Positions 1 through 64,000 of a DNA stretch of 64,000 nt are shown here, in pieces; the stretch's first letter is position 1; the number at the start of each line of letters is the position of its first letter. The position numbers and the translations under genes were made by a program. The stretch covers positions 114,573 through 178,572 of the forward strand of contig NZ_JAOXLP010000007.1 of the NCBI RefSeq assembly GCF_025791835.1. The letters are read 5' to 3'. This DNA comes from Roseomonas xinghualingensis. Its GTDB lineage: Bacteria > Pseudomonadota > Alphaproteobacteria > Acetobacterales > Acetobacteraceae. The notes below the pieces were generated by a model, which searched no databases, was not told the origin of the DNA, and saw only the letters and a list, made by a program, of their open reading frames with translations.

Positions 1-261
1 CGGTTCGCCATCGACATAGAGGACATGGATGGAGACGGACGAGTCCCGCAGGATGGCCTCGATCCGGTCATCCGGCAGGGTGCGGCGCAGCCACCAGCAG
101 TATTCGCGCCCGACCGTGTCGTAGAGATAGCGGTAGAAGGGGACGGTGCAGCACGGCACCGCCACGACATCGGCCCCGGGCGGCAGCACCGCCGGCGGGT
201 CGGCCGGCGGATGCTCCATACGGAGGAAGGTGACCTCTACCTGGACCGGGGCCGTGGACAC
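1..261 (-). CDS. GNAT family N-acetyltransferase (N-terminal part, runs off the window)
   Basis: Reading the minus strand from a GTG at 261 gives 87 codons with no stop before the window edge. The product contains an aromatic-rich stretch ([10 protein letters not shown], then EYCWWLRR) followed by a strand ending VLYVDGEP, which I recognise from a GNAT acetyltransferase subfamily. The acetyl-CoA loop would lie beyond the window and is not visible. The start follows the rpoD stop by one base (TGAGGTG), so the gene is probably translationally coupled to rpoD. The substrate cannot be inferred. Confidence 0.7.
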
Positions 262-262
262 C

Positions 263-2197
<1,935 letters not shown>

Positions 2198-2266
2198 GCC
2201 TGTCTCCGCCACGGAAAGACCCTCCGGCGGGCGGGTGCGGCCGCCGCCGGGAGTCGAATTGAACCT

Positions 2267-4165
2267 CTATCCTATTGGACCGGCGCCTTCGACGCCGTTC
2301 TCCAGCCCCGTCTCGCCACGACGCAAGTCCGAAAGGGCCTGGCTGAGCCGGATGACGCGCGCCTGGGCCGCGGCATCATTTGCCGCCACCAGATCGCGCC
2401 CCGCTGCCACCAAGTCCTCGACCAGTGCGCCCTCGCCCCGCAGAAAGCCGAAGAAATGCCACCAACCGTCGAGGGTCTCTCCGGGAAGGGCATCGGGGCT
2501 GGCTTCCCGCGGGAGGCCGGTCGCGCGCATGACCCAATTCCGGGCCTCGTCCAGGCCGATCGCCTGCAGGTGGGTCATGAGTATGCCCGAGTCAAGCGAG
2601 GTCCGACCATCTCCTGACGCTTCCGTGAGGGCCAAACCGGCATACCACGCCAGCAGGGCCGCCTGGAGGACCGAGGGATGCCCCTGCGGCAGATCGAGAA
2701 GGGCAAAAGCCTCCTCCACCTCGTTCAGGATCCAGGGATGGGTCATGGTGATGGCCAGCAGGCAACGGGCCTGCTCCATCCGGGCGTTCGATGCCTCGGG
2801 GGGGACACGCGGGGGCAGGCGGGGCGGAGGCCTGAAGCCAGGGCGGTTGCCGCCACGCGGGGCGAAGCCGTTGCCGCCGGACTGGCGCTGGGGGCGTTGC
2901 GGGCGCGTGGTCTCGAAGAAACGGTCCAGCAGGGCACGGCGGTATTCTGCGGCCAGGGCCTTGTCCGGGATGCGCCCGGCGGCGGCGGCGAGGTCGTTCC
3001 GGAAGGCTGCGCGGCCCTCGGGCGAGCCGAGGGGACGGTCGAGGGCCATCAGGTCGTAAAGGGCGATAGAGAAGGGCTTTTTTGCCTTCAGCACCTCCCC
3101 GAAGGCCGCTGCCCCCTTGGAGCGGATCAACTCGTCCGGGTCCTTGCCACTCTCCACGCTGGCGAAATGCAGGGTCCGCTCCGTGCCGAGCAGGGGGAGG
3201 ACCATCTCGGCCGTGCGGACCGCGGCGCGCATACCGGCGGCGTCGGCATCGAGGCAGAGGATGGGCGCCGGCGTGACCTTCCATATCTCCTCCATCTGCT
3301 CGGGCGTCAGGGCGGTGCCCAGCGGGGCAACCGCACCTTCGAACCCCGCCTGATGCAGGGCGATCACGTCCATGTAGCCCTCTGCCACGATCAGGTCGGC
3401 CTTGCCGCGGAACACCGCCTCCCGCGCCATGTCCAGCCCGTAGAGGGTGCGACGCTTGGAGAAGACGTCGGTTTCGGGGCCGTTCAGGTATTTTGGCTGA
3501 CCGTCGCCGAGGATACGGCCACCGAAGGAGACGATGCGGCCGCGCCGGTCCCGGATCGGGAAGATGACGCGGTTGTAGAAGAAGTCGTTGTAGGTCCCTT
3601 CCCGCCCCTCGACCTGCTTCACCAGGCCGGCCTCGGCCAGCTGGCGGGGTTCGATGCCCAGGGGCTTCAGCTCGGCGGCCAGCGCCCCGCGGCCGGAGCC
3701 CGACCAGCCCAGGCCGAAGCGGGCGATGGTCTCGTCGGTGAGGCCGCGGTTCTTCAGGTAATCCAGCGCCTGACGGCCCTCGGGCGAGAAGAGGCGGCGA
3801 TGCATCGCCTCGGCCGCCACCTGGAGCACATCGTGCAGATCGCGGGCACGGGCCTCCCGCGCCACCTGGCGAGGAGATTCCTGGGGCACTTCCAGTCCCG
3901 CCTCGCCGGCCAGGCGCTCCACCGCGTCCCGGAAGGGCAGGCCCTCGGTCTGCATGGTGAAGCCGATGGCATCGCCATGCGCCCCGCAGCCGAAGCAGTG
4001 ATAGTGGTCGTCATAGACGTAGAAGGACGGGGTCTTCTCGTTGTGGAAGGGGCAGCATCCCTTCCACTGACGCCCGTTGCGCGTGAGCTTGACCTTGCGG
4101 CCGATCAGCGGCGGCAGGGGCGTGCGGGCGCGCAGCTCGTCGAGGAAATTGGGCGGTAGGGCCAT
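2267..4165 (-). CDS. dnaG: DNA primase DnaG
   Basis: Synthesises RNA primers for lagging-strand and origin replication with DnaB. The 632-residue product has the N-terminal CHC2 zinc finger (C38, H41, C57, C60 in CPFHNEKTPSF and HCFGCGAHGD), the RNA polymerase core, and a TOPRIM domain from about residue 258 (VAEGYMDVIAL, then LDADAAG). The C-terminal helicase-binding part is variable, as usual. I chose the ATG at 4165 because the family starts with this short lead into the zinc finger; the frame is open further upstream but shows no family-like sequence there. It lies between yqeY and rpoD and has its own promoter-like site. Confidence 0.96.
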   Translation of the reverse strand: MALPPNFLDELRARTPLPPLIGRKVKLTRNGRQWKGCCPFHNEKTPSFYVYDDHYHCFGCGAHGDAIGFTMQTEGLPFRDAVERLAGEAGLEVPQESPRQVAREARARDLHDVLQVAAEAMHRRLFSPEGRQALDYLKNRGLTDETIARFGLGWSGSGRGALAAELKPLGIEPRQLAEAGLVKQVEGREGTYNDFFYNRVIFPIRDRRGRIVSFGGRILGDGQPKYLNGPETDVFSKRRTLYGLDMAREAVFRGKADLIVAEGYMDVIALHQAGFEGAVAPLGTALTPEQMEEIWKVTPAPILCLDADAAGMRAAVRTAEMVLPLLGTERTLHFASVESGKDPDELIRSKGAAAFGEVLKAKKPFSIALYDLMALDRPLGSPEGRAAFRNDLAAAAGRIPDKALAAEYRRALLDRFFETTRPQRPQRQSGGNGFAPRGGNRPGFRPPPRLPPRVPPEASNARMEQARCLLAITMTHPWILNEVEEAFALLDLPQGHPSVLQAALLAWYAGLALTEASGDGRTSLDSGILMTHLQAIGLDEARNWVMRATGLPREASPDALPGETLDGWWHFFGFLRGEGALVEDLVAAGRDLVAANDAAAQARVIRLSQALSDLRRGETGLENGVEGAGPIG

Positions 4166-4188
4166 GGGTCCGATACGCTGGAATAACC

Positions 4189-4216
4189 AAACTAGTCTGC
4201 GGATCGGTTGAGTCAA
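4189..4216 (-). promoter_or_regulatory. Probable sigma-70 promoter of dnaG-rpoD
   Basis: On the minus strand a TTGACT hexamer (4211-4216) is followed after 16 bp by TAGTTT (4189-4194). This puts transcription start about 17 bases before the dnaG ATG. The same TTGACTCA core precedes rpsL and rpsM. No strong Shine-Dalgarno sequence is visible between it and the ATG. Confidence 0.5.
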
Positions 4217-4229
4217 AATGCCGATCGTG

Positions 4230-4258
4230 GTTCCCACCCGGCCCTGCCGGGTGGGAAC
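4230..4258 (-). terminator. Intrinsic terminator hairpin after yqeY
   Basis: A perfect 12-bp inverted repeat (GTTCCCACCCGG / CCGGGTGGGAAC) with a 5-base loop lies just past the yqeY stop. In the minus-strand direction it is followed within 12 bases by a short T-run (ATTTTGAC), which also forms the upstream edge of the dnaG -35 box. Confidence 0.7.
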
Positions 4259-4266
4259 GGGTGGAA

Positions 4267-4725
4267 TCAGCCGCCGAGGGCGGCCTTCACCATCGGCCCG
4301 GCCTTGGCCATGTCCAGTACGGCCGCGTGCTTCGCCTTCAGCGCGGCCATCACCTTGCCCATCTCCTTGATGGAGGTGGCGCCGGTTTCGGCCACGGCCT
4401 CCTTCACGGCGGCCTCCATGGCAGCGTCGTCCATCTGCTGGGGCAGGAAGGACTCGATCACGGCGATCTCGGCCTCCTCCTTGGCGGCCAGTTCCTCGCG
4501 GTTGCCCTGGCGATACATCTCCACGCTCTCGCGGCGGGACTTCACCATGCCGCGCAGAAGGGAGGTGATCTGCTCCTCCGGGATCTGGTCCACGCCGGAA
4601 GGGCGGGAGGCGATATCCGCGTCCTTCAGCTTGGCGGAGATCATGCGAATGGTGGAGACGCGGGCGGTGTCGCCGCCCCGCATCGCGGCCTTGAGTTCCT
4701 CGGTGAAGCGGGCGCGCAGGCTCAT
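4267..4725 (-). CDS. yqeY: GatB/YqeY domain protein
   Basis: A 152-residue stand-alone YqeY protein, related to the tail domain of the amidotransferase subunit GatB that contacts tRNA. Its own role is not settled; a tRNA-linked function is usually assumed. The sequence shows the family's N-terminal helical bundle (LRARFTEELKAAMRGGD, TVRMISAKLKD-like) and the C-terminal small helical domain (SIKEMGKVMAALKAKH). The ATG at 4725 has GGAGA about 8 bases upstream. Its position before dnaG-rpoD is conserved in alphaproteobacteria. It is divergent from carA. Confidence 0.93.
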   Translation of the reverse strand: MSLRARFTEELKAAMRGGDTARVSTIRMISAKLKDADIASRPSGVDQIPEEQITSLLRGMVKSRRESVEMYRQGNREELAAKEEAEIAVIESFLPQQMDDAAMEAAVKEAVAETGATSIKEMGKVMAALKAKHAAVLDMAKAGPMVKAALGG

Positions 4726-4791
4726 GGAAAGTCTCCGTGAAATTGGGGACAGGGTTTAGAGGGGATCGGGCGACTGTGCCATGCGAGCACC

Positions 4792-4808
4792 TGGGAAGTG
4801 ATTTCCCA
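4792..4808. promoter_or_regulatory. Palindromic operator copy 1 upstream of HTH-carA
   Basis: TGGGAAGTGATTTCCCA is a 17-bp dyad with perfect TGGGAA/TTCCCA arms and a 5-bp spacer. Its reverse complement matches copy 2 at 16 of 17 positions. The two centres are 43 bp apart, about four helical turns, so both would lie on the same face of the DNA. It sits in the divergent interval between yqeY and the HTH-carA frame. Confidence 0.7.
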
Positions 4809-4834
4809 GCCACGCATGCACTTGCCCCTTCCCT

Positions 4835-4851
4835 TGGGAAAACACTTCCCA
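4835..4851. promoter_or_regulatory. Palindromic operator copy 2 upstream of HTH-carA
   Basis: TGGGAAAACACTTCCCA, the same dyad as copy 1 in opposite orientation with one spacer difference. It ends 12 bases before the first ATG of the HTH-carA frame (4864), so a bound protein would probably block the promoter. No Shine-Dalgarno sequence precedes ATG 4864. Together with the short CATATA-like segment right after the operator, this suggests a leaderless start (inference). Confidence 0.7.
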
Positions 4852-4863
4852 CATATAGCCACC

Positions 4864-6255
4864 ATGCGGACGGTCGAGCAGATTCTGACCCTGATGGGTG
4901 GCGCCAGCGCTGCGGCGGCGCATTGCGGCGTGGGCACGGAGGCGATCCGGAAGTGGCGGCAGGCGCGCGCCATCCCGCCGCGCCACTGGCCGGCGGTATT
5001 GGCCGCCACCGGCCTCACCCTTGAAGACCTGCCCCGCGCCGATGCCGATCCGCAAAGCCATTCCACCCCGGAGCCCGACATGACCCCTGCCCCGAATGCC
5101 GCCCCGGATGCCGTTCCCGAGGGGGCGACCGCCTGCCTCGTGCTGGGCAACGGCACCGTGATCTGGGGCCGAGGCTTCGGCGCCGTGGGCAAGAAGGTCG
5201 GCGAGGTGTGCTTCAACACGGGCATGACCGGCTATCAGGAAACCCTGACCGATCCCTCCTATGCCGGGCAGATCATCACCTTCACCTTCCCGCATATCGG
5301 CAATGTCGGCGCGAATGCCGAGGATATCGAGGCCACCACCGCCGCCGCGCGCGGGCTTGTGGTGAAGGCGGACCTGACCGAGCCCTCCAACTACCGCGCC
5401 ACCCGGCACCTGGATGACTGGCTGAAGAGCCATGGCATCCCCGGCATCTGCGGCGTGGACACCCGCGCCCTGACCGCCATGATCCGCGATGCCGGCGCCC
5501 CGAACGGGGTGATCTGCCACGCCCCGGATGGCAAGTTCGACCTGGCCGCGCTGCGCGCCGAGGCCGCCGGCTGGCCGGGGCTGGAAGGCATGGACCTGGC
5601 CAAGGACGTTTCCTGCCGCCAGTCCTACAACTGGGACGAGGCGCTCTGGGCCTGGGGCCAGGGTTATTCGAAGCAGACGGCGCCGAAGCACAAGGTCGTC
5701 GCCGTGGATTACGGCGCCAAGCGCAACATCCTGCGCTGCCTGGCCGATGCGGGCTGCGAGGTGACCGTGGTTCCCGCCACCGCCACCGCCGAGGAGATCC
5801 TGCGGCACGGTCCGGATGGCGTCTTCCTGTCGAACGGCCCTGGTGACCCGGCGGCGACCGGCGAATACGCCGTACCGGCCATCCGGGGCGTGCTGGAGGC
5901 TGGCAAGCCGGTCTTCGGCATCTGCCTCGGCCACCAGCTCCTGGCTCTTGCCCTGGGCGCGAAGACCTACAAGCTGGATCGCGGCCATCGCGGCGCGAAC
6001 CAGCCGGTGAAGGACCTCGCCACGGGTAAGGTGGAGATCACTTCGCAGAACCACGGCTTCGCGGTGGACGATAAGTCCCTGCCGGAGGGCGTGAAGGTGA
6101 CCCATGTGAGCCTCTTCGACGGCTCCAACGAGGGCATCGCCTGCGAGGCGAAGAAGGCCTTCTCCGTGCAATACCATCCGGAGGCCTCGCCCGGCCCGAG
6201 CGACAGCCACCACCTGTTCCATCGCTTCACGGACATGATGTCCAAGGCCGCCTAA
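4864..6255 (+). CDS. carA: Carbamoyl-phosphate synthase small subunit, with an in-frame N-terminal HTH domain
   Basis: CarA hydrolyses glutamine and channels ammonia to CarB for carbamoyl phosphate, the precursor of pyrimidines and arginine. The amidotransferase shows its nucleophile elbow (FGICLGHQLL) and catalytic His/Glu (YHPEASPGP). The normal CarA part begins at about codon 73 with MTPAPNAAPDAVPEG and would be 391 residues. Upstream, in the same frame and with no stop, are 72 codons encoding a small helix-turn-helix domain (AAHCGVGTEAIRKWRQ, then AIPPRHWPAVLAATG) of YdaS/Cro type. Either a 463-residue fusion is made, or translation restarts at ATG 5080, which has GGAG about 6 bases upstream. 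NCBI has, as I recall, a 'carph-isopro' HTH family found next to carbamoyl-phosphate synthase genes; this domain resembles it. Confidence 0.9.
   Translation: MRTVEQILTLMGGASAAAAHCGVGTEAIRKWRQARAIPPRHWPAVLAATGLTLEDLPRADADPQSHSTPEPDMTPAPNAAPDAVPEGATACLVLGNGTVIWGRGFGAVGKKVGEVCFNTGMTGYQETLTDPSYAGQIITFTFPHIGNVGANAEDIEATTAAARGLVVKADLTEPSNYRATRHLDDWLKSHGIPGICGVDTRALTAMIRDAGAPNGVICHAPDGKFDLAALRAEAAGWPGLEGMDLAKDVSCRQSYNWDEALWAWGQGYSKQTAPKHKVVAVDYGAKRNILRCLADAGCEVTVVPATATAEEILRHGPDGVFLSNGPGDPAATGEYAVPAIRGVLEAGKPVFGICLGHQLLALALGAKTYKLDRGHRGANQPVKDLATGKVEITSQNHGFAVDDKSLPEGVKVTHVSLFDGSNEGIACEAKKAFSVQYHPEASPGPSDSHHLFHRFTDMMSKAA
5070..5082 (+). promoter_or_regulatory. Internal ribosome binding site and alternative start of conventional CarA
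   Basis: CGGAG (5070-5073 region) lies about 6 bases before ATG 5080, which is where CarA proteins of normal length begin. The first ATG of the frame, at 4864, has no such signal. The spacing argues that conventional CarA can be made from this internal start even if the HTH-CarA fusion is also translated. Confidence 0.5.
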
Positions 6256-6259
6256 GCCT

Positions 6260-6892
6260 TTGCCTTCCGCCGCCTCCCTGCTCGCCTTCGCGGCGCTGTC
6301 GGTCGGTCTCGCGCTCACGCCGGGGCCGAACCTCTTCTATCTCGTCTCGCGCAGCCTGACGCAGGGCACGCGGGCCGGGATGCTGTCGCTCGTTGGGTGC
6401 CAGACAGGAAGCCTGGTCATCATGCTGGGCGCGGCGGCGGGGATCACGGCGGCGCTGCTGGCGGTGCCCTATGCCTATGACGCGATGCGGCTCGGCGGCG
6501 CGGCCTATCTCGGCTGGCTCGCCTGGCAGAGCGTGCGGCCGGGCGGTGTTGCGCTGTTCTCTCCGCGCCCCATCCCCCGGGAGAGCGGGGCTCGCCTCTT
6601 CTCCCTCGGCTTCGCCACGGCGGCGCTGAACCCGAAGGTGGCGCTGTTCTATGTCGCTGTCCTGCCGGCCTTCATGGATCCGGAACGCGGCAGCCTCCTC
6701 ATGCAGGGGCTGGTGCTGGGCACGGTCCAGATCGGCATCTGCACGCTGTTCGACGCGCTGATGGTGCTGGGCGCTGGCGGTGTCTCGCGCTTCCTCTCCA
6801 CGCGGCCGGCCTGGTTGGCCGTTCAGCGCTGGGTGCTGGGCGGCGCGCTGGCCCTGCTGGCGGTGAAGCTGGCGACGGATTCCCGCGCGTGA
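6260..6892 (+). CDS. LysE/RhtB family amino-acid exporter
   Basis: A 210-residue integral membrane protein of the LysE superfamily, which exports amino acids or derivatives. The family signature LTPGPN is near the N-terminus (residues 18-23) after the first hydrophobic helix, and about six membrane segments follow. The start is a TTG at 6260, four bases after the carA stop; the first ATG would delete helix 1 and the signature, so TTG is preferred. It is co-directional with carA and carB and may be in the same transcript. Its substrate is unknown; arginine or another CarAB-linked amino acid is only a guess. Confidence 0.85.
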   Translation: MPSAASLLAFAALSVGLALTPGPNLFYLVSRSLTQGTRAGMLSLVGCQTGSLVIMLGAAAGITAALLAVPYAYDAMRLGGAAYLGWLAWQSVRPGGVALFSPRPIPRESGARLFSLGFATAALNPKVALFYVAVLPAFMDPERGSLLMQGLVLGTVQIGICTLFDALMVLGAGGVSRFLSTRPAWLAVQRWVLGGALALLAVKLATDSRA

Positions 6893-7137
6893 TCCGCCTG
6901 TTGTTCCTGGCACTGCCGCTGTCCCTGCTCGGCTGGTGGGCCCTGCGCCGCGTGGGTAAGCCGCGCGACAAGGCCTGGATGGGCGGGGTGGCGATCTCCT
7001 TCGTCGCGCTGGGCGGCGTCGTCTTCTTCTCGGGCGAGGACCACGAAACGGGGCGCGCCCTGGCCGCCGCGCTCTGGGCCGGGGTGCATGCCCTGCTCTT
7101 CATCCTGCTCTGGCCCTTTCTGGGGCGGTCGCGATGA
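6889..7137 (+). CDS. Small hypothetical membrane protein
   Basis: An 82-residue protein with three hydrophobic stretches (about residues 2-18, 30-47 and 58-78) separated by short charged loops. Its GTG start overlaps the TGA stop of the LysE gene (GTGA), so it is likely translationally coupled to the exporter. I do not recognise a family. Confidence 0.65.
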   Translation: MIRLLFLALPLSLLGWWALRRVGKPRDKAWMGGVAISFVALGGVVFFSGEDHETGRALAAALWAGVHALLFILLWPFLGRSR

Positions 7138-7155
7138 AGGGCCATCGAACCAACC

Positions 7156-7209
7156 GCGCGGCCGCACCAACGGCCGCGCCGAACCTCTCCGCCGCGCGAC
7201 ACGGCGCGG
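7156..7209 (+). promoter_or_regulatory. Two GC-rich hairpins in the carB leader
   Basis: The 116-bp gap before carB contains a perfect 9-bp stem with a 6-base loop (GCGCGGCCG / CGGCCGCGC, 7156-7179) and then a 6-bp stem (CCGCGC / GCGCGG, 7192-7209). Neither has a T-run, so simple termination is not indicated. They could slow polymerase or stabilise a processed carB message. carB itself has a clear GGAGG about 10 bases before its ATG. Confidence 0.4.
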
Positions 7210-7253
7210 TCACCACCACTGACTTCTTCTTGCTGCCCCGGAGGGCCTGAGCC

Positions 7254-10502
<3,249 letters not shown>

Positions 10503-10529
10503 CAGGCTCTAACCAGCCTGCACCGATCT

Positions 10530-10570
10530 GGGGCGGGACCGGCTCGGCCGGCGCCCGCCCCAAACGTTTT
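10530..10570 (+). terminator. Intrinsic terminator after carB
   Basis: Long GC-rich inverted repeat (GGGGCGGG ... CCCGCCCC with an inner CCGGC/GCCGG) followed by AAACGTTTT, 27 bases past the carB stop. This ends the carA-carB transcription block. Confidence 0.65.
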
Positions 10571-10618
10571 CAACCCGCCGCGCGCTCTTGGATGAGGGCA
10601 CGGCGGTGGCATCTTCAA

Positions 10619-10657
10619 GCCGCCCTGCACGCCCCCATCCCGGGGGCGTGGGGCGGC
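10619..10657 (+). promoter_or_regulatory. Strong hairpin in the greA leader
   Basis: GCCGCCC-TG-CACGCCCCC, a 5-base loop, then GGGGGCGTG-GGGCGGC: 16 pairs with a 2-base bulge, ending 35 bases before the greA start. No T-run follows. E. coli greA has a leader with early termination and a small RNA (GraL); whether this is an analogue is inference. Confidence 0.45.
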
Positions 10658-10692
10658 CCTTGAGTTTGTCCAGTCTTTGAGGGATCGCGCCT

Positions 10693-11166
10693 GTGCAGAA
10701 GTTCCCGATGACCGCCGAAGGCCTCGCCCGTCTGGAGGACGAGCTGCGCATCCTCCGGGCCGAGGAACGCCCCGCCGTGATCCGCGCCATCGCGGAAGCG
10801 CGCGAGCATGGCGACCTCTCCGAAAACGCCGAATACCACGCGGCGCGTGAGAAGCAGTCCTTCATCGAAGGCCGCATCGCCGATCTGGAATCGGTCATCC
10901 CCTCGGTTGAGGTGATCGACGTTTCTCGCCTCTCGGGCGATCAAGTGCGCTTCGGTGCACGCGTCACGATCGTTGACGAGGAAACGGAAGAGAAGAAGAC
11001 CTACCGGATCGTGGGCGCCTATGAGGCCGACATGAAGAACGGGTCGATCTCCATCTCTTCCCCGCTCGCCAAGGCCCTGATCGGGCGCAAGGTGGGCGAC
11101 AGCGTCGAGGTTCCCGCCCCGGGCGGTTCACGCTCCGTCGAGATCACCGCCGTCGCCTTCTCCTGA
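10693..11166 (+). CDS. greA: Transcription elongation factor GreA
   Basis: Rescues backtracked RNA polymerase by stimulating transcript cleavage through the secondary channel. The 157-residue protein has the N-terminal coiled coil (MTAEGLARLEDEL, then ARENAEYHAAREKQSFIEGRI-like, with the acidic D/E tip) and the C-terminal FKBP-like domain. A GTG start gives MQKFPMT, matching the family's MQ-x-x-PMT beginning. It stands between the carB terminator and threonine ammonia-lyase, 16 bp apart from the latter. Confidence 0.96.
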   Translation: MQKFPMTAEGLARLEDELRILRAEERPAVIRAIAEAREHGDLSENAEYHAAREKQSFIEGRIADLESVIPSVEVIDVSRLSGDQVRFGARVTIVDEETEEKKTYRIVGAYEADMKNGSISISSPLAKALIGRKVGDSVEVPAPGGSRSVEITAVAFS

Positions 11167-11182
11167 GCGGAGAAGAGCGGCG

Positions 11183-12430
11183 ATGTCTATGGCCCGGGCC
11201 GTTACGGCCAATCCCGTCAACTCTGCCCCGGCCGTGACGCTCGCGGATGTGCAGGCAGCAGCTGAGCGCATCCGCGGCGCCGTCCTGCGCACCCCGCTGG
11301 TGGAGCCCCAGGCGGTGGCGCGCATCGCCGGTGCCCAGGTGCTGCTGAAGCTGGACAACCTCCAAGCCACCGGCGCCTTCAAGGAACGGGGCGCCGCGAA
11401 CCGGCTTGCCCTGCTCTCGGCACGGGAACGGGCCGCGGGGGTGGTCGCCATGTCGGCCGGCAACCATGCCCAGGCCGTGGCACGGCATGCGGCGCTGCTG
11501 GGCGTCAGCGCCACCATCGTCATGCCGCGCTTCACCCCCTCCACCAAGGTGGTCCGCACCGAGGGATGGGGCGCCAATGTGGTGCTGCATGGGGACACGC
11601 TGGCCGAGGCCGCCGCCCATGCGCATGAGCTGGCGCTGCGGGACGGGCTGGTCTTCATCCATCCCTATGACGACCCCGCCGTGATCGCGGGCCAGGGCAC
11701 CATGGCCCTGGAAATCCTGGAAGACGCCGGGGAGCTGGACGCCCTCATCATGCCCGTCGGCGGCGGAGGCCTGCTGGCCGGCTGCGCCGCCGCCATCGCC
11801 GAGGCCCGTCCCGGGCTGAAGATCTATGGCGTGGAGGTCGAGGGCTATCCGGCCATGGCGCAGCGCCTGGCGGGCAAGCCCGTGAAGGTGGGCGGCCCCA
11901 CCGTTGCCGAAGGCATCGCCGTCCGCGACGTGGGAGAGGTGCCCTACGCCCTCCTGCGCGATCTCGGCATCGAAGTCCTGGTGGTTCCCGAAGCCGCGGT
12001 GGAGCAGGGCATCGCCGTGCTGGCCGAGAATGCGAAAGTCGTTGCCGAGGGCGCTGGAGCGGCTGGGCTTGCCGCCGTGCTGGCCCATCCCGGCCTCTTC
12101 TCTGGCAAGCGCGTGGCAACGACGGTCTGCGGCGGCAATATCGACCCGCGCATCCTGGCGAATGTGCTGCTGCGCAACCTCCTGCGCGACGGCCGCATCC
12201 TGCGCCTGCATCTGGACATCCCGGACCGGCCCGGCGTGCTGGCCGACATCTCCACCCGCGTGGCCGCGGCGGGCGGCAATGTGATCGAGGTAAGCCACCA
12301 GCGTCTCTTTGCCGCCCCCTCCGTTCAGACCGCCGAGCTGGAGCTGATGGTGGAGGTGCGCGACGCCGCCCAGGGCGCTGCCATCGTCGCGGCGCTCGAG
12401 GCGGGCGACTACGTGGTGCGGCGGGGCTGA
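11183..12430 (+). CDS. Threonine ammonia-lyase (PLP-dependent) with C-terminal ACT domain
   Basis: Converts threonine to 2-oxobutanoate and ammonia, the first step toward isoleucine. The 415-residue chain is a fold-type II PLP enzyme: the Schiff-base lysine is K67 in TGAFKERGA, the phosphate-binding glycine loop is PVGGGGLLAG near residue 190, and an ACT domain (LHLDIPDRPGVLADIS) occupies about residues 330-410. This is the shorter ACT-containing form often labelled ilvA or tdcB; I leave the symbol open. The ATG at 11183 follows a purine-rich GGAGAAGAG. It is close behind greA and may be co-transcribed. Confidence 0.92.
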   Translation: MSMARAVTANPVNSAPAVTLADVQAAAERIRGAVLRTPLVEPQAVARIAGAQVLLKLDNLQATGAFKERGAANRLALLSARERAAGVVAMSAGNHAQAVARHAALLGVSATIVMPRFTPSTKVVRTEGWGANVVLHGDTLAEAAAHAHELALRDGLVFIHPYDDPAVIAGQGTMALEILEDAGELDALIMPVGGGGLLAGCAAAIAEARPGLKIYGVEVEGYPAMAQRLAGKPVKVGGPTVAEGIAVRDVGEVPYALLRDLGIEVLVVPEAAVEQGIAVLAENAKVVAEGAGAAGLAAVLAHPGLFSGKRVATTVCGGNIDPRILANVLLRNLLRDGRILRLHLDIPDRPGVLADISTRVAAAGGNVIEVSHQRLFAAPSVQTAELELMVEVRDAAQGAAIVAALEAGDYVVRRG

Positions 12431-12470
12431 TCCCCAGCCGGCTAATCTCCAGCCGGCCAATCCCCAGCCC
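12430..12470 (+). repeat. Short tandem repeat between threonine ammonia-lyase and the PBP gene
   Basis: Three imperfect copies of an ATCYCCAGCC unit about 14-15 bases apart, two of them extended by GGCYA. It lies in the 89-bp gap directly after the threonine ammonia-lyase stop. No function is apparent. Confidence 0.4.
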
Positions 12471-12519
12471 CGGCCCTGTCCGCCAAACTGGTTCTTTTCC
12501 CTTCGGTGACTCGAGGGAA

Positions 12520-14751
12520 GTGAGCGATCGTGACGTTGACGATCGGGCTGGGCCGCAGGATGGGCATGCGGTGATGGACACCGCAGCCCCGGCAACCCGT
12601 TCATGGCCTTTCCGCGCCTTTCGTACCCTGTTCCGCCCGACGCGCATCCTTCTCGGCCTTTCGCTTGCCGCCCTTGCGGTGCTGGTCTTCCTCGGCTGGT
12701 GCCTGCTGCGCATCCCCGTGGGCGGGGGCATGCTGCCCGAGGCCTCCCCCGCCTCCCTCATCCTGGAAGCGCGGGACGGCGCGGTCTTCGCCACGCGCGG
12801 CAACCTGCATGGCGATCCGATCGAGGCGGGCAGCATTCCAAAGCCGTTGCTGGACGCGGTGGTCGCCATCGAGGATCGCCGCTTCTTTGATCATCGCGGC
12901 GTGGATCTGTGGGGCATCGGGCGGGCGCTGTGGCGCAATTTCACCAGCGAAAGGCGGGAAGGCGGAAGCACCATCAGCCAGCAGCTCGCGCGCCTGCTCT
13001 ACCTCTCCCAGGAGCAGAGCCTCATCCGCAAGACGCAGGAGGCAATGCTCGCCCTCTGGCTGGAAACGCGGCTGTCCAAGGAGGAGATCCTCGCCCGCTA
13101 CCTGAACGCCGCCTATTTCGGCGCGGGCGCCACCGGGGCGGATGCGGCGGCAAGGCGCTATTTCGGCAAGCCGGCCTCGGAGGTGACCTTGGCCGAGGCG
13201 GCGATGCTGGCCGGCCTCGTGCGCGCCCCCTCCGCACTGGCCCCCACGCGGAACCTGGAAGGGGCGCAGCGCCGGGCGGATCTGGTGCTTTCCGTCGTCG
13301 AGGAGACCGGGCGCGCCACGCCGGAGGAGGTGGCCGCCGCCCGCGCCGCGCCACCCGCCTTGCGCACCCCGCCGGAGGTACAGCCCGGACGAGGCTATTT
13401 CGCCGATTGGGTGGAGGGTGAGGCACGGCGACTGGTGGGGCCGATCCCGATCGACCTGGCCGTCCGCAGCACCCTCGATCCCGCCCTGCAGGATCTGGCA
13501 GAGCGGGTGGTGGCGCACCGGCTGGACCGCGAGGGAGAGCGGCAGAAGGCGGGCCAGGCAGCGCTTCTGGCGCTCTCCCATGACGGTGCCGTGCTGGCCG
13601 CCGTGGGTGGGCGCGACTATGCCGTCAGCCAGTTCAACCGCATCACCCAGGCGCGGCGGCAGCCGGGATCGCTGTTCAAGCTCTTCACCTATGCGGCGGC
13701 GCTGGAGTCCGGGATGCGGCCGGACAGCATGGTGGTGGACCAGCCCGTTCAGATCGGGAACTGGGCGCCGGGCAATGCTTCGGGCGGCTATCGTGGGGCG
13801 ATGCCGCTTCGGCAGGCCTTCGCAGGTTCGGTGAACACAGTGGCAGTGCAGCTCTTCCAGTCCCTGGGGCGGGAGCAGGTGCTCGACATGGCCGGGCGGA
13901 TGGGCCTGCGCTCCGCCATGCCGGCGGTACCCAGCATCGCGCTGGGCAGCGGCGAGGCGACGTTGCTGGAGATGGTGTCCGCCTTCGCCTCCATTCCCGC
14001 GAACCGGGCCGTGGAGCCCTATGTGGTGCGTGGCGTACGGGCACGGAACCGGACCCTTTATGCCCGGCCGGAGAGCATGGGCAGTGGGGCGCCCGTGATG
14101 TCGCCCGCCGCCCAGCAGGGCATGCTGGACCTGCTGCTGGCCGTGGTGCGGGAAGGAACCGGCCGCTCCGCTCGGCTGGACCGGCCTGTGGCGGGCAAGA
14201 CCGGCACCACCCAGGACAATCGGGACGCCTTGTTCATCGGGATGACGGCCGATGTCGTGGTCGGCGTCTGGGTAGGGAATGACGACAACTCGCCCATGCA
14301 GGGGGTAACCGGCGGCGGGCTGCCGGCGCGGATCTGGCGCGATTTCGTGGATGGGGCGGATCGGGTGAAGACCACCGAGGCGCCGCTGCCCGAGGAGGCT
14401 CCATCCACCACCGCCGAGGCACCACCCCGCCAGGTGGCACCCCTGCGCGGCCCCGTCCGCGTCCTAGATACGGCGACGCTGCGGATCGGGGATCGCGCGG
14501 TGCAACTGGTCGGGGTGATCGGCATGCGCGGTGATGCGGCCCAGGACATGGCCTCCTTCATCGGCAACCGCGAGGTGACCTGCGAGCCGATGGGCGACGG
14601 CGCGCATCGCTGCCATGTGGGCGGGCGCGACCTGTCGGAGGTGGTGCTGTCCAATGGCGGCGGCCGGGCGGCGCCGGATGCCTCCCCTGCCCTGCGGCGC
14701 TACGAGGCATCGGCCAGGGCGGCAGGGCTGGGGGTCTGGGGGCGGCGTTAA
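12520..14751 (+). CDS. Class A penicillin-binding protein (PBP1A type) with nuclease-like C-terminal domain
   Basis: Bifunctional peptidoglycan glycosyltransferase/transpeptidase in the inner membrane. After a cytoplasmic lead and one transmembrane helix (LLGLSLAALAVLVFLGWCLL) come the GT51 motifs EDRRFFDHRGVD (about residue 117) and GGSTISQQLAR, then the transpeptidase motifs SLFK (S384), SVN and KTGTT (K560). The last ~97 residues (from about 647) resemble a staphylococcal nuclease OB-fold (TLRIGDRAVQLVGV, IGNREVTCEP, GGRDLSEVVLSNG, YEASARAAGLGVW), but the DGDT and IDAPE catalytic segments are replaced. The start is uncertain: GTG 12520 gives 743 residues, ATG 12574 would give 725. Confidence 0.9.
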   Translation: MSDRDVDDRAGPQDGHAVMDTAAPATRSWPFRAFRTLFRPTRILLGLSLAALAVLVFLGWCLLRIPVGGGMLPEASPASLILEARDGAVFATRGNLHGDPIEAGSIPKPLLDAVVAIEDRRFFDHRGVDLWGIGRALWRNFTSERREGGSTISQQLARLLYLSQEQSLIRKTQEAMLALWLETRLSKEEILARYLNAAYFGAGATGADAAARRYFGKPASEVTLAEAAMLAGLVRAPSALAPTRNLEGAQRRADLVLSVVEETGRATPEEVAAARAAPPALRTPPEVQPGRGYFADWVEGEARRLVGPIPIDLAVRSTLDPALQDLAERVVAHRLDREGERQKAGQAALLALSHDGAVLAAVGGRDYAVSQFNRITQARRQPGSLFKLFTYAAALESGMRPDSMVVDQPVQIGNWAPGNASGGYRGAMPLRQAFAGSVNTVAVQLFQSLGREQVLDMAGRMGLRSAMPAVPSIALGSGEATLLEMVSAFASIPANRAVEPYVVRGVRARNRTLYARPESMGSGAPVMSPAAQQGMLDLLLAVVREGTGRSARLDRPVAGKTGTTQDNRDALFIGMTADVVVGVWVGNDDNSPMQGVTGGGLPARIWRDFVDGADRVKTTEAPLPEEAPSTTAEAPPRQVAPLRGPVRVLDTATLRIGDRAVQLVGVIGMRGDAAQDMASFIGNREVTCEPMGDGAHRCHVGGRDLSEVVLSNGGGRAAPDASPALRRYEASARAAGLGVWGRR
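12525..12545 (+). repeat. Inverted repeat at the 5' end of the PBP gene
   Basis: CGATCGT / ACGATCG, 7-bp arms around GACGTTG, lies a few bases after the candidate GTG start. If translation really begins at ATG 12574 this would be in the leader, where it could act as a small hairpin or protein site. Confidence 0.35.
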
Positions 14752-14763
14752 TCCCCCATCACT

Positions 14764-14791
14764 GGGGCGGGCGCTTCACATGCCCCGCCCC
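14764..14791. terminator. Hairpin between convergent PBP and monooxygenase genes
   Basis: GGGGCGGG / CCCGCCCC, 8-bp arms with a 12-base loop, in the 53-bp gap between the PBP stop and the stop of the convergent monooxygenase gene. There is no clear T-run on either strand, so it is at best a weak bidirectional terminator. Confidence 0.4.
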
Positions 14792-14804
14792 ACGAAGATG
14801 CGCC

Positions 14805-16139
14805 CTAGGATACGAAGAAGCGGTTCGCCGGGCGGGACAGACCAAGATTCTCCCGCAGCGTGTAGCCATCGTATTCCTTGCGGAACAGGCCACGCCGCTG
14901 CAGTTCCGGCACCACCAGGCGGACGAAGCGCTCAAGACCCGTCGGCACCACCGGGGCCGCGATCATGAAGCCGTCGCAGGCCTTGGAGGTAAACCATTCC
15001 TCCATGATGTCCGCGATCGCGAGGGCATCGCCCTTGAACATGTTGCCGCCCATCTGCGGCAGGATGCGGCGATAGGTCTGCCGCACCGTCAACCCCTCCT
15101 CCCGCGCCATGCGCATGATGGCCTTGCCGATGCCGGTATGGCCGACATGCTCCTCGTCGAATTCCGGCATGGGGCCATCGAGCGGATAGTCCTGCATCTT
15201 CCGCCCCAGCATCTTCGACAGGTAGTCCACGCCGACGGCGGGGGAGACCAGGTCCTCAAGCTGCTGGAACAGCGCCTCCGCCTCCTCCTTGGTCTCGCCC
15301 ACGAAAATGGTGACACCGGCGAGGATCCGCATGTCGTCCGCCGTGCGGCCGAATTTCGGCAGGCGACCCTTGATGTCGGCATAGAGGCGCTGCGCGGCGG
15401 GAAGGCTGCCCTCGATGGCGAAGACGCAGTCGGCATGCGCGGCCGAGAGGTCCTTCCCCGTCTCGGATTGTCCCGCCGAGAAGACCACCGGATGCCCCTG
15501 CGGCGGCCGCGGCGCGTTCAGCGGGCCGCGCACCTGGAAATGCGTCCCCTTGTGGTTCAGCACATGAACCTTGGACGGATGCAGGAACTGGCCGCTCGCC
15601 TTGTGCTGCGGGAAGGCGTCATCGGCCCAGCTGTCCCACAGCCCCTTCACCACGGTCGCGAACTCGGCCGCGCGTTCGTAGCGCCGGTCGCGCGCCACAT
15701 GCTCCGTGTGGTTGAAGTTCAGCGCATCCTCGGGATTCGAGGTGGTGACGAGGTTCCATCCCGCCCGCCCGCCGCTGATATGGTCCAGCGAGGCGAAGCG
15801 GCGGGCCACATGGAAGGGCTCGTCATAAGTGGTGGTGGCGGTGGCCACGAGGCCGATATGGCTCGTGGCCATGGCGAGGGCCGAGAGCAGCGTCACCGGC
15901 TCGAACACGCCCGGCCGGTCGGACGGGCTGGTCGCCCCGAAGAGGTCGGGCTTGTCCATCTGCCGCACGCCGTTGCCATCGGCGAGGAAGAGCAGGTCGA
16001 ACTTCCCCGCCTCGGCGATCTGCGCAAGGCGGACGGCATTGTGGATATTGGCGGCCGGGCGCGACCAGGCATCAGGGTGCCGCCATTCGCCCACATGGCT
16101 GCCCTGGGCATTGGCATTGGCGGCAAGAACCATTGGCAT
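14805..16139 (-). CDS. FMN-dependent monooxygenase, NtaA/SnaA/DszA family (luciferase-like)
   Basis: A 444-residue flavin-dependent monooxygenase of the bacterial-luciferase superfamily. The family features are visible: DLLFLADGNG after the first strand, GLVATATTTYDEPFHVARRFASLDHISGGRAGWNLVTT, then NFNHTEHVARDRRYERAAEF, characteristic of the NtaA-SnaA-DszA-SoxA branch that oxidises aminopolycarboxylates, sulfur heterocycles and similar compounds with FMNH2. It lies 6 bp downstream of an ABC binding protein and in the same operon as a GntR regulator. The substrate is unknown. A flavin reductase, which such enzymes need, is not seen nearby. Confidence 0.9.
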   Translation of the reverse strand: MPMVLAANANAQGSHVGEWRHPDAWSRPAANIHNAVRLAQIAEAGKFDLLFLADGNGVRQMDKPDLFGATSPSDRPGVFEPVTLLSALAMATSHIGLVATATTTYDEPFHVARRFASLDHISGGRAGWNLVTTSNPEDALNFNHTEHVARDRRYERAAEFATVVKGLWDSWADDAFPQHKASGQFLHPSKVHVLNHKGTHFQVRGPLNAPRPPQGHPVVFSAGQSETGKDLSAAHADCVFAIEGSLPAAQRLYADIKGRLPKFGRTADDMRILAGVTIFVGETKEEAEALFQQLEDLVSPAVGVDYLSKMLGRKMQDYPLDGPMPEFDEEHVGHTGIGKAIMRMAREEGLTVRQTYRRILPQMGGNMFKGDALAIADIMEEWFTSKACDGFMIAAPVVPTGLERFVRLVVPELQRRGLFRKEYDGYTLRENLGLSRPANRFFVS

Positions 16140-16145
16140 GGGGTT

Positions 16146-17729
16146 TCAGCCTCGCTTCACGTTCCAAAAGACAGGAAAGCCCGGCGGCACGTCCTTCAGG
16201 TTCCGCCGATAGGCGACGGGCGCGAAGAACTGGCCAAGCGGCACATAGGGCACGTCCTGGAAGGCACGCTCCTGAATGGCGCGGGCGACGCGCTGCTGGG
16301 CGGGCAGGTCCTGCGCGTCGAGCCAGGAGCTTCGCAGCGCCTCCAGCTCCGGCAGGTCCGGCCAGCCGGTCCAGGCTTTCATGCCCGTACCCATCAGGGA
16401 CTGGTGGACAGCGGGGTTGATGACCGAAAGCCCACTCCAGACGCCAAAGAAGACGCTCCAGCCGCCCTGCTCCGGAGGCTCCTTCTTCACCACCCGGGCG
16501 CTGACCGTGCCCCAGTCCGCCACCTGGTAATCGACGTTGAAGCCCAGCCGCGTCAGCAGGTCCGCGGCGACATCGCTCGCGGCCTTCACGGTGGCACGGT
16601 CTGCCGGACCCAGCACCACGACGCGCTCGCCCTTGTAGCCGGCCGCGATGATCTCGCGCTTCGCCTTCTCGATGTTCGGCTCGTCGCTCAACACGGACAG
16701 CCCGGCATCGGAGGCATAAGGCGTGCCGGGCGGGAAGAAGCCCACGCCCGTGCGGAAGAGCTGCGGATCCGTGCCGGCCATGGCCTGCATGAATTCCAGC
16801 TGGCTCGTGCCAGCGAGCACGGCGCGGCGGATGGCCGGGTTGTCGAAGGGCGGGTTCAGGAAGTTGAACCGCATAATCGGCATGCCGCCGGTCGTGTCAT
16901 TGATGTCCACCGCCAGGTCCCGCCGGCGGCGCAGCAGCGGCAGGTAGTCGGGGGTGGGGGTTTCCCACCAGTCCACCTCGCCGTTCTGCAGCGCACCGGC
17001 GGCAGTGGCCGCGTCCGCGATGATGATCCATTCGACGCGGTCGAAATGCGCGACCTTCGGCCCGGCGGTCCAGCCGACCTCGCCTCCCTCCCGCGGGCGG
17101 TAGCCTTCATGCCGCGCGAAGACGATTCGGGCGCCGATCACGCTTTCATCCCGCAGCAACCTGTAGGGGCCGCTTCCCACCACCTCCGTCACCTGCTGGT
17201 GCGGCGGCGTCTTCGCCAGGCGTTCGGGCATGATGCCCGCCATGTTCGCGGTGGATTTCGCGAGGCCGAAGGGCAGCAGCGGGAAGGGCCGCTTCAGGCG
17301 GAAGACGATGGTATGGTCGTCCGGCGCCGAAAGCTCGTCGGTGGCAGCCAGGAGGGACAGGCCGAAGCTGTCGCGACCGCCCCAGCGGCGGATGCTTGCC
17401 ACGCAGTCCCGCGCCAGCACGGGTGTTCCGTCATGAAAAACGAGACCGGGGCGCAGCTTGATGGTCCAGAGCTTCTGGTCGCTCCCGACCGTGTAGCCCT
17501 CGGCCATCTGCGGCTGCGGCAGCAGATTCTTATCCAGGCCGAACAGCGTGTCGTAGACCAGATAGGCGTAGTTGCGGGTGACCTGGGTGGAGCTGAACAC
17601 CGGGTCGTAGCTTGTGATGTCCGTCTGCGGGATGAAGCGCAGCACCCGCTCCGGCTGCGCCGCCGCCAGGGCGGGCATGCCCAGCATGGCGCCGCCCGCC
17701 ATGGCGAGCGCCTGTCTCCGTCCGATCAT
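16146..17729 (-). CDS. ABC transporter substrate-binding protein, peptide/nickel type (SBP family 5)
   Basis: A 527-residue periplasmic binding protein. The N-terminus has a twin-arginine-like export signal (GRRQALAMAGGAMLGMPALAAAQ) and the mature part shows family-5 features: ITSYDPVFSSTQVTRNYAYLVYDTLFG, LWTIKLRPGLVFHDGTPV and DCVASIRRWG. Such proteins bind peptides, nickel chelates, opines or other solutes for an ABC importer. No permease or ATPase gene is adjacent, so it is an orphan here. It lies between gntR and the monooxygenase in one minus-strand operon, which suggests it delivers the monooxygenase substrate (inference). Confidence 0.9.
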   Translation of the reverse strand: MIGRRQALAMAGGAMLGMPALAAAQPERVLRFIPQTDITSYDPVFSSTQVTRNYAYLVYDTLFGLDKNLLPQPQMAEGYTVGSDQKLWTIKLRPGLVFHDGTPVLARDCVASIRRWGGRDSFGLSLLAATDELSAPDDHTIVFRLKRPFPLLPFGLAKSTANMAGIMPERLAKTPPHQQVTEVVGSGPYRLLRDESVIGARIVFARHEGYRPREGGEVGWTAGPKVAHFDRVEWIIIADAATAAGALQNGEVDWWETPTPDYLPLLRRRRDLAVDINDTTGGMPIMRFNFLNPPFDNPAIRRAVLAGTSQLEFMQAMAGTDPQLFRTGVGFFPPGTPYASDAGLSVLSDEPNIEKAKREIIAAGYKGERVVVLGPADRATVKAASDVAADLLTRLGFNVDYQVADWGTVSARVVKKEPPEQGGWSVFFGVWSGLSVINPAVHQSLMGTGMKAWTGWPDLPELEALRSSWLDAQDLPAQQRVARAIQERAFQDVPYVPLGQFFAPVAYRRNLKDVPPGFPVFWNVKRG

Positions 17730-17818
17730 CCCCTTACCCCCAGCGCCTGATGCGAGCCGTGCCGTGCGGGCGTTTCGCTTTCCGGGAAGCCTAGGGGAGT
17801 TCAGGCGGCGGTCAACCG

Positions 17819-17830
17819 ATTTTCGAAATT
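17819..17830. promoter_or_regulatory. Candidate GntR site between gntR and the binding-protein gene
   Basis: ATTTTCGAAATT, an AT-rich near-palindrome around TTTCGAAA in a very GC-rich neighbourhood. It overlaps the gntR stop codon and lies about 90-100 bp upstream of the binding-protein start. A TTCGAAATTA core is shared with the site upstream of gntR. Confidence 0.45.
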
Positions 17831-18512
17831 ATGGGGACCGCCGGAGCACATCGAGAATGGCGGAGGAGCCGTTCCGGATATGCCGGCGCAGCACCAGCAC
17901 CGCCATTTCCACATCCCGTTCGAGGACGGCGCCGATCAGCCGGGCATGATCCGCCTTCAGCATGTCCTCCGGAAGCGGTTCGGGGCGCAGGATGTTCCGG
18001 TAGCGCGCGGAATGGTCCCACAGGATCGCGTGGAACATGTCCTGGATGAAATGCCGGGCGCCCGAGAGAAGTTCGTAATGGAAATGGTGATGCGCGGACT
18101 GCCATTCCGCATTCAACACCCCCGTGGCAGCCTGCTCATACATCGGCAGCGCATCCAGCGCCGCATGCGCCCGGGCGGCGCGCTGGGCCCAGGCATCGTC
18201 GCCGGCTCGGATGGAATCCTCAAGCAGAAGGGATTCCAGGCGCTCCCGCGCGCTCACCACCTGCTCGAAATGCGCAAGCCCGATCTCGGCAACACGGAAG
18301 CCGCGCTGGTCATGCGCCTGCACCAGCAGCGTGGCGGACAGCCGGTACAGCGCCTCGCGCAGCGGCGTCATGCCCACGCCATAGCGCTCGCGGAGCATCT
18401 CCAGCGCCAGTTTGCTACCCGGCGCCAGCGCCCCGGAAATCACGTCCTGCCGGAGCCGGTGATAGACCCGCGTGCTCAGCGTGGCCGTTGCCTTCTCCCG
18501 CTCCTCAGACAC
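17829..18512 (-). CDS. GntR family transcriptional regulator (FadR/FCD subfamily)
   Basis: A 227-residue repressor-type regulator. The N-terminal winged helix (VYHRLRQDVISGALAPGSKLALEMLRERYGVGMTPLREALYRL, split across residues 16-58) is followed by an all-helical FCD ligand domain with the histidine/aspartate pattern typical of metal-assisted carboxylate binding (HHHFHYELLSGA, DHARLIGAVL). It heads a minus-strand operon with the ABC binding protein and monooxygenase and probably controls it. The start is GTG 18512; no better ATG lies upstream. A likely operator lies just upstream and another within the operon. Confidence 0.92.
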   Translation of the reverse strand: MSEEREKATATLSTRVYHRLRQDVISGALAPGSKLALEMLRERYGVGMTPLREALYRLSATLLVQAHDQRGFRVAEIGLAHFEQVVSARERLESLLLEDSIRAGDDAWAQRAARAHAALDALPMYEQAATGVLNAEWQSAHHHFHYELLSGARHFIQDMFHAILWDHSARYRNILRPEPLPEDMLKADHARLIGAVLERDVEMAVLVLRRHIRNGSSAILDVLRRSP

Positions 18513-18527
18513 TGGGGCCCCGCAAAA

Positions 18528-18540
18528 AATTCGAAATTAA
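18528..18540. promoter_or_regulatory. Candidate GntR autoregulatory site
   Basis: AATTCGAAATTAA, 16 bases before the gntR start codon, inside an A-rich tract (CGCAAAAAATTCG). It shares TTCGAAATTA with the site at 17819-17830. The pair fits an autoregulated GntR operon. Confidence 0.5.
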
Positions 18541-18588
18541 CGACCCGCTTGGCACAATACGGGCCATGGAGCCAGAACGCAGGCGACC

Positions 18589-19068
18589 TCAGCCCTCCAC
18601 GGGCACGCCAGCCTCGTCCTTGGAGGTACGGATGGTCTGCAGCGTCTTCACATGCATCACCGTCTGCGCCCCGGTGAGGCGGTTGGTCAGCTCATTTTCA
18701 TGCGCCGCGTTGCGGGCCACCAGCCGCAGCAGGAAGTCGCCGCCGCCGCGGATCATGTGGCATTCGCGCACCTCGGGCCATTCGCGGACCATGGCCTCGA
18801 AGGCCTCCAGCACGGGCAGCTTCTGGCTTTCCAACCCAACCACCGCAAAAAAAGTGATCTCCCATCCCAAAGCGGAAGGTTCCACATCGGCGTGGTAGCC
18901 ACGAATCACCCCCGCCTCCTCCAACCGCCGGACACGGCGCAGGCAGGGAGGGGCGGAGAGGCCGACCTTGGCGGCCAGGGCCACATTGGTCATCCGGCCA
19001 TCGGCCTGCAGTTCACGCAGAATTTCGCGATCGGTCGCGTCGAGGGCGGCGGGGCCGAGGTCTTTCAA
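18589..19068 (-). CDS. Lrp/AsnC family transcriptional regulator
   Basis: A 159-residue leucine-responsive-type regulator. The N-terminal HTH (LDATDREILRELQADGRMTNVALAAKVGLSAPPCLRRVRRLEE, residues 9-51) is followed by the RAM/ACT-like ligand domain (FFAVVGLESQ, ECHMIRGGGDFLLRLVARN). It is divergent from trxB, an arrangement I have seen repeatedly in alphaproteobacteria, with a sigma-70-like promoter 50 bp upstream. Its effector is unknown. Confidence 0.93.
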   Translation of the reverse strand: MKDLGPAALDATDREILRELQADGRMTNVALAAKVGLSAPPCLRRVRRLEEAGVIRGYHADVEPSALGWEITFFAVVGLESQKLPVLEAFEAMVREWPEVRECHMIRGGGDFLLRLVARNAAHENELTNRLTGAQTVMHVKTLQTIRTSKDEAGVPVEG

Positions 19069-19117
19069 GGGCGGGCCTTCTCTGAGGCCCGTCGGGCCTG
19101 TCGCTGCAGAAGAAGGG

Positions 19118-19147
19118 ATTATCCTCTGTGCAGGGGGCGCCCTTCAA
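19118..19147 (-). promoter_or_regulatory. Probable promoter of the Lrp-family gene
   Basis: Minus strand TTGAAG (19142-19147), 18-bp spacer, GATAAT (19118-19123). This is a good sigma-70 match and places the start about 43 bases before the lrp ATG. Confidence 0.5.
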
Positions 19148-19176
19148 GGGCCGGCCGGTGTGGGGTGGTGCAAGCG

Positions 19177-19188
19177 GGTGCGCGCACC
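19177..19188. promoter_or_regulatory. 12-bp palindrome in the lrp-trxB divergent region
   Basis: GGTGCGCGCACC is a perfect 12-bp palindrome 38 bases before the trxB ATG; a partial copy of the arm (GGTGCC) follows. It is positioned to be an operator for trxB, possibly for the neighbouring Lrp protein. Confidence 0.35.
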
Positions 19189-19226
19189 GATATGGTGCCT
19201 CTACGAGTCTGCACTGCATTTGGAAC

Positions 19227-20222
19227 ATGGACGTGGCTGAAACCCACCGTACGCGACTGCTGATCCTAGGGGCCGGGCCGGCCGGGTATACCGCCGCGAT
19301 CTATGCGGCGCGGGCGGGTCTGGAGCCGATCCTGGTCGCCGGGCTCCAGCCCGGTGGCCAGCTGACCATCACCACCGATGTCGAGAACTTCCCGGGCTTC
19401 GCCAGCGCGGTCCAGGGCCCCTGGCTGATGGACCAGATGCGCGCCCAGGCCGAGCATGTGGGCACCCGCATCATCCAGGACATCATCACCCAGGTGGATC
19501 TGAACGCCCGCCCTCTTCGGGCCCAGGGCGACTCGGGCGATTCCTACGAGGCCTCGGCCATGGTGATCGCCACCGGCGCCCAGGCCCGCTGGCTGGGCAT
19601 TCCGGGGGAGAAGGAGCTCTCGGGCTTCGGCGTCTCAGCCTGCGCCACCTGCGATGGCTTCTTCTTCCGCGGCAAGGAAGTGGCAGTGATCGGCGGCGGC
19701 AACTCCGCCGTGGAGGAAGCGCTCTACCTCGCGGGGCTGGCCAGCAAGGTCACGCTCATCCACCGGCGCGACAGCCTGCGGGCTGAGCGGATCATGCAGG
19801 AGAGACTCTTCAAGCACCCGAAGATTTCCATTCTGTGGAACACGGTGGTCGAGGAGGCGCTGCCCACCGAGGGCAAGCTCCGCGCCCTGCGTGCCCTGAA
19901 GCTGCGGGATGTGGTGGGCGGCGGCCATTACGAGTTGCCGGTGGACGGCATGTTCGTCGCGATCGGCCATGATCCCGCCACCTCCCTGTTCCGTGGCCAG
20001 CTCCAGACTGATGAGGACGGATATATCGTGACCGAGCCGGGTTCGGCCCGCACCAGCGTGCCGGGCGTCTTCGCCGCCGGCGATGTGCAGGACCGCATCT
20101 ACCGCCAGGCCGTGACGGCAGCCGGCAGCGGCTGCGTGGCGGCCTTGGACGCAGAGAAGTGGCTGGCCCACATTCCCGATGATGCGCCCTCCCCGGCTGC
20201 CTATGACGCGGTGACCGCCTGA
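19227..20222 (+). CDS. trxB: Thioredoxin-disulfide reductase
   Basis: Reduces thioredoxin with NADPH via FAD. The 331-residue protein has the FAD-binding GAGPAGYTAAIYAARAG near the N-terminus, the redox-active CATC (C139-C142), the NADPH-binding GGGNSAVEEALYL, and the C-terminal FAD motif GVFAAGDVQD. I chose ATG 19227 (MDVAETHRTRLLILG) because it gives the normal family length; the frame is open further upstream without family-like sequence. The stop overlaps the start of a LysR gene (TGATG), so the two are translationally coupled. Confidence 0.97.
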   Translation: MDVAETHRTRLLILGAGPAGYTAAIYAARAGLEPILVAGLQPGGQLTITTDVENFPGFASAVQGPWLMDQMRAQAEHVGTRIIQDIITQVDLNARPLRAQGDSGDSYEASAMVIATGAQARWLGIPGEKELSGFGVSACATCDGFFFRGKEVAVIGGGNSAVEEALYLAGLASKVTLIHRRDSLRAERIMQERLFKHPKISILWNTVVEEALPTEGKLRALRALKLRDVVGGGHYELPVDGMFVAIGHDPATSLFRGQLQTDEDGYIVTEPGSARTSVPGVFAAGDVQDRIYRQAVTAAGSGCVAALDAEKWLAHIPDDAPSPAAYDAVTA

Positions 20223-21112
20223 TGCCGCTCGACTGGGACAAGCTGCGGGTCTTCCACGCCGTTGCCGAGGCGGGATCCTTCACCCATGCCGGCGACACGC
20301 TGAACCTCAGCCAATCGGCCGTCTCCCGGCAGATCCAGGCGCTTGAGGAAAGCCTGTCGGTGCCTCTCTTCCACCGCCATGCGCGGGGCCTGATCCTGAC
20401 GGAGCAGGGCGAGACGCTGAACCGCACGGTGCGCGAGGTTTTCGCCAAGCTGGCCATGACCGAGGCGCTGCTGACCGAGAGCCGGGAGCGGGCCGCCGGC
20501 CGGCTGAAGGTGACCACCACCACCGGCTTCGGCTCCACCTGGCTGGCGCCGCGGCTGGAGCGCTTCCTGAAGCTGCACCCCGACGTGACGGTCACGCTGC
20601 TGCTGGATGACACCGAGCTGGACCTGGCGATGCGGGAGGCGGACCTCGCCATCCGCATGCATCCGCCCCGCCAGCCGGACCTGATCCAGCGCCATATCGC
20701 GACCTTTGGCTGGAAGGTGGTGGGTTCGCCCGAATACCTGCGCACGGCGGGCATCCCGCAGCGGGCGGAGGATCTCGATGCCCACCGCCTGATTATCTAT
20801 GGCGACTACCGGCCGCCCGTGGATGACATCAACTGGCTGGCCGAAGCCGGGCGCCGCCCTGGATCGCCACGCCGGGCGGTGGTGGAGGTGAACTCCCTGC
20901 CCGCCATGCTGCGGGCGGTGCGCTCGGGCCTCGGGCTGGCGGCGCTGCCGGATTACATGGGCGATGATCTCGCGGAGCTCGTGCCGGTGCTGACCGACCT
21001 GAAGACACCGAAGATCGAAGCCTATTTCGTTTATCCGGAGGAAATGCGGAACTCGAAGCGCGTTGCCGTGTTCCGTGACTTCCTGGTGGCGGAGCTGGCT
21101 TCGGGCCACTGA
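20222..21112 (+). CDS. LysR family transcriptional regulator
   Basis: A 296-residue LysR-type regulator: N-terminal winged helix (WDKLRVFHAVAEAGSFTHAGDTLNLSQSAVSRQIQALE, within residues 4-42) and periplasmic-binding-protein-like effector domain. Its start overlaps the trxB stop by one base, so it shares a message with trxB. The trxB-lysR pairing is common in alphaproteobacteria; targets are unknown. Confidence 0.94.
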   Translation: MPLDWDKLRVFHAVAEAGSFTHAGDTLNLSQSAVSRQIQALEESLSVPLFHRHARGLILTEQGETLNRTVREVFAKLAMTEALLTESRERAAGRLKVTTTTGFGSTWLAPRLERFLKLHPDVTVTLLLDDTELDLAMREADLAIRMHPPRQPDLIQRHIATFGWKVVGSPEYLRTAGIPQRAEDLDAHRLIIYGDYRPPVDDINWLAEAGRRPGSPRRAVVEVNSLPAMLRAVRSGLGLAALPDYMGDDLAELVPVLTDLKTPKIEAYFVYPEEMRNSKRVAVFRDFLVAELASGH

Positions 21113-21130
21113 GAGTTGCTGCACTGCGTC

Positions 21131-21176
21131 ATGCTGGTTCCGCATAGCGGACCGACGTTATTGGCGGAACCAGCAT
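21131..21176 (+). promoter_or_regulatory. 13-bp inverted repeat after lysR
   Basis: ATGCTGGTTCCGC / GCGGAACCAGCAT, perfect 13-bp arms with a 20-base loop, 18 bases past the lysR stop. There is no T-run after it. It could cap the trxB-lysR transcript or be a protein site. Confidence 0.45.
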
Positions 21177-21214
21177 AGCGAAGCGGAGAATACCCTCTGT
21201 TCCGTTCGGTGATT

Positions 21215-21323
21215 GATCCGGACGGGGTCTTGGACCCCGCGTCTCCTAGACGTGAAGCCTCCCTGTATGTCACTCGCCCGGAAGGCCTTGGCTTCAGGCC
21301 GTGCTTTCCGGGCTTTCTTTTTT
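21215..21323 (+). ncRNA. Candidate small RNA or structured leader with intrinsic terminator
   Basis: Two adjacent hairpins (GGGGTC-TTG-GACCCC at 21224-21238, CGTCT-CCT-AGACG at 21240-21252) are followed by a terminator hairpin (GCCCGGAA ... TTCCGGGC with inner GGCCT/AGGCC, 21276-21313) and a TTTCTTTTTT tract (21314-21323). No credible ORF overlaps. It could be an independent sRNA or an attenuated leader of the DUF6481-like gene starting 85 bases later. No promoter could be assigned with confidence; the 5' end is a guess. Confidence 0.45.
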
Positions 21324-21408
21324 GTGCGCGCGATGCCACGTGACGGCCACCCGCGACGCGGCCCGACCGGAGAGCAGAACCGGCCCCGGCCCCCAGCAGA
21401 GAGCAAAG

Positions 21409-21786
21409 ATGCGAACCCTCAAGGGCACTGACTTCAACGACCGCAGCAAGAATTCCATGGAGGCCAAGAAGGCCCTGCTCGAGCGCTTCAAGGCGCGCCC
21501 CACTGCGGATGACCCCGTTGTGCAGGCCCGCCAGGAGGAGCGCCGCCGGATCATCGAGGCACGCGAAATACGCGAAGCCGAGCGCCGGCGCCTGAAGGAG
21601 GAGGAGAAGGCCCGCCAGGAGGCCGAGCGCCTGCGCCTGATCGCTGAGGAAGAGGCACGCCAGGCCGAGTTGGCACGCCAGGCCGCCGAGGCAGCCGAGG
21701 CAGCCAAGCAGGCCCTGATTGAGGCGAAGCTTGAGCGCGACCGCCGCTATGCGGCGCGCAAGGCACGGACGAAGGGGCGCAAGTAG
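21409..21786 (+). CDS. DUF6481-like highly charged helical protein
   Basis: A 125-residue protein, nearly all charged helix. It begins MRTLKGTDFNDRSKNSMEAKKALLERFKARP and continues as a long predicted coiled coil of Arg/Glu/Ala repeats ending in a basic tail. This N-terminus matches what I know as DUF6481, a small alphaproteobacterial family of unknown function, often near cold-shock genes. ATG 21409 was chosen because the family motif begins there; the upstream extension overlaps the terminator. It is followed by a strong terminator. Confidence 0.8.
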   Translation: MRTLKGTDFNDRSKNSMEAKKALLERFKARPTADDPVVQARQEERRRIIEAREIREAERRRLKEEEKARQEAERLRLIAEEEARQAELARQAAEAAEAAKQALIEAKLERDRRYAARKARTKGRK

Positions 21787-21813
21787 CCCCTTCTCCCCGT
21801 TCCGATGCGTTTC

Positions 21814-21847
21814 ACGCCGCCGGTCCCGCAGGGGCCGGCGGCGTTTT
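21814..21847 (+). terminator. Intrinsic terminator after the DUF6481-like gene
   Basis: ACGCCGCCGG / CCGGCGGCGT, 10-bp perfect arms with an 11-base loop, followed by TTT. It abuts the stop codon of the convergent epimerase gene and may serve both. Confidence 0.7.
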
Positions 21848-22773
21848 CATGCGGGGGCTGTCGCCAGCGGCACGCCGATCCGCGTGGAATGGTCGAGGAT
21901 GATCGGCTCCAGTCCCGGATCGACCAGGCCGGCGGAAAAGCCGGGATAGACCGTGCCGAGTCGCGCAGGCCAGCCGGCGACGAGTCGCTCCACCGCCGGG
22001 TCCGGCGCGCAGGCGATGCCGGTTGTGGCGATGCCGCAGGCGGCCAGGGCCGCCCTGGCCGAATCGGCGGAGCCAGCAAGGGAGGGGACGTGCAGCACCC
22101 GCCCCGGCACCGCCTCCAGCCCCGCCCGCATGGCCAGACCGAGCGAAGCTTCCACCGAGGCCACGGGGATGGCGTGATCCGGCGCCAGTGGCGCGGTGAA
22201 GGGCCGGCCCCGCAGGGCGGCATCGATCAGATCCGAGACGAAGCCCGCCCCCGGCGGCGCGGTGCGCGTGGCGGTGCGGATGATGGAAACCGGCAGGCGC
22301 AGGATCACGCCATCCGCCTCCCCGCGCCGCGTGGCGTCCAGCAAAAGGCGCTCGGCGATCAGCTTGGTCGTGCCATAGGTCGAACGGGGCTCGGGCTGGG
22401 TATCCTCCGTCGCCACAATGTCCCCACGGCCGAAGACAGCGATGCTGGACAGCAGCAGGACGCGTGGAGGCACGGCCTGCATGCGCGCCCAGCGGAGCAC
22501 GGCGCGCATCCCTTCCACATTGATCGCGAAGGCCAATTCGGGGTCGGCCTCGCTCACCTGGCTGGTGATGGCCGCGGCGTGGATGACCACATCCGCCATG
22601 GGCGCCAGCTCAGTAAAGCGGGCGATGTCCGCCACGATCCCCTGGAAGGGCGCACCGGTGGGCGGGGAGGCGCGATCCAGCCCCGTGACCGCCGATACGC
22701 GAGGATCGGCCGCGAGCATCGACGCCACCCTGCCGCCCAGAAAGCCGGCGGCGCCGGTGACGATGACGCGCAT
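21847..22773 (-). CDS. NAD-dependent epimerase/dehydratase family protein (DenD-like)
   Basis: A 308-residue extended short-chain dehydrogenase. It has the Rossmann glycine motif (TGAAGFLG, residues 6-13) and the catalytic YxxxK in STYGTTKLIAE, with an upstream serine in LLSSIAVFG. The overall sequence resembles D-erythronate 4-dehydrogenase (DenD) and relatives. It follows a Bug binding protein by 3 bp, so solute capture and oxidation may be linked. The exact substrate is unproven. Confidence 0.85.
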   Translation of the reverse strand: MRVIVTGAAGFLGGRVASMLAADPRVSAVTGLDRASPPTGAPFQGIVADIARFTELAPMADVVIHAAAITSQVSEADPELAFAINVEGMRAVLRWARMQAVPPRVLLLSSIAVFGRGDIVATEDTQPEPRSTYGTTKLIAERLLLDATRRGEADGVILRLPVSIIRTATRTAPPGAGFVSDLIDAALRGRPFTAPLAPDHAIPVASVEASLGLAMRAGLEAVPGRVLHVPSLAGSADSARAALAACGIATTGIACAPDPAVERLVAGWPARLGTVYPGFSAGLVDPGLEPIILDHSTRIGVPLATAPA

Positions 22774-22776
22774 GGA

Positions 22777-23754
22777 TCAGCCCGGCTTCACATTGGCGGT
22801 GCGGATGACCTCGGCCCAGCGGGCGATGTCCTCCTTCAGGAAGCTCTCCATGGTGGCGGCATCGCGCATGTTCACCGTCATGCCGACCTCGGTGGTGCGG
22901 ACCCGGACAGGCTCCCGCGCAATGGCGGCCAGGGTCAGCTCCCGCAGGCGCGCCAGGGCGGGTGCCGGTACGCCCGAAGGGGCGAAGAGGCCGAACCAGG
23001 CATCAGCCTCCACCCCCGCCACGCCGGCCTGCGCCATGGTGGGCAGTTCCGGCAGATGCGGCGAGCGGTTGGGTGAGGCCACGGCCAGGGCGCGCAGCGC
23101 GCCGGACTGCACCTGGGACAGGATGGTCGGGGTGGTGGCGAAGCTCACCTGCACATGGCCGCCGAGCAGGTCGTTCAGCATGGGCGAGGAGCCGCGATAG
23201 GGCACATGCACCATGTCCGCGCCCGTCTTCGCGCGGAACAACTCCAGCGTCAGGTGCGAGGCCGAGCCCTGGCCGGTGGAGGCGCAGGTGATCTTGCCGG
23301 GCTGGGAGCGGACCAGGGCCAGCAACTCCTCCACGCTCTTCGCCGGCACATCCGGGCGCACGACCAGGATGTGCTGCAGGTCGGCCAGGCCGGCGAGCGG
23401 GGCGAAGTCCTTCACCGGATCATAGCCGCCGCCATCCGGGAGGAGGGAGATGTTGGTGGCATGGGTCTGGTTGGAGGCCAGCATGATCGAGGTGCCGTCC
23501 GAAGGACCGGTGGCGACGCGGCGCGCGCCGATGGAGCCACCGCCGCCCGCGACATTCTCCACCACCACCGGGGAGCCCAGATCCTTCGCGATTTCCCCGG
23601 CCACCAGGCGCGCCAGCACATCGGTCGGCCCGCCGGCCGGATAGGGCACGACGAGGGTGACAGGCCGGCCGGGCGCCCAGGCCGCCTGCGCGCGTGCGGC
23701 GGCGGGCATGGCGAGCGCGGTCGCAAGTGTGAATACGGAGCGCCGTGTGATCAT
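22777..23754 (-). CDS. Tripartite tricarboxylate transporter substrate-binding protein (Bug family)
   Basis: A 325-residue periplasmic receptor. A signal peptide (MITRRSVFTLATALAMPAAARAQA) with a twin arginine is followed by the family hallmarks PVTLVVPYPAGGPTDVLARL, VVENVAGGGGSIGARRV and VPYRGSSPMLNDLLGGHV. Bug proteins bind carboxylates and similar small solutes. ATG 23754 has a strong GGGAGG 6-7 bases upstream. No TctA/TctB membrane genes are nearby. It forms an operon with the DenD-like dehydrogenase. Confidence 0.93.
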   Translation of the reverse strand: MITRRSVFTLATALAMPAAARAQAAWAPGRPVTLVVPYPAGGPTDVLARLVAGEIAKDLGSPVVVENVAGGGGSIGARRVATGPSDGTSIMLASNQTHATNISLLPDGGGYDPVKDFAPLAGLADLQHILVVRPDVPAKSVEELLALVRSQPGKITCASTGQGSASHLTLELFRAKTGADMVHVPYRGSSPMLNDLLGGHVQVSFATTPTILSQVQSGALRALAVASPNRSPHLPELPTMAQAGVAGVEADAWFGLFAPSGVPAPALARLRELTLAAIAREPVRVRTTEVGMTVNMRDAATMESFLKEDIARWAEVIRTANVKPG

Positions 23755-23814
23755 CGGGGACCTCCCTTCCCTTTCGTGCTGTCCGCGCCAGGCGCGGGGG
23801 ATTGCCCGCTGGAT

Positions 23815-23830
23815 CGCACGAATTTGTGCG
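23815..23830. promoter_or_regulatory. Near-perfect palindrome between divergent Bug and hydrolase genes
   Basis: CGCACGAATTTGTGCG is a 16-bp dyad (CGCAC/GTGCG arms around an AATT centre). It lies 61 bases upstream of the Bug start and 118 upstream of the hydrolase start, a reasonable place for a shared operator. Confidence 0.35.
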
Positions 23831-23948
23831 TGAGGAAACGGCACAGGAACGGAAACGGGGCTGCGTGGCTTGCAGGCCTGCCAGCGGGCTGGCGGAATAT
23901 TCCTCCCGCGCCAGAATGCGCGTGACCGCAAGGCGATGGGAGACAGCC

Positions 23949-24833
23949 ATGTTCTTCGAGGGCTTCACGCTCGAGACCCGCGAGGCGAATGGCGTGTCCC
24001 TGCGCCTGCGCCGGGGCGGTGATGGCCCGCCGCTGCTTCTCCTGCACGGCAACCCGCAGACCCATGCCATGTGGCACAAGGTGGCGCCCGTTCTGGCGCG
24101 GCGCTTCACCGTGATCTGCCCGGACCTGCGTGGCTATGGCCTCAGCAGCAAGCCAGCCCTCTCCGCTGACAGTGCGGCGATGTCCAAGCGGGAGATGGCG
24201 GCTGACATGGCCGCGCTGATGAGCGGGCTGGGCTTCGAGCGCTTCGGCGTGGTGAGCCATGACAGCGGCGCCCGCGTGGCGCACCGGCTGGCGCTGGACC
24301 ACGCGGCGCGGGTGGAGCGGCTCTGCGTGATGGATATCGTCCCCACGCTGGCGCATTTCGAGCGCACCGACATGGCCTTCGCCATGGGTTACTATCACTG
24401 GTTCTTCCTGGCCCAGAAGCATCCCATCCCCGAGCGGATGATCCGGCGCGACGTGGAGGACTGGTTCCGCCTGCACACCAGCCGCGAGCCGAAGGACGAC
24501 GGCTTCTTCGATCCCGAGGCGCGTGCCGACTACATCGCCGCCCTGCATCTGGACGGCACGGTGGAATCCATCTGCGAGGATTACCGCGCCGCCACCGGCA
24601 TCGACCTGGAGCATGACCGCGCCTCCCGCGAGGCGGGGGAGCGGGTGTCCTGTCCGCTCCTGGCGCTCTGGGGCGCCAAGGGGAAGATCGGGCAGTGGTA
24701 CCAGCCGCTCCAGCTCTGGCGGGACTTCGCCGATGGCCCGATCACCGGCGGGCCGGTGAACAGCGGGCACTACCTGGCCGAGGAAGCACCGGAGGAGGTG
24801 CTGGCGGCGCTGGAGGGCTTCCTCAGACCGTGA
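23949..24833 (+). CDS. Alpha/beta hydrolase, fluoroacetate/haloacetate dehalogenase-like
   Basis: A 294-residue alpha/beta hydrolase closely following fluoroacetate dehalogenase layout: [26 protein letters not shown], nucleophile D105 in SHDSGARV, acid D129 in MDIVPT, the YYHWFFL segment and catalytic H274 in SGHYLAEE. In characterised enzymes two arginines in HDRGxR hold the carboxylate; here the first is serine (S106) and the second is kept (R109). It may therefore act on another ester or haloacid. ATG 23949 has GGAG 6 bases upstream. Its 3' end overlaps the convergent NAD kinase gene by 11 bp. Confidence 0.88.
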
Positions 24834-25650
24834 ACTGCTCGGCCAGGATACGTTCCGGCAGGCCCTGATCCGGGTCGAAGAGCATGGTCAGGCGCAGGCG
24901 GCGATCCTCGCAAATCTCGACACGGCGGACGTCGCGTACCTCGGTATAGTCGGCCACCGCCGCCACCGGGCGCTTCTCGGCCTCCAGGATCTCGAAGACC
25001 ACCGAAGCCGTGCCGGGCAGCAGCGCGCCGCGCCAGCGCCGGGGGCGGAAGGCGGAGATGGGCGTCATCGCCAGCAGGTTGGTGCCCAGCGGGATGATCG
25101 GCCCATGGGCGGAGAGGTTATAGGCGGTGCTGCCCGCCGGCGTGGCGACGAGGATGCCGTCGCAGATCAGCTCCGGCAGGCGCACCTTGCCATCCACCAG
25201 GATGCGGATCTTGGCCGCCTGGCGCGTTTCCCGCAGCAGCGAGACCTCGTTGATGGCCAGCGCCTCATGCGACGTGCCCTCGGCATCGAAGGCGCGCATC
25301 CGCAGGGGCTGCACCGAAGCGGCCTGGGCGGATTTCAGGCGTTCCGGCAGGCCATCCTCGCGATAGGGGTTCATCAGGAAGCCGACGCTGCCGCGATTCA
25401 TCCCATAGACGGGCAGGCCCTTGCCGAGGATGCGGTGCTGCGTCTCCAGCATCGCGCCATCACCGCCCAGCGCCACCACCACGGCCGCGTCCTCCAGCGG
25501 CGCATCGCCATGGATAGCAACGAGGCGCGCGCGGGCGGCGCAGGCCTCCTCGGTCGCGGCCGCGTGGAAGGCAATGCGGCCGGTCAGGTCATCCGGCAGT
25601 TCGCGTACCGCGTCCGGATCGGGCGCACCACCGAGGAGGGCGGCTGTCAT
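24823..25650 (-). CDS. nadK: NAD kinase
   Basis: Phosphorylates NAD to NADP. The 275-residue protein has the GGDG motif ([11 protein letters not shown]), the NE-containing substrate loop (AINEVSLLR) and the glycine-rich [21 protein letters not shown]. Length is normal for a bacterial NadK. Its start overlaps the stop of the upstream nitrilase-family gene (25647-25650), indicating coupling; its 3' end overlaps the convergent hydrolase. Confidence 0.95.
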
Positions 25651-26480
25651 GCCAGCCGCCGGTGTTCCAGCACCGGCATGTCACGGCGCACGCGCTCGGT
25701 TACCGCCGGATCGATGCGGGCGGTGGCCCAGCCGGTGCCGTCCGAGCATTTGGCAACGACATGCCCCCAGGGATCGCAGATCAGGGAATGGCCATAGGTG
25801 TGGCGCGCCCCCTTGGGTTCCATATGCTGGCCCCAGGTGGCGGGGGCTGCGAACCAGCACTGGGTCTCGATGGCCCGGGCGCGGATCAACACCTCCCAAT
25901 GGTCCTTGCCGGTCTGCAAGGTGAAGGCGGCGGGTAGGAAGATCAGTTCGGCACCGGCCCGGCGGAGGGAAAGGAACAGCTCCGGGAAGCGCACGTCGTA
26001 GCAGATGGCGAGGCCACAATGCGTCTGGCCCGCCTTGGCGGTGACGATGGTGCTGCCGCCATCATAGGTCGAGCTTTCGCGGTACCCCGTGCCGTCCGGC
26101 GCAGTGATGTCGAAGAGATGGATCTTGCTGTAGCGCGCGATCTCCCGCCCATCCGGGCCGAAGAGCAGGCTGGTGTTGCGCAGCCGGTCACCCACGCGCT
26201 CGCCGATGCTGCCGCCATGGACATGGATGCGGTTGGCCACCGCCATCTCGCGCAGCGCCTCATAGGCCTCGCCGCCCCGGGCATTGGAGCCGGGCTCCGG
26301 CAGAAGCTCGGCGGCCGCCATCTTGGTGGCACGGTCGCCGCCAAGGCAGGTCCATATCTCAGGAAAGGCGATGATGTCCGGGCGATCGGCTTCGATGGCG
26401 CCAGCCGCGAGGCGGGCAGCCTGGGCAATGTTGGCGGCCTTGTCGGCGCCGGGATTCATCTGCACGACCGTGACGCGCAT
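25647..26480 (-). CDS. Carbon-nitrogen hydrolase (Nit1/omega-amidase-like)
   Basis: A 277-residue nitrilase-superfamily amidase with the complete triad E41 (AFPE), K119 (YSKIHLFD) and C160 ([12 protein letters not shown]). The pattern fits Nit1 deaminated-glutathione amidase and omega-amidase relatives, which clean up side products of glutamine transaminases. It is the first gene of a two-gene unit with nadK (ATGA overlap). Choosing between these activities needs comparison beyond what is visible. Confidence 0.92.
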
Positions 26481-26612
26481 TCTATGCTCCAGGATGGGAC
26501 GCTTCAGCGGCGCTCATCAAGCGCGCCTGGAGGAGTTGGGGCAAGGGTCCGGGGTTGACGCACGGGCCCCGCACCGCCTCCATCCGCCCCAGAAGCTGGA
26601 GGATTCCGTCCC

Positions 26613-27584
26613 ATGTTCCATCGCCGCGCCCTCCTGGGGGTCCCCGCAGCCATCTTGGCCGCGCCGTATGTGGCACGGGCCCAGGGCACCTGGCCCAACC
26701 GCCCCATCCGCCTGATCGTCGCCTTCGCCGCCGGCGGCGCGGCGGACAGCGTCGCCCGCGTGCTCGCGCCGCGCATGTCCGAGAAGCTGGGGCAGAATGT
26801 GGTGGTGGAGAACCGCACCGGTGGCAGCGGGTCCAATGGCGGGGCGGCGGTGGCCCAGGCGGCACCGGATGGCTACACCCTGCTCTGGGATGCGTCCTCC
26901 CATATCGTGAATCCGAGCCTGCTGCGGGGGCTCTCCTTCGACTACACCACCGCTTTCCTTCCCGTGACTCTGGCGGCCACTTTCCCGCAGGTGCTGGCGA
27001 TGAAGGCCGAGAGCCCGGCCAAAAACCTGGCGGAGTTCATCGCCCTGGCGAAGCGGCAGCCGGGCGGGCTGAATATCGGCACCCAGGGCAATGCGACCGC
27101 CGGCCATCTGGCCCTGGCCCAACTCCAAAGGCTGGCCGGGCTTGAACTGACCCATGCCGCCTATCGCGGTGGGGCGGATGCGGCACGTGATCTGGCGGCG
27201 GGGGTGCTGGACGGCACCTTCATCACCGCGCTCTCGGCAGGACCGATCGTGGATTCCGGCCGGGCACGGATGCTCGCGGTGGCGACGGAGCAGCGCCTGC
27301 CCTCCCGCCCCGACGTACCGACCTTCGCGGAGGCAGGGCTTCCCGGCCTGCTTATCGCTGAATGGTGCGCCCTCTTCGCCCCGGCCGGCACGCCGCCCCA
27401 GGTGGCGGAGCGGCTGCACGGCGCCATGGTGGCAGCCCTGGCAGAACCGGAATCCAAGGCGCGGTTGGATCAGCTTGTGGCGGTGCCCGTGGGCTCCTCG
27501 CCGGCCGAATTCGCCCGCTTCATCCAGGAGGGGCGGGCGGCCATGGCCACGCTGGTGCGCGAGGCCAATATCCGCATCGACTGA
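26613..27584 (+). CDS. Tripartite tricarboxylate transporter substrate-binding protein (Bug family), second copy
   Basis: A 323-residue Bug receptor with signal peptide (MFHRRALLGVPAAILAAPYVARAQ) and the motifs RPIRLIVAFAAGGAADSVARV, VVENRTGGSGSNGG and LTHAAYRGGADAARDL. It differs clearly from the Bug protein at 22777-23754, so it is not a recent duplicate. It stands alone with no TctA/TctB genes; its ligand is unknown. Confidence 0.93.
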   Translation: MFHRRALLGVPAAILAAPYVARAQGTWPNRPIRLIVAFAAGGAADSVARVLAPRMSEKLGQNVVVENRTGGSGSNGGAAVAQAAPDGYTLLWDASSHIVNPSLLRGLSFDYTTAFLPVTLAATFPQVLAMKAESPAKNLAEFIALAKRQPGGLNIGTQGNATAGHLALAQLQRLAGLELTHAAYRGGADAARDLAAGVLDGTFITALSAGPIVDSGRARMLAVATEQRLPSRPDVPTFAEAGLPGLLIAEWCALFAPAGTPPQVAERLHGAMVAALAEPESKARLDQLVAVPVGSSPAEFARFIQEGRAAMATLVREANIRID

Positions 27585-27585
27585 G

Positions 27586-27771
27586 TTACGGCGCCCGGTT
27601 GGGCGGGCCGCTCCGGGCATTCGCCCGGGCGGCCAGCCCTGTCACCACCGCGGCGACGAGGGCGATGCCGGCCACTGCCAGCAAGGCCAGCGAGAAGCCA
27701 AGCTGAAGCACCCGCGCCGCCAGGGCGAGCAGGATGAAGAGCACGGCAAGACCGAGAGCCCAGCGCATCAT
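27586..27771 (-). CDS. Small hypothetical membrane protein
   Basis: A 61-residue protein with two hydrophobic helices (about residues 4-22 and 25-48) and a polar tail. It is convergent with the Bug gene, one base from its stop. I do not recognise a family; the regular hydrophobic/polar layout is the only support that it is real. Confidence 0.5.
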   Translation of the reverse strand: MMRWALGLAVLFILLALAARVLQLGFSLALLAVAGIALVAAVVTGLAARANARSGPPNRAP

Positions 27772-27834
27772 CGGGGGTGGTTCCTTCCAGATCCGCCTCT
27801 GGAACGGGCCCGCGGCGGCTGCGTTGCGCCTGCG

Positions 27835-28320
27835 CTACTCCGACCGGAAGGAGCGGAGATCGGGCTTGATCGCCAGGACCGCCTCCGCCAGCGGCGCGGG
27901 CCAGGGCGCGCGGCGCGTGGGAACGGTGAGGCTGGCCGAGCCCTCATCCAGAAGCAGGAGATAGATCCGTTCCAGCTGGGTGTCGTAGCCGAGGAACAGC
28001 CCTTCCTGAGCGCAGTCTCCACCGTCACAGGTCCAGCCGAAGACGTAACGCTGATCCTTGGTTCTCAGGGAGCCTGGATCATCTGCGTGCAGATGGCGGT
28101 AGATATAGGTTTGCCGCCCCCGCACGACGGAGCGGAAGACAATCGACAAGTCCGGATGCGCGGCGAGCTTCGCCACGGACTGCCCCTCCAGCGTCAACGG
28201 AGAAGGCTCCGGTGCAGGCTGGGCCGAAGCCGGCGCGGAGAAGAACAGAGTGGCCAAAAGCAGAAGGGCGAGTGGTCGCCCACCCGCCCTCCGCAAAGGC
28301 TTACGGTAAGGCGTGCTCAC
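27835..28320 (-). CDS. Secreted protein, possibly Ivy-type lysozyme inhibitor
   Basis: A 161-residue protein with a signal peptide (about residues 12-34, ending APASAQ). In the mature part, a strand ending WTC is followed by DGGDC and more strands ([19 protein letters not shown]). Ivy-family C-type lysozyme inhibitors carry a six-residue CKPHDC loop in the same setting; here it is C98-D-G-G-D-C103, with the same spacing and the D-C ending. The match is by eye and only suggestive. Its GTG start overlaps the rplQ stop (GTGA), so it rides on the ribosomal alpha operon. Confidence 0.65.
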
Positions 28321-28742
28321 GCCTCGGCCGTCGCTTCCTCCACCACCTCAGGCTTCGGACCGCTGTCCAGGCCCTTGGCGGCAACATCGCGCTCGATCAG
28401 CTCGATCACCGCCATCTGCGCGGCGTCGCCATAGCGGATGCCGGCGCGCAGGACGCGGGTGTAGCCGCCGTTGCGCGCGGCGTAGCGCGGCGCCAGCGTA
28501 TCGAACAGCTTGCGGACCACCGCAGCGTCGCGGATCTGCGCGCTCGCCTGGCGGCGGGCATGCAGGTCGCCACGCTTACCGAGGGTGATGATGCGCTCCA
28601 CATAGGGGCGCAGCTCCTTGGCCTTCGGCAGGGTGGTGGTGATCTGCTCATGCTTGAGCAGGCTGGTCGCCATGTTGCGGAACATGGAGATCCGGTGGGC
28701 GGAGGTGACGCCGAGCTTCCGGCCCGAAACCCCGTGACGCAT
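28317..28742 (-). CDS. rplQ: 50S ribosomal protein L17
   Basis: L17 sits near the exit tunnel on the large subunit. The N-terminus [25 protein letters not shown] is the family signature and [14 protein letters not shown] closes the core; an acidic Glu/Ala-rich tail extends it to 141 residues. It is the last ribosomal gene of the alpha operon, after rpoA, as in most bacteria. Confidence 0.98.
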
Positions 28743-28770
28743 TTTCCTCTAGTCCTTTCCTACGGGCCGC

Positions 28771-29796
28771 TTAGAAGGGCTCGTCGACCTTGCGGGCCAG
28801 GTCCTCGATATTCTCCGGCGGCCAGCCGGGGACGTTCATGCCGAGCTGCAGACCCATGGAGGTGAGCACCTCCTTGATCTCGTTCAGCGACTTGCGGCCG
28901 AAATTCGGCGTACGCAGCATCTCCTGCTCAGACTTCTGAACGAGATCGCCGATATAGACGATGTTGTCGTTCTTCAGGCAGTTCGCAGAGCGGACGGAGA
29001 GTTCGAGCTCGTCCACCTTACGGAGCAGGTTGCGGTTGAACGGCAGATCGTCCTCGACCTCGGCAGCACGCGCTTCGCGCGGCTCGTCGAAGTTGATGAA
29101 GAGCTGCAGCTGGTCCTGCAGGATGCGGGCAGCCAGGGCCACCGCGTCATCCGGAGAAACCGTGCCGTCCGTCTCCACGGTGAGCACCAGCTTGTCGTAG
29201 TCCGTGCGCTGGCCGACGCGGGTCGGCTCCACGCGATAGGCCACGCGGCGCACCGGGGAATAGATGGCATCCACGGGGATCAGGCCGATCGGCGCGTCCT
29301 CGGGGCGGTTCTCAGAAGCCGGGACATAGCCCTTGCCGGTGGCAACCGTCAGCTCGGCATTCAGCTTGGCGCCGTCGTCGAGGGTGCAGATCACCAGTTC
29401 CGGGTTGGCGATCTCGATGTCGCCGGTCACCTGGATCTGGCCAGCCGTCACCTCGCCCGGGCCGGTCGCCGTCAGGGAGAGGCGCTTGGAGCCCTCGCCC
29501 TGCATGCGGACAGCCAGGCGCTTGATGTTCAGGACGATGTCCGTCACGTCCTCGCGCACGCCGGGGAGGCTGCTGAATTCATGCAGCGCGCCCTCGATCT
29601 GCACCGCCGTGACAGCCGCACCCTGGAGGGAGGACAGCAGCACGCGGCGCAGGGCGTTGCCGAGCGTCATGCCAAAGCCACGCTCCAGCGGCTCGGCAAT
29701 GATGGTCGCGACGCGAGAGGGGTCGTTGCCCCCCTCCACATCCAGACGCTCGGGCTTGATCAGGGAACGCCAGTTGCGATCCATCACACCACTCAT
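28771..29796 (-). CDS. rpoA: DNA-directed RNA polymerase subunit alpha
   Basis: Dimerises to nucleate RNA polymerase assembly and contacts activators and UP elements through its C-terminal domain. The N-terminal domain shows [28 protein letters not shown]; the alpha-CTD shows [17 protein letters not shown] and [20 protein letters not shown] 29796 gives 341 residues and has AGGGG about 10 bases upstream; an ATG at 29784 (337 residues) is the alternative. Confidence 0.98.
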
Positions 29797-29809
29797 GGTG
29801 GGGTACCCC

Positions 29810-30208
29810 TCAGACGCGGCGCCGCTTGCGGGGACGGCAGCCATTGTGCGGGATCGGCGTCACGTCCTTGATCGCGGTGACGTAGAAGCCGACGGCCTGC
29901 AGGGCACGCAGGGCGCTCTCGCGGCCCGAGCCGGGACCGGAGACCATGATCTCCAGCGTCTCCATGCCGTGCTCGCGCGCCTTCTTGCCCGCATCCTCAG
30001 CCGCGACCTGCGCGGCATAGGGAGTGGACTTGCGGCTGCCCTTGAAGCCCTGGGAACCCGAAGACGACCAGGCGATCGCGTTGCCCTGGCTGTCCGTGAT
30101 CGTGACGATCGTGTTGTTGAAGGAGGCGAGGACGTGCGCCACGCCGGAAGAGATGTTCTTCCGTTCCTTCTTGCGGGGGCGGGAGCCCGCGTTCGGCTGA
30201 CGCGCCAT
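29810..30208 (-). CDS. rpsK: 30S ribosomal protein S11
   Basis: Platform protein near the E site and mRNA exit. [16 protein letters not shown] ([16 protein letters not shown]), [20 protein letters not shown] and the C-terminal [14 protein letters not shown] are diagnostic. The 132-residue length is normal. It lies one base after the rpsM stop. Confidence 0.98.
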
Positions 30209-30209
30209 C

Positions 30210-30587
30210 TTACTTCGTCACCTTCTTCTTGCCGGCGATCGCCACGGCCTTGCCCTTGCGGGTGCGGGCATTCGTGTGAGTGCGCTGGCCGCGCACCGGC
30301 AGGCCACGGCGATGACGCAGGCCACGGTAGCAGGCCATGTCCATCAGCCGCTTGATGTTCATCGCCACTTCGCGGCGGAGGTCACCCTCCACGCGGTAGT
30401 CGCGGTCCATCATCTCGCGCAGGCGAAGCAGCTCATCCTCGGAGAGCTGGTTCACACGGCGCTCCTCGGGGATGCCGAGGGCGGCGCAGATGTCGGCCGC
30501 GTTCTTCGGGCCAATGCCAAAGATATAGCGCAGCGAGATGTGCACGCGCTTGTTATCGGGGATGTTCACGCCGGCGATGCGCGCCAC
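30210..30587 (-). CDS. rpsM: 30S ribosomal protein S13
   Basis: Head protein that forms bridges with the 50S subunit and touches the P-site tRNA through its basic tail. Starts at a GTG (30587) with GGAG 6 bases upstream, giving 125 residues beginning [19 protein letters not shown]; the tail is [14 protein letters not shown]. First gene of the alpha operon, with a promoter upstream. Confidence 0.97.
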
Positions 30588-30769
30588 GTTGCTCTCCTGG
30601 AGCCTTGAGCTCCGTTCGGGCCGGTCGGTGGAGCCGCCCGGCGAGGTGATCCTGGCCCATCCGCCAGGGCGGAGTGGCCGTTCTTGGTCGGAGCGACTCT
30701 GGCGGCAGCCAGGGTCCCATCCGTGCAAGCGATATCGCGGCCGGGTTGAGCCCCGCCGCGAAGAGGGGC

Positions 30770-30798
30770 GATTTACGGGGTGCCCCTCATTGAGTCAA
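30770..30798 (-). promoter_or_regulatory. Probable alpha-operon promoter (rpsM-rpsK-rpoA-rplQ)
   Basis: Minus strand TTGACT (30793-30798, overlapping the adk stop), 17-bp spacer, TAAATC (30770-30775). The predicted leader to rpsM is about 175 bases, in the gap 30588-30794, long enough for regulatory structure; no single strong hairpin stands out in it. Confidence 0.6.
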
Positions 30799-31445
30799 CC
30801 CCCATCGAGGATGGCCTCGATCTGCCTGGAGACGGTGGCCATGTCGGCCATCCCGTCCACATGCCTCAGCTTTCCCTGGGCCGCGTAGTAGGGCAGCAAG
30901 GGAGCGGTCTGCCGATGATAGGCCTCCAGCCGCGCCGCAACCGTCTCCGCCTTATCATCGGCGCGACGGGTGAAGTCCTGGCTGCCGCAGATATCGCAGG
31001 CGCCCTGGACCTGGGTTGGCTTGAAGCTGTCGTGGTAGCCGGTGCCGCAGGAGCTACAGGTGAAACGGCCGGCGATGCGATCGACCAGCGCGCCGTCATC
31101 CACCTTCAACTCGATCACATGGTTCAGCGTCAGGCCCATCTCGCCCAGCATCACGTCCAGGGCCTCGGCCTGTGGCACGGTGCGGGGAAAGCCATCCAGG
31201 ATGAAGCCGCGGGCGCAATCGGGCTTCTGCACCCGGAGCGCCAGCATGGCGGTGATGATGGCGTCGGGGACCAGATCGCCCCGCTCCATGATCGCCTTGG
31301 CCTCGTTCCCGATGTCAGAGCCCGACTTCACCTCGGCCCGCAGCATGTCCCCGGTGGAGATCTGCGCGATGCCGTGGCGGTCCTGCAGAGCCTTTGCCTG
31401 CGTCCCCTTCCCCGCCCCCGGCGGTCCCAGAAGGATCAGGTTCAT
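30795..31445 (-). CDS. adk: Adenylate kinase, zinc-LID type
   Basis: Interconverts AMP, ADP and ATP. P-loop GPPGAGKGT (residues 7-15) and GFPRT are present. The LID contains four cysteines (C130-x2-C133 and C150-x2-C153), the zinc-binding form, unlike E. coli Adk. At 216 residues it is a long-type kinase. Its ATG overlaps the secY stop (31442-31445). Confidence 0.97.
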
Positions 31446-32830
31446 CGACGCGGGCTCCCTCCACGTGGGGTCACGGGGGACGGGCCCGGGCCACGGCCGC
31501 CCACACGGGACTTCTTGATGAGGCCCTCATACTGATGGGCGAAGAGATGCGACTGCACCTGTGCCACCGTGTCCATGGTGACGGACACGATAATGAGGAG
31601 GCTGGTGCCACCGAAGTAAAAAGGCACCCCGTACTGGCTGATCAGGAACTCGGGAATAAGGCAGACGATGCAGAGATAGATGGCGCCAACCAAGGTCAGG
31701 CGCGTCAGCACCCGGTCGAAATACTCGGCCGTTGCCGCGCCCGGGCGAATGCCGGGGACGAAGCCGCCATACTTCTTCAGGTTGTCCGCCGTCTCCGTGG
31801 GGTTGAAGACAACGGCCGTGTAGAAGAAGGCAAAGAAGATGATCAGGGCCACATAGAGGCCCATATAGAGCGGCTGCCCATGGGCCAGCATGGCCGCGGC
31901 GCGGGTCAGCCAGGTGTCCTCGCCCTGGGTTGCGGCGAAGCCCGAGAAGGTCGCCGGCAGCAAGAGCAGGGATGAGGCGAAGATCGGCGGGATCACGCCA
32001 GCCGTGTTCAGCTTCAGCGGCAGATGGGTGGTGTCGCCGCCGAACATGCGGTTCCCAACCTGGCGCTTCGGATACTGCACCGGGATCTTCCGCTGGGCCC
32101 GCTCGACGAACACCACGAAGGCGATCACGGCGAGCGCCATGAGCAGGAAGAAGATGATGAAGAAGGGAGAGAGCGCGCCCGTCCGGCCCAGTTCCAGCGT
32201 GGAGATCAGGGCTGACGGCAGGTTCGCCACGATCCCGGCGAAGATGATGAGCGAGATGCCGTTTCCGACGCCTCGGGCGGTGATCTGCTCGCCCAGCCAC
32301 ATCAGGAACATCGTGCCACCCACCAGGGTGGTGATGCAGGAGACGCGGAAGAACAGGCCAGGATCGAGCACCGCAGGCCCGAAATTACCGCGCATGCCCT
32401 CAAGCCCCACCGCCAGGCCATAGGCCTGGAAGAAGGCGATCAGCACGGTCAGGTAGCGCGTGTACTGGTTGAGCTTCTTCCGTCCCGACTCGCCCTCCTT
32501 CTTGAGGGCCTCCCAGGACGGGATGGCCGCCGACATCAACTGCACGATGATGGAGGCGGAGATGTAGGGCATAATGTTCAGCGCGAAGACGGTCATGCGC
32601 CCCAGCGCACCGCCCGTGAACATGTCGAACATGCCGAGGATGCCGCTGCCATGCTGCGACAGGATCTCGGCCATCACCGCTGCGTCCACCCCCGGCACCG
32701 GGATATAGGTGCCAAGCCGGTAGACGATCAGCGCACCCAGGGTAAACCAGAGCCGCTTCTTCAGCTCGGTCGCGCGCGAAAGCACGCCGAGGTTAAGATT
32801 GGCCGCGAGCTGCTCGGCGGCGGACGCCAT
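31442..32830 (-). CDS. secY: Preprotein translocase subunit SecY
   Basis: Ten-helix protein-conducting channel of the Sec system, partnered by SecE (encoded at 56839-57033) and SecG. Recognised by IPVPGVD, the plug region, [25 protein letters not shown] cytoplasmic loop and [17 protein letters not shown]. The 462-residue length fits alphaproteobacteria. It follows rplO in the spc operon. Confidence 0.98.
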
Positions 32831-32851
32831 GAGGATGCCCTTCTCTCACGA

Positions 32852-32886
32852 CTGCGGCGCCGAGGGGAAAGCCCGCGGCGCCGCAG
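32852..32886 (-). promoter_or_regulatory. Hairpin in the rplO-secY gap
   Basis: CTGCGGCGCCG / CGGCGCCGCAG, perfect 11-bp arms with a 13-base loop, in the 94-bp spacer that is long for this operon. It lies 22 bases before the secY start and has no T-run. It may tune secY relative to upstream ribosomal genes. Confidence 0.45.
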
Positions 32887-32924
32887 AACACTCTACAGTC
32901 AGGTAGCGGTCGCAACCACCGCAA

Positions 32925-33413
32925 TCAAGCGGAGGGCGCTTCCTCGGTGGCCGCTTCGCGGACCGTGACGCTACCACCGGCAGCCTGGATCGCCGCGATG
33001 GCAGCGGCCGAAGCCCCCGCCACGGAGACGGTCACGGCGCGCTTGATCTCGCCCTTGGCCAGCAGGCGGACGCCCGCCTTCTTACCGATGCGAACCAGCC
33101 CCGCCTTCACCAGCGCGGCCTCATCCACCGTCTCCCCAGCCGGGAGCACGCCGGCCTCGAGCGCCTTATCGAGCGCACCGAGGTTCACCACGGCATATTC
33201 CTTGCGGAACAGGTTGTGGAAGCCCCGCTTCGGCAGACGGCGATACAGCGGAAGCTGACCACCCTCGAAGCCGTTCAGCGACACGCCGGTCCGGGCCTTC
33301 TGCCCCTTGACGCCGCGCCCACCGGTCTTGCCCTTGCCGGAGCCGATGCCCCGGCCGATGCGCTTGAACTTCGGGCGGGCACCCGCGTTGTCGCGCAGCT
33401 CATTGAGCTTCAT
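32925..33413 (-). CDS. rplO: 50S ribosomal protein L15
   Basis: Late-assembly 50S protein. N-terminal [38 protein letters not shown] Gly/Arg extension (LxxLxxxxGAR..KRIGRGxGSGKGKT) and [18 protein letters not shown] are characteristic. 162 residues. It lies 3 bp after rpmD. Confidence 0.97.
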
Positions 33414-33416
33414 GGT

Positions 33417-33605
33417 TCAGCCCACCTTCACCAGATGCGCAACCTTGCGGATCATGCCCTGCACGGCAGGGGTGTCCTCAAGCTCACGAGACCGGTGCAT
33501 CTTGTTCAGGCCAAGGCCGATCAGCGTTTCGCGCTGCCCCGGCTTGCGACCGATCGGCGACCCAACCTGGGTCACCTTCACGGTCTTCTTGGTTGCATCA
33601 GACAT
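33417..33605 (-). CDS. rpmD: 50S ribosomal protein L30
   Basis: A 62-residue L30 with [29 protein letters not shown] and the C-terminal [17 protein letters not shown] 33605 overlaps the end of rpsE by 8 bases, so translation is coupled. Confidence 0.96.
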
Positions 33606-34269
33606 TGGCCGCCTCCGTGGCCGCAGCCGTGCCCGAGGCATTGGCGGCATCGCCACCACGCGGGCTCGGCAGGAGGTCCGCCACCTTCTTGCCACGGCGC
33701 GCGGCAACCGCCCGGGGGGAGGTGCAGCGGGCCAGGCCAGCAAAGGTCGCCTTGACCATGTTGTGCGGGTTCGTCGTGCCTGTGCACTTGGCGACCACGT
33801 CGCCCATGCCCAGCACCTCGAACACGGCGCGCATCGGGCCACCCGCGATGATGCCCGTACCGGCCGGAGCCGCGCGCAGGATCACACGGCCGGCGCCGAA
33901 CTCGCCGATCACGTCGTGGTGCAGGGTGCGACCCTCGCGCATCGGCACGCGAATCAGGCCACGCTTGGCCCGCTCCGTCGCCTTGCGGATCGCCTCCGGA
34001 ACCTCGCGCGCCTTGCCGGCGCCCCAGCCGACGCGGCCCTTCTCATCGCCCACGACAACCAGCGCGGCGAAGGAGAAGCGACGGCCACCCTTCACCACCT
34101 TGGCGACGCGGTTGATGGTGACAAGCTTATCCTTGAACTCGTCGTTCTCGCGATCGCCACCACGATTGTCGCGGTTGTCGTCGCGCCGGCCGCGGCCGCG
34201 GCGGCGGTCGGCGTCGCCGCCGCCCTCACCACCGGGACGCGGCGCGTTGGAACGCGGTGCGTATGCCAT
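33598..34269 (-). CDS. rpsE: 30S ribosomal protein S5
   Basis: Decoding-fidelity protein of the 30S body. The core shows [29 protein letters not shown] and the dsRBD-like fold. At 223 residues it is longer than E. coli S5 because of an N-terminal Arg/Gly/Asp-rich, probably disordered extension (about residues 1-45) and an alanine-rich tail. Confidence 0.98.
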
Positions 34270-34280
34270 TCCTCAGCTCC

Positions 34281-34643
34281 TCAGAACGACAGCCCGCCCT
34301 CGCGGGCGCCGTCCGCCAGGGCCTTCACCCGGCCATGGTAGAGATAGGGACCGCGGTCGAAGACCACCTCGGTCACGCCAGCAGCGAGCGCACGCTCCGC
34401 CAGCAGCTTTCCAATGGCCGCCGCCGCGTCGATGTCGGCCCCGGTCTTGCTGCCCTCGCGGACGGCCTTCTCCAGCGTCGACGCCGCGGCGAGCGTGCGG
34501 CCCGCCTTGTCGTCGATGATCTGGGCATAGATGTGCCGGCCCGAGCGATGGACGGAGAGGCGCACGCGCCCGCCGCCCTTCAGCTTGATCTGATAGCGGG
34601 CGCGCGAACGACGCCGCTGCTGCAGTACGAGCTTGCTGGCCAT
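34281..34643 (-). CDS. rplR: 50S ribosomal protein L18
   Basis: Binds 5S rRNA with L5 and L25. A 120-residue protein with [18 protein letters not shown] and [23 protein letters not shown]. Its start overlaps the last base of rplF. Confidence 0.98.
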
Positions 34644-35176
34644 TACTTCTTCTTACCCTCCTTACGGAGGATGGTCTCGTTGTCGTACTTGATGCCCTTG
34701 CCCTTATAGGGCTCGGGACCACGATACGCCCGGATCTCCGCCGCGACCTGACCGACACGCTGCTTGTCCGCACCCTCGACCTTGATGGCCGTAGGACGCT
34801 CGGTCGTGATCTTGATGCCCTCAGGGATCGGGTAACGGATCTCATGGGAGTAGCCGAGGTTGAGCACCAGCTCCTTCCCCTGCACCGCCGCACGATAACC
34901 CGTACCAGTGATCTCCATGGACTTGCTGAAGCCCGTGGAGACGCCGGTCACCATCCCGTTGATGAGGGAGCGCGTCGTGCCCCACATCGTGCGGGCGGCG
35001 CGGTCCTCACCACGCGGAGCCACGGCCACCTCGCCGTCACCGATGGTGACGTCAACCTTGTCCGTCAGCGGAAGGCGCAGCTCACCGAGCTTGCCCTTCG
35101 CAATGATGGTGTTGTCCTGAATGGTGAGGGTGACGCCGGAGGGCACCTTCACCGGATATTTGCCAACGCGAGACAT
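34643..35176 (-). CDS. rplF: 50S ribosomal protein L6
   Basis: A 177-residue 50S protein near the sarcin-ricin loop, with two similar domains. [15 protein letters not shown] at the start and the C-terminal [16 protein letters not shown] are diagnostic. Confidence 0.98.
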
Positions 35177-35190
35177 GCCTCTGCCCTCCG

Positions 35191-35589
35191 TCAGAACACG
35201 CGGCAGAGAACCTCGCCGCCGACATTGGCGGCGCGGGCCTCGAGGTCGCTCATCACGCCGCGCGGCGTGGAGAGGATGGAGATGCCGAGCCCGTTGTAGA
35301 ACTTCGGCAGCTCCTTGATCTTGGAGTAGACCCGGCGGCCCGGCTTGGACACGCGGGTGATCTCCTTGATCGCGGGCTCGCCCTCGGAATACTTCAGCTC
35401 GATGTCGAGCACCTTCACGCCAGGGCGCAGTTCCTCCGCGCGCCAGGCGCGGATGTAGCCCTCGCGCTTCAGCACGTCGAGGACGTCGGAGCGGAGCCGG
35501 GAGGCAGGGGAAACGACGCGCGCATGACGAGCGCGCTGACCGTTGCGGATACGGGTGAGCATGTCACCCAGTGGATCGGAGAGCTGCAT
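35191..35589 (-). CDS. rpsH: 30S ribosomal protein S8
   Basis: Primary 16S rRNA binder that also represses the spc operon in E. coli. [15 protein letters not shown] at the N-terminus and [26 protein letters not shown] at the C-terminus identify it. 132 residues. Confidence 0.98.
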
Positions 35590-35600
35590 GGCCCCTTACC

Positions 35601-35906
35601 TTACCAGGAGGCCTTGACGAGCCCAGGAATCTGGCCGTTGGAGGCCAGGTCCCGGAGCATGTTCCGGCTCAGCTTGAATTTACGGTAGTTGCCACGCGGG
35701 CGACCGGTCAGCTCGCAGCGCAGGCGGATGCGGTTCTTCGCACCATTGCGCGGCAGCTGGGCCAGCTTGAGCGTTGCCTCGAAGCGATCCTCGACCGGAA
35801 GTTCACGGTCCATCACCACCTTCTTCAGGGCGGCGCGCTTCTCCGCATGCGCCTTAGCCAGGTGCATACGGTGCTTATTCTTCTCGACTGCCGACGTCTT
35901 GGCCAT
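35601..35906 (-). CDS. rpsN: 30S ribosomal protein S14 (zinc-free form)
   Basis: A 101-residue S14. It is the long form lacking the two CxxC zinc motifs (one cysteine only), with [19 protein letters not shown] and a C-terminal [11 protein letters not shown]. Normal for alphaproteobacteria. Confidence 0.97.
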
Positions 35907-35972
35907 TCGATCAGTATCCTCCGGAACCTGTCCGGCCCCGGCGCACTGCGCCAGGGCGGTGGTTTTCCAAGA

Positions 35973-36536
35973 TCAGTTGACGAAGGGAAGCTGGAAACCC
36001 TTCAGCAGGGCCTTCGCTTCCTTGTCCGTCTTCGCCGTTGTGACGAAAACGATGTCCATGCCGCGGATCGCATCGACCTTGTCGTAGGCGATCTCGGGGA
36101 AAATGATCTGCTCCTTCAGGCCCATGGCATAGTTGCCACGACCATCGAAGCCCTTACCCGAGACGCCACGGAAGTCGCGCACGCGCGGCAGCGCGATCGT
36201 GACCAGACGGTCCAGGAATTCGTACATCCGGGCGCGACGCAGCGTCACCTTCGTACCAATGGCCTGACCCTCGCGGATCTTGAAGCCGGCGATCGCCTTC
36301 TTCGCACGGGTCTTCACCGGCTTCTGGCCGCTGATAACCGTCAGATCGGCGACAGCGGCGTCCAGCTTCTTCTGGTCGCCCGCGGCCTCGCCCACGCCCA
36401 TGTTGATGACGATCTTTTCGAGCTTGGGAACCTCCATCGGGTTCTTGTAGCCGAACTCGTCAACCAGGGCCTTGCGAACCTGCTCCAGATAGAGCTGCTG
36501 CAGGCGCGGCAGCTCCTTCGTGGTCGCGTTGCTCAT
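35973..36536 (-). CDS. rplE: 50S ribosomal protein L5
   Basis: Central-protuberance protein that binds 5S rRNA and the P-site t[23 protein letters not shown] and [28 protein letters not shown] are diagnostic. 187 residues; its start overlaps the rplX stop. Confidence 0.98.
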
Positions 36537-36850
36537 GCGATCACCTCGCCGGAGGCCTTCGCCACCCGGACCTTCTTGTCCCCATCCACACGGAAGCCAA
36601 CGCGGGTCGGCTTGTCCGTCTTGGGGTCGATCAGCGCCAAGTTGGAGAGGTCGATCGACGCCTCCTTCTCCTGGATGCCGCCCGGCTGGTTCATGCCCTG
36701 CGGCTTGGCATGGCGCTTGACCATGTTGATGCCCTGCACGAAGGCGCGGCTCTCCTCGGGGAGAACCCGCAGCACTTCGCCGCGCTTACCCTTGTCCTTG
36801 CCGGTGAGGACCTGGACGCGATCGCCCTTGCGGATCTTCGCAGCCATCAC
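36533..36850 (-). CDS. rplX: 50S ribosomal protein L24
   Basis: Early 50S assembly protein at the exit tunnel. KOW motif [25 protein letters not shown] near the N-terminus. 105 residues, overlapping both neighbours by four bases. Confidence 0.97.
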
Positions 36851-37215
36851 AGCACCTCCGGAGCCAGGGAGATGATCTTCATGTAGCGGCGAGCGCGCAG
36901 CTCGCGCACCACCGGCCCGAAGATACGGGTACCAATCGGCTCGTTCTGCTTGTTGATCAGAACAGCCGCATTGTTGTCGAAGCGGATCGCGGTGCCGTCC
37001 TGACGGCGCACGGCATAGGCCGTACGCACGATCACGGCGCGATGCACCTCGCCCTTCTTCACCTTGGCGCGGGGAATGGCATCCTTCACGGACACCACGA
37101 TGATGTCACCCACCGACGCCGTCTTGCGCTTGGAACCGCCCAGCACCTTGATGCACTGGACGCGGCGCGCGCCGGAGTTGTCGGCAACGTCGAGGTTGGA
37201 TTCGACCTGAATCAT
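36847..37215 (-). CDS. rplN: 50S ribosomal protein L14
   Basis: Interface protein and target of the RsfS silencing factor. [29 protein letters not shown] and [11 protein letters not shown] identify it. 122 residues; overlaps rpsQ and rplX. Confidence 0.98.
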
Positions 37216-37517
37216 GCCGAGACCTCGTCGCCCAGCTCGATATTCTCGAGGAGCTCATAGGCGGCGGGACGCGCGACGGCTTCGCCGTTGCGCTGGATCA
37301 CCAGCCAGGACTTGCGCTTGGAGATCGGCCGGCACTCTTCGATCGACACCATGTCGCCTTCACGGCACAGGTTCGTCTCGTCATGCGCAGCGTACTTCTT
37401 CGAACGCCGGATGAACTTCTTGTAGAGCGGATGCATCACGCGACGCTCGATCAAGACCGTCACGGTCTTGTCCTGCTTATCGCTGGTCACCCGCCCGGTG
37501 AGGACGCGCTTCGGCAT
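37212..37517 (-). CDS. rpsQ: 30S ribosomal protein S17
   Basis: Primary 16S rRNA binder with an OB fold. [40 protein letters not shown] is the signature. At 101 residues it carries a C-terminal extension beyond the usual 80-90. Confidence 0.97.
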
Positions 37518-37535
37518 GTGCCGCGGTCTCCTCTC

Positions 37536-37742
37536 TCAGGACTTCTGGGATGCGCGGGCTTGCTGGCCCAGCACGGTCTTTACACGAGCAATGTCCCGGC
37601 GAACAGCCCGGATACGCCCAACAGCCTCAAGCTGACCGGTTGCCCGCTGGAAGCGCAGATTGAACTGCTCCTTCCGCAGGTCGAGCAGCATGGTCTTCAG
37701 CTCGTCCGCGGTCTTGCCGCGGACATCCGCGATCTTCGTCAT
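37536..37742 (-). CDS. rpmC: 50S ribosomal protein L29
   Basis: A 68-residue helical protein by the exit tunnel: [42 protein letters not shown]. 5 bp after rplP. Confidence 0.96.
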
Positions 37743-37747
37743 CGCCT

Positions 37748-38170
37748 TCAGGCCTCCGCCGCGCCCAGACGGGCCACGACCTTCGTCTTGATCGGCAGCT
37801 TGGCCGCACCGAGGGCCAGCGCCTCACGCGCCGTCTCCTGGCTCACGCCGTCGATCTCGAACATGATACGGCCCGGCTTGATGCGGGCCACCCAGTACTC
37901 TGGCGCGCCCTTACCCGAACCCATGCGGACTTCCGCGGGCTTCGTGGAGACGGGCAGATCCGGGAAAATCCGGATCCACACGCGCCCCTGGCGCTTCATG
38001 GCGCGGGTGATCGCGCGGCGAGCCGCCTCGATCTGCCGGGCGGTCACCCGCTCCGGCTCCAGTGCCTTCAGGCCGTAGCCGCCGAAGGACAGGGTGAACC
38101 CGCCCTTGGCCACGCCCTTGATGCGGCCCTTATGGGCCTTACGATACGTCGTGCGCTTCGGCGACAACAT
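37748..38170 (-). CDS. rplP: 50S ribosomal protein L16
   Basis: Contacts the A-site tRNA elbow and helps complete the peptidyl-transferase centre. [24 protein letters not shown], then [19 protein letters not shown]. 140 residues. Confidence 0.98.
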
Positions 38171-38194
38171 GTTACGTGTTCCTCAGCCCGTCGC

Positions 38195-38875
38195 TCAGCG
38201 CTGCGGCGCCTGCTCCGCGGCGCGCTTGTCCTGCGCCATCGGATCGTGCGCCATCACCTCGCCCTTGAAGATCCAAACCTTCACACCGCAGGTGCCATAG
38301 GTGGTCTTCGCGGTCGCCACACCGAAATCGATGTCCGCACGGAGGGTATGCAGGGGCACGCGGCCCTCGCGGTACCATTCCATACGGGCGATCTCCGCGC
38401 CGCCCAGACGGCCGCCGCAGTTGATGCGGATGCCGCCGGCGCCGAGGCGCATGGCGGACTGCACGGCGCGCTTCATCGCGCGGCGGAAGGCCACGCGACG
38501 CTCGAGCTGCTGCGCGATGCTCTCGGCCACCAGGGTGGCGTCCAGCTCCGGCTTGCGGATCTCAACGATGTTCAGCGCGACCTCGGCCCCGGCCATCTTG
38601 GCCAGGTCCTTACGCAGAACCTCGATATCGGCGCCCTTCTTGCCGATTACAACACCCGGACGGGCAGCGTGGATCGTCACGCGCGGCTTCTTGGCCGGAC
38701 GCTCGATCACCACCTTGGCCACCCCGGCGCCCTTCAGGCGCTCACGGAGCGTCTTACGGAGCTTCAGGTCGTCATGGAGCAGGCCGGCATAGTCGGCGTC
38801 GCCGGCGTACCAGCGGCTGTCCCAGGTGCGGTTGATGCCGAGCCGAAGCCCGATCGGATTGACTTTGTGACCCAT
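38195..38875 (-). CDS. rpsC: 30S ribosomal protein S3
   Basis: mRNA-entry protein with helicase activity. KH domain with [17 protein letters not shown] and the C-terminal domain with [23 protein letters not shown]. 226 residues. Confidence 0.98.
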
Positions 38876-38876
38876 A

Positions 38877-39275
38877 TTACGCGGCCTCCTCGGCCACCGG
38901 CGCCGGCTGCTGCTCGGCGACGACGATCTTCAGGTGGCTGAACCACTTCTCGACGCGGGCGGCCTTGCCGCGACCACGCGCCTGAAAGCGCTTCATGACG
39001 ATCGAACGACCCACTTCCACGCGAGCCACCACCAGCTTGTCGACATCGAGGCTGTGGTTGTTCTCGGCGTTGGCGATGGCGCTCTCGAGCGTCTTCTTCA
39101 CCGTGTCGGCGATGCGGCGCTTGCTGAAGGTCAGCGTCGCGACGGCATCCTGGGCCCGGCGACCACGGACGAGCCCGGCCACCAGGTTGAGCTTACGCGG
39201 GGAGACGCGGATGTTCCGGGTCACCGCCTGCGCCTCGGTTTCGGCGAGGCTCCGCTCGTGCTTCGGCTTGCTCAT
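38877..39275 (-). CDS. rplV: 50S ribosomal protein L22
   Basis: Lines the exit tunnel with a long hairpin ([19 protein letters not shown]). [21 protein letters not shown] is typical. A 132-residue form with an alanine/glutamate-rich tail. Confidence 0.97.
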
Positions 39276-39279
39276 CGGA

Positions 39280-39558
39280 TCAGCCCCGCTTGGCCTTCTT
39301 GTCCGAGGAGTGACCGGTGAAGGTGCGCGTCGGCGAGAACTCGCCGAACTTGTGGCCCACCATGTTCTCGGTCACCTGGACGGGGATGAACTTCTTGCCG
39401 TTGTAGACGCCGAAAGTCAGTCCGACGAACTGCGGCAGGATCGTGGAACGACGCGACCAGATCTTGATGACCTCGTTGCGCGTCGAGCCGCGAGCCGCCT
39501 CGGCCTTGTTGAGCAGGTAACCGTCGACAAACGGCCCCTTCCAAACGCTGCGCGACAT
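39280..39558 (-). CDS. rpsS: 30S ribosomal protein S19
   Basis: Head protein contacting the A-site finger. [16 protein letters not shown], then [22 protein letters not shown] and [13 protein letters not shown]. 92 residues. Confidence 0.98.
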
Positions 39559-39563
39559 CGCGA

Positions 39564-40400
39564 TCAGCCCTTCTTCGCCGTGCGCCGACGGACGATGAGA
39601 CGGTCCGTGCGCTTGTTGGTGCGGGTCTTGTAACCCTTGGTCGGCTTGCCCCAGGGGGTAACCGGGTGACGACCGCCCGAGGTCCGGCCCTCACCACCAC
39701 CATGCGGGTGATCGACCGGGTTCATGACAACGCCGCGGTTATGCGGACGGAAGCCCATCCAGCGCTTGCGCCCGGCCTTGCCGAGCTGCTGGTTGGAATT
39801 GTCCGGGTTGGACACGGCGCCGATGGAGGCGAGGCACTCGGCGCGGAGGAGCCGCACCTCACCGGACATCAGCTTCACCTGGGCGTAGCCGGCGTCCTTG
39901 CCGACCAGCTGGCAGTAGGTGCCGGCCGAACGTGCGATCTTGGCGCCGGCGCCCGGCTTCATCTCCAGCGCGTGCACGATCGTGCCCACCGGGATGGAGG
40001 CCAGCGGCATGGCGTTGCCCGGCTTGATGTCCACGCGGTCGCCCGCGATCACCGTGTCGCCGGCCTTCAGGCGCTGCGGCGCGATGATGTAGGAGAGCTC
40101 GCCGTCCTGGTACTTGATCAGCGCGATCCAGGCGGTGCGGTTCGGGTCGTATTCCAGACGCTCGACCGTCGCCGGCACGTTGAACTTGGTGCGACGCTTG
40201 AAGTCCACGTAGCGATAGGACTGCTTGTGTCCACCACCACGGAACCGAACCGTCGTACGGCCGTGGTTATTACGGCCGCCCGAATGGCTCTTGCCCTCGG
40301 TCAGCTGCTTGACGGGCTTGCCCTTCCACAGCTCCGAGCGGTCAACCAGCACCGTGCCGCGAAGGCTCGGGGTGACCGGATTAAATTGCTTCAGCGCCAT
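39564..40400 (-). CDS. rplB: 50S ribosomal protein L2
   Basis: Needed for subunit association and near the peptidyl-transferase centre. [15 protein letters not shown], and the C-terminal [17 protein letters not shown] containing the conserved histidine. 278 residues. Confidence 0.98.
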
Positions 40401-40403
40401 GGC

Positions 40404-40730
40404 TTACGCGAGCCCCGTCGTCAGATCGATGCTCTGGCCCTCGGCCAAGCTGACGATCGCCTTCTTCCAGTCGGAGCGCTGGCCGGGACGGCCGCGGAAC
40501 CGCTTGGACTTGCCCTTCACCACCATCGTGTTCACGGCGGTGACGTTCACGCCGAAGAGACCCTCGACAGCGGCCTTGATCTCCGGCTTCGTCGCATCCG
40601 GAGCCACCTTGAACGTGACCTGGCCGGTCTCGTTCAGGATGGTCGCCTTCTCGGTGATCACCGGGGCGACGACCAGCTGGTACATCCGCTCCTGCGAGAT
40701 GATCGGCTTCTTGGTCTGCGTCTCGCTCAC
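40404..40730 (-). CDS. rplW: 50S ribosomal protein L23
   Basis: Docking site for trigger factor and SRP at the exit tunnel. A 108-residue protein with [12 protein letters not shown] and [30 protein letters not shown]. Overlaps the rplD stop by four bases. Confidence 0.97.
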
Positions 40731-41347
40731 GACAGACGCTCCTTCAGGGCCTCGACGCCCGCCCGCGTGACCACAAGCACGTCGTGGCGGACGATGTCAT
40801 AAACATTGGCGCCAACCGTCGGCATCACCTGGATCTTCGGCAGGTTCCGCGCAGCGCGGACCAGGCCCTCATCCGGGGTGGTGTCGAAAACCAGCGCGCT
40901 GGTCCAGCCGAGGGCCTTCACCTGGGCGGCAAGGGTCTTCGTCTTCGCGTTCTCGCCCGGAGCGGCGGCATCGAGCACCACCAGCTTGCCGGCCTTCGCC
41001 TTCTCGCTCAGCGCGCTGATCAGGCCCAGCTTACGGACCTTCTTCGGCAGGCTGTACTCGTGGCTGCGCACCACCGGGCCGTGAACCACACCACCGGTGC
41101 GGAACTGCGGCGCGCGGAGCGAGCCCTGGCGGGCATTGCCCGTACCCTTCTGGCGATAGGGCTTCTTGGTGGTCCCGGAGACCTCGCCCATGCCCTTCAC
41201 CTTGTGCGTCCCAGCGCGGCGCTTCGCCAGCTGCCAGTGCACAACCCGTGCCATGATGTCGGCGCGCGGCTCAGCGCCGAACACCTCCGTGGGCAGCTCA
41301 ATCTCGCCGGCCTCGGCGTTGTCGAGCGTGATGACTTTCACCTGCAT
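40727..41347 (-). CDS. rplD: 50S ribosomal protein L4
   Basis: Tunnel protein and, in E. coli, the autogenous regulator of the S10 operon. The extended loop shows [24 protein letters not shown] 41347 (MQVKVITLD) is preferred over the GTG one codon upstream. 206 residues. Confidence 0.97.
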
Positions 41348-41357
41348 CACCCGATCC

Positions 41358-42044
41358 TCAAGCCGTCGCCGCCGGGAACGGCGCGTCGGCGTGGCGCTTC
41401 CGCTTCACGGCGTCGCGCACCATCACCCAGCCATTCGCAGCGCCGGGAACGGCGCCCTTCACGAAGAGCAGGCCCTTCTCAACGTCAACGCCCGCCACTT
41501 CCAGATTCTGGGTGGTGATGCGCTCGACGCCGAGGTGACCGGCCATCTTCTTGTTCTTGAAGACCTTGCCCGGATCCTGACGGTTACCGGTAGAGCCATG
41601 CGAACGGTGGCTGATCGACACGCCGTGCGACGCCTCAAGGCCGGAGAAGTTCCAGCGCTTCATCGCGCCGGCAAAGCCCTTGCCCTTGGTGACGCCGGTC
41701 ACGTCGATCTTCTGCCCCTTCACGAAGTGGGCCGGGGAGAGCTTGACGCCCGCCTCCAGCACCGCATCGGCGGCCGTGCGGAACTCCATCACCTTCGCCG
41801 GCGCCTCGACGCCAGCCTTGGCGAAGTGCGCGCGGTTCGGCTTGGAGACGTTCTTGGTCTTGGCGTGCCCAGCGCCAAGCTGAACGGCAGTGTATCCGTC
41901 CTTGTCGGCGGAGCGCACCGCCACGACGCGAACGTTATCCACGTGCAGCAGCGTCACCGGCACGGTGGAGCCGTCCTCGTTGAAGAGCCGGGACATGCCC
42001 AGCTTCCGGGCGATCAGGCCAGTGCGGCCATCTTTCGCGGCCAT
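41358..42044 (-). CDS. rplC: 50S ribosomal protein L3
   Basis: Reaches the peptidyl-transferase centre. [17 protein letters not shown] at the start and [19 protein letters not shown] in the loop; [15 protein letters not shown] contains the glutamine that PrmB methylates in other bacteria. 228 residues. Confidence 0.98.
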
Positions 42045-42064
42045 GGTGTATGCGCCCCTCAGAC

Positions 42065-42379
42065 TCAGATCTTGATCTCGACGTCCACACCCGAAGCCAG
42101 GTCGAGCTTCATCAGCGCGTCCACGGTCTGCGGGGTGGGGTCGACAATGTCCAGAAGACGGCGATGGGTCCGAATCTCGAACTGCTCGCGCGACTTCTTA
42201 TCGACGTGCGGAGAACGGTTCACGGTGAACCGCTCGATGTGGGTCGGAAGCGGGATGGGACCCCGCACCCGAGCACCGGTCCGCTTCGCGGTGTTCACGA
42301 TCTCCCGCGTGCTGCCATCCAGCACGCGGTGATCGAACGCCTTCAGCCGGATCCGGATATTCTGGGCGTCGGTGGCCAT
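42065..42379 (-). CDS. rpsJ: 30S ribosomal protein S10
   Basis: Head protein and, with NusB, antitermination factor (NusE). [15 protein letters not shown] and [35 protein letters not shown], split by the usual loop. 104 residues. It follows tuf directly (1 bp), with no separate promoter visible. Confidence 0.98.
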
Positions 42380-42380
42380 C

Positions 42381-43568
<1,188 letters not shown>

Positions 43569-43602
43569 TGTCGTGCCTCTGCCCGGATGGGTCTTCTAAG
43601 GG

Positions 43603-44079
43603 TTACCAGCGGTAGTGGCTGAAAGCCTTGTTGGCTTCGGCCATCCGGTGCGTATCTTCGCGCTTCTTCACGGCCGCGCCGCGGTTGTTCGCCGCGTCCA
43701 TCAGTTCGGCCGAGAGACGATCTTCCATCGTGTGCTCGCCGCGCTTGCGGGCGGACTCGATGATCCAGCGGATCGCCAGGGCCTGACGGCGCTCCGGGCG
43801 AACCTCCACGGGCACCTGGTAGGTGGCACCGCCGACGCGGCGGGAGCGCACCTCAACCGCCGGCTTCACGTTGTCCATGGCCTCGTGAAACAGACGCAGC
43901 GGATCCGCATTGGCGCCACCCCGGCGCTTCAGCGTGTCCATGGCGCCGTAGACGATGCCTTCGGCGATGCTCTTCTTGCCGTCATACATCAGCACGTTCA
44001 TGAAACGGCTAAGCACAACATCCCCGAACTTCGGGTCCGGCAGGACTTCGCGCTTCTCTGCGCGATGGCGACGCGACAT
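43603..44079 (-). CDS. rpsG: 30S ribosomal protein S7
   Basis: Head assembly protein and, in E. coli, str-operon repressor. [20 protein letters not shown] and [24 protein letters not shown] are diagnostic. 158 residues, 11 bp after rpsL. Confidence 0.98.
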
Positions 44080-44090
44080 CTCTCAGTTCC

Positions 44091-44462
44091 TCACTTCGGC
44101 CGCTTGGCGCCGTACAGCGAACGGCGCTGGCGACGCTTGGCGATGCCCTGCGTATCGAGCACGCCGCGCAGGATGTGGTAACGAACACCCGGAAGGTCCT
44201 TCACGCGGCCACCGCGGATCAGGACAACCGAGTGCTCCTGGAGGTTGTGCCCCTCACCCGGAATGTAGCTCACCACCTCATGGCCATTCGTCAGGCGCAC
44301 CTTGGCGACCTTACGGAGAGCCGAGTTCGGCTTCTTCGGCGTGGTGGTGTAAACGCGCGTGCAGACACCGCGCTTCTGGGGGCAGCTCTGCAGGGCCGGC
44401 ACCTTGTTGCGGCTCGGCTTCGGCTCGCGCCCCTGCGCGATAAGCTGGTTGATCGTCGGCAT
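44091..44462 (-). CDS. rpsL: 30S ribosomal protein S12
   Basis: Decoding-centre protein. [19 protein letters not shown] and [17 protein letters not shown] keep the lysines whose mutation gives streptomycin resistance (wild-type state) and the aspartate modified by RimO elsewhere. ATG 44462 gives 123 residues. First gene of the str operon, after a ~215-base leader. Confidence 0.98.
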
Positions 44463-44683
44463 GACGCCCCTTCGTGACCCGTCTCTGTGGCTGACCAGCC
44501 CGCATCCAAGCGAAGGCGCCCGCCAAGCCGCTTCTGCGGCCCTGCGGGCTACTTCCCGCCCCCGGCCTGACCCGCCCACCGAAGCCAAGCTTCAATCTGG
44601 GGCGGAGGCATCGGCGACGCTGAATGGTCGTCCAAACTCGTTCGAACCCGTGGCGCTGCCGATGGGGTCCGTGGAGGGCCGGA

Positions 44684-44712
44684 CAGGTACCCCCCCTCAC
44701 CCCATGAGTCAA
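44684..44712 (-). promoter_or_regulatory. Probable str-operon promoter upstream of rpsL
   Basis: Minus strand TTGACT (44707-44712), 17-bp spacer, TACCTG (44684-44689). It lies in the 361-bp gap between rpoC and rpsL. The remaining gap holds the leader and a hairpin near rpoC; no ORF of note. Confidence 0.6.
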
Positions 44713-44777
44713 GCGCTTTAGGCCTGGTGAAGACGGGCGGGGTATGGTGGGTCGCCCCTCCTGCCCCGCCCAGAGCC

Positions 44778-44807
44778 TGCCTGAGGCCCCGGAAGGGGGC
44801 CTCAGGC
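44778..44807 (-). terminator. Perfect hairpin after rpoC
   Basis: TGCCTGAGGCCCC / GGGGCCTCAGGCA, 13-bp arms with a 5-base loop, 17 bases past the rpoC stop. On the rpoC (minus) strand no T-run follows; the T-run (CCTTTTAAC) is on the plus-strand side. It may act as a 3'-end stabiliser or a factor-dependent stop, not a textbook terminator. Confidence 0.5.
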
Positions 44808-44823
44808 ACCTTTTAACTATAGT

Positions 44824-49059
<4,236 letters not shown>

Positions 49060-49112
49060 GGGGCCTTCCTTCTACGTCCAGCCTGCCACGCCGGAGCGGG
49101 GCAATATCAGCG

Positions 49113-49138
49113 GCCGGCCCCGCTGGGTTGGGGCCGGC
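49113..49138 (-). promoter_or_regulatory. Hairpin in the rpoB-rpoC gap
   Basis: GCCGGCCCC / GGGGCCGGC, 9-bp arms with an 8-base loop, no T-run, in the 100-bp spacer. Probably an mRNA structure rather than a stop, since rpoC needs read-through. Confidence 0.4.
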
Positions 49139-49159
49139 GCGATCCTGTCGGTCGAAAAA

Positions 49160-53353
<4,194 letters not shown>

Positions 53354-53458
53354 GCCAGCCCTGCGTCCCTTCGCCTAACGTGAGACCCAGGCGCCGCCGC
53401 GCGCCCCGATCTCCCGCAAACCTCCGGATAGCCCCAGCCATCCGGCGAAAAGCGGGCA

Positions 53459-53486
53459 CGGGCGGAAACCCTAGGGTTTCCGCCCG
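53459..53486 (-). promoter_or_regulatory. 28-bp perfect palindrome between rplL and rpoB
   Basis: CGGGCGGAAACCCT / AGGGTTTCCGCCCG, continuous 14-bp arms centred at 53472/53473. It lies in the 193-bp rplL-rpoB spacer, where other bacteria place an attenuator and an RNase III site that set rpoBC output relative to rplJL. No T-run follows on the minus strand. The rest of the spacer shows nothing else clear. Confidence 0.55.
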
Positions 53487-53546
53487 GCCCTTCAAACCAC
53501 TCTGCTCCCCCCGGCAAATTCGGCCGGAGAGGTCGCCGGTCGGGTC

Positions 53547-53927
53547 TTACTTGACCTCAACCTTGGCGCCGTTCTCCTCGAGGACCTTGCGGATCTTCTC
53601 CGCCTCATCCTTCGAGACGCCTTCCTTCACGGTCTTCGGCGCACCCTCGACCAGATCCTTGGCCTCCTTCAGGCCCAGACCGGTGATGGTGCGGATTTCC
53701 TTGATGACGTTGATCTTCTTGTCACCGCCGCTGGCGAGGATGACGGTGAACTCCGTCTGCTCCTCGGCCGCGGGAGCGGCAGCGCCGCCGGCAGCCGGGG
53801 CCGCAGCCACGGCGACGGGCGCCGCAGCGGAAACGCCCCACTTCTCCTCAAGCATCTTGGAGAGCTCGGCGGCTTCCAGGACGGAGAGAGAGGACAGCTC
53901 GTCGACGAGCTTCGCGAGATCGGCCAT
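53547..53927 (-). CDS. rplL: 50S ribosomal protein L7/L12
   Basis: Stalk protein that recruits translational GTPases. N-terminal dimerisation segment ([26 protein letters not shown]), Ala-rich hinge, and C-terminal domain with [28 protein letters not shown] 53927 gives 126 residues. Confidence 0.98.
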
Positions 53928-54015
53928 GATTATGTCCTTCGATCTAATGGCTTGGCTTGATGTTTGCAACCCCGGGTGGCGCCTTTAGAGGCAACCGGCC
54001 CAGGGATACGGCGTT

Positions 54016-54552
54016 TCAGGCGGCTTCCGCGCCCTCGGTAGACCCATCCTTGTCGGCATAGGCCTTGAACACCCGCGCCAGCTGCCCGGCCGGAGCCTGC
54101 AGCACGCCCGCAATACGCGTCGCCGGGGTCTGGATGAGACCAACCAGCTGCGCACGCAGCGTTTCGAGCGAGGGCAGCTCGGACAGAGCCTTGACGCCAT
54201 TGACGTCCAGGGTCTGCGTCCCGATCGCCCCGCCCAGGATCACGAACTTGTCGTTACCCTTGGCGAACTCCACGGCGGTCTTCGCCACCGCCACCGGATC
54301 CGTCGACCACGCGAGCGCGGTCGGACCCTTCAGCAGCGGCGAAATGCCCTGGAAGCGGGTGCCGTCGAGGGCGAGAGTGGCCAGCCGGTTCTTAGCGACC
54401 TTGTACGTCGCACCCGCAGCCCGCATCCGGCGACGCAGTTCGCTCACATCCGCGACCGTCAGACCCTTGTTCTGGGCGACGAGCACGAAGGAGGTCTCGG
54501 CGAACACCGAACCGAGGGAGGCGACGAACTCACGCTTCTCCGTACGGTCCAT
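54016..54552 (-). CDS. rplJ: 50S ribosomal protein L10
   Basis: Stalk base, binds L7/L12 dimers and, in many bacteria, its own mRNA leader. [20 protein letters not shown] and [13 protein letters not shown] C-terminal helix for L12. 178 residues. Confidence 0.97.
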
Positions 54553-54570
54553 TCCCGTCTCCTACGAATA

Positions 54571-54830
54571 CCGGCGCCTTGTGGAAGGGCGCCGGCCGGT
54601 TCACGCAGGGATGACCCAGCCCATTCATGGACATGCGGGCCACCCCGGTTCGCCTGTCAGATTCAAGCCGGAAGCCAAGCCAAGCCCGCCGGAAATACGG
54701 CGGATCATCGTCTCTGGCACCCCGTCTCCCCGTTGCGCGGATAACCGCTTTAAGGCCGGTCGGCCACATCAGGTCTCGGACAGGTCGGGCGGGTTTCCCC
54801 ACCCTGCCCGCCTGCCCGTTTCCGGGCAGG
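54571..54830 (-). promoter_or_regulatory. rplJ leader region with hairpins (possible L10 leader and rplA end signal)
   Basis: The 319-bp rplA-rplJ gap has no ORF. Near rplJ is an 8-bp stem (CCGGCGCC / GGCGCCGG, 54571-54595) 19 bases before the ATG. Near rplA is a 9-bp stem with TTTC loop (GCCTGCCCG / CGGGCAGGC, 54810-54831). The first is in the position of an L10-responsive leader; the second could cap the rplKA message. No promoter was assigned with confidence. Confidence 0.4.
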
Positions 54831-54871
54831 CGTATCTCGTGCCCCGGGGCCTGGGCCCCAGGGCGTCAAAC

Positions 54872-55567
54872 TCAGGCGGAGAGGCTCGCCACGTCCACCT
54901 TCAGGCCAGGGCCCATGGAGGAGGACACCGCCACCTTCTTCACATAGGCACCCTTGGAGCCCGAGGGGCGGGCGCGCTGGATGGCGTCCACGAAAGCCTT
55001 CGCATTCTCGAGCAGCTTCTCAGCCTCGAAGCTCGCCTTACCGATACCGGCATGGACGATACCGGCCTTCTCGGCGCGGAACTCCACCTGGCCGGCCTTG
55101 GCGGCCGTCACGGCGCCCTTCACGTCCATGGTGACGGTGCCGAGCTTCGGGTTCGGCATCAGGCCGCGCGGGCCCAGGATCTTACCCAGGCGACCGACGA
55201 TGCCCATCATGTCCGGGGTCGCGATGCAGCGGTCGAACTCGATGGTCCCACCCTGCACCAGCTCCAGCAGATCCTCGGCGCCCACTACGTCAGCGCCAGC
55301 CGCCTTGGCCTCCTCGGCCTTCGGGCCACGGGCGAACACGCCCACGCGGACAGTCTTGCCAGTGCCGTTCGGCAGGCCAACCACGCCGCGGACCATCTGG
55401 TCAGCATGGCGGGGGTCGATGCCCAGGTTCATCGAGATCTCGATCGTCTCGTCGAACTTGGCATTGGCGGCGGACTTGATCGTGGCGATCGCCTCGGCCA
55501 GCCCATAGTTCTTCTCGAGGTCCAGGCCCTCGGCGATCTTGCGGAGACGCTTGCCCTGCTTGGCCAT
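54872..55567 (-). CDS. rplA: 50S ribosomal protein L1
   Basis: Builds the mobile L1 stalk at the E site. [28 protein letters not shown] and [21 protein letters not shown] are typical. 231 residues, 3 bp after rplK. Confidence 0.98.
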
Positions 55568-55570
55568 CGA

Positions 55571-56005
55571 TCAGCCCTCCACCACGCTCATGCCCATGGC
55601 GCGGGCAGACCCGGCCAACATCCGAACCGCGGCCTCTTCGGTCTCGCAGTTCATATCCTTCATCTTCACCTTGGCGATCTCAGCCAGCTGCGACTTCGTC
55701 ACGCGACCGACCACGCCACCCTTGCCCGGGGTCTGGCTGCCCTTCTCGAGCTTCGCCGCCTTCAGCAGGAAGTAGGTGTTGGGCGGGGTCTTGGTGATGA
55801 AGGAGAAGGTGCGGTCCGAATAGGCGGTAATGACCACCGGCGTCGGGGTCCCGGGCTCCATGCCCTGGGTGGCCGCGTTGAATTCCTTCACGAACTGCAT
55901 GATGTTCAGGCCGCGCTGACCCAGCGCCGGACCAACCGGCGGGGACGGATTCGCCTTGCCCGCGGGAATTTGCAGCTTGATGTAGCCGACGATCTTCTTC
56001 GCCAT
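55571..56005 (-). CDS. rplK: 50S ribosomal protein L11
   Basis: GTPase-centre protein required for the stringent response and the thiostrepton site. [30 protein letters not shown] (read in two parts) is the signature. 144 residues. Confidence 0.98.
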
Positions 56006-56172
56006 GCTCTTGCACCTCTCCTAACTCAGAGGCCCGCGGTACTGGCGGCCCGACACCCCGTTAGGCTGGGGCCGGACCTCCCGCGTTCCTGATTCCCGCC
56101 ATTGGGAAAACGCGCGGCAGCCGGGACGGGGCGAACCCCAGCCCGGCCGGCGTGGTGGCGGCCTATAGGCCC

Positions 56173-56194
56173 GGGCTGGACAGGAGTCCAGCCC
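56173..56194 (-). terminator. Hairpin after nusG in the nusG-rplK gap
   Basis: GGGCTGGAC / GTCCAGCCC, 9-bp arms with a 4-base loop, 19 bases past the nusG stop; no T-run follows. The rest of the 207-bp gap has no ORF and probably holds the rplK leader. Confidence 0.4.
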
Positions 56195-56212
56195 AAATTG
56201 CGGATAAGGCTC

Positions 56213-56749
56213 TCAGGCCTTCTCCACCTGCCCGTATTCCAGCTCCACCGGGGTGGCGCGGCCAAAGATGGAGACGGAGACCTTCACGCGACCCTTCTCC
56301 TCGTCCACCTCTTCCACCACACCGTTGAAGGAGGTGAAGGGACCGTCGGCCACGCGGACATTCTCGCCCACCTCGAAGGTGACGGAGGGGCGGCGCGGCT
56401 TCTCCGCGTTGTCCTGCACCTGCTGGAGCATCCGCATCGCCTCACGCTCCGGGATCGGGCTGGGCTTGTTGCGGGCGCCGAGGAAGCCGGTGACCTTGGG
56501 CGTGTCCTTCACCAGGTGCCAGGCGTCGTCGGTCATCTCCATCTTCACGAGCACATAGCCCGGGAAGAACTTCCGCTCGGTATTGACCTTCTGACCCCGG
56601 CGCACCTCGACCACCTCCTCGGAGGGGACGAGCACGTCCTCAATCTTGTCAGCGAGGCCCTTCTGGGCGGCCTGCTCCTTGATCTGGCTGGCGATCTTCT
56701 TCTCGAAGCCCGAATAGACGTGGACCACGTACCACTTCTTGTCGGCCAT
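56213..56749 (-). CDS. nusG: Transcription termination/antitermination factor NusG
   Basis: Links RNA polymerase to Rho and ribosomes. NGN domain ([30 protein letters not shown]) and a C-terminal KOW domain ([23 protein letters not shown]). ATG 56749 gives the usual 178 residues. Confidence 0.97.
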
Positions 56750-56838
56750 GGCCGCGAAGCTCCCAATCCTGTGGCGCCCTACCTCCGGCACGGGCCTCAA
56801 CCCGACCTCCGGCGAGGCGCGTGGAAAATCTTACGCCC

Positions 56839-57033
56839 TCAGGCGAATCCGAACAGCAGGCGCATGGCCAGCTGGATCACCCAATCCGTCACCAGGAAGA
56901 AGACCGCGGCCAGCGCGGAAAGCGCCAGCACCAATCCAGTGGTGATCAGCGTCTCCTTGCGGCTCGGCCAAGTAACGCGGCCGATCTCCTGGCGGACGTC
57001 ACGCAGATAACCCACTGGGTTGAAACCGGCCAC
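56839..57033 (-). CDS. secE: Preprotein translocase subunit SecE
   Basis: Single-helix clamp around SecY. A 64-residue short form: amphipathic VRQEIGRVTWPSRKETL then one transmembrane helix. The short form is the norm in alphaproteobacteria. Confidence 0.95.
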   Translation of the reverse strand: MAGFNPVGYLRDVRQEIGRVTWPSRKETLITTGLVLALSALAAVFFLVTDWVIQLAMRLLFGFA

Positions 57034-57124
57034 GTCAGGCCCCCTCCGGGCGCCGGGGGCCCCGGGGAGGATCCCTGGACGCTACGGCGCCATGCCCGTG
57101 AAAAAGGTCATGCACGGCCCGCCC

Positions 57125-57201
57125 TGGCAGGGGCGGAGGGTCTCGAACCCCCAACCTCCGGTTTTGGAGACCGGCGCTCTAGCCAATTGAGCTACGCCCC
57201 T
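57125..57201 (-). tRNA. trnW: tRNA-Trp (anticodon CCA), 3' CCA encoded
   Basis: The minus strand folds as a full cloverleaf: acceptor AGGGGCG/CGCCCCT, D-arm TAGCTCAATTGGCTAGAGC, anticodon loop CTCCAAA (CCA), T-arm GGGGGTTCGAGACCCTC, discriminator G. CCA follows in the genome (57125-57127). It lies 91 bp upstream of secE, the conserved tRNA-Trp-secE-nusG order. Confidence 0.97.
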
Positions 57202-57375
57202 AACGGGTCCGCGCAGGGGGCGTGCCTTAAGCCAAGGTGAAGCGGCTGTCGAGAGGCCCCGCCGCGATAAGACGCGCAAAGCTGCCGTTCTGCTGCATTT
57301 GGCTCCGGTGACAGGTGTTTCCCGGGCCAGAAGCGGTCGCGAAGGGGCGGGCGCGACGCCTTGCGATTCGCCCGT

Positions 57376-57804
57376 TCAACGGCGGGGCGGGTCCTGGACC
57401 ACCAAGGTGCGGGCCAGCTTGTCGTGCCAGCACTGCTTCTGCGGGTCCCAGAGCATCCAGAGATAGCCGAGGCCAAGCGGCAGGCTGGACACGATGTAGC
57501 CGACATAGCGCGCCACCAGGCGCGGCAGGGGCGGCGTGCCGCCGGTCACGGCATCCACCACGCGTAGCCGCATCAGCATCTTGCCCGGCGTCGCCTGCCG
57601 CGTGGCCCAGAACAGGATGATCAGCAGGGCGGAAATCAGCTGCAGGAAGAGATCAGCCCCCGCCGAAAGCCCCTGCCCGCCCCGCAGGAGATCGCCCAGC
57701 ATCACCAGGATGAGGCCGAGGGGCAGCATCCAGGCGGCATCCAGCAACTGCGCCGCCAGCCTCGGCCAGAACCCGGCCAATTCCACCCCGCGCTGCCCGG
57801 ACAT
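57376..57804 (-). CDS. RDD family membrane protein
   Basis: A 142-residue protein with three hydrophobic helices. The family's Arg and two Asp are in GFWPRLAAQLLDAAWM and RLRVVDAVTG. Some RDD proteins are Na+(Li+)/H+ antiporters, but most are uncharacterised. ATG 57804 has GGAGG 5 bases upstream. It is 68 bp after the ABC exporter and may be co-transcribed with it. Confidence 0.88.
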   Translation of the reverse strand: MSGQRGVELAGFWPRLAAQLLDAAWMLPLGLILVMLGDLLRGGQGLSAGADLFLQLISALLIILFWATRQATPGKMLMRLRVVDAVTGGTPPLPRLVARYVGYIVSSLPLGLGYLWMLWDPQKQCWHDKLARTLVVQDPPRR

Positions 57805-57872
57805 CACGCCCTCCAAAGGCTCAGAAAGGGGGCGGTTGTCCGTGCGGCGGCATGGCTTGTCCAGCCCTCGCC

Positions 57873-59729
57873 TCAGGCCGCCGTGGCCATGCCCTGGCTC
57901 TGCAGCAGATCCCTGTAGAGGCCTGGCCGCAGCGCCAGTTCGGCCGGCGATCCCTGCTCCCGCACCTGCCCGTCCTGCATCACCACGATCCGGTCGAAAT
58001 GCCGCAGCGTGCCCAGGCGATGCGCCACGGCGATCACCGTGCGCCCGCGCATCAGCCGCTCCAGCGCCGCCTGCACCGCCATCTCGGATTCGGAGTCGAG
58101 GGCGGAGGTCGCCTCGTCCAGCAGCAGGATGGGGGCGTCCTTCAGCAGGGCGCGGGCAATGGCCAGACGCTGGCGCTGGCCACCCGAAAGCCGCACCCCG
58201 CGCTGACCGACCTCGGTGTGGAAGCCCTTGGGCATGGCCTCGATGAACTCGCGGCAATGGGCGGCCTCGGCGGCACGTAGCACCTCGGCATCCGTCGCAT
58301 CGGGGCGGCCGTAGCGGATGTTCTCAAGCACCGAGCGCTGGAAGAGCGACACGTCCTGCGGCACCACGGCCAGCATGGCAGCCAGGCTGGCCTGGCTGAC
58401 GCCGGCGATGTCCTGGCCATCGATCAGGATATGCCCCGATTGCGGCGCGGCGAAGCGCTGCAGCAGCGCCAGCGCCGTGGACTTGCCCGAGCCGGAGCGG
58501 CCCACCAGCCCCACCCGCTCACCAGGCGCGATCGAAAGGTCGAAATGGCGCAACACCCGCCCTCCTCCGTCCGTGCGGGCACCCGGATAGGCGAAGGACA
58601 CATCCTGGAAGGCGACGCCGCCGCCACGCGGACGGATCGGCTTTGCATCCGGCCGGTCCGGCAGGGCATGGGGGACGAGCAGCGCCTTCACGGCCTCGGA
58701 CAGTCGCGCGACATGCTGGATCAGCTCCACCAGTGCTACCGCCAGGTCCCGCGTGCCGTGCAGGATGGTGAAGCCCAGGCCACAGGTCATGACGATGTCG
58801 CCGGTGGTGGCACGCCCGGCCTGCCAGAGCATCAGTGCCCAGCAGAGCAGCCCCACTGTCAGCAGCGCCGTCATCACCGCATGGGCGAGGCGCAGCTTCT
58901 CCAGGTAGCGCAGGCTGCGCTTGCGCGAGGCGACCTCGTTGCTGACGGTCTGCCCGAAGCGCTCCCGCTCCCGGATGGTAGCCCCGAAGGCGCGGACAAG
59001 GCCGATATTCTGCACCACATCCACCAGCTCGCCATCCACCGCGGCGGCCTTGGCCGCGTAGTCCTGGTGCAGCGGCTTGCCGCGCCCGGCGAGCCAGGTG
59101 AGCAGGAAGGCCATGCCGCCCGCGATGACGACCAGCGTGCCCGCCATCACCACATCCACCCCTGCCAGGAAAGCAATGGCGATGCAGACGGCGACCGTCG
59201 GCGGCAGCGCGTTCCAGGTCATGGTCGAGAGGACGGTCCAGGCGGCGTTGGCCGTGGCGGAGATCCGGCTGGCCAGCACGCCCGGGGAGCGATCCGCGAA
59301 ATAGTCCGGCGCATGGCCGGAGAGGTGGTGGAACAGGTCCGCCCGCATATGGCCGGTGACGCGGGTGAAGCTGTCCGCCGCCACCCAGCCGCCCAGGCGC
59401 CACAGCAGGTTGTCACCGGCGATGATGGCCGCGAGCAGCCCGAGCGCCGCCCAGGCGCCCTGGCCGGCCTGCGGCCCGGCGGAAAGCACGTCCACCAGAT
59501 GCTTCACCGCGTATTGCGAACCGACGGAGCAGGCGACGGCCGCCAGCACTGCGGCCAGCACCACCGCATGGGCGGTCCGGTACTGCATCACATAACGGAG
59601 AAGGAAGGCGATCGGCCGGTCGGCATAGGGAATCAGGCTTTCCCGCTCCTCCGGTCGGCTTGGCGGAGCAATGGCGGCGGGGGCCATGGAGTGGGTGAGG
59701 TGGGATGCACCGTAGGCGGTGGCCGACAT
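57873..59729 (-). CDS. ABC exporter, fused permease-ATPase half-transporter
   Basis: A 618-residue type IV ABC half-transporter. Six transmembrane helices in about residues 45-330, then the nucleotide-binding domain with Walker A GRSGSGKST (about 411), Q-loop VVPQDVSLFQ, signature LSGGQRQR, Walker B ILLLDEATSALD and H-loop VAHRLGT. It would work as a homodimer exporting a lipid or drug-like solute. The start has GAAGGAG close upstream. Substrate unknown. Confidence 0.93.
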   Translation of the reverse strand: MSATAYGASHLTHSMAPAAIAPPSRPEERESLIPYADRPIAFLLRYVMQYRTAHAVVLAAVLAAVACSVGSQYAVKHLVDVLSAGPQAGQGAWAALGLLAAIIAGDNLLWRLGGWVAADSFTRVTGHMRADLFHHLSGHAPDYFADRSPGVLASRISATANAAWTVLSTMTWNALPPTVAVCIAIAFLAGVDVVMAGTLVVIAGGMAFLLTWLAGRGKPLHQDYAAKAAAVDGELVDVVQNIGLVRAFGATIRERERFGQTVSNEVASRKRSLRYLEKLRLAHAVMTALLTVGLLCWALMLWQAGRATTGDIVMTCGLGFTILHGTRDLAVALVELIQHVARLSEAVKALLVPHALPDRPDAKPIRPRGGGVAFQDVSFAYPGARTDGGGRVLRHFDLSIAPGERVGLVGRSGSGKSTALALLQRFAAPQSGHILIDGQDIAGVSQASLAAMLAVVPQDVSLFQRSVLENIRYGRPDATDAEVLRAAEAAHCREFIEAMPKGFHTEVGQRGVRLSGGQRQRLAIARALLKDAPILLLDEATSALDSESEMAVQAALERLMRGRTVIAVAHRLGTLRHFDRIVVMQDGQVREQGSPAELALRPGLYRDLLQSQGMATAA

Positions 59730-59891
59730 GCGCTCTCCTTCTCGTCGGACCTTGCGGCCCTTGGTTCCTAGGGGCCTTTCGGCCTTCAGCTTCGCGTGAT
59801 CTTGCTTCCTGCCCTCTTCGCCGCGCGAAACGCCGCAAAGCCCCTATCCGTCAGCCTCTATGGGCCTTGGCCGGATAGAAGAACGCATGGC

Positions 59892-59921
59892 TTGACGCTG
59901 GTTTCTGACGAAATCTGGGTA
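59892..59921 (+). promoter_or_regulatory. Possible promoter of the glycosyltransferase gene
   Basis: TTGACG (59892-59897) followed after about 18 bp by a weak TGGGTA. It lies in the 282-bp divergent gap between the ABC exporter and the glycosyltransferase. The -10 is poor. Confidence 0.3.
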
Positions 59922-60011
59922 GCGTTGCCTCTTTCCGGACGCATTCCCCTCGTTGGTGGGCGTCAAGAACGAACACCGGGAGGATCCTGAACCCGTATGG
60001 GAGGCCCTCGC

Positions 60012-61073
60012 ATGCGCATCGCTCAGGTCGCACCGCTCCATGAGGCGGTACCCCCTAAGCTCTATGGTGGAACGGAGCGCATCGTCTCCTTCCTCACCGA
60101 GGCCCTCGTCGAACGGGGCCACGACGTCACTCTCTTCGCTACTGGAGACGCCATCACGAAAGCTGAGCTGGTGGCGGTGCGCGAGAAGGCACTCCGCCTG
60201 GACCCCTCGGTGCGTGACACGAATGCCCCGCACACGCTGCTGCTCGAACGGGTATTGCGCCGGGCAGATGAATTCGACGTGATCCACTTCCACCTGGATT
60301 ACCTGCCCTTTCCGACTTTCAGCCGGCAGCCTGTGCCCTGGATGACCACCCTGCACGGCCGGCTGGACCTGCCAGAGCTGGGGCCGGTCTTCGACGCCTT
60401 CCCCGAGGCGCGGGTGGTCTCGATTTCCGATGCCCAGCGCCGCCCCCTGCCCCAGGCTAACTGGGCCGCGACCATCCATCACGGCCTGCCGCGCGACCTG
60501 CTGACACCGCAGGCGGATGGCTCGGAGGGCTATCTCGCCTTCCTTGGCCGCATCGCGCCAGAGAAGCGGCCCGACCGTGCCATCCGCATCGCCGCCCTGT
60601 CCGGGCTGCCGCTGAAGATCGCGGCCAAGGTGGACCGTGCCGATGCCGAGTATTTCGCCGGGGAGATCGAGCCGCTGCTGGGCCAGCCGAATGTCGATTT
60701 CATCGGCGAGATCTGCGACCGGCAGAAGCCGGACTTCCTCTCCAAGGCGCGGGCCCTGCTGGTGCCGATCGACTGGCCGGAGCCCTTCGGCCTGGTGATG
60801 ATCGAGGCCATGGCCTGCGGGACGCCTGTCATCGCCTATCCCGCGGGCTCCGTGCCCGAGGTAGTGGAGGATGGGCTGACCGGCTTCATCGTCCGCAACG
60901 AGGAAGAGGCCGCCGCCGCCGTCCGGCGCCTGGGCGAGTTGGATCGCGCGAAGATCCGTGCCCGCTTCGAGGAACGCTTCACCGCAGACCGCATGGCGGC
61001 GGATTACGAGGCGCTCTACGCACGGCTGATGGCAGGCAACAACCGGCCGCTGCTGCGGGCCGTGGGGGGCTGA
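60012..61073 (+). CDS. Glycosyltransferase family 4 protein
   Basis: A 353-residue GT-B retaining glycosyltransferase. N-terminal acceptor domain begins MRIAQVAPLHEAVPPKLYGGTER; the nucleotide-sugar domain has the E-x7-E motif in EPFGLVMIEAMACGTPV (about residues 257-265) and a conserved GRIAPEKRPD loop. ATG 60012 follows GGGAGG by 7 bases; an ATG at 59997 would add five residues. It is on the opposite strand to its neighbours. Acceptor and product (LPS, EPS or glycolipid) are unknown. Confidence 0.92.
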   Translation: MRIAQVAPLHEAVPPKLYGGTERIVSFLTEALVERGHDVTLFATGDAITKAELVAVREKALRLDPSVRDTNAPHTLLLERVLRRADEFDVIHFHLDYLPFPTFSRQPVPWMTTLHGRLDLPELGPVFDAFPEARVVSISDAQRRPLPQANWAATIHHGLPRDLLTPQADGSEGYLAFLGRIAPEKRPDRAIRIAALSGLPLKIAAKVDRADAEYFAGEIEPLLGQPNVDFIGEICDRQKPDFLSKARALLVPIDWPEPFGLVMIEAMACGTPVIAYPAGSVPEVVEDGLTGFIVRNEEEAAAAVRRLGELDRAKIRARFEERFTADRMAADYEALYARLMAGNNRPLLRAVGG

Positions 61074-61090
61074 TCCTTCACGGGGAGCCC

Positions 61091-61105
61091 GCCCGGCTTC
61101 CGGGC
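61091..61105. terminator. Short hairpin between convergent genes
   Basis: GCCCGG-CTT-CCGGGC in the 42-bp gap between the glycosyltransferase stop and the stop of the convergent unknown gene. No T-run. Confidence 0.4.
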
Positions 61106-61115
61106 CAGGCGCGGC

Positions 61116-62666
61116 TTACCCCGGCAGTTGCCCGGTCCCGACCGGCAGCCGATCGCCCAAGGCCCGCTGCATCGCCTCCTCCAGCCCCCAAGGGGCGAGA
61201 GAGAACTGATGGTGATGCACCGGGCGCTTCGGGTCCCGCGGCGCCTCCCCGATCGCGCGCTGATCAACACTGAAAGCCGCCTCCTCCTCAAGGCAACTGC
61301 GGTCCTTCGTGTTCTCCGCGGTGTGGTAGAGGATGGTGGGGCGCCTGAGCAGCCAGCATGGAATGATGGCCGCCGTACCATGGGTGACGAAGGCCAGGTC
61401 ACAGCCGGCGATCACGGGCACCTTTTCCTGGGCTGAGCCGCCAAAGATGCGGATCTGCTCACCCAGCGGCCCGTCCATTCCCTCCATGATCTGCCCGAGG
61501 ATGGCCTCGATCCGCTCCATCACCTCGATGTCGCGGCTGGATGGCAGGCCGGACACCGTCCAGCCGTCCCAAACGATGTCGAGGATACGGCCCTGCCGCG
61601 CGCAGGCTTCGCCCAGCCGGCGCAGGACGAAGCGGAAGGCCTCCTCCTGGTTCAGGATGCGCTGGCTCTCCGCGTCGATGGAGATCGACACCCGGAAGCG
61701 CCGCCCGTCCTGTGGCGGGACCCGGATGCCGCCTTCGGCGGGTGCCAGGGCGGCGAAGCGGCTGCGGAGCCAGGCCGCATCGGAATGGATGTTGAAGCGA
61801 TAGACCCGATGGGCGTCATGGCCGCCGAGCAGCAGCTCCATGGTTAGCCGGTCGCTGGTCAGTTCCAGCCGCTCCAGCGGCGCAAGGCCGGGGATGATCG
61901 TGAAGGGGTCCATCGCGCACCAGTCCGGCACGGAAACCAGCACCCCACCCCGCGCCGCGAAATCCACGATCTCCGCCTCATGCGCATCCAGATAGGCGAG
62001 GCTTTGCCGGATGAAGTGCCCGGGCCGGTTGTCGCCGATGACATAGGCGCGGCGCAGCGCCTGCGCGCGGGCCCGGCGGATCCATTCCAGCCAGGGCAGC
62101 GGCCTGTGCAGGAAATGATCGACAAAGACGCGCAGCACGGAGTGCATGTTCAGCGGGTAAGGCGTCAGCACCAGGAACAGGTTGCTGGCGGGGTAGAGAA
62201 TACCCACCGCCATATAGCCGATGCCAATGGCGACGATCAGATGCTCGCCATCCAGGCACAGGGTGAACTGGTAGGGGCCGATCGGCATGCTGCCGAGGAT
62301 CAGCGCCTCCCCGCCCGAGAGCGGTGACGGGATGGGCCGGTCAGGCTCATGCGCCAGGAAGGCGGCGTTCAGCGCCTCGTACCGCGCGACCCAGGTGGCG
62401 TGCCGGTAGGTGGTGCGGATGCGCTCGCGCAGCGCCTGGTTTGTGCCATGCGGCCCCGCGCCCGGCCCCATCTTCCCGAAATGGTCCACCACCTCGCAGC
62501 CCATGGCCAGGGCATGCGATCCGAAAGCAGCATCGGCCTCGCGCCCGGGAAAGCGGAAATACCGGATATCGATGCCGCAAAGCGCAGCCAGTTCGCGCGC
62601 GGCCTCGCGGACCGGATCCTGGGAGACCGCCGGAATGTGGGAAGCAGCGATGGCGCTGATGTTCAA
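61116..62666 (-). CDS. Conserved protein of unknown function, possible GT-B-like C-terminal half
   Basis: A 516-residue protein I cannot place in a named family. It has no signal peptide or clear transmembrane segment. Notable segments are FGKMGPGAGPHGTNQ near the N-terminus, a central HRVYRFNIHSDAAWLRSRF, and CDLAFVTHGTAAIIPCWLLRRPTI near the C-terminus; the last resembles the HG-containing loop of some GT-B glycosyltransferases. The start is a TTG at 62666 with GGAGG 8 bases upstream; the longer frame from 62765 runs through the tuf terminator and is unlikely. A link to surface polysaccharide with the adjacent glycosyltransferase is conjecture. Confidence 0.75.
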   Translation of the reverse strand: MNISAIAASHIPAVSQDPVREAARELAALCGIDIRYFRFPGREADAAFGSHALAMGCEVVDHFGKMGPGAGPHGTNQALRERIRTTYRHATWVARYEALNAAFLAHEPDRPIPSPLSGGEALILGSMPIGPYQFTLCLDGEHLIVAIGIGYMAVGILYPASNLFLVLTPYPLNMHSVLRVFVDHFLHRPLPWLEWIRRARAQALRRAYVIGDNRPGHFIRQSLAYLDAHEAEIVDFAARGGVLVSVPDWCAMDPFTIIPGLAPLERLELTSDRLTMELLLGGHDAHRVYRFNIHSDAAWLRSRFAALAPAEGGIRVPPQDGRRFRVSISIDAESQRILNQEEAFRFVLRRLGEACARQGRILDIVWDGWTVSGLPSSRDIEVMERIEAILGQIMEGMDGPLGEQIRIFGGSAQEKVPVIAGCDLAFVTHGTAAIIPCWLLRRPTILYHTAENTKDRSCLEEEAAFSVDQRAIGEAPRDPKRPVHHHQFSLAPWGLEEAMQRALGDRLPVGTGQLPG

Positions 62667-62743
62667 ACTAGGCCTCCTCCGGTCCTGCGGATGAGTCAGC
62701 CAGCGGACACGGAGGCTGCACAACCCGCCACGAGAGCCCGCCG

Positions 62744-62785
62744 CAAAAGAAAGGGGGCGGGCCACCTTCCGGCAGCCCGCCCCCC
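62744..62785 (-). terminator. Intrinsic terminator after tuf copy 2
   Basis: GGGGGCGGGC / GCCCGCCCCC, perfect 10-bp arms with a 12-base loop, followed on the minus strand by CTTTCTTTTG. It makes tuf copy 2 end independently of the genes downstream. Confidence 0.75.
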
Positions 62786-62811
62786 TAAGCCTTCGCCCTG
62801 AGGCGAGAAGC

Positions 62812-63999
<1,188 letters not shown>

Positions 64000-64000
64000 T

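Follow-up and report, generated by a model that had tools for sequence, protein, structure and literature searches.

A DNA-binding domain and a metabolic enzyme share one open reading frame in the 64,000-nucleotide stretch of the Roseomonas xinghualingensis genome analysed here (the window). On the plus strand, this frame (4864..6255, 463 aa) runs from a Cro-type helix-turn-helix (HTH) domain through CarA, the small subunit of carbamoyl-phosphate synthase, and an earlier note on this DNA was right to read it as free of any stop between the two. It holds the one CarA match in the genome. The gene diverges from yqeY-dnaG-rpoD (263-4725, minus strand), and is followed on its own strand, across 6260-10502, by a LysE-like gene, a small frame, and then carB, all these neighbors being named by eye. 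The gap between yqeY and carA is just 138 nt long and contains two candidate operators. The frame itself remains open farther upstream as far as GTG 4798, and the stretch between this codon and the ATG includes the proximal operator.

A Cro-type domain in frame with CarA

The HTH occupies residues 1-56 (4864..5031, plus strand). The HMM search proposed in the earlier note found a family for it, and indeed the carph-isopro family that the note had tentatively named: residues 4-56 match NCBIfam model NF046037 (carphisopro) at 66 bits for the HTH alone and 61.5 for the full protein, above the curated cut-off of 38 bits, making the domain a member by score. The model names the domain only and carries no mention of an operator, of autoregulation, or of a second start; at a guess, the name alludes to CarA. 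The Cro/YdaS-type assignment is also borne out by a profile built from 42 such HTHs, which matches the solved Cro chains PDB 5w8y (XPH1), 3bd1, 2hin, and 1rzs at E 1e-4 to 0.1, the last two presumably being N15 Cro and P22 Cro. Scores against Pfam YdaS_toxin (24.5, gathering cut-off 30) and P22_Cro (19.0, gathering cut-off 30.2) fall below the cut-offs. Thus related by profile, the phage Cro proteins are free chains of 61-79 residues, whereas here the domain is the head of an enzyme. The AlphaFold2 model of HTH-CarA (mean pLDDT 86.6) shows a normal CarA, with four helices in the head at residues 4-10, 14-21, 25-34, and 39-49. The third of these is the predicted recognition helix, the DNA-reading helix being taken from the Cro fold.

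A linker (residues 57-89, 5032..5130, plus strand) joins the head to the enzyme. It is mostly predicted to be disordered, with pLDDT below 50 at residues 60-72 and 74-78, and is variable in both length and letters, ranging from 7 to 51 residues across loci. The CarA domain then fills residues 90-462 (5131..6249, plus strand). Residues 90-460 match the CarA model TIGR01368 at 460.7 bits (cut-off 307.35), and the best Foldseek match is the E. coli CarA chain 1cs0_B (52% identity, TM 0.90 by target). The glutaminase catalytic Cys/His pair, C354 and H438, is invariant in 49 sequences; by motif and by eye it was equated with E. coli Cys269 and His353 (PMC6245113). As an open frame, DNA-binding domain and enzyme are one chain, as in PutA.

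The fusion is a family trait. At E 1e-4, the carphisopro domain occurs in 237 of 249 Acetobacteraceae genomes, the window's included. Of the 12 genomes without it, six have no CarA match, four have a CarA cut at a contig end, and two (G029 and G210) have a full CarA without HTH; G116 is a third HTH-less case, its one match to the domain being a small gene of its own. Fusion was scored at 241 family loci, 217 of them distinct (the window, L011-L120, four further loci, and L195-L320). These were picked by HTH similarity, among the matches listed plus 80 of 177 relatives, so the sample favors carA genes with a good HTH. Left out among the listed domain matches were G142, G174, G035:C247, and G038:C18: in G035 the HTH and CarA lie at the ends of different contigs and are not scorable for fusion, and G038:C18 is a second HTH in its genome. 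The earlier note had suggested comparing the carA 5′ region across Acetobacteraceae, and in this sample the two domains share a frame in 240 of 241 loci, the lone exception (L151) being shifted within the linker. Two loci of a single genome (L154 and L195) have a stop inside CarA. Set against five near relatives, HTH codons 1-57 show 13-20 changes that are synonymous and 0-4 that alter the amino acid; the HTH is under purifying selection at the protein level. A frame left open by chance is rejected on these two counts.

Across the class Alphaproteobacteria the domain is found in 72 of 385 genomes, five of the 72 being Acetobacteraceae, and outside the family no HTH lies within reach of carA in any of 29 CarA loci. 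Where the sources name the long proteins, the name is carbamoyl-phosphate synthase small subunit (120/193 among the matches listed), which leaves the presumed regulator invisible in annotation.

Two predicted translation starts

As the earlier note had pointed out, a second ATG lies at 5080, preceded by a Shine-Dalgarno-like GGAG (5070..5073, plus strand) with a 6-nt gap. A plain CarA of 391 aa could start there (5080..6255, plus strand). The spacing agrees with the Gluconobacter ribosome-site consensus, aGGAg at 3-14 nt, as given in an RNA-seq paper (PMC5756330) whose main text makes no mention of carA or carbamoyl.

The internal start is conserved. Among the 97 distinct linkers of the first 110 loci plus the window, 84 carry an in-frame ATG (22 would be expected at the whole-frame ATG rate), and 72 combine it with a ribosome 4-mer, against a mean of 7.7 and a maximum of 17 in 1000 codon shuffles; the linker's other two frames give 1 and 0. 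A larger set of 187 distinct linkers, assembled without L151, L153, and 13 loci whose CarA start was missed by the pattern, yields an ATG in 147 and an ATG with ribosome site in 116 (500 shuffles: 13.2, largest 24). At sequence level this supports the suggestion that fusion and plain CarA could both be made. At the upstream end, just 7 of 111 loci have a ribosome 4-mer ahead of the HTH ATG; with this start lying directly behind the putative promoter and lacking a ribosome site, the fusion message is probably leaderless.

Could the fusion nevertheless be the only product, the conserved ATG and GGAG going unused? There is a small chance of this, and it draws on the 40 of 187 distinct linkers that have no ATG, some of them carrying GTG or TTG, so that two products are in any case not universal. 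It sits poorly with the excess of ATG plus ribosome 4-mer over the codon shuffles and its near absence from the other two frames. Dual output from carA in the window and in most relatives is thus the reading retained here. In eight genomes whose linker lacks an ATG, the fusion is the sole CarA over the cut-off (G232, the ninth genome searched, does carry the ATG), so that the fusion itself has to function as CarA in those eight.

Candidate operators upstream of carA

Just upstream of the HTH start are two features absent from the earlier note: a distal site, TGGGAAGTGATTTCCCA (4792..4808), and a proximal one, TGGGAAAACACTTCCCA (4835..4851). Both are exact palindromes, perfect 17-mers of the form TGGGAA-N5-TTCCCA placed 43 nt apart, and the proximal one ends 12 nt before the ATG. 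They are candidate operators recognized by sequence, and with them the HTH on CarA becomes a specific autoregulatory hypothesis that experiments can address. Within 200 nt upstream of carA, the best site has no mismatch in 129 of the 217 distinct loci, at most one in 197, and at most two in 206; at this last threshold three controls score 0/217: the pattern in reverse, coding DNA of CarA, and a single mononucleotide shuffle of each locus. Counted in the same way (up to two mismatches, 200 nt), 162 loci have two sites, 44 have one, and 11 have none, and in 104 of the 162 the pair is 38-39 nt apart. Of the 206 loci with a site, 155 have the nearest one starting 27-35 nt ahead of the ATG (149 of them at 29-31 nt). 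In the other 51, Komagataeibacter for example, it starts beyond 35 nt, and the layout of the promoter thus varies.

Between the proximal operator and the ATG lies a putative -10 element, CATATAGC (4852..4859, plus strand). In the 83 of 108 distinct upstream regions with a site at -33 to -27, bases 2-4 after the operator are A in 68, T in 61, and A in 51, often as CATA or GATA. A sigma-70 consensus scan recognized no site.

The pattern is largely private to this gene. In 50 family genomes there are 48 exact operators, spread over 35 genomes, and 43 of them stand at HTH-carA (assigned from coordinates, by eye), making carA essentially the only target; a wide regulon is rejected on this count. 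The five stray sites (G000:C87, G015:C45, G030:C2, G034:C72, and G044:C34) equal in number the five exact hits of the reversed pattern. The stray copy in the window's own genome (L001:1501-1517, G000:C87:125189), its only other exact one, lies near the beginning of a gene read by eye as an Rrf2-like regulator and is accordingly taken as probable chance. Three further operator-like sites occur in that genome at one mismatch.

Operator and HTH come and go together. The HTH-less carA genes of G210, G029, and G116 have no site at one mismatch or fewer (their best matches have 3-5), and no such site occurs at any of the 29 non-family carA loci, one of these having just 179 nt upstream. As for the divergent neighbor, yqeY lies within 1.5 kb in 26 of the 32 carA loci without HTH. 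The operator (up to two mismatches) is present in 81 of 85 loci with an adjacent yqeY and in 24 of 26 without. Ownership of the operators by yqeY is rejected on this last figure, the sites following carA.

These observations bear on whether HTH-CarA might activate instead of repress, or might act on the yqeY-dnaG-rpoD side. The operators do lie in the gap between the divergent genes, and the distal ones are farther upstream, where activators can bind. Such an arrangement is rather improbable: the proximal operator abuts the putative -10 element, which favors repression, and the sites remain at loci that have no yqeY next to carA. Repression of carA is accordingly kept as the working direction of control.

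There is some sign that operator and HTH also change together. Over the 217 loci, 11 have the operator type CGGAA-N5-TTCCG, 196 have GGGAA (in one of these, L153, the residue is unread), and 10 fit both equally. Residue 24 is S or T and residue 35 is G in ten of the 11 loci of CGGAA type, a combination seen (as T24 and G35) in 3 of the 195 GGGAA loci read and in none of the 10 tied ones; these two residues flank the predicted helix 25-34. When HTH columns are ranked by their information on operator class, 33 and 35 come first, and 2 and 5 stand above 24. On the best CarA tree (118 of 193 sequences after thinning, including all but one of the 11 CGGAA loci), the operator change needs five events, at least two of them forced by starred branches, and a sign test on independent pairs is not significant. 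The partial co-variation is suggestive, and in view of the three GGGAA loci with T24 and G35 and the rank of residues 2 and 5, common descent may account for some of it.

It is on the same evidence that a different reader of the operators, leaving the HTH on CarA with some other job, appears quite unlikely. The genome does encode other Cro-type proteins (L006 and L007), but neither of their loci has an exact operator, and a separate regulator would fit poorly with sites that are present or absent along with the HTH, that are found almost nowhere else in the 50 genomes, and that co-vary with it in part. HTH-CarA thus remains the favored ligand.

A proposed self-controlled enzyme and its relatives

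The reading judged likely is that this one gene supplies both an autogenous enzyme-repressor of the PutA kind and plain CarA, by way of the HTH, the two operators, and the second start. The Cro-type head would bind the two operators at its own promoter, and HTH-CarA, alone or within the synthase complex, would occupy them and block carA when it is plentiful or when the complex is in a given state. The internal start, with its good ribosome site and disordered linker, would release plain CarA as a supply of enzyme without repressor. The signal might be UMP or ornithine acting through CarB, or the balance of CarA to CarB. In the E. coli synthase, UMP keeps single alpha-beta units and ornithine favors tetramers (PMC6245113); such shifts in oligomeric state could bring the HTHs together or apart. 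That plain CarA alone is translated from 5080, the upstream frame being a relic or an annotation artefact, is hardly credible: the scarcity of ribosome sites at the upstream start and their presence at the internal one would suit it, but the frame is kept in 240 of 241 loci, its HTH residues are under purifying selection, and some lineages have a single carA and no internal ATG.

Enzyme-repressor fusions are already known, and the carph-isopro domain is already named by NCBI. The closest parallel to the proposed self-controlled HTH-CarA is trifunctional PutA, an autogenous repressor in which a ribbon-helix-helix domain is fused to proline-catabolic enzymes, as described in the abstract of PMC5293562. 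Both place an N-terminal DNA-binding domain on a metabolic enzyme, and PutA represses its own regulon, as is proposed for HTH-CarA, for which specific candidate sites stand at its own promoter. They differ in their parts, a ribbon-helix-helix and a flavoenzyme in PutA as against a Cro-type HTH and CarA here, and the conserved second start of HTH-CarA has no counterpart mentioned in that abstract. E. coli carAB is controlled by ArgR, PurR, RutR, IHF, PepA, and PyrH (PMC6245113). Control there is exerted in part by enzymes with a second regulatory role, as is proposed here, although those regulators are separate proteins, whereas the regulator here would be CarA itself. A literature search, with most subscription journals outside its coverage, found nothing on HTH-CarA, its operator, or its two starts, and did not find the carph-isopro domain, a pyruvate kinase with an HTH domain in Acetobacteraceae, or any report of Mic60/mitofilin with a helix-turn-helix in alphaproteobacteria.

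Similar heads sit on other proteins. The same genome encodes a 544-aa fusion of a Cro/YdaS-type HTH to pyruvate kinase (L010:1483-3114, G000:C87:173161; L010/L327). Relatives of its HTH occur in 21 of 100 family genomes, and in 12 of the 100 (the window's included) they belong to long frames of 545-570 aa, in which pyruvate kinase was confirmed by Pfam in three and recognized by the translated enzyme start in the other nine. Near -23 from the ATG of these genes is a CTTA-N7-TAAG palindrome, exact in 8 of 12 and within one mismatch in 11 (one of them at -56), as counted in the same 12 sequences on which it was defined; the reversed pattern scores 0/12 and shuffles 3%. Ten of the 12 lack a ribosome 4-mer at the upstream start, and six have one at an internal start. 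YdaS-type heads were also seen on all four PF02613 (nitrate reductase delta) proteins tested (L339, L340, L342, and L345), taken here to be TorD-like. In alphaproteobacteria of other families, the carph-isopro head is found at the N-terminus of Mitofilin/Mic60-like, and hence membrane-shaping, proteins, six of seven being over the cut-off (L121, L122, L124, L133, L143, and L147) and L140 slightly below; at L129 such a gene lies beside frames resembling hemC and hemD (by eye).

A broader picture, offered tentatively and with somewhat less than even confidence, is that Alphaproteobacteria repeatedly mount phage Cro-type heads on proteins of metabolism or structure, namely CarA, pyruvate kinase, a TorD-like chaperone, and Mic60. 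CarA and pyruvate kinase would each pair the head with a private palindrome at a start devoid of ribosome site, and the internal start of CarA would free the plain enzyme; carA would then be sensor, repressor, and enzyme at once, with the oligomeric state of the synthase reporting pyrimidine and arginine status to the promoter.

With the operator now in hand, self-control of carA is directly testable. The similar pyruvate kinase fusion suggests that phage repressor domains have become metabolic regulators by this route more than once. If true, autogenous control by HTH-CarA would mean that throughout the family an enzyme governs the gene that encodes it, at the point where arginine and pyrimidine synthesis part, by a regulator hidden in annotation under an enzyme's name.
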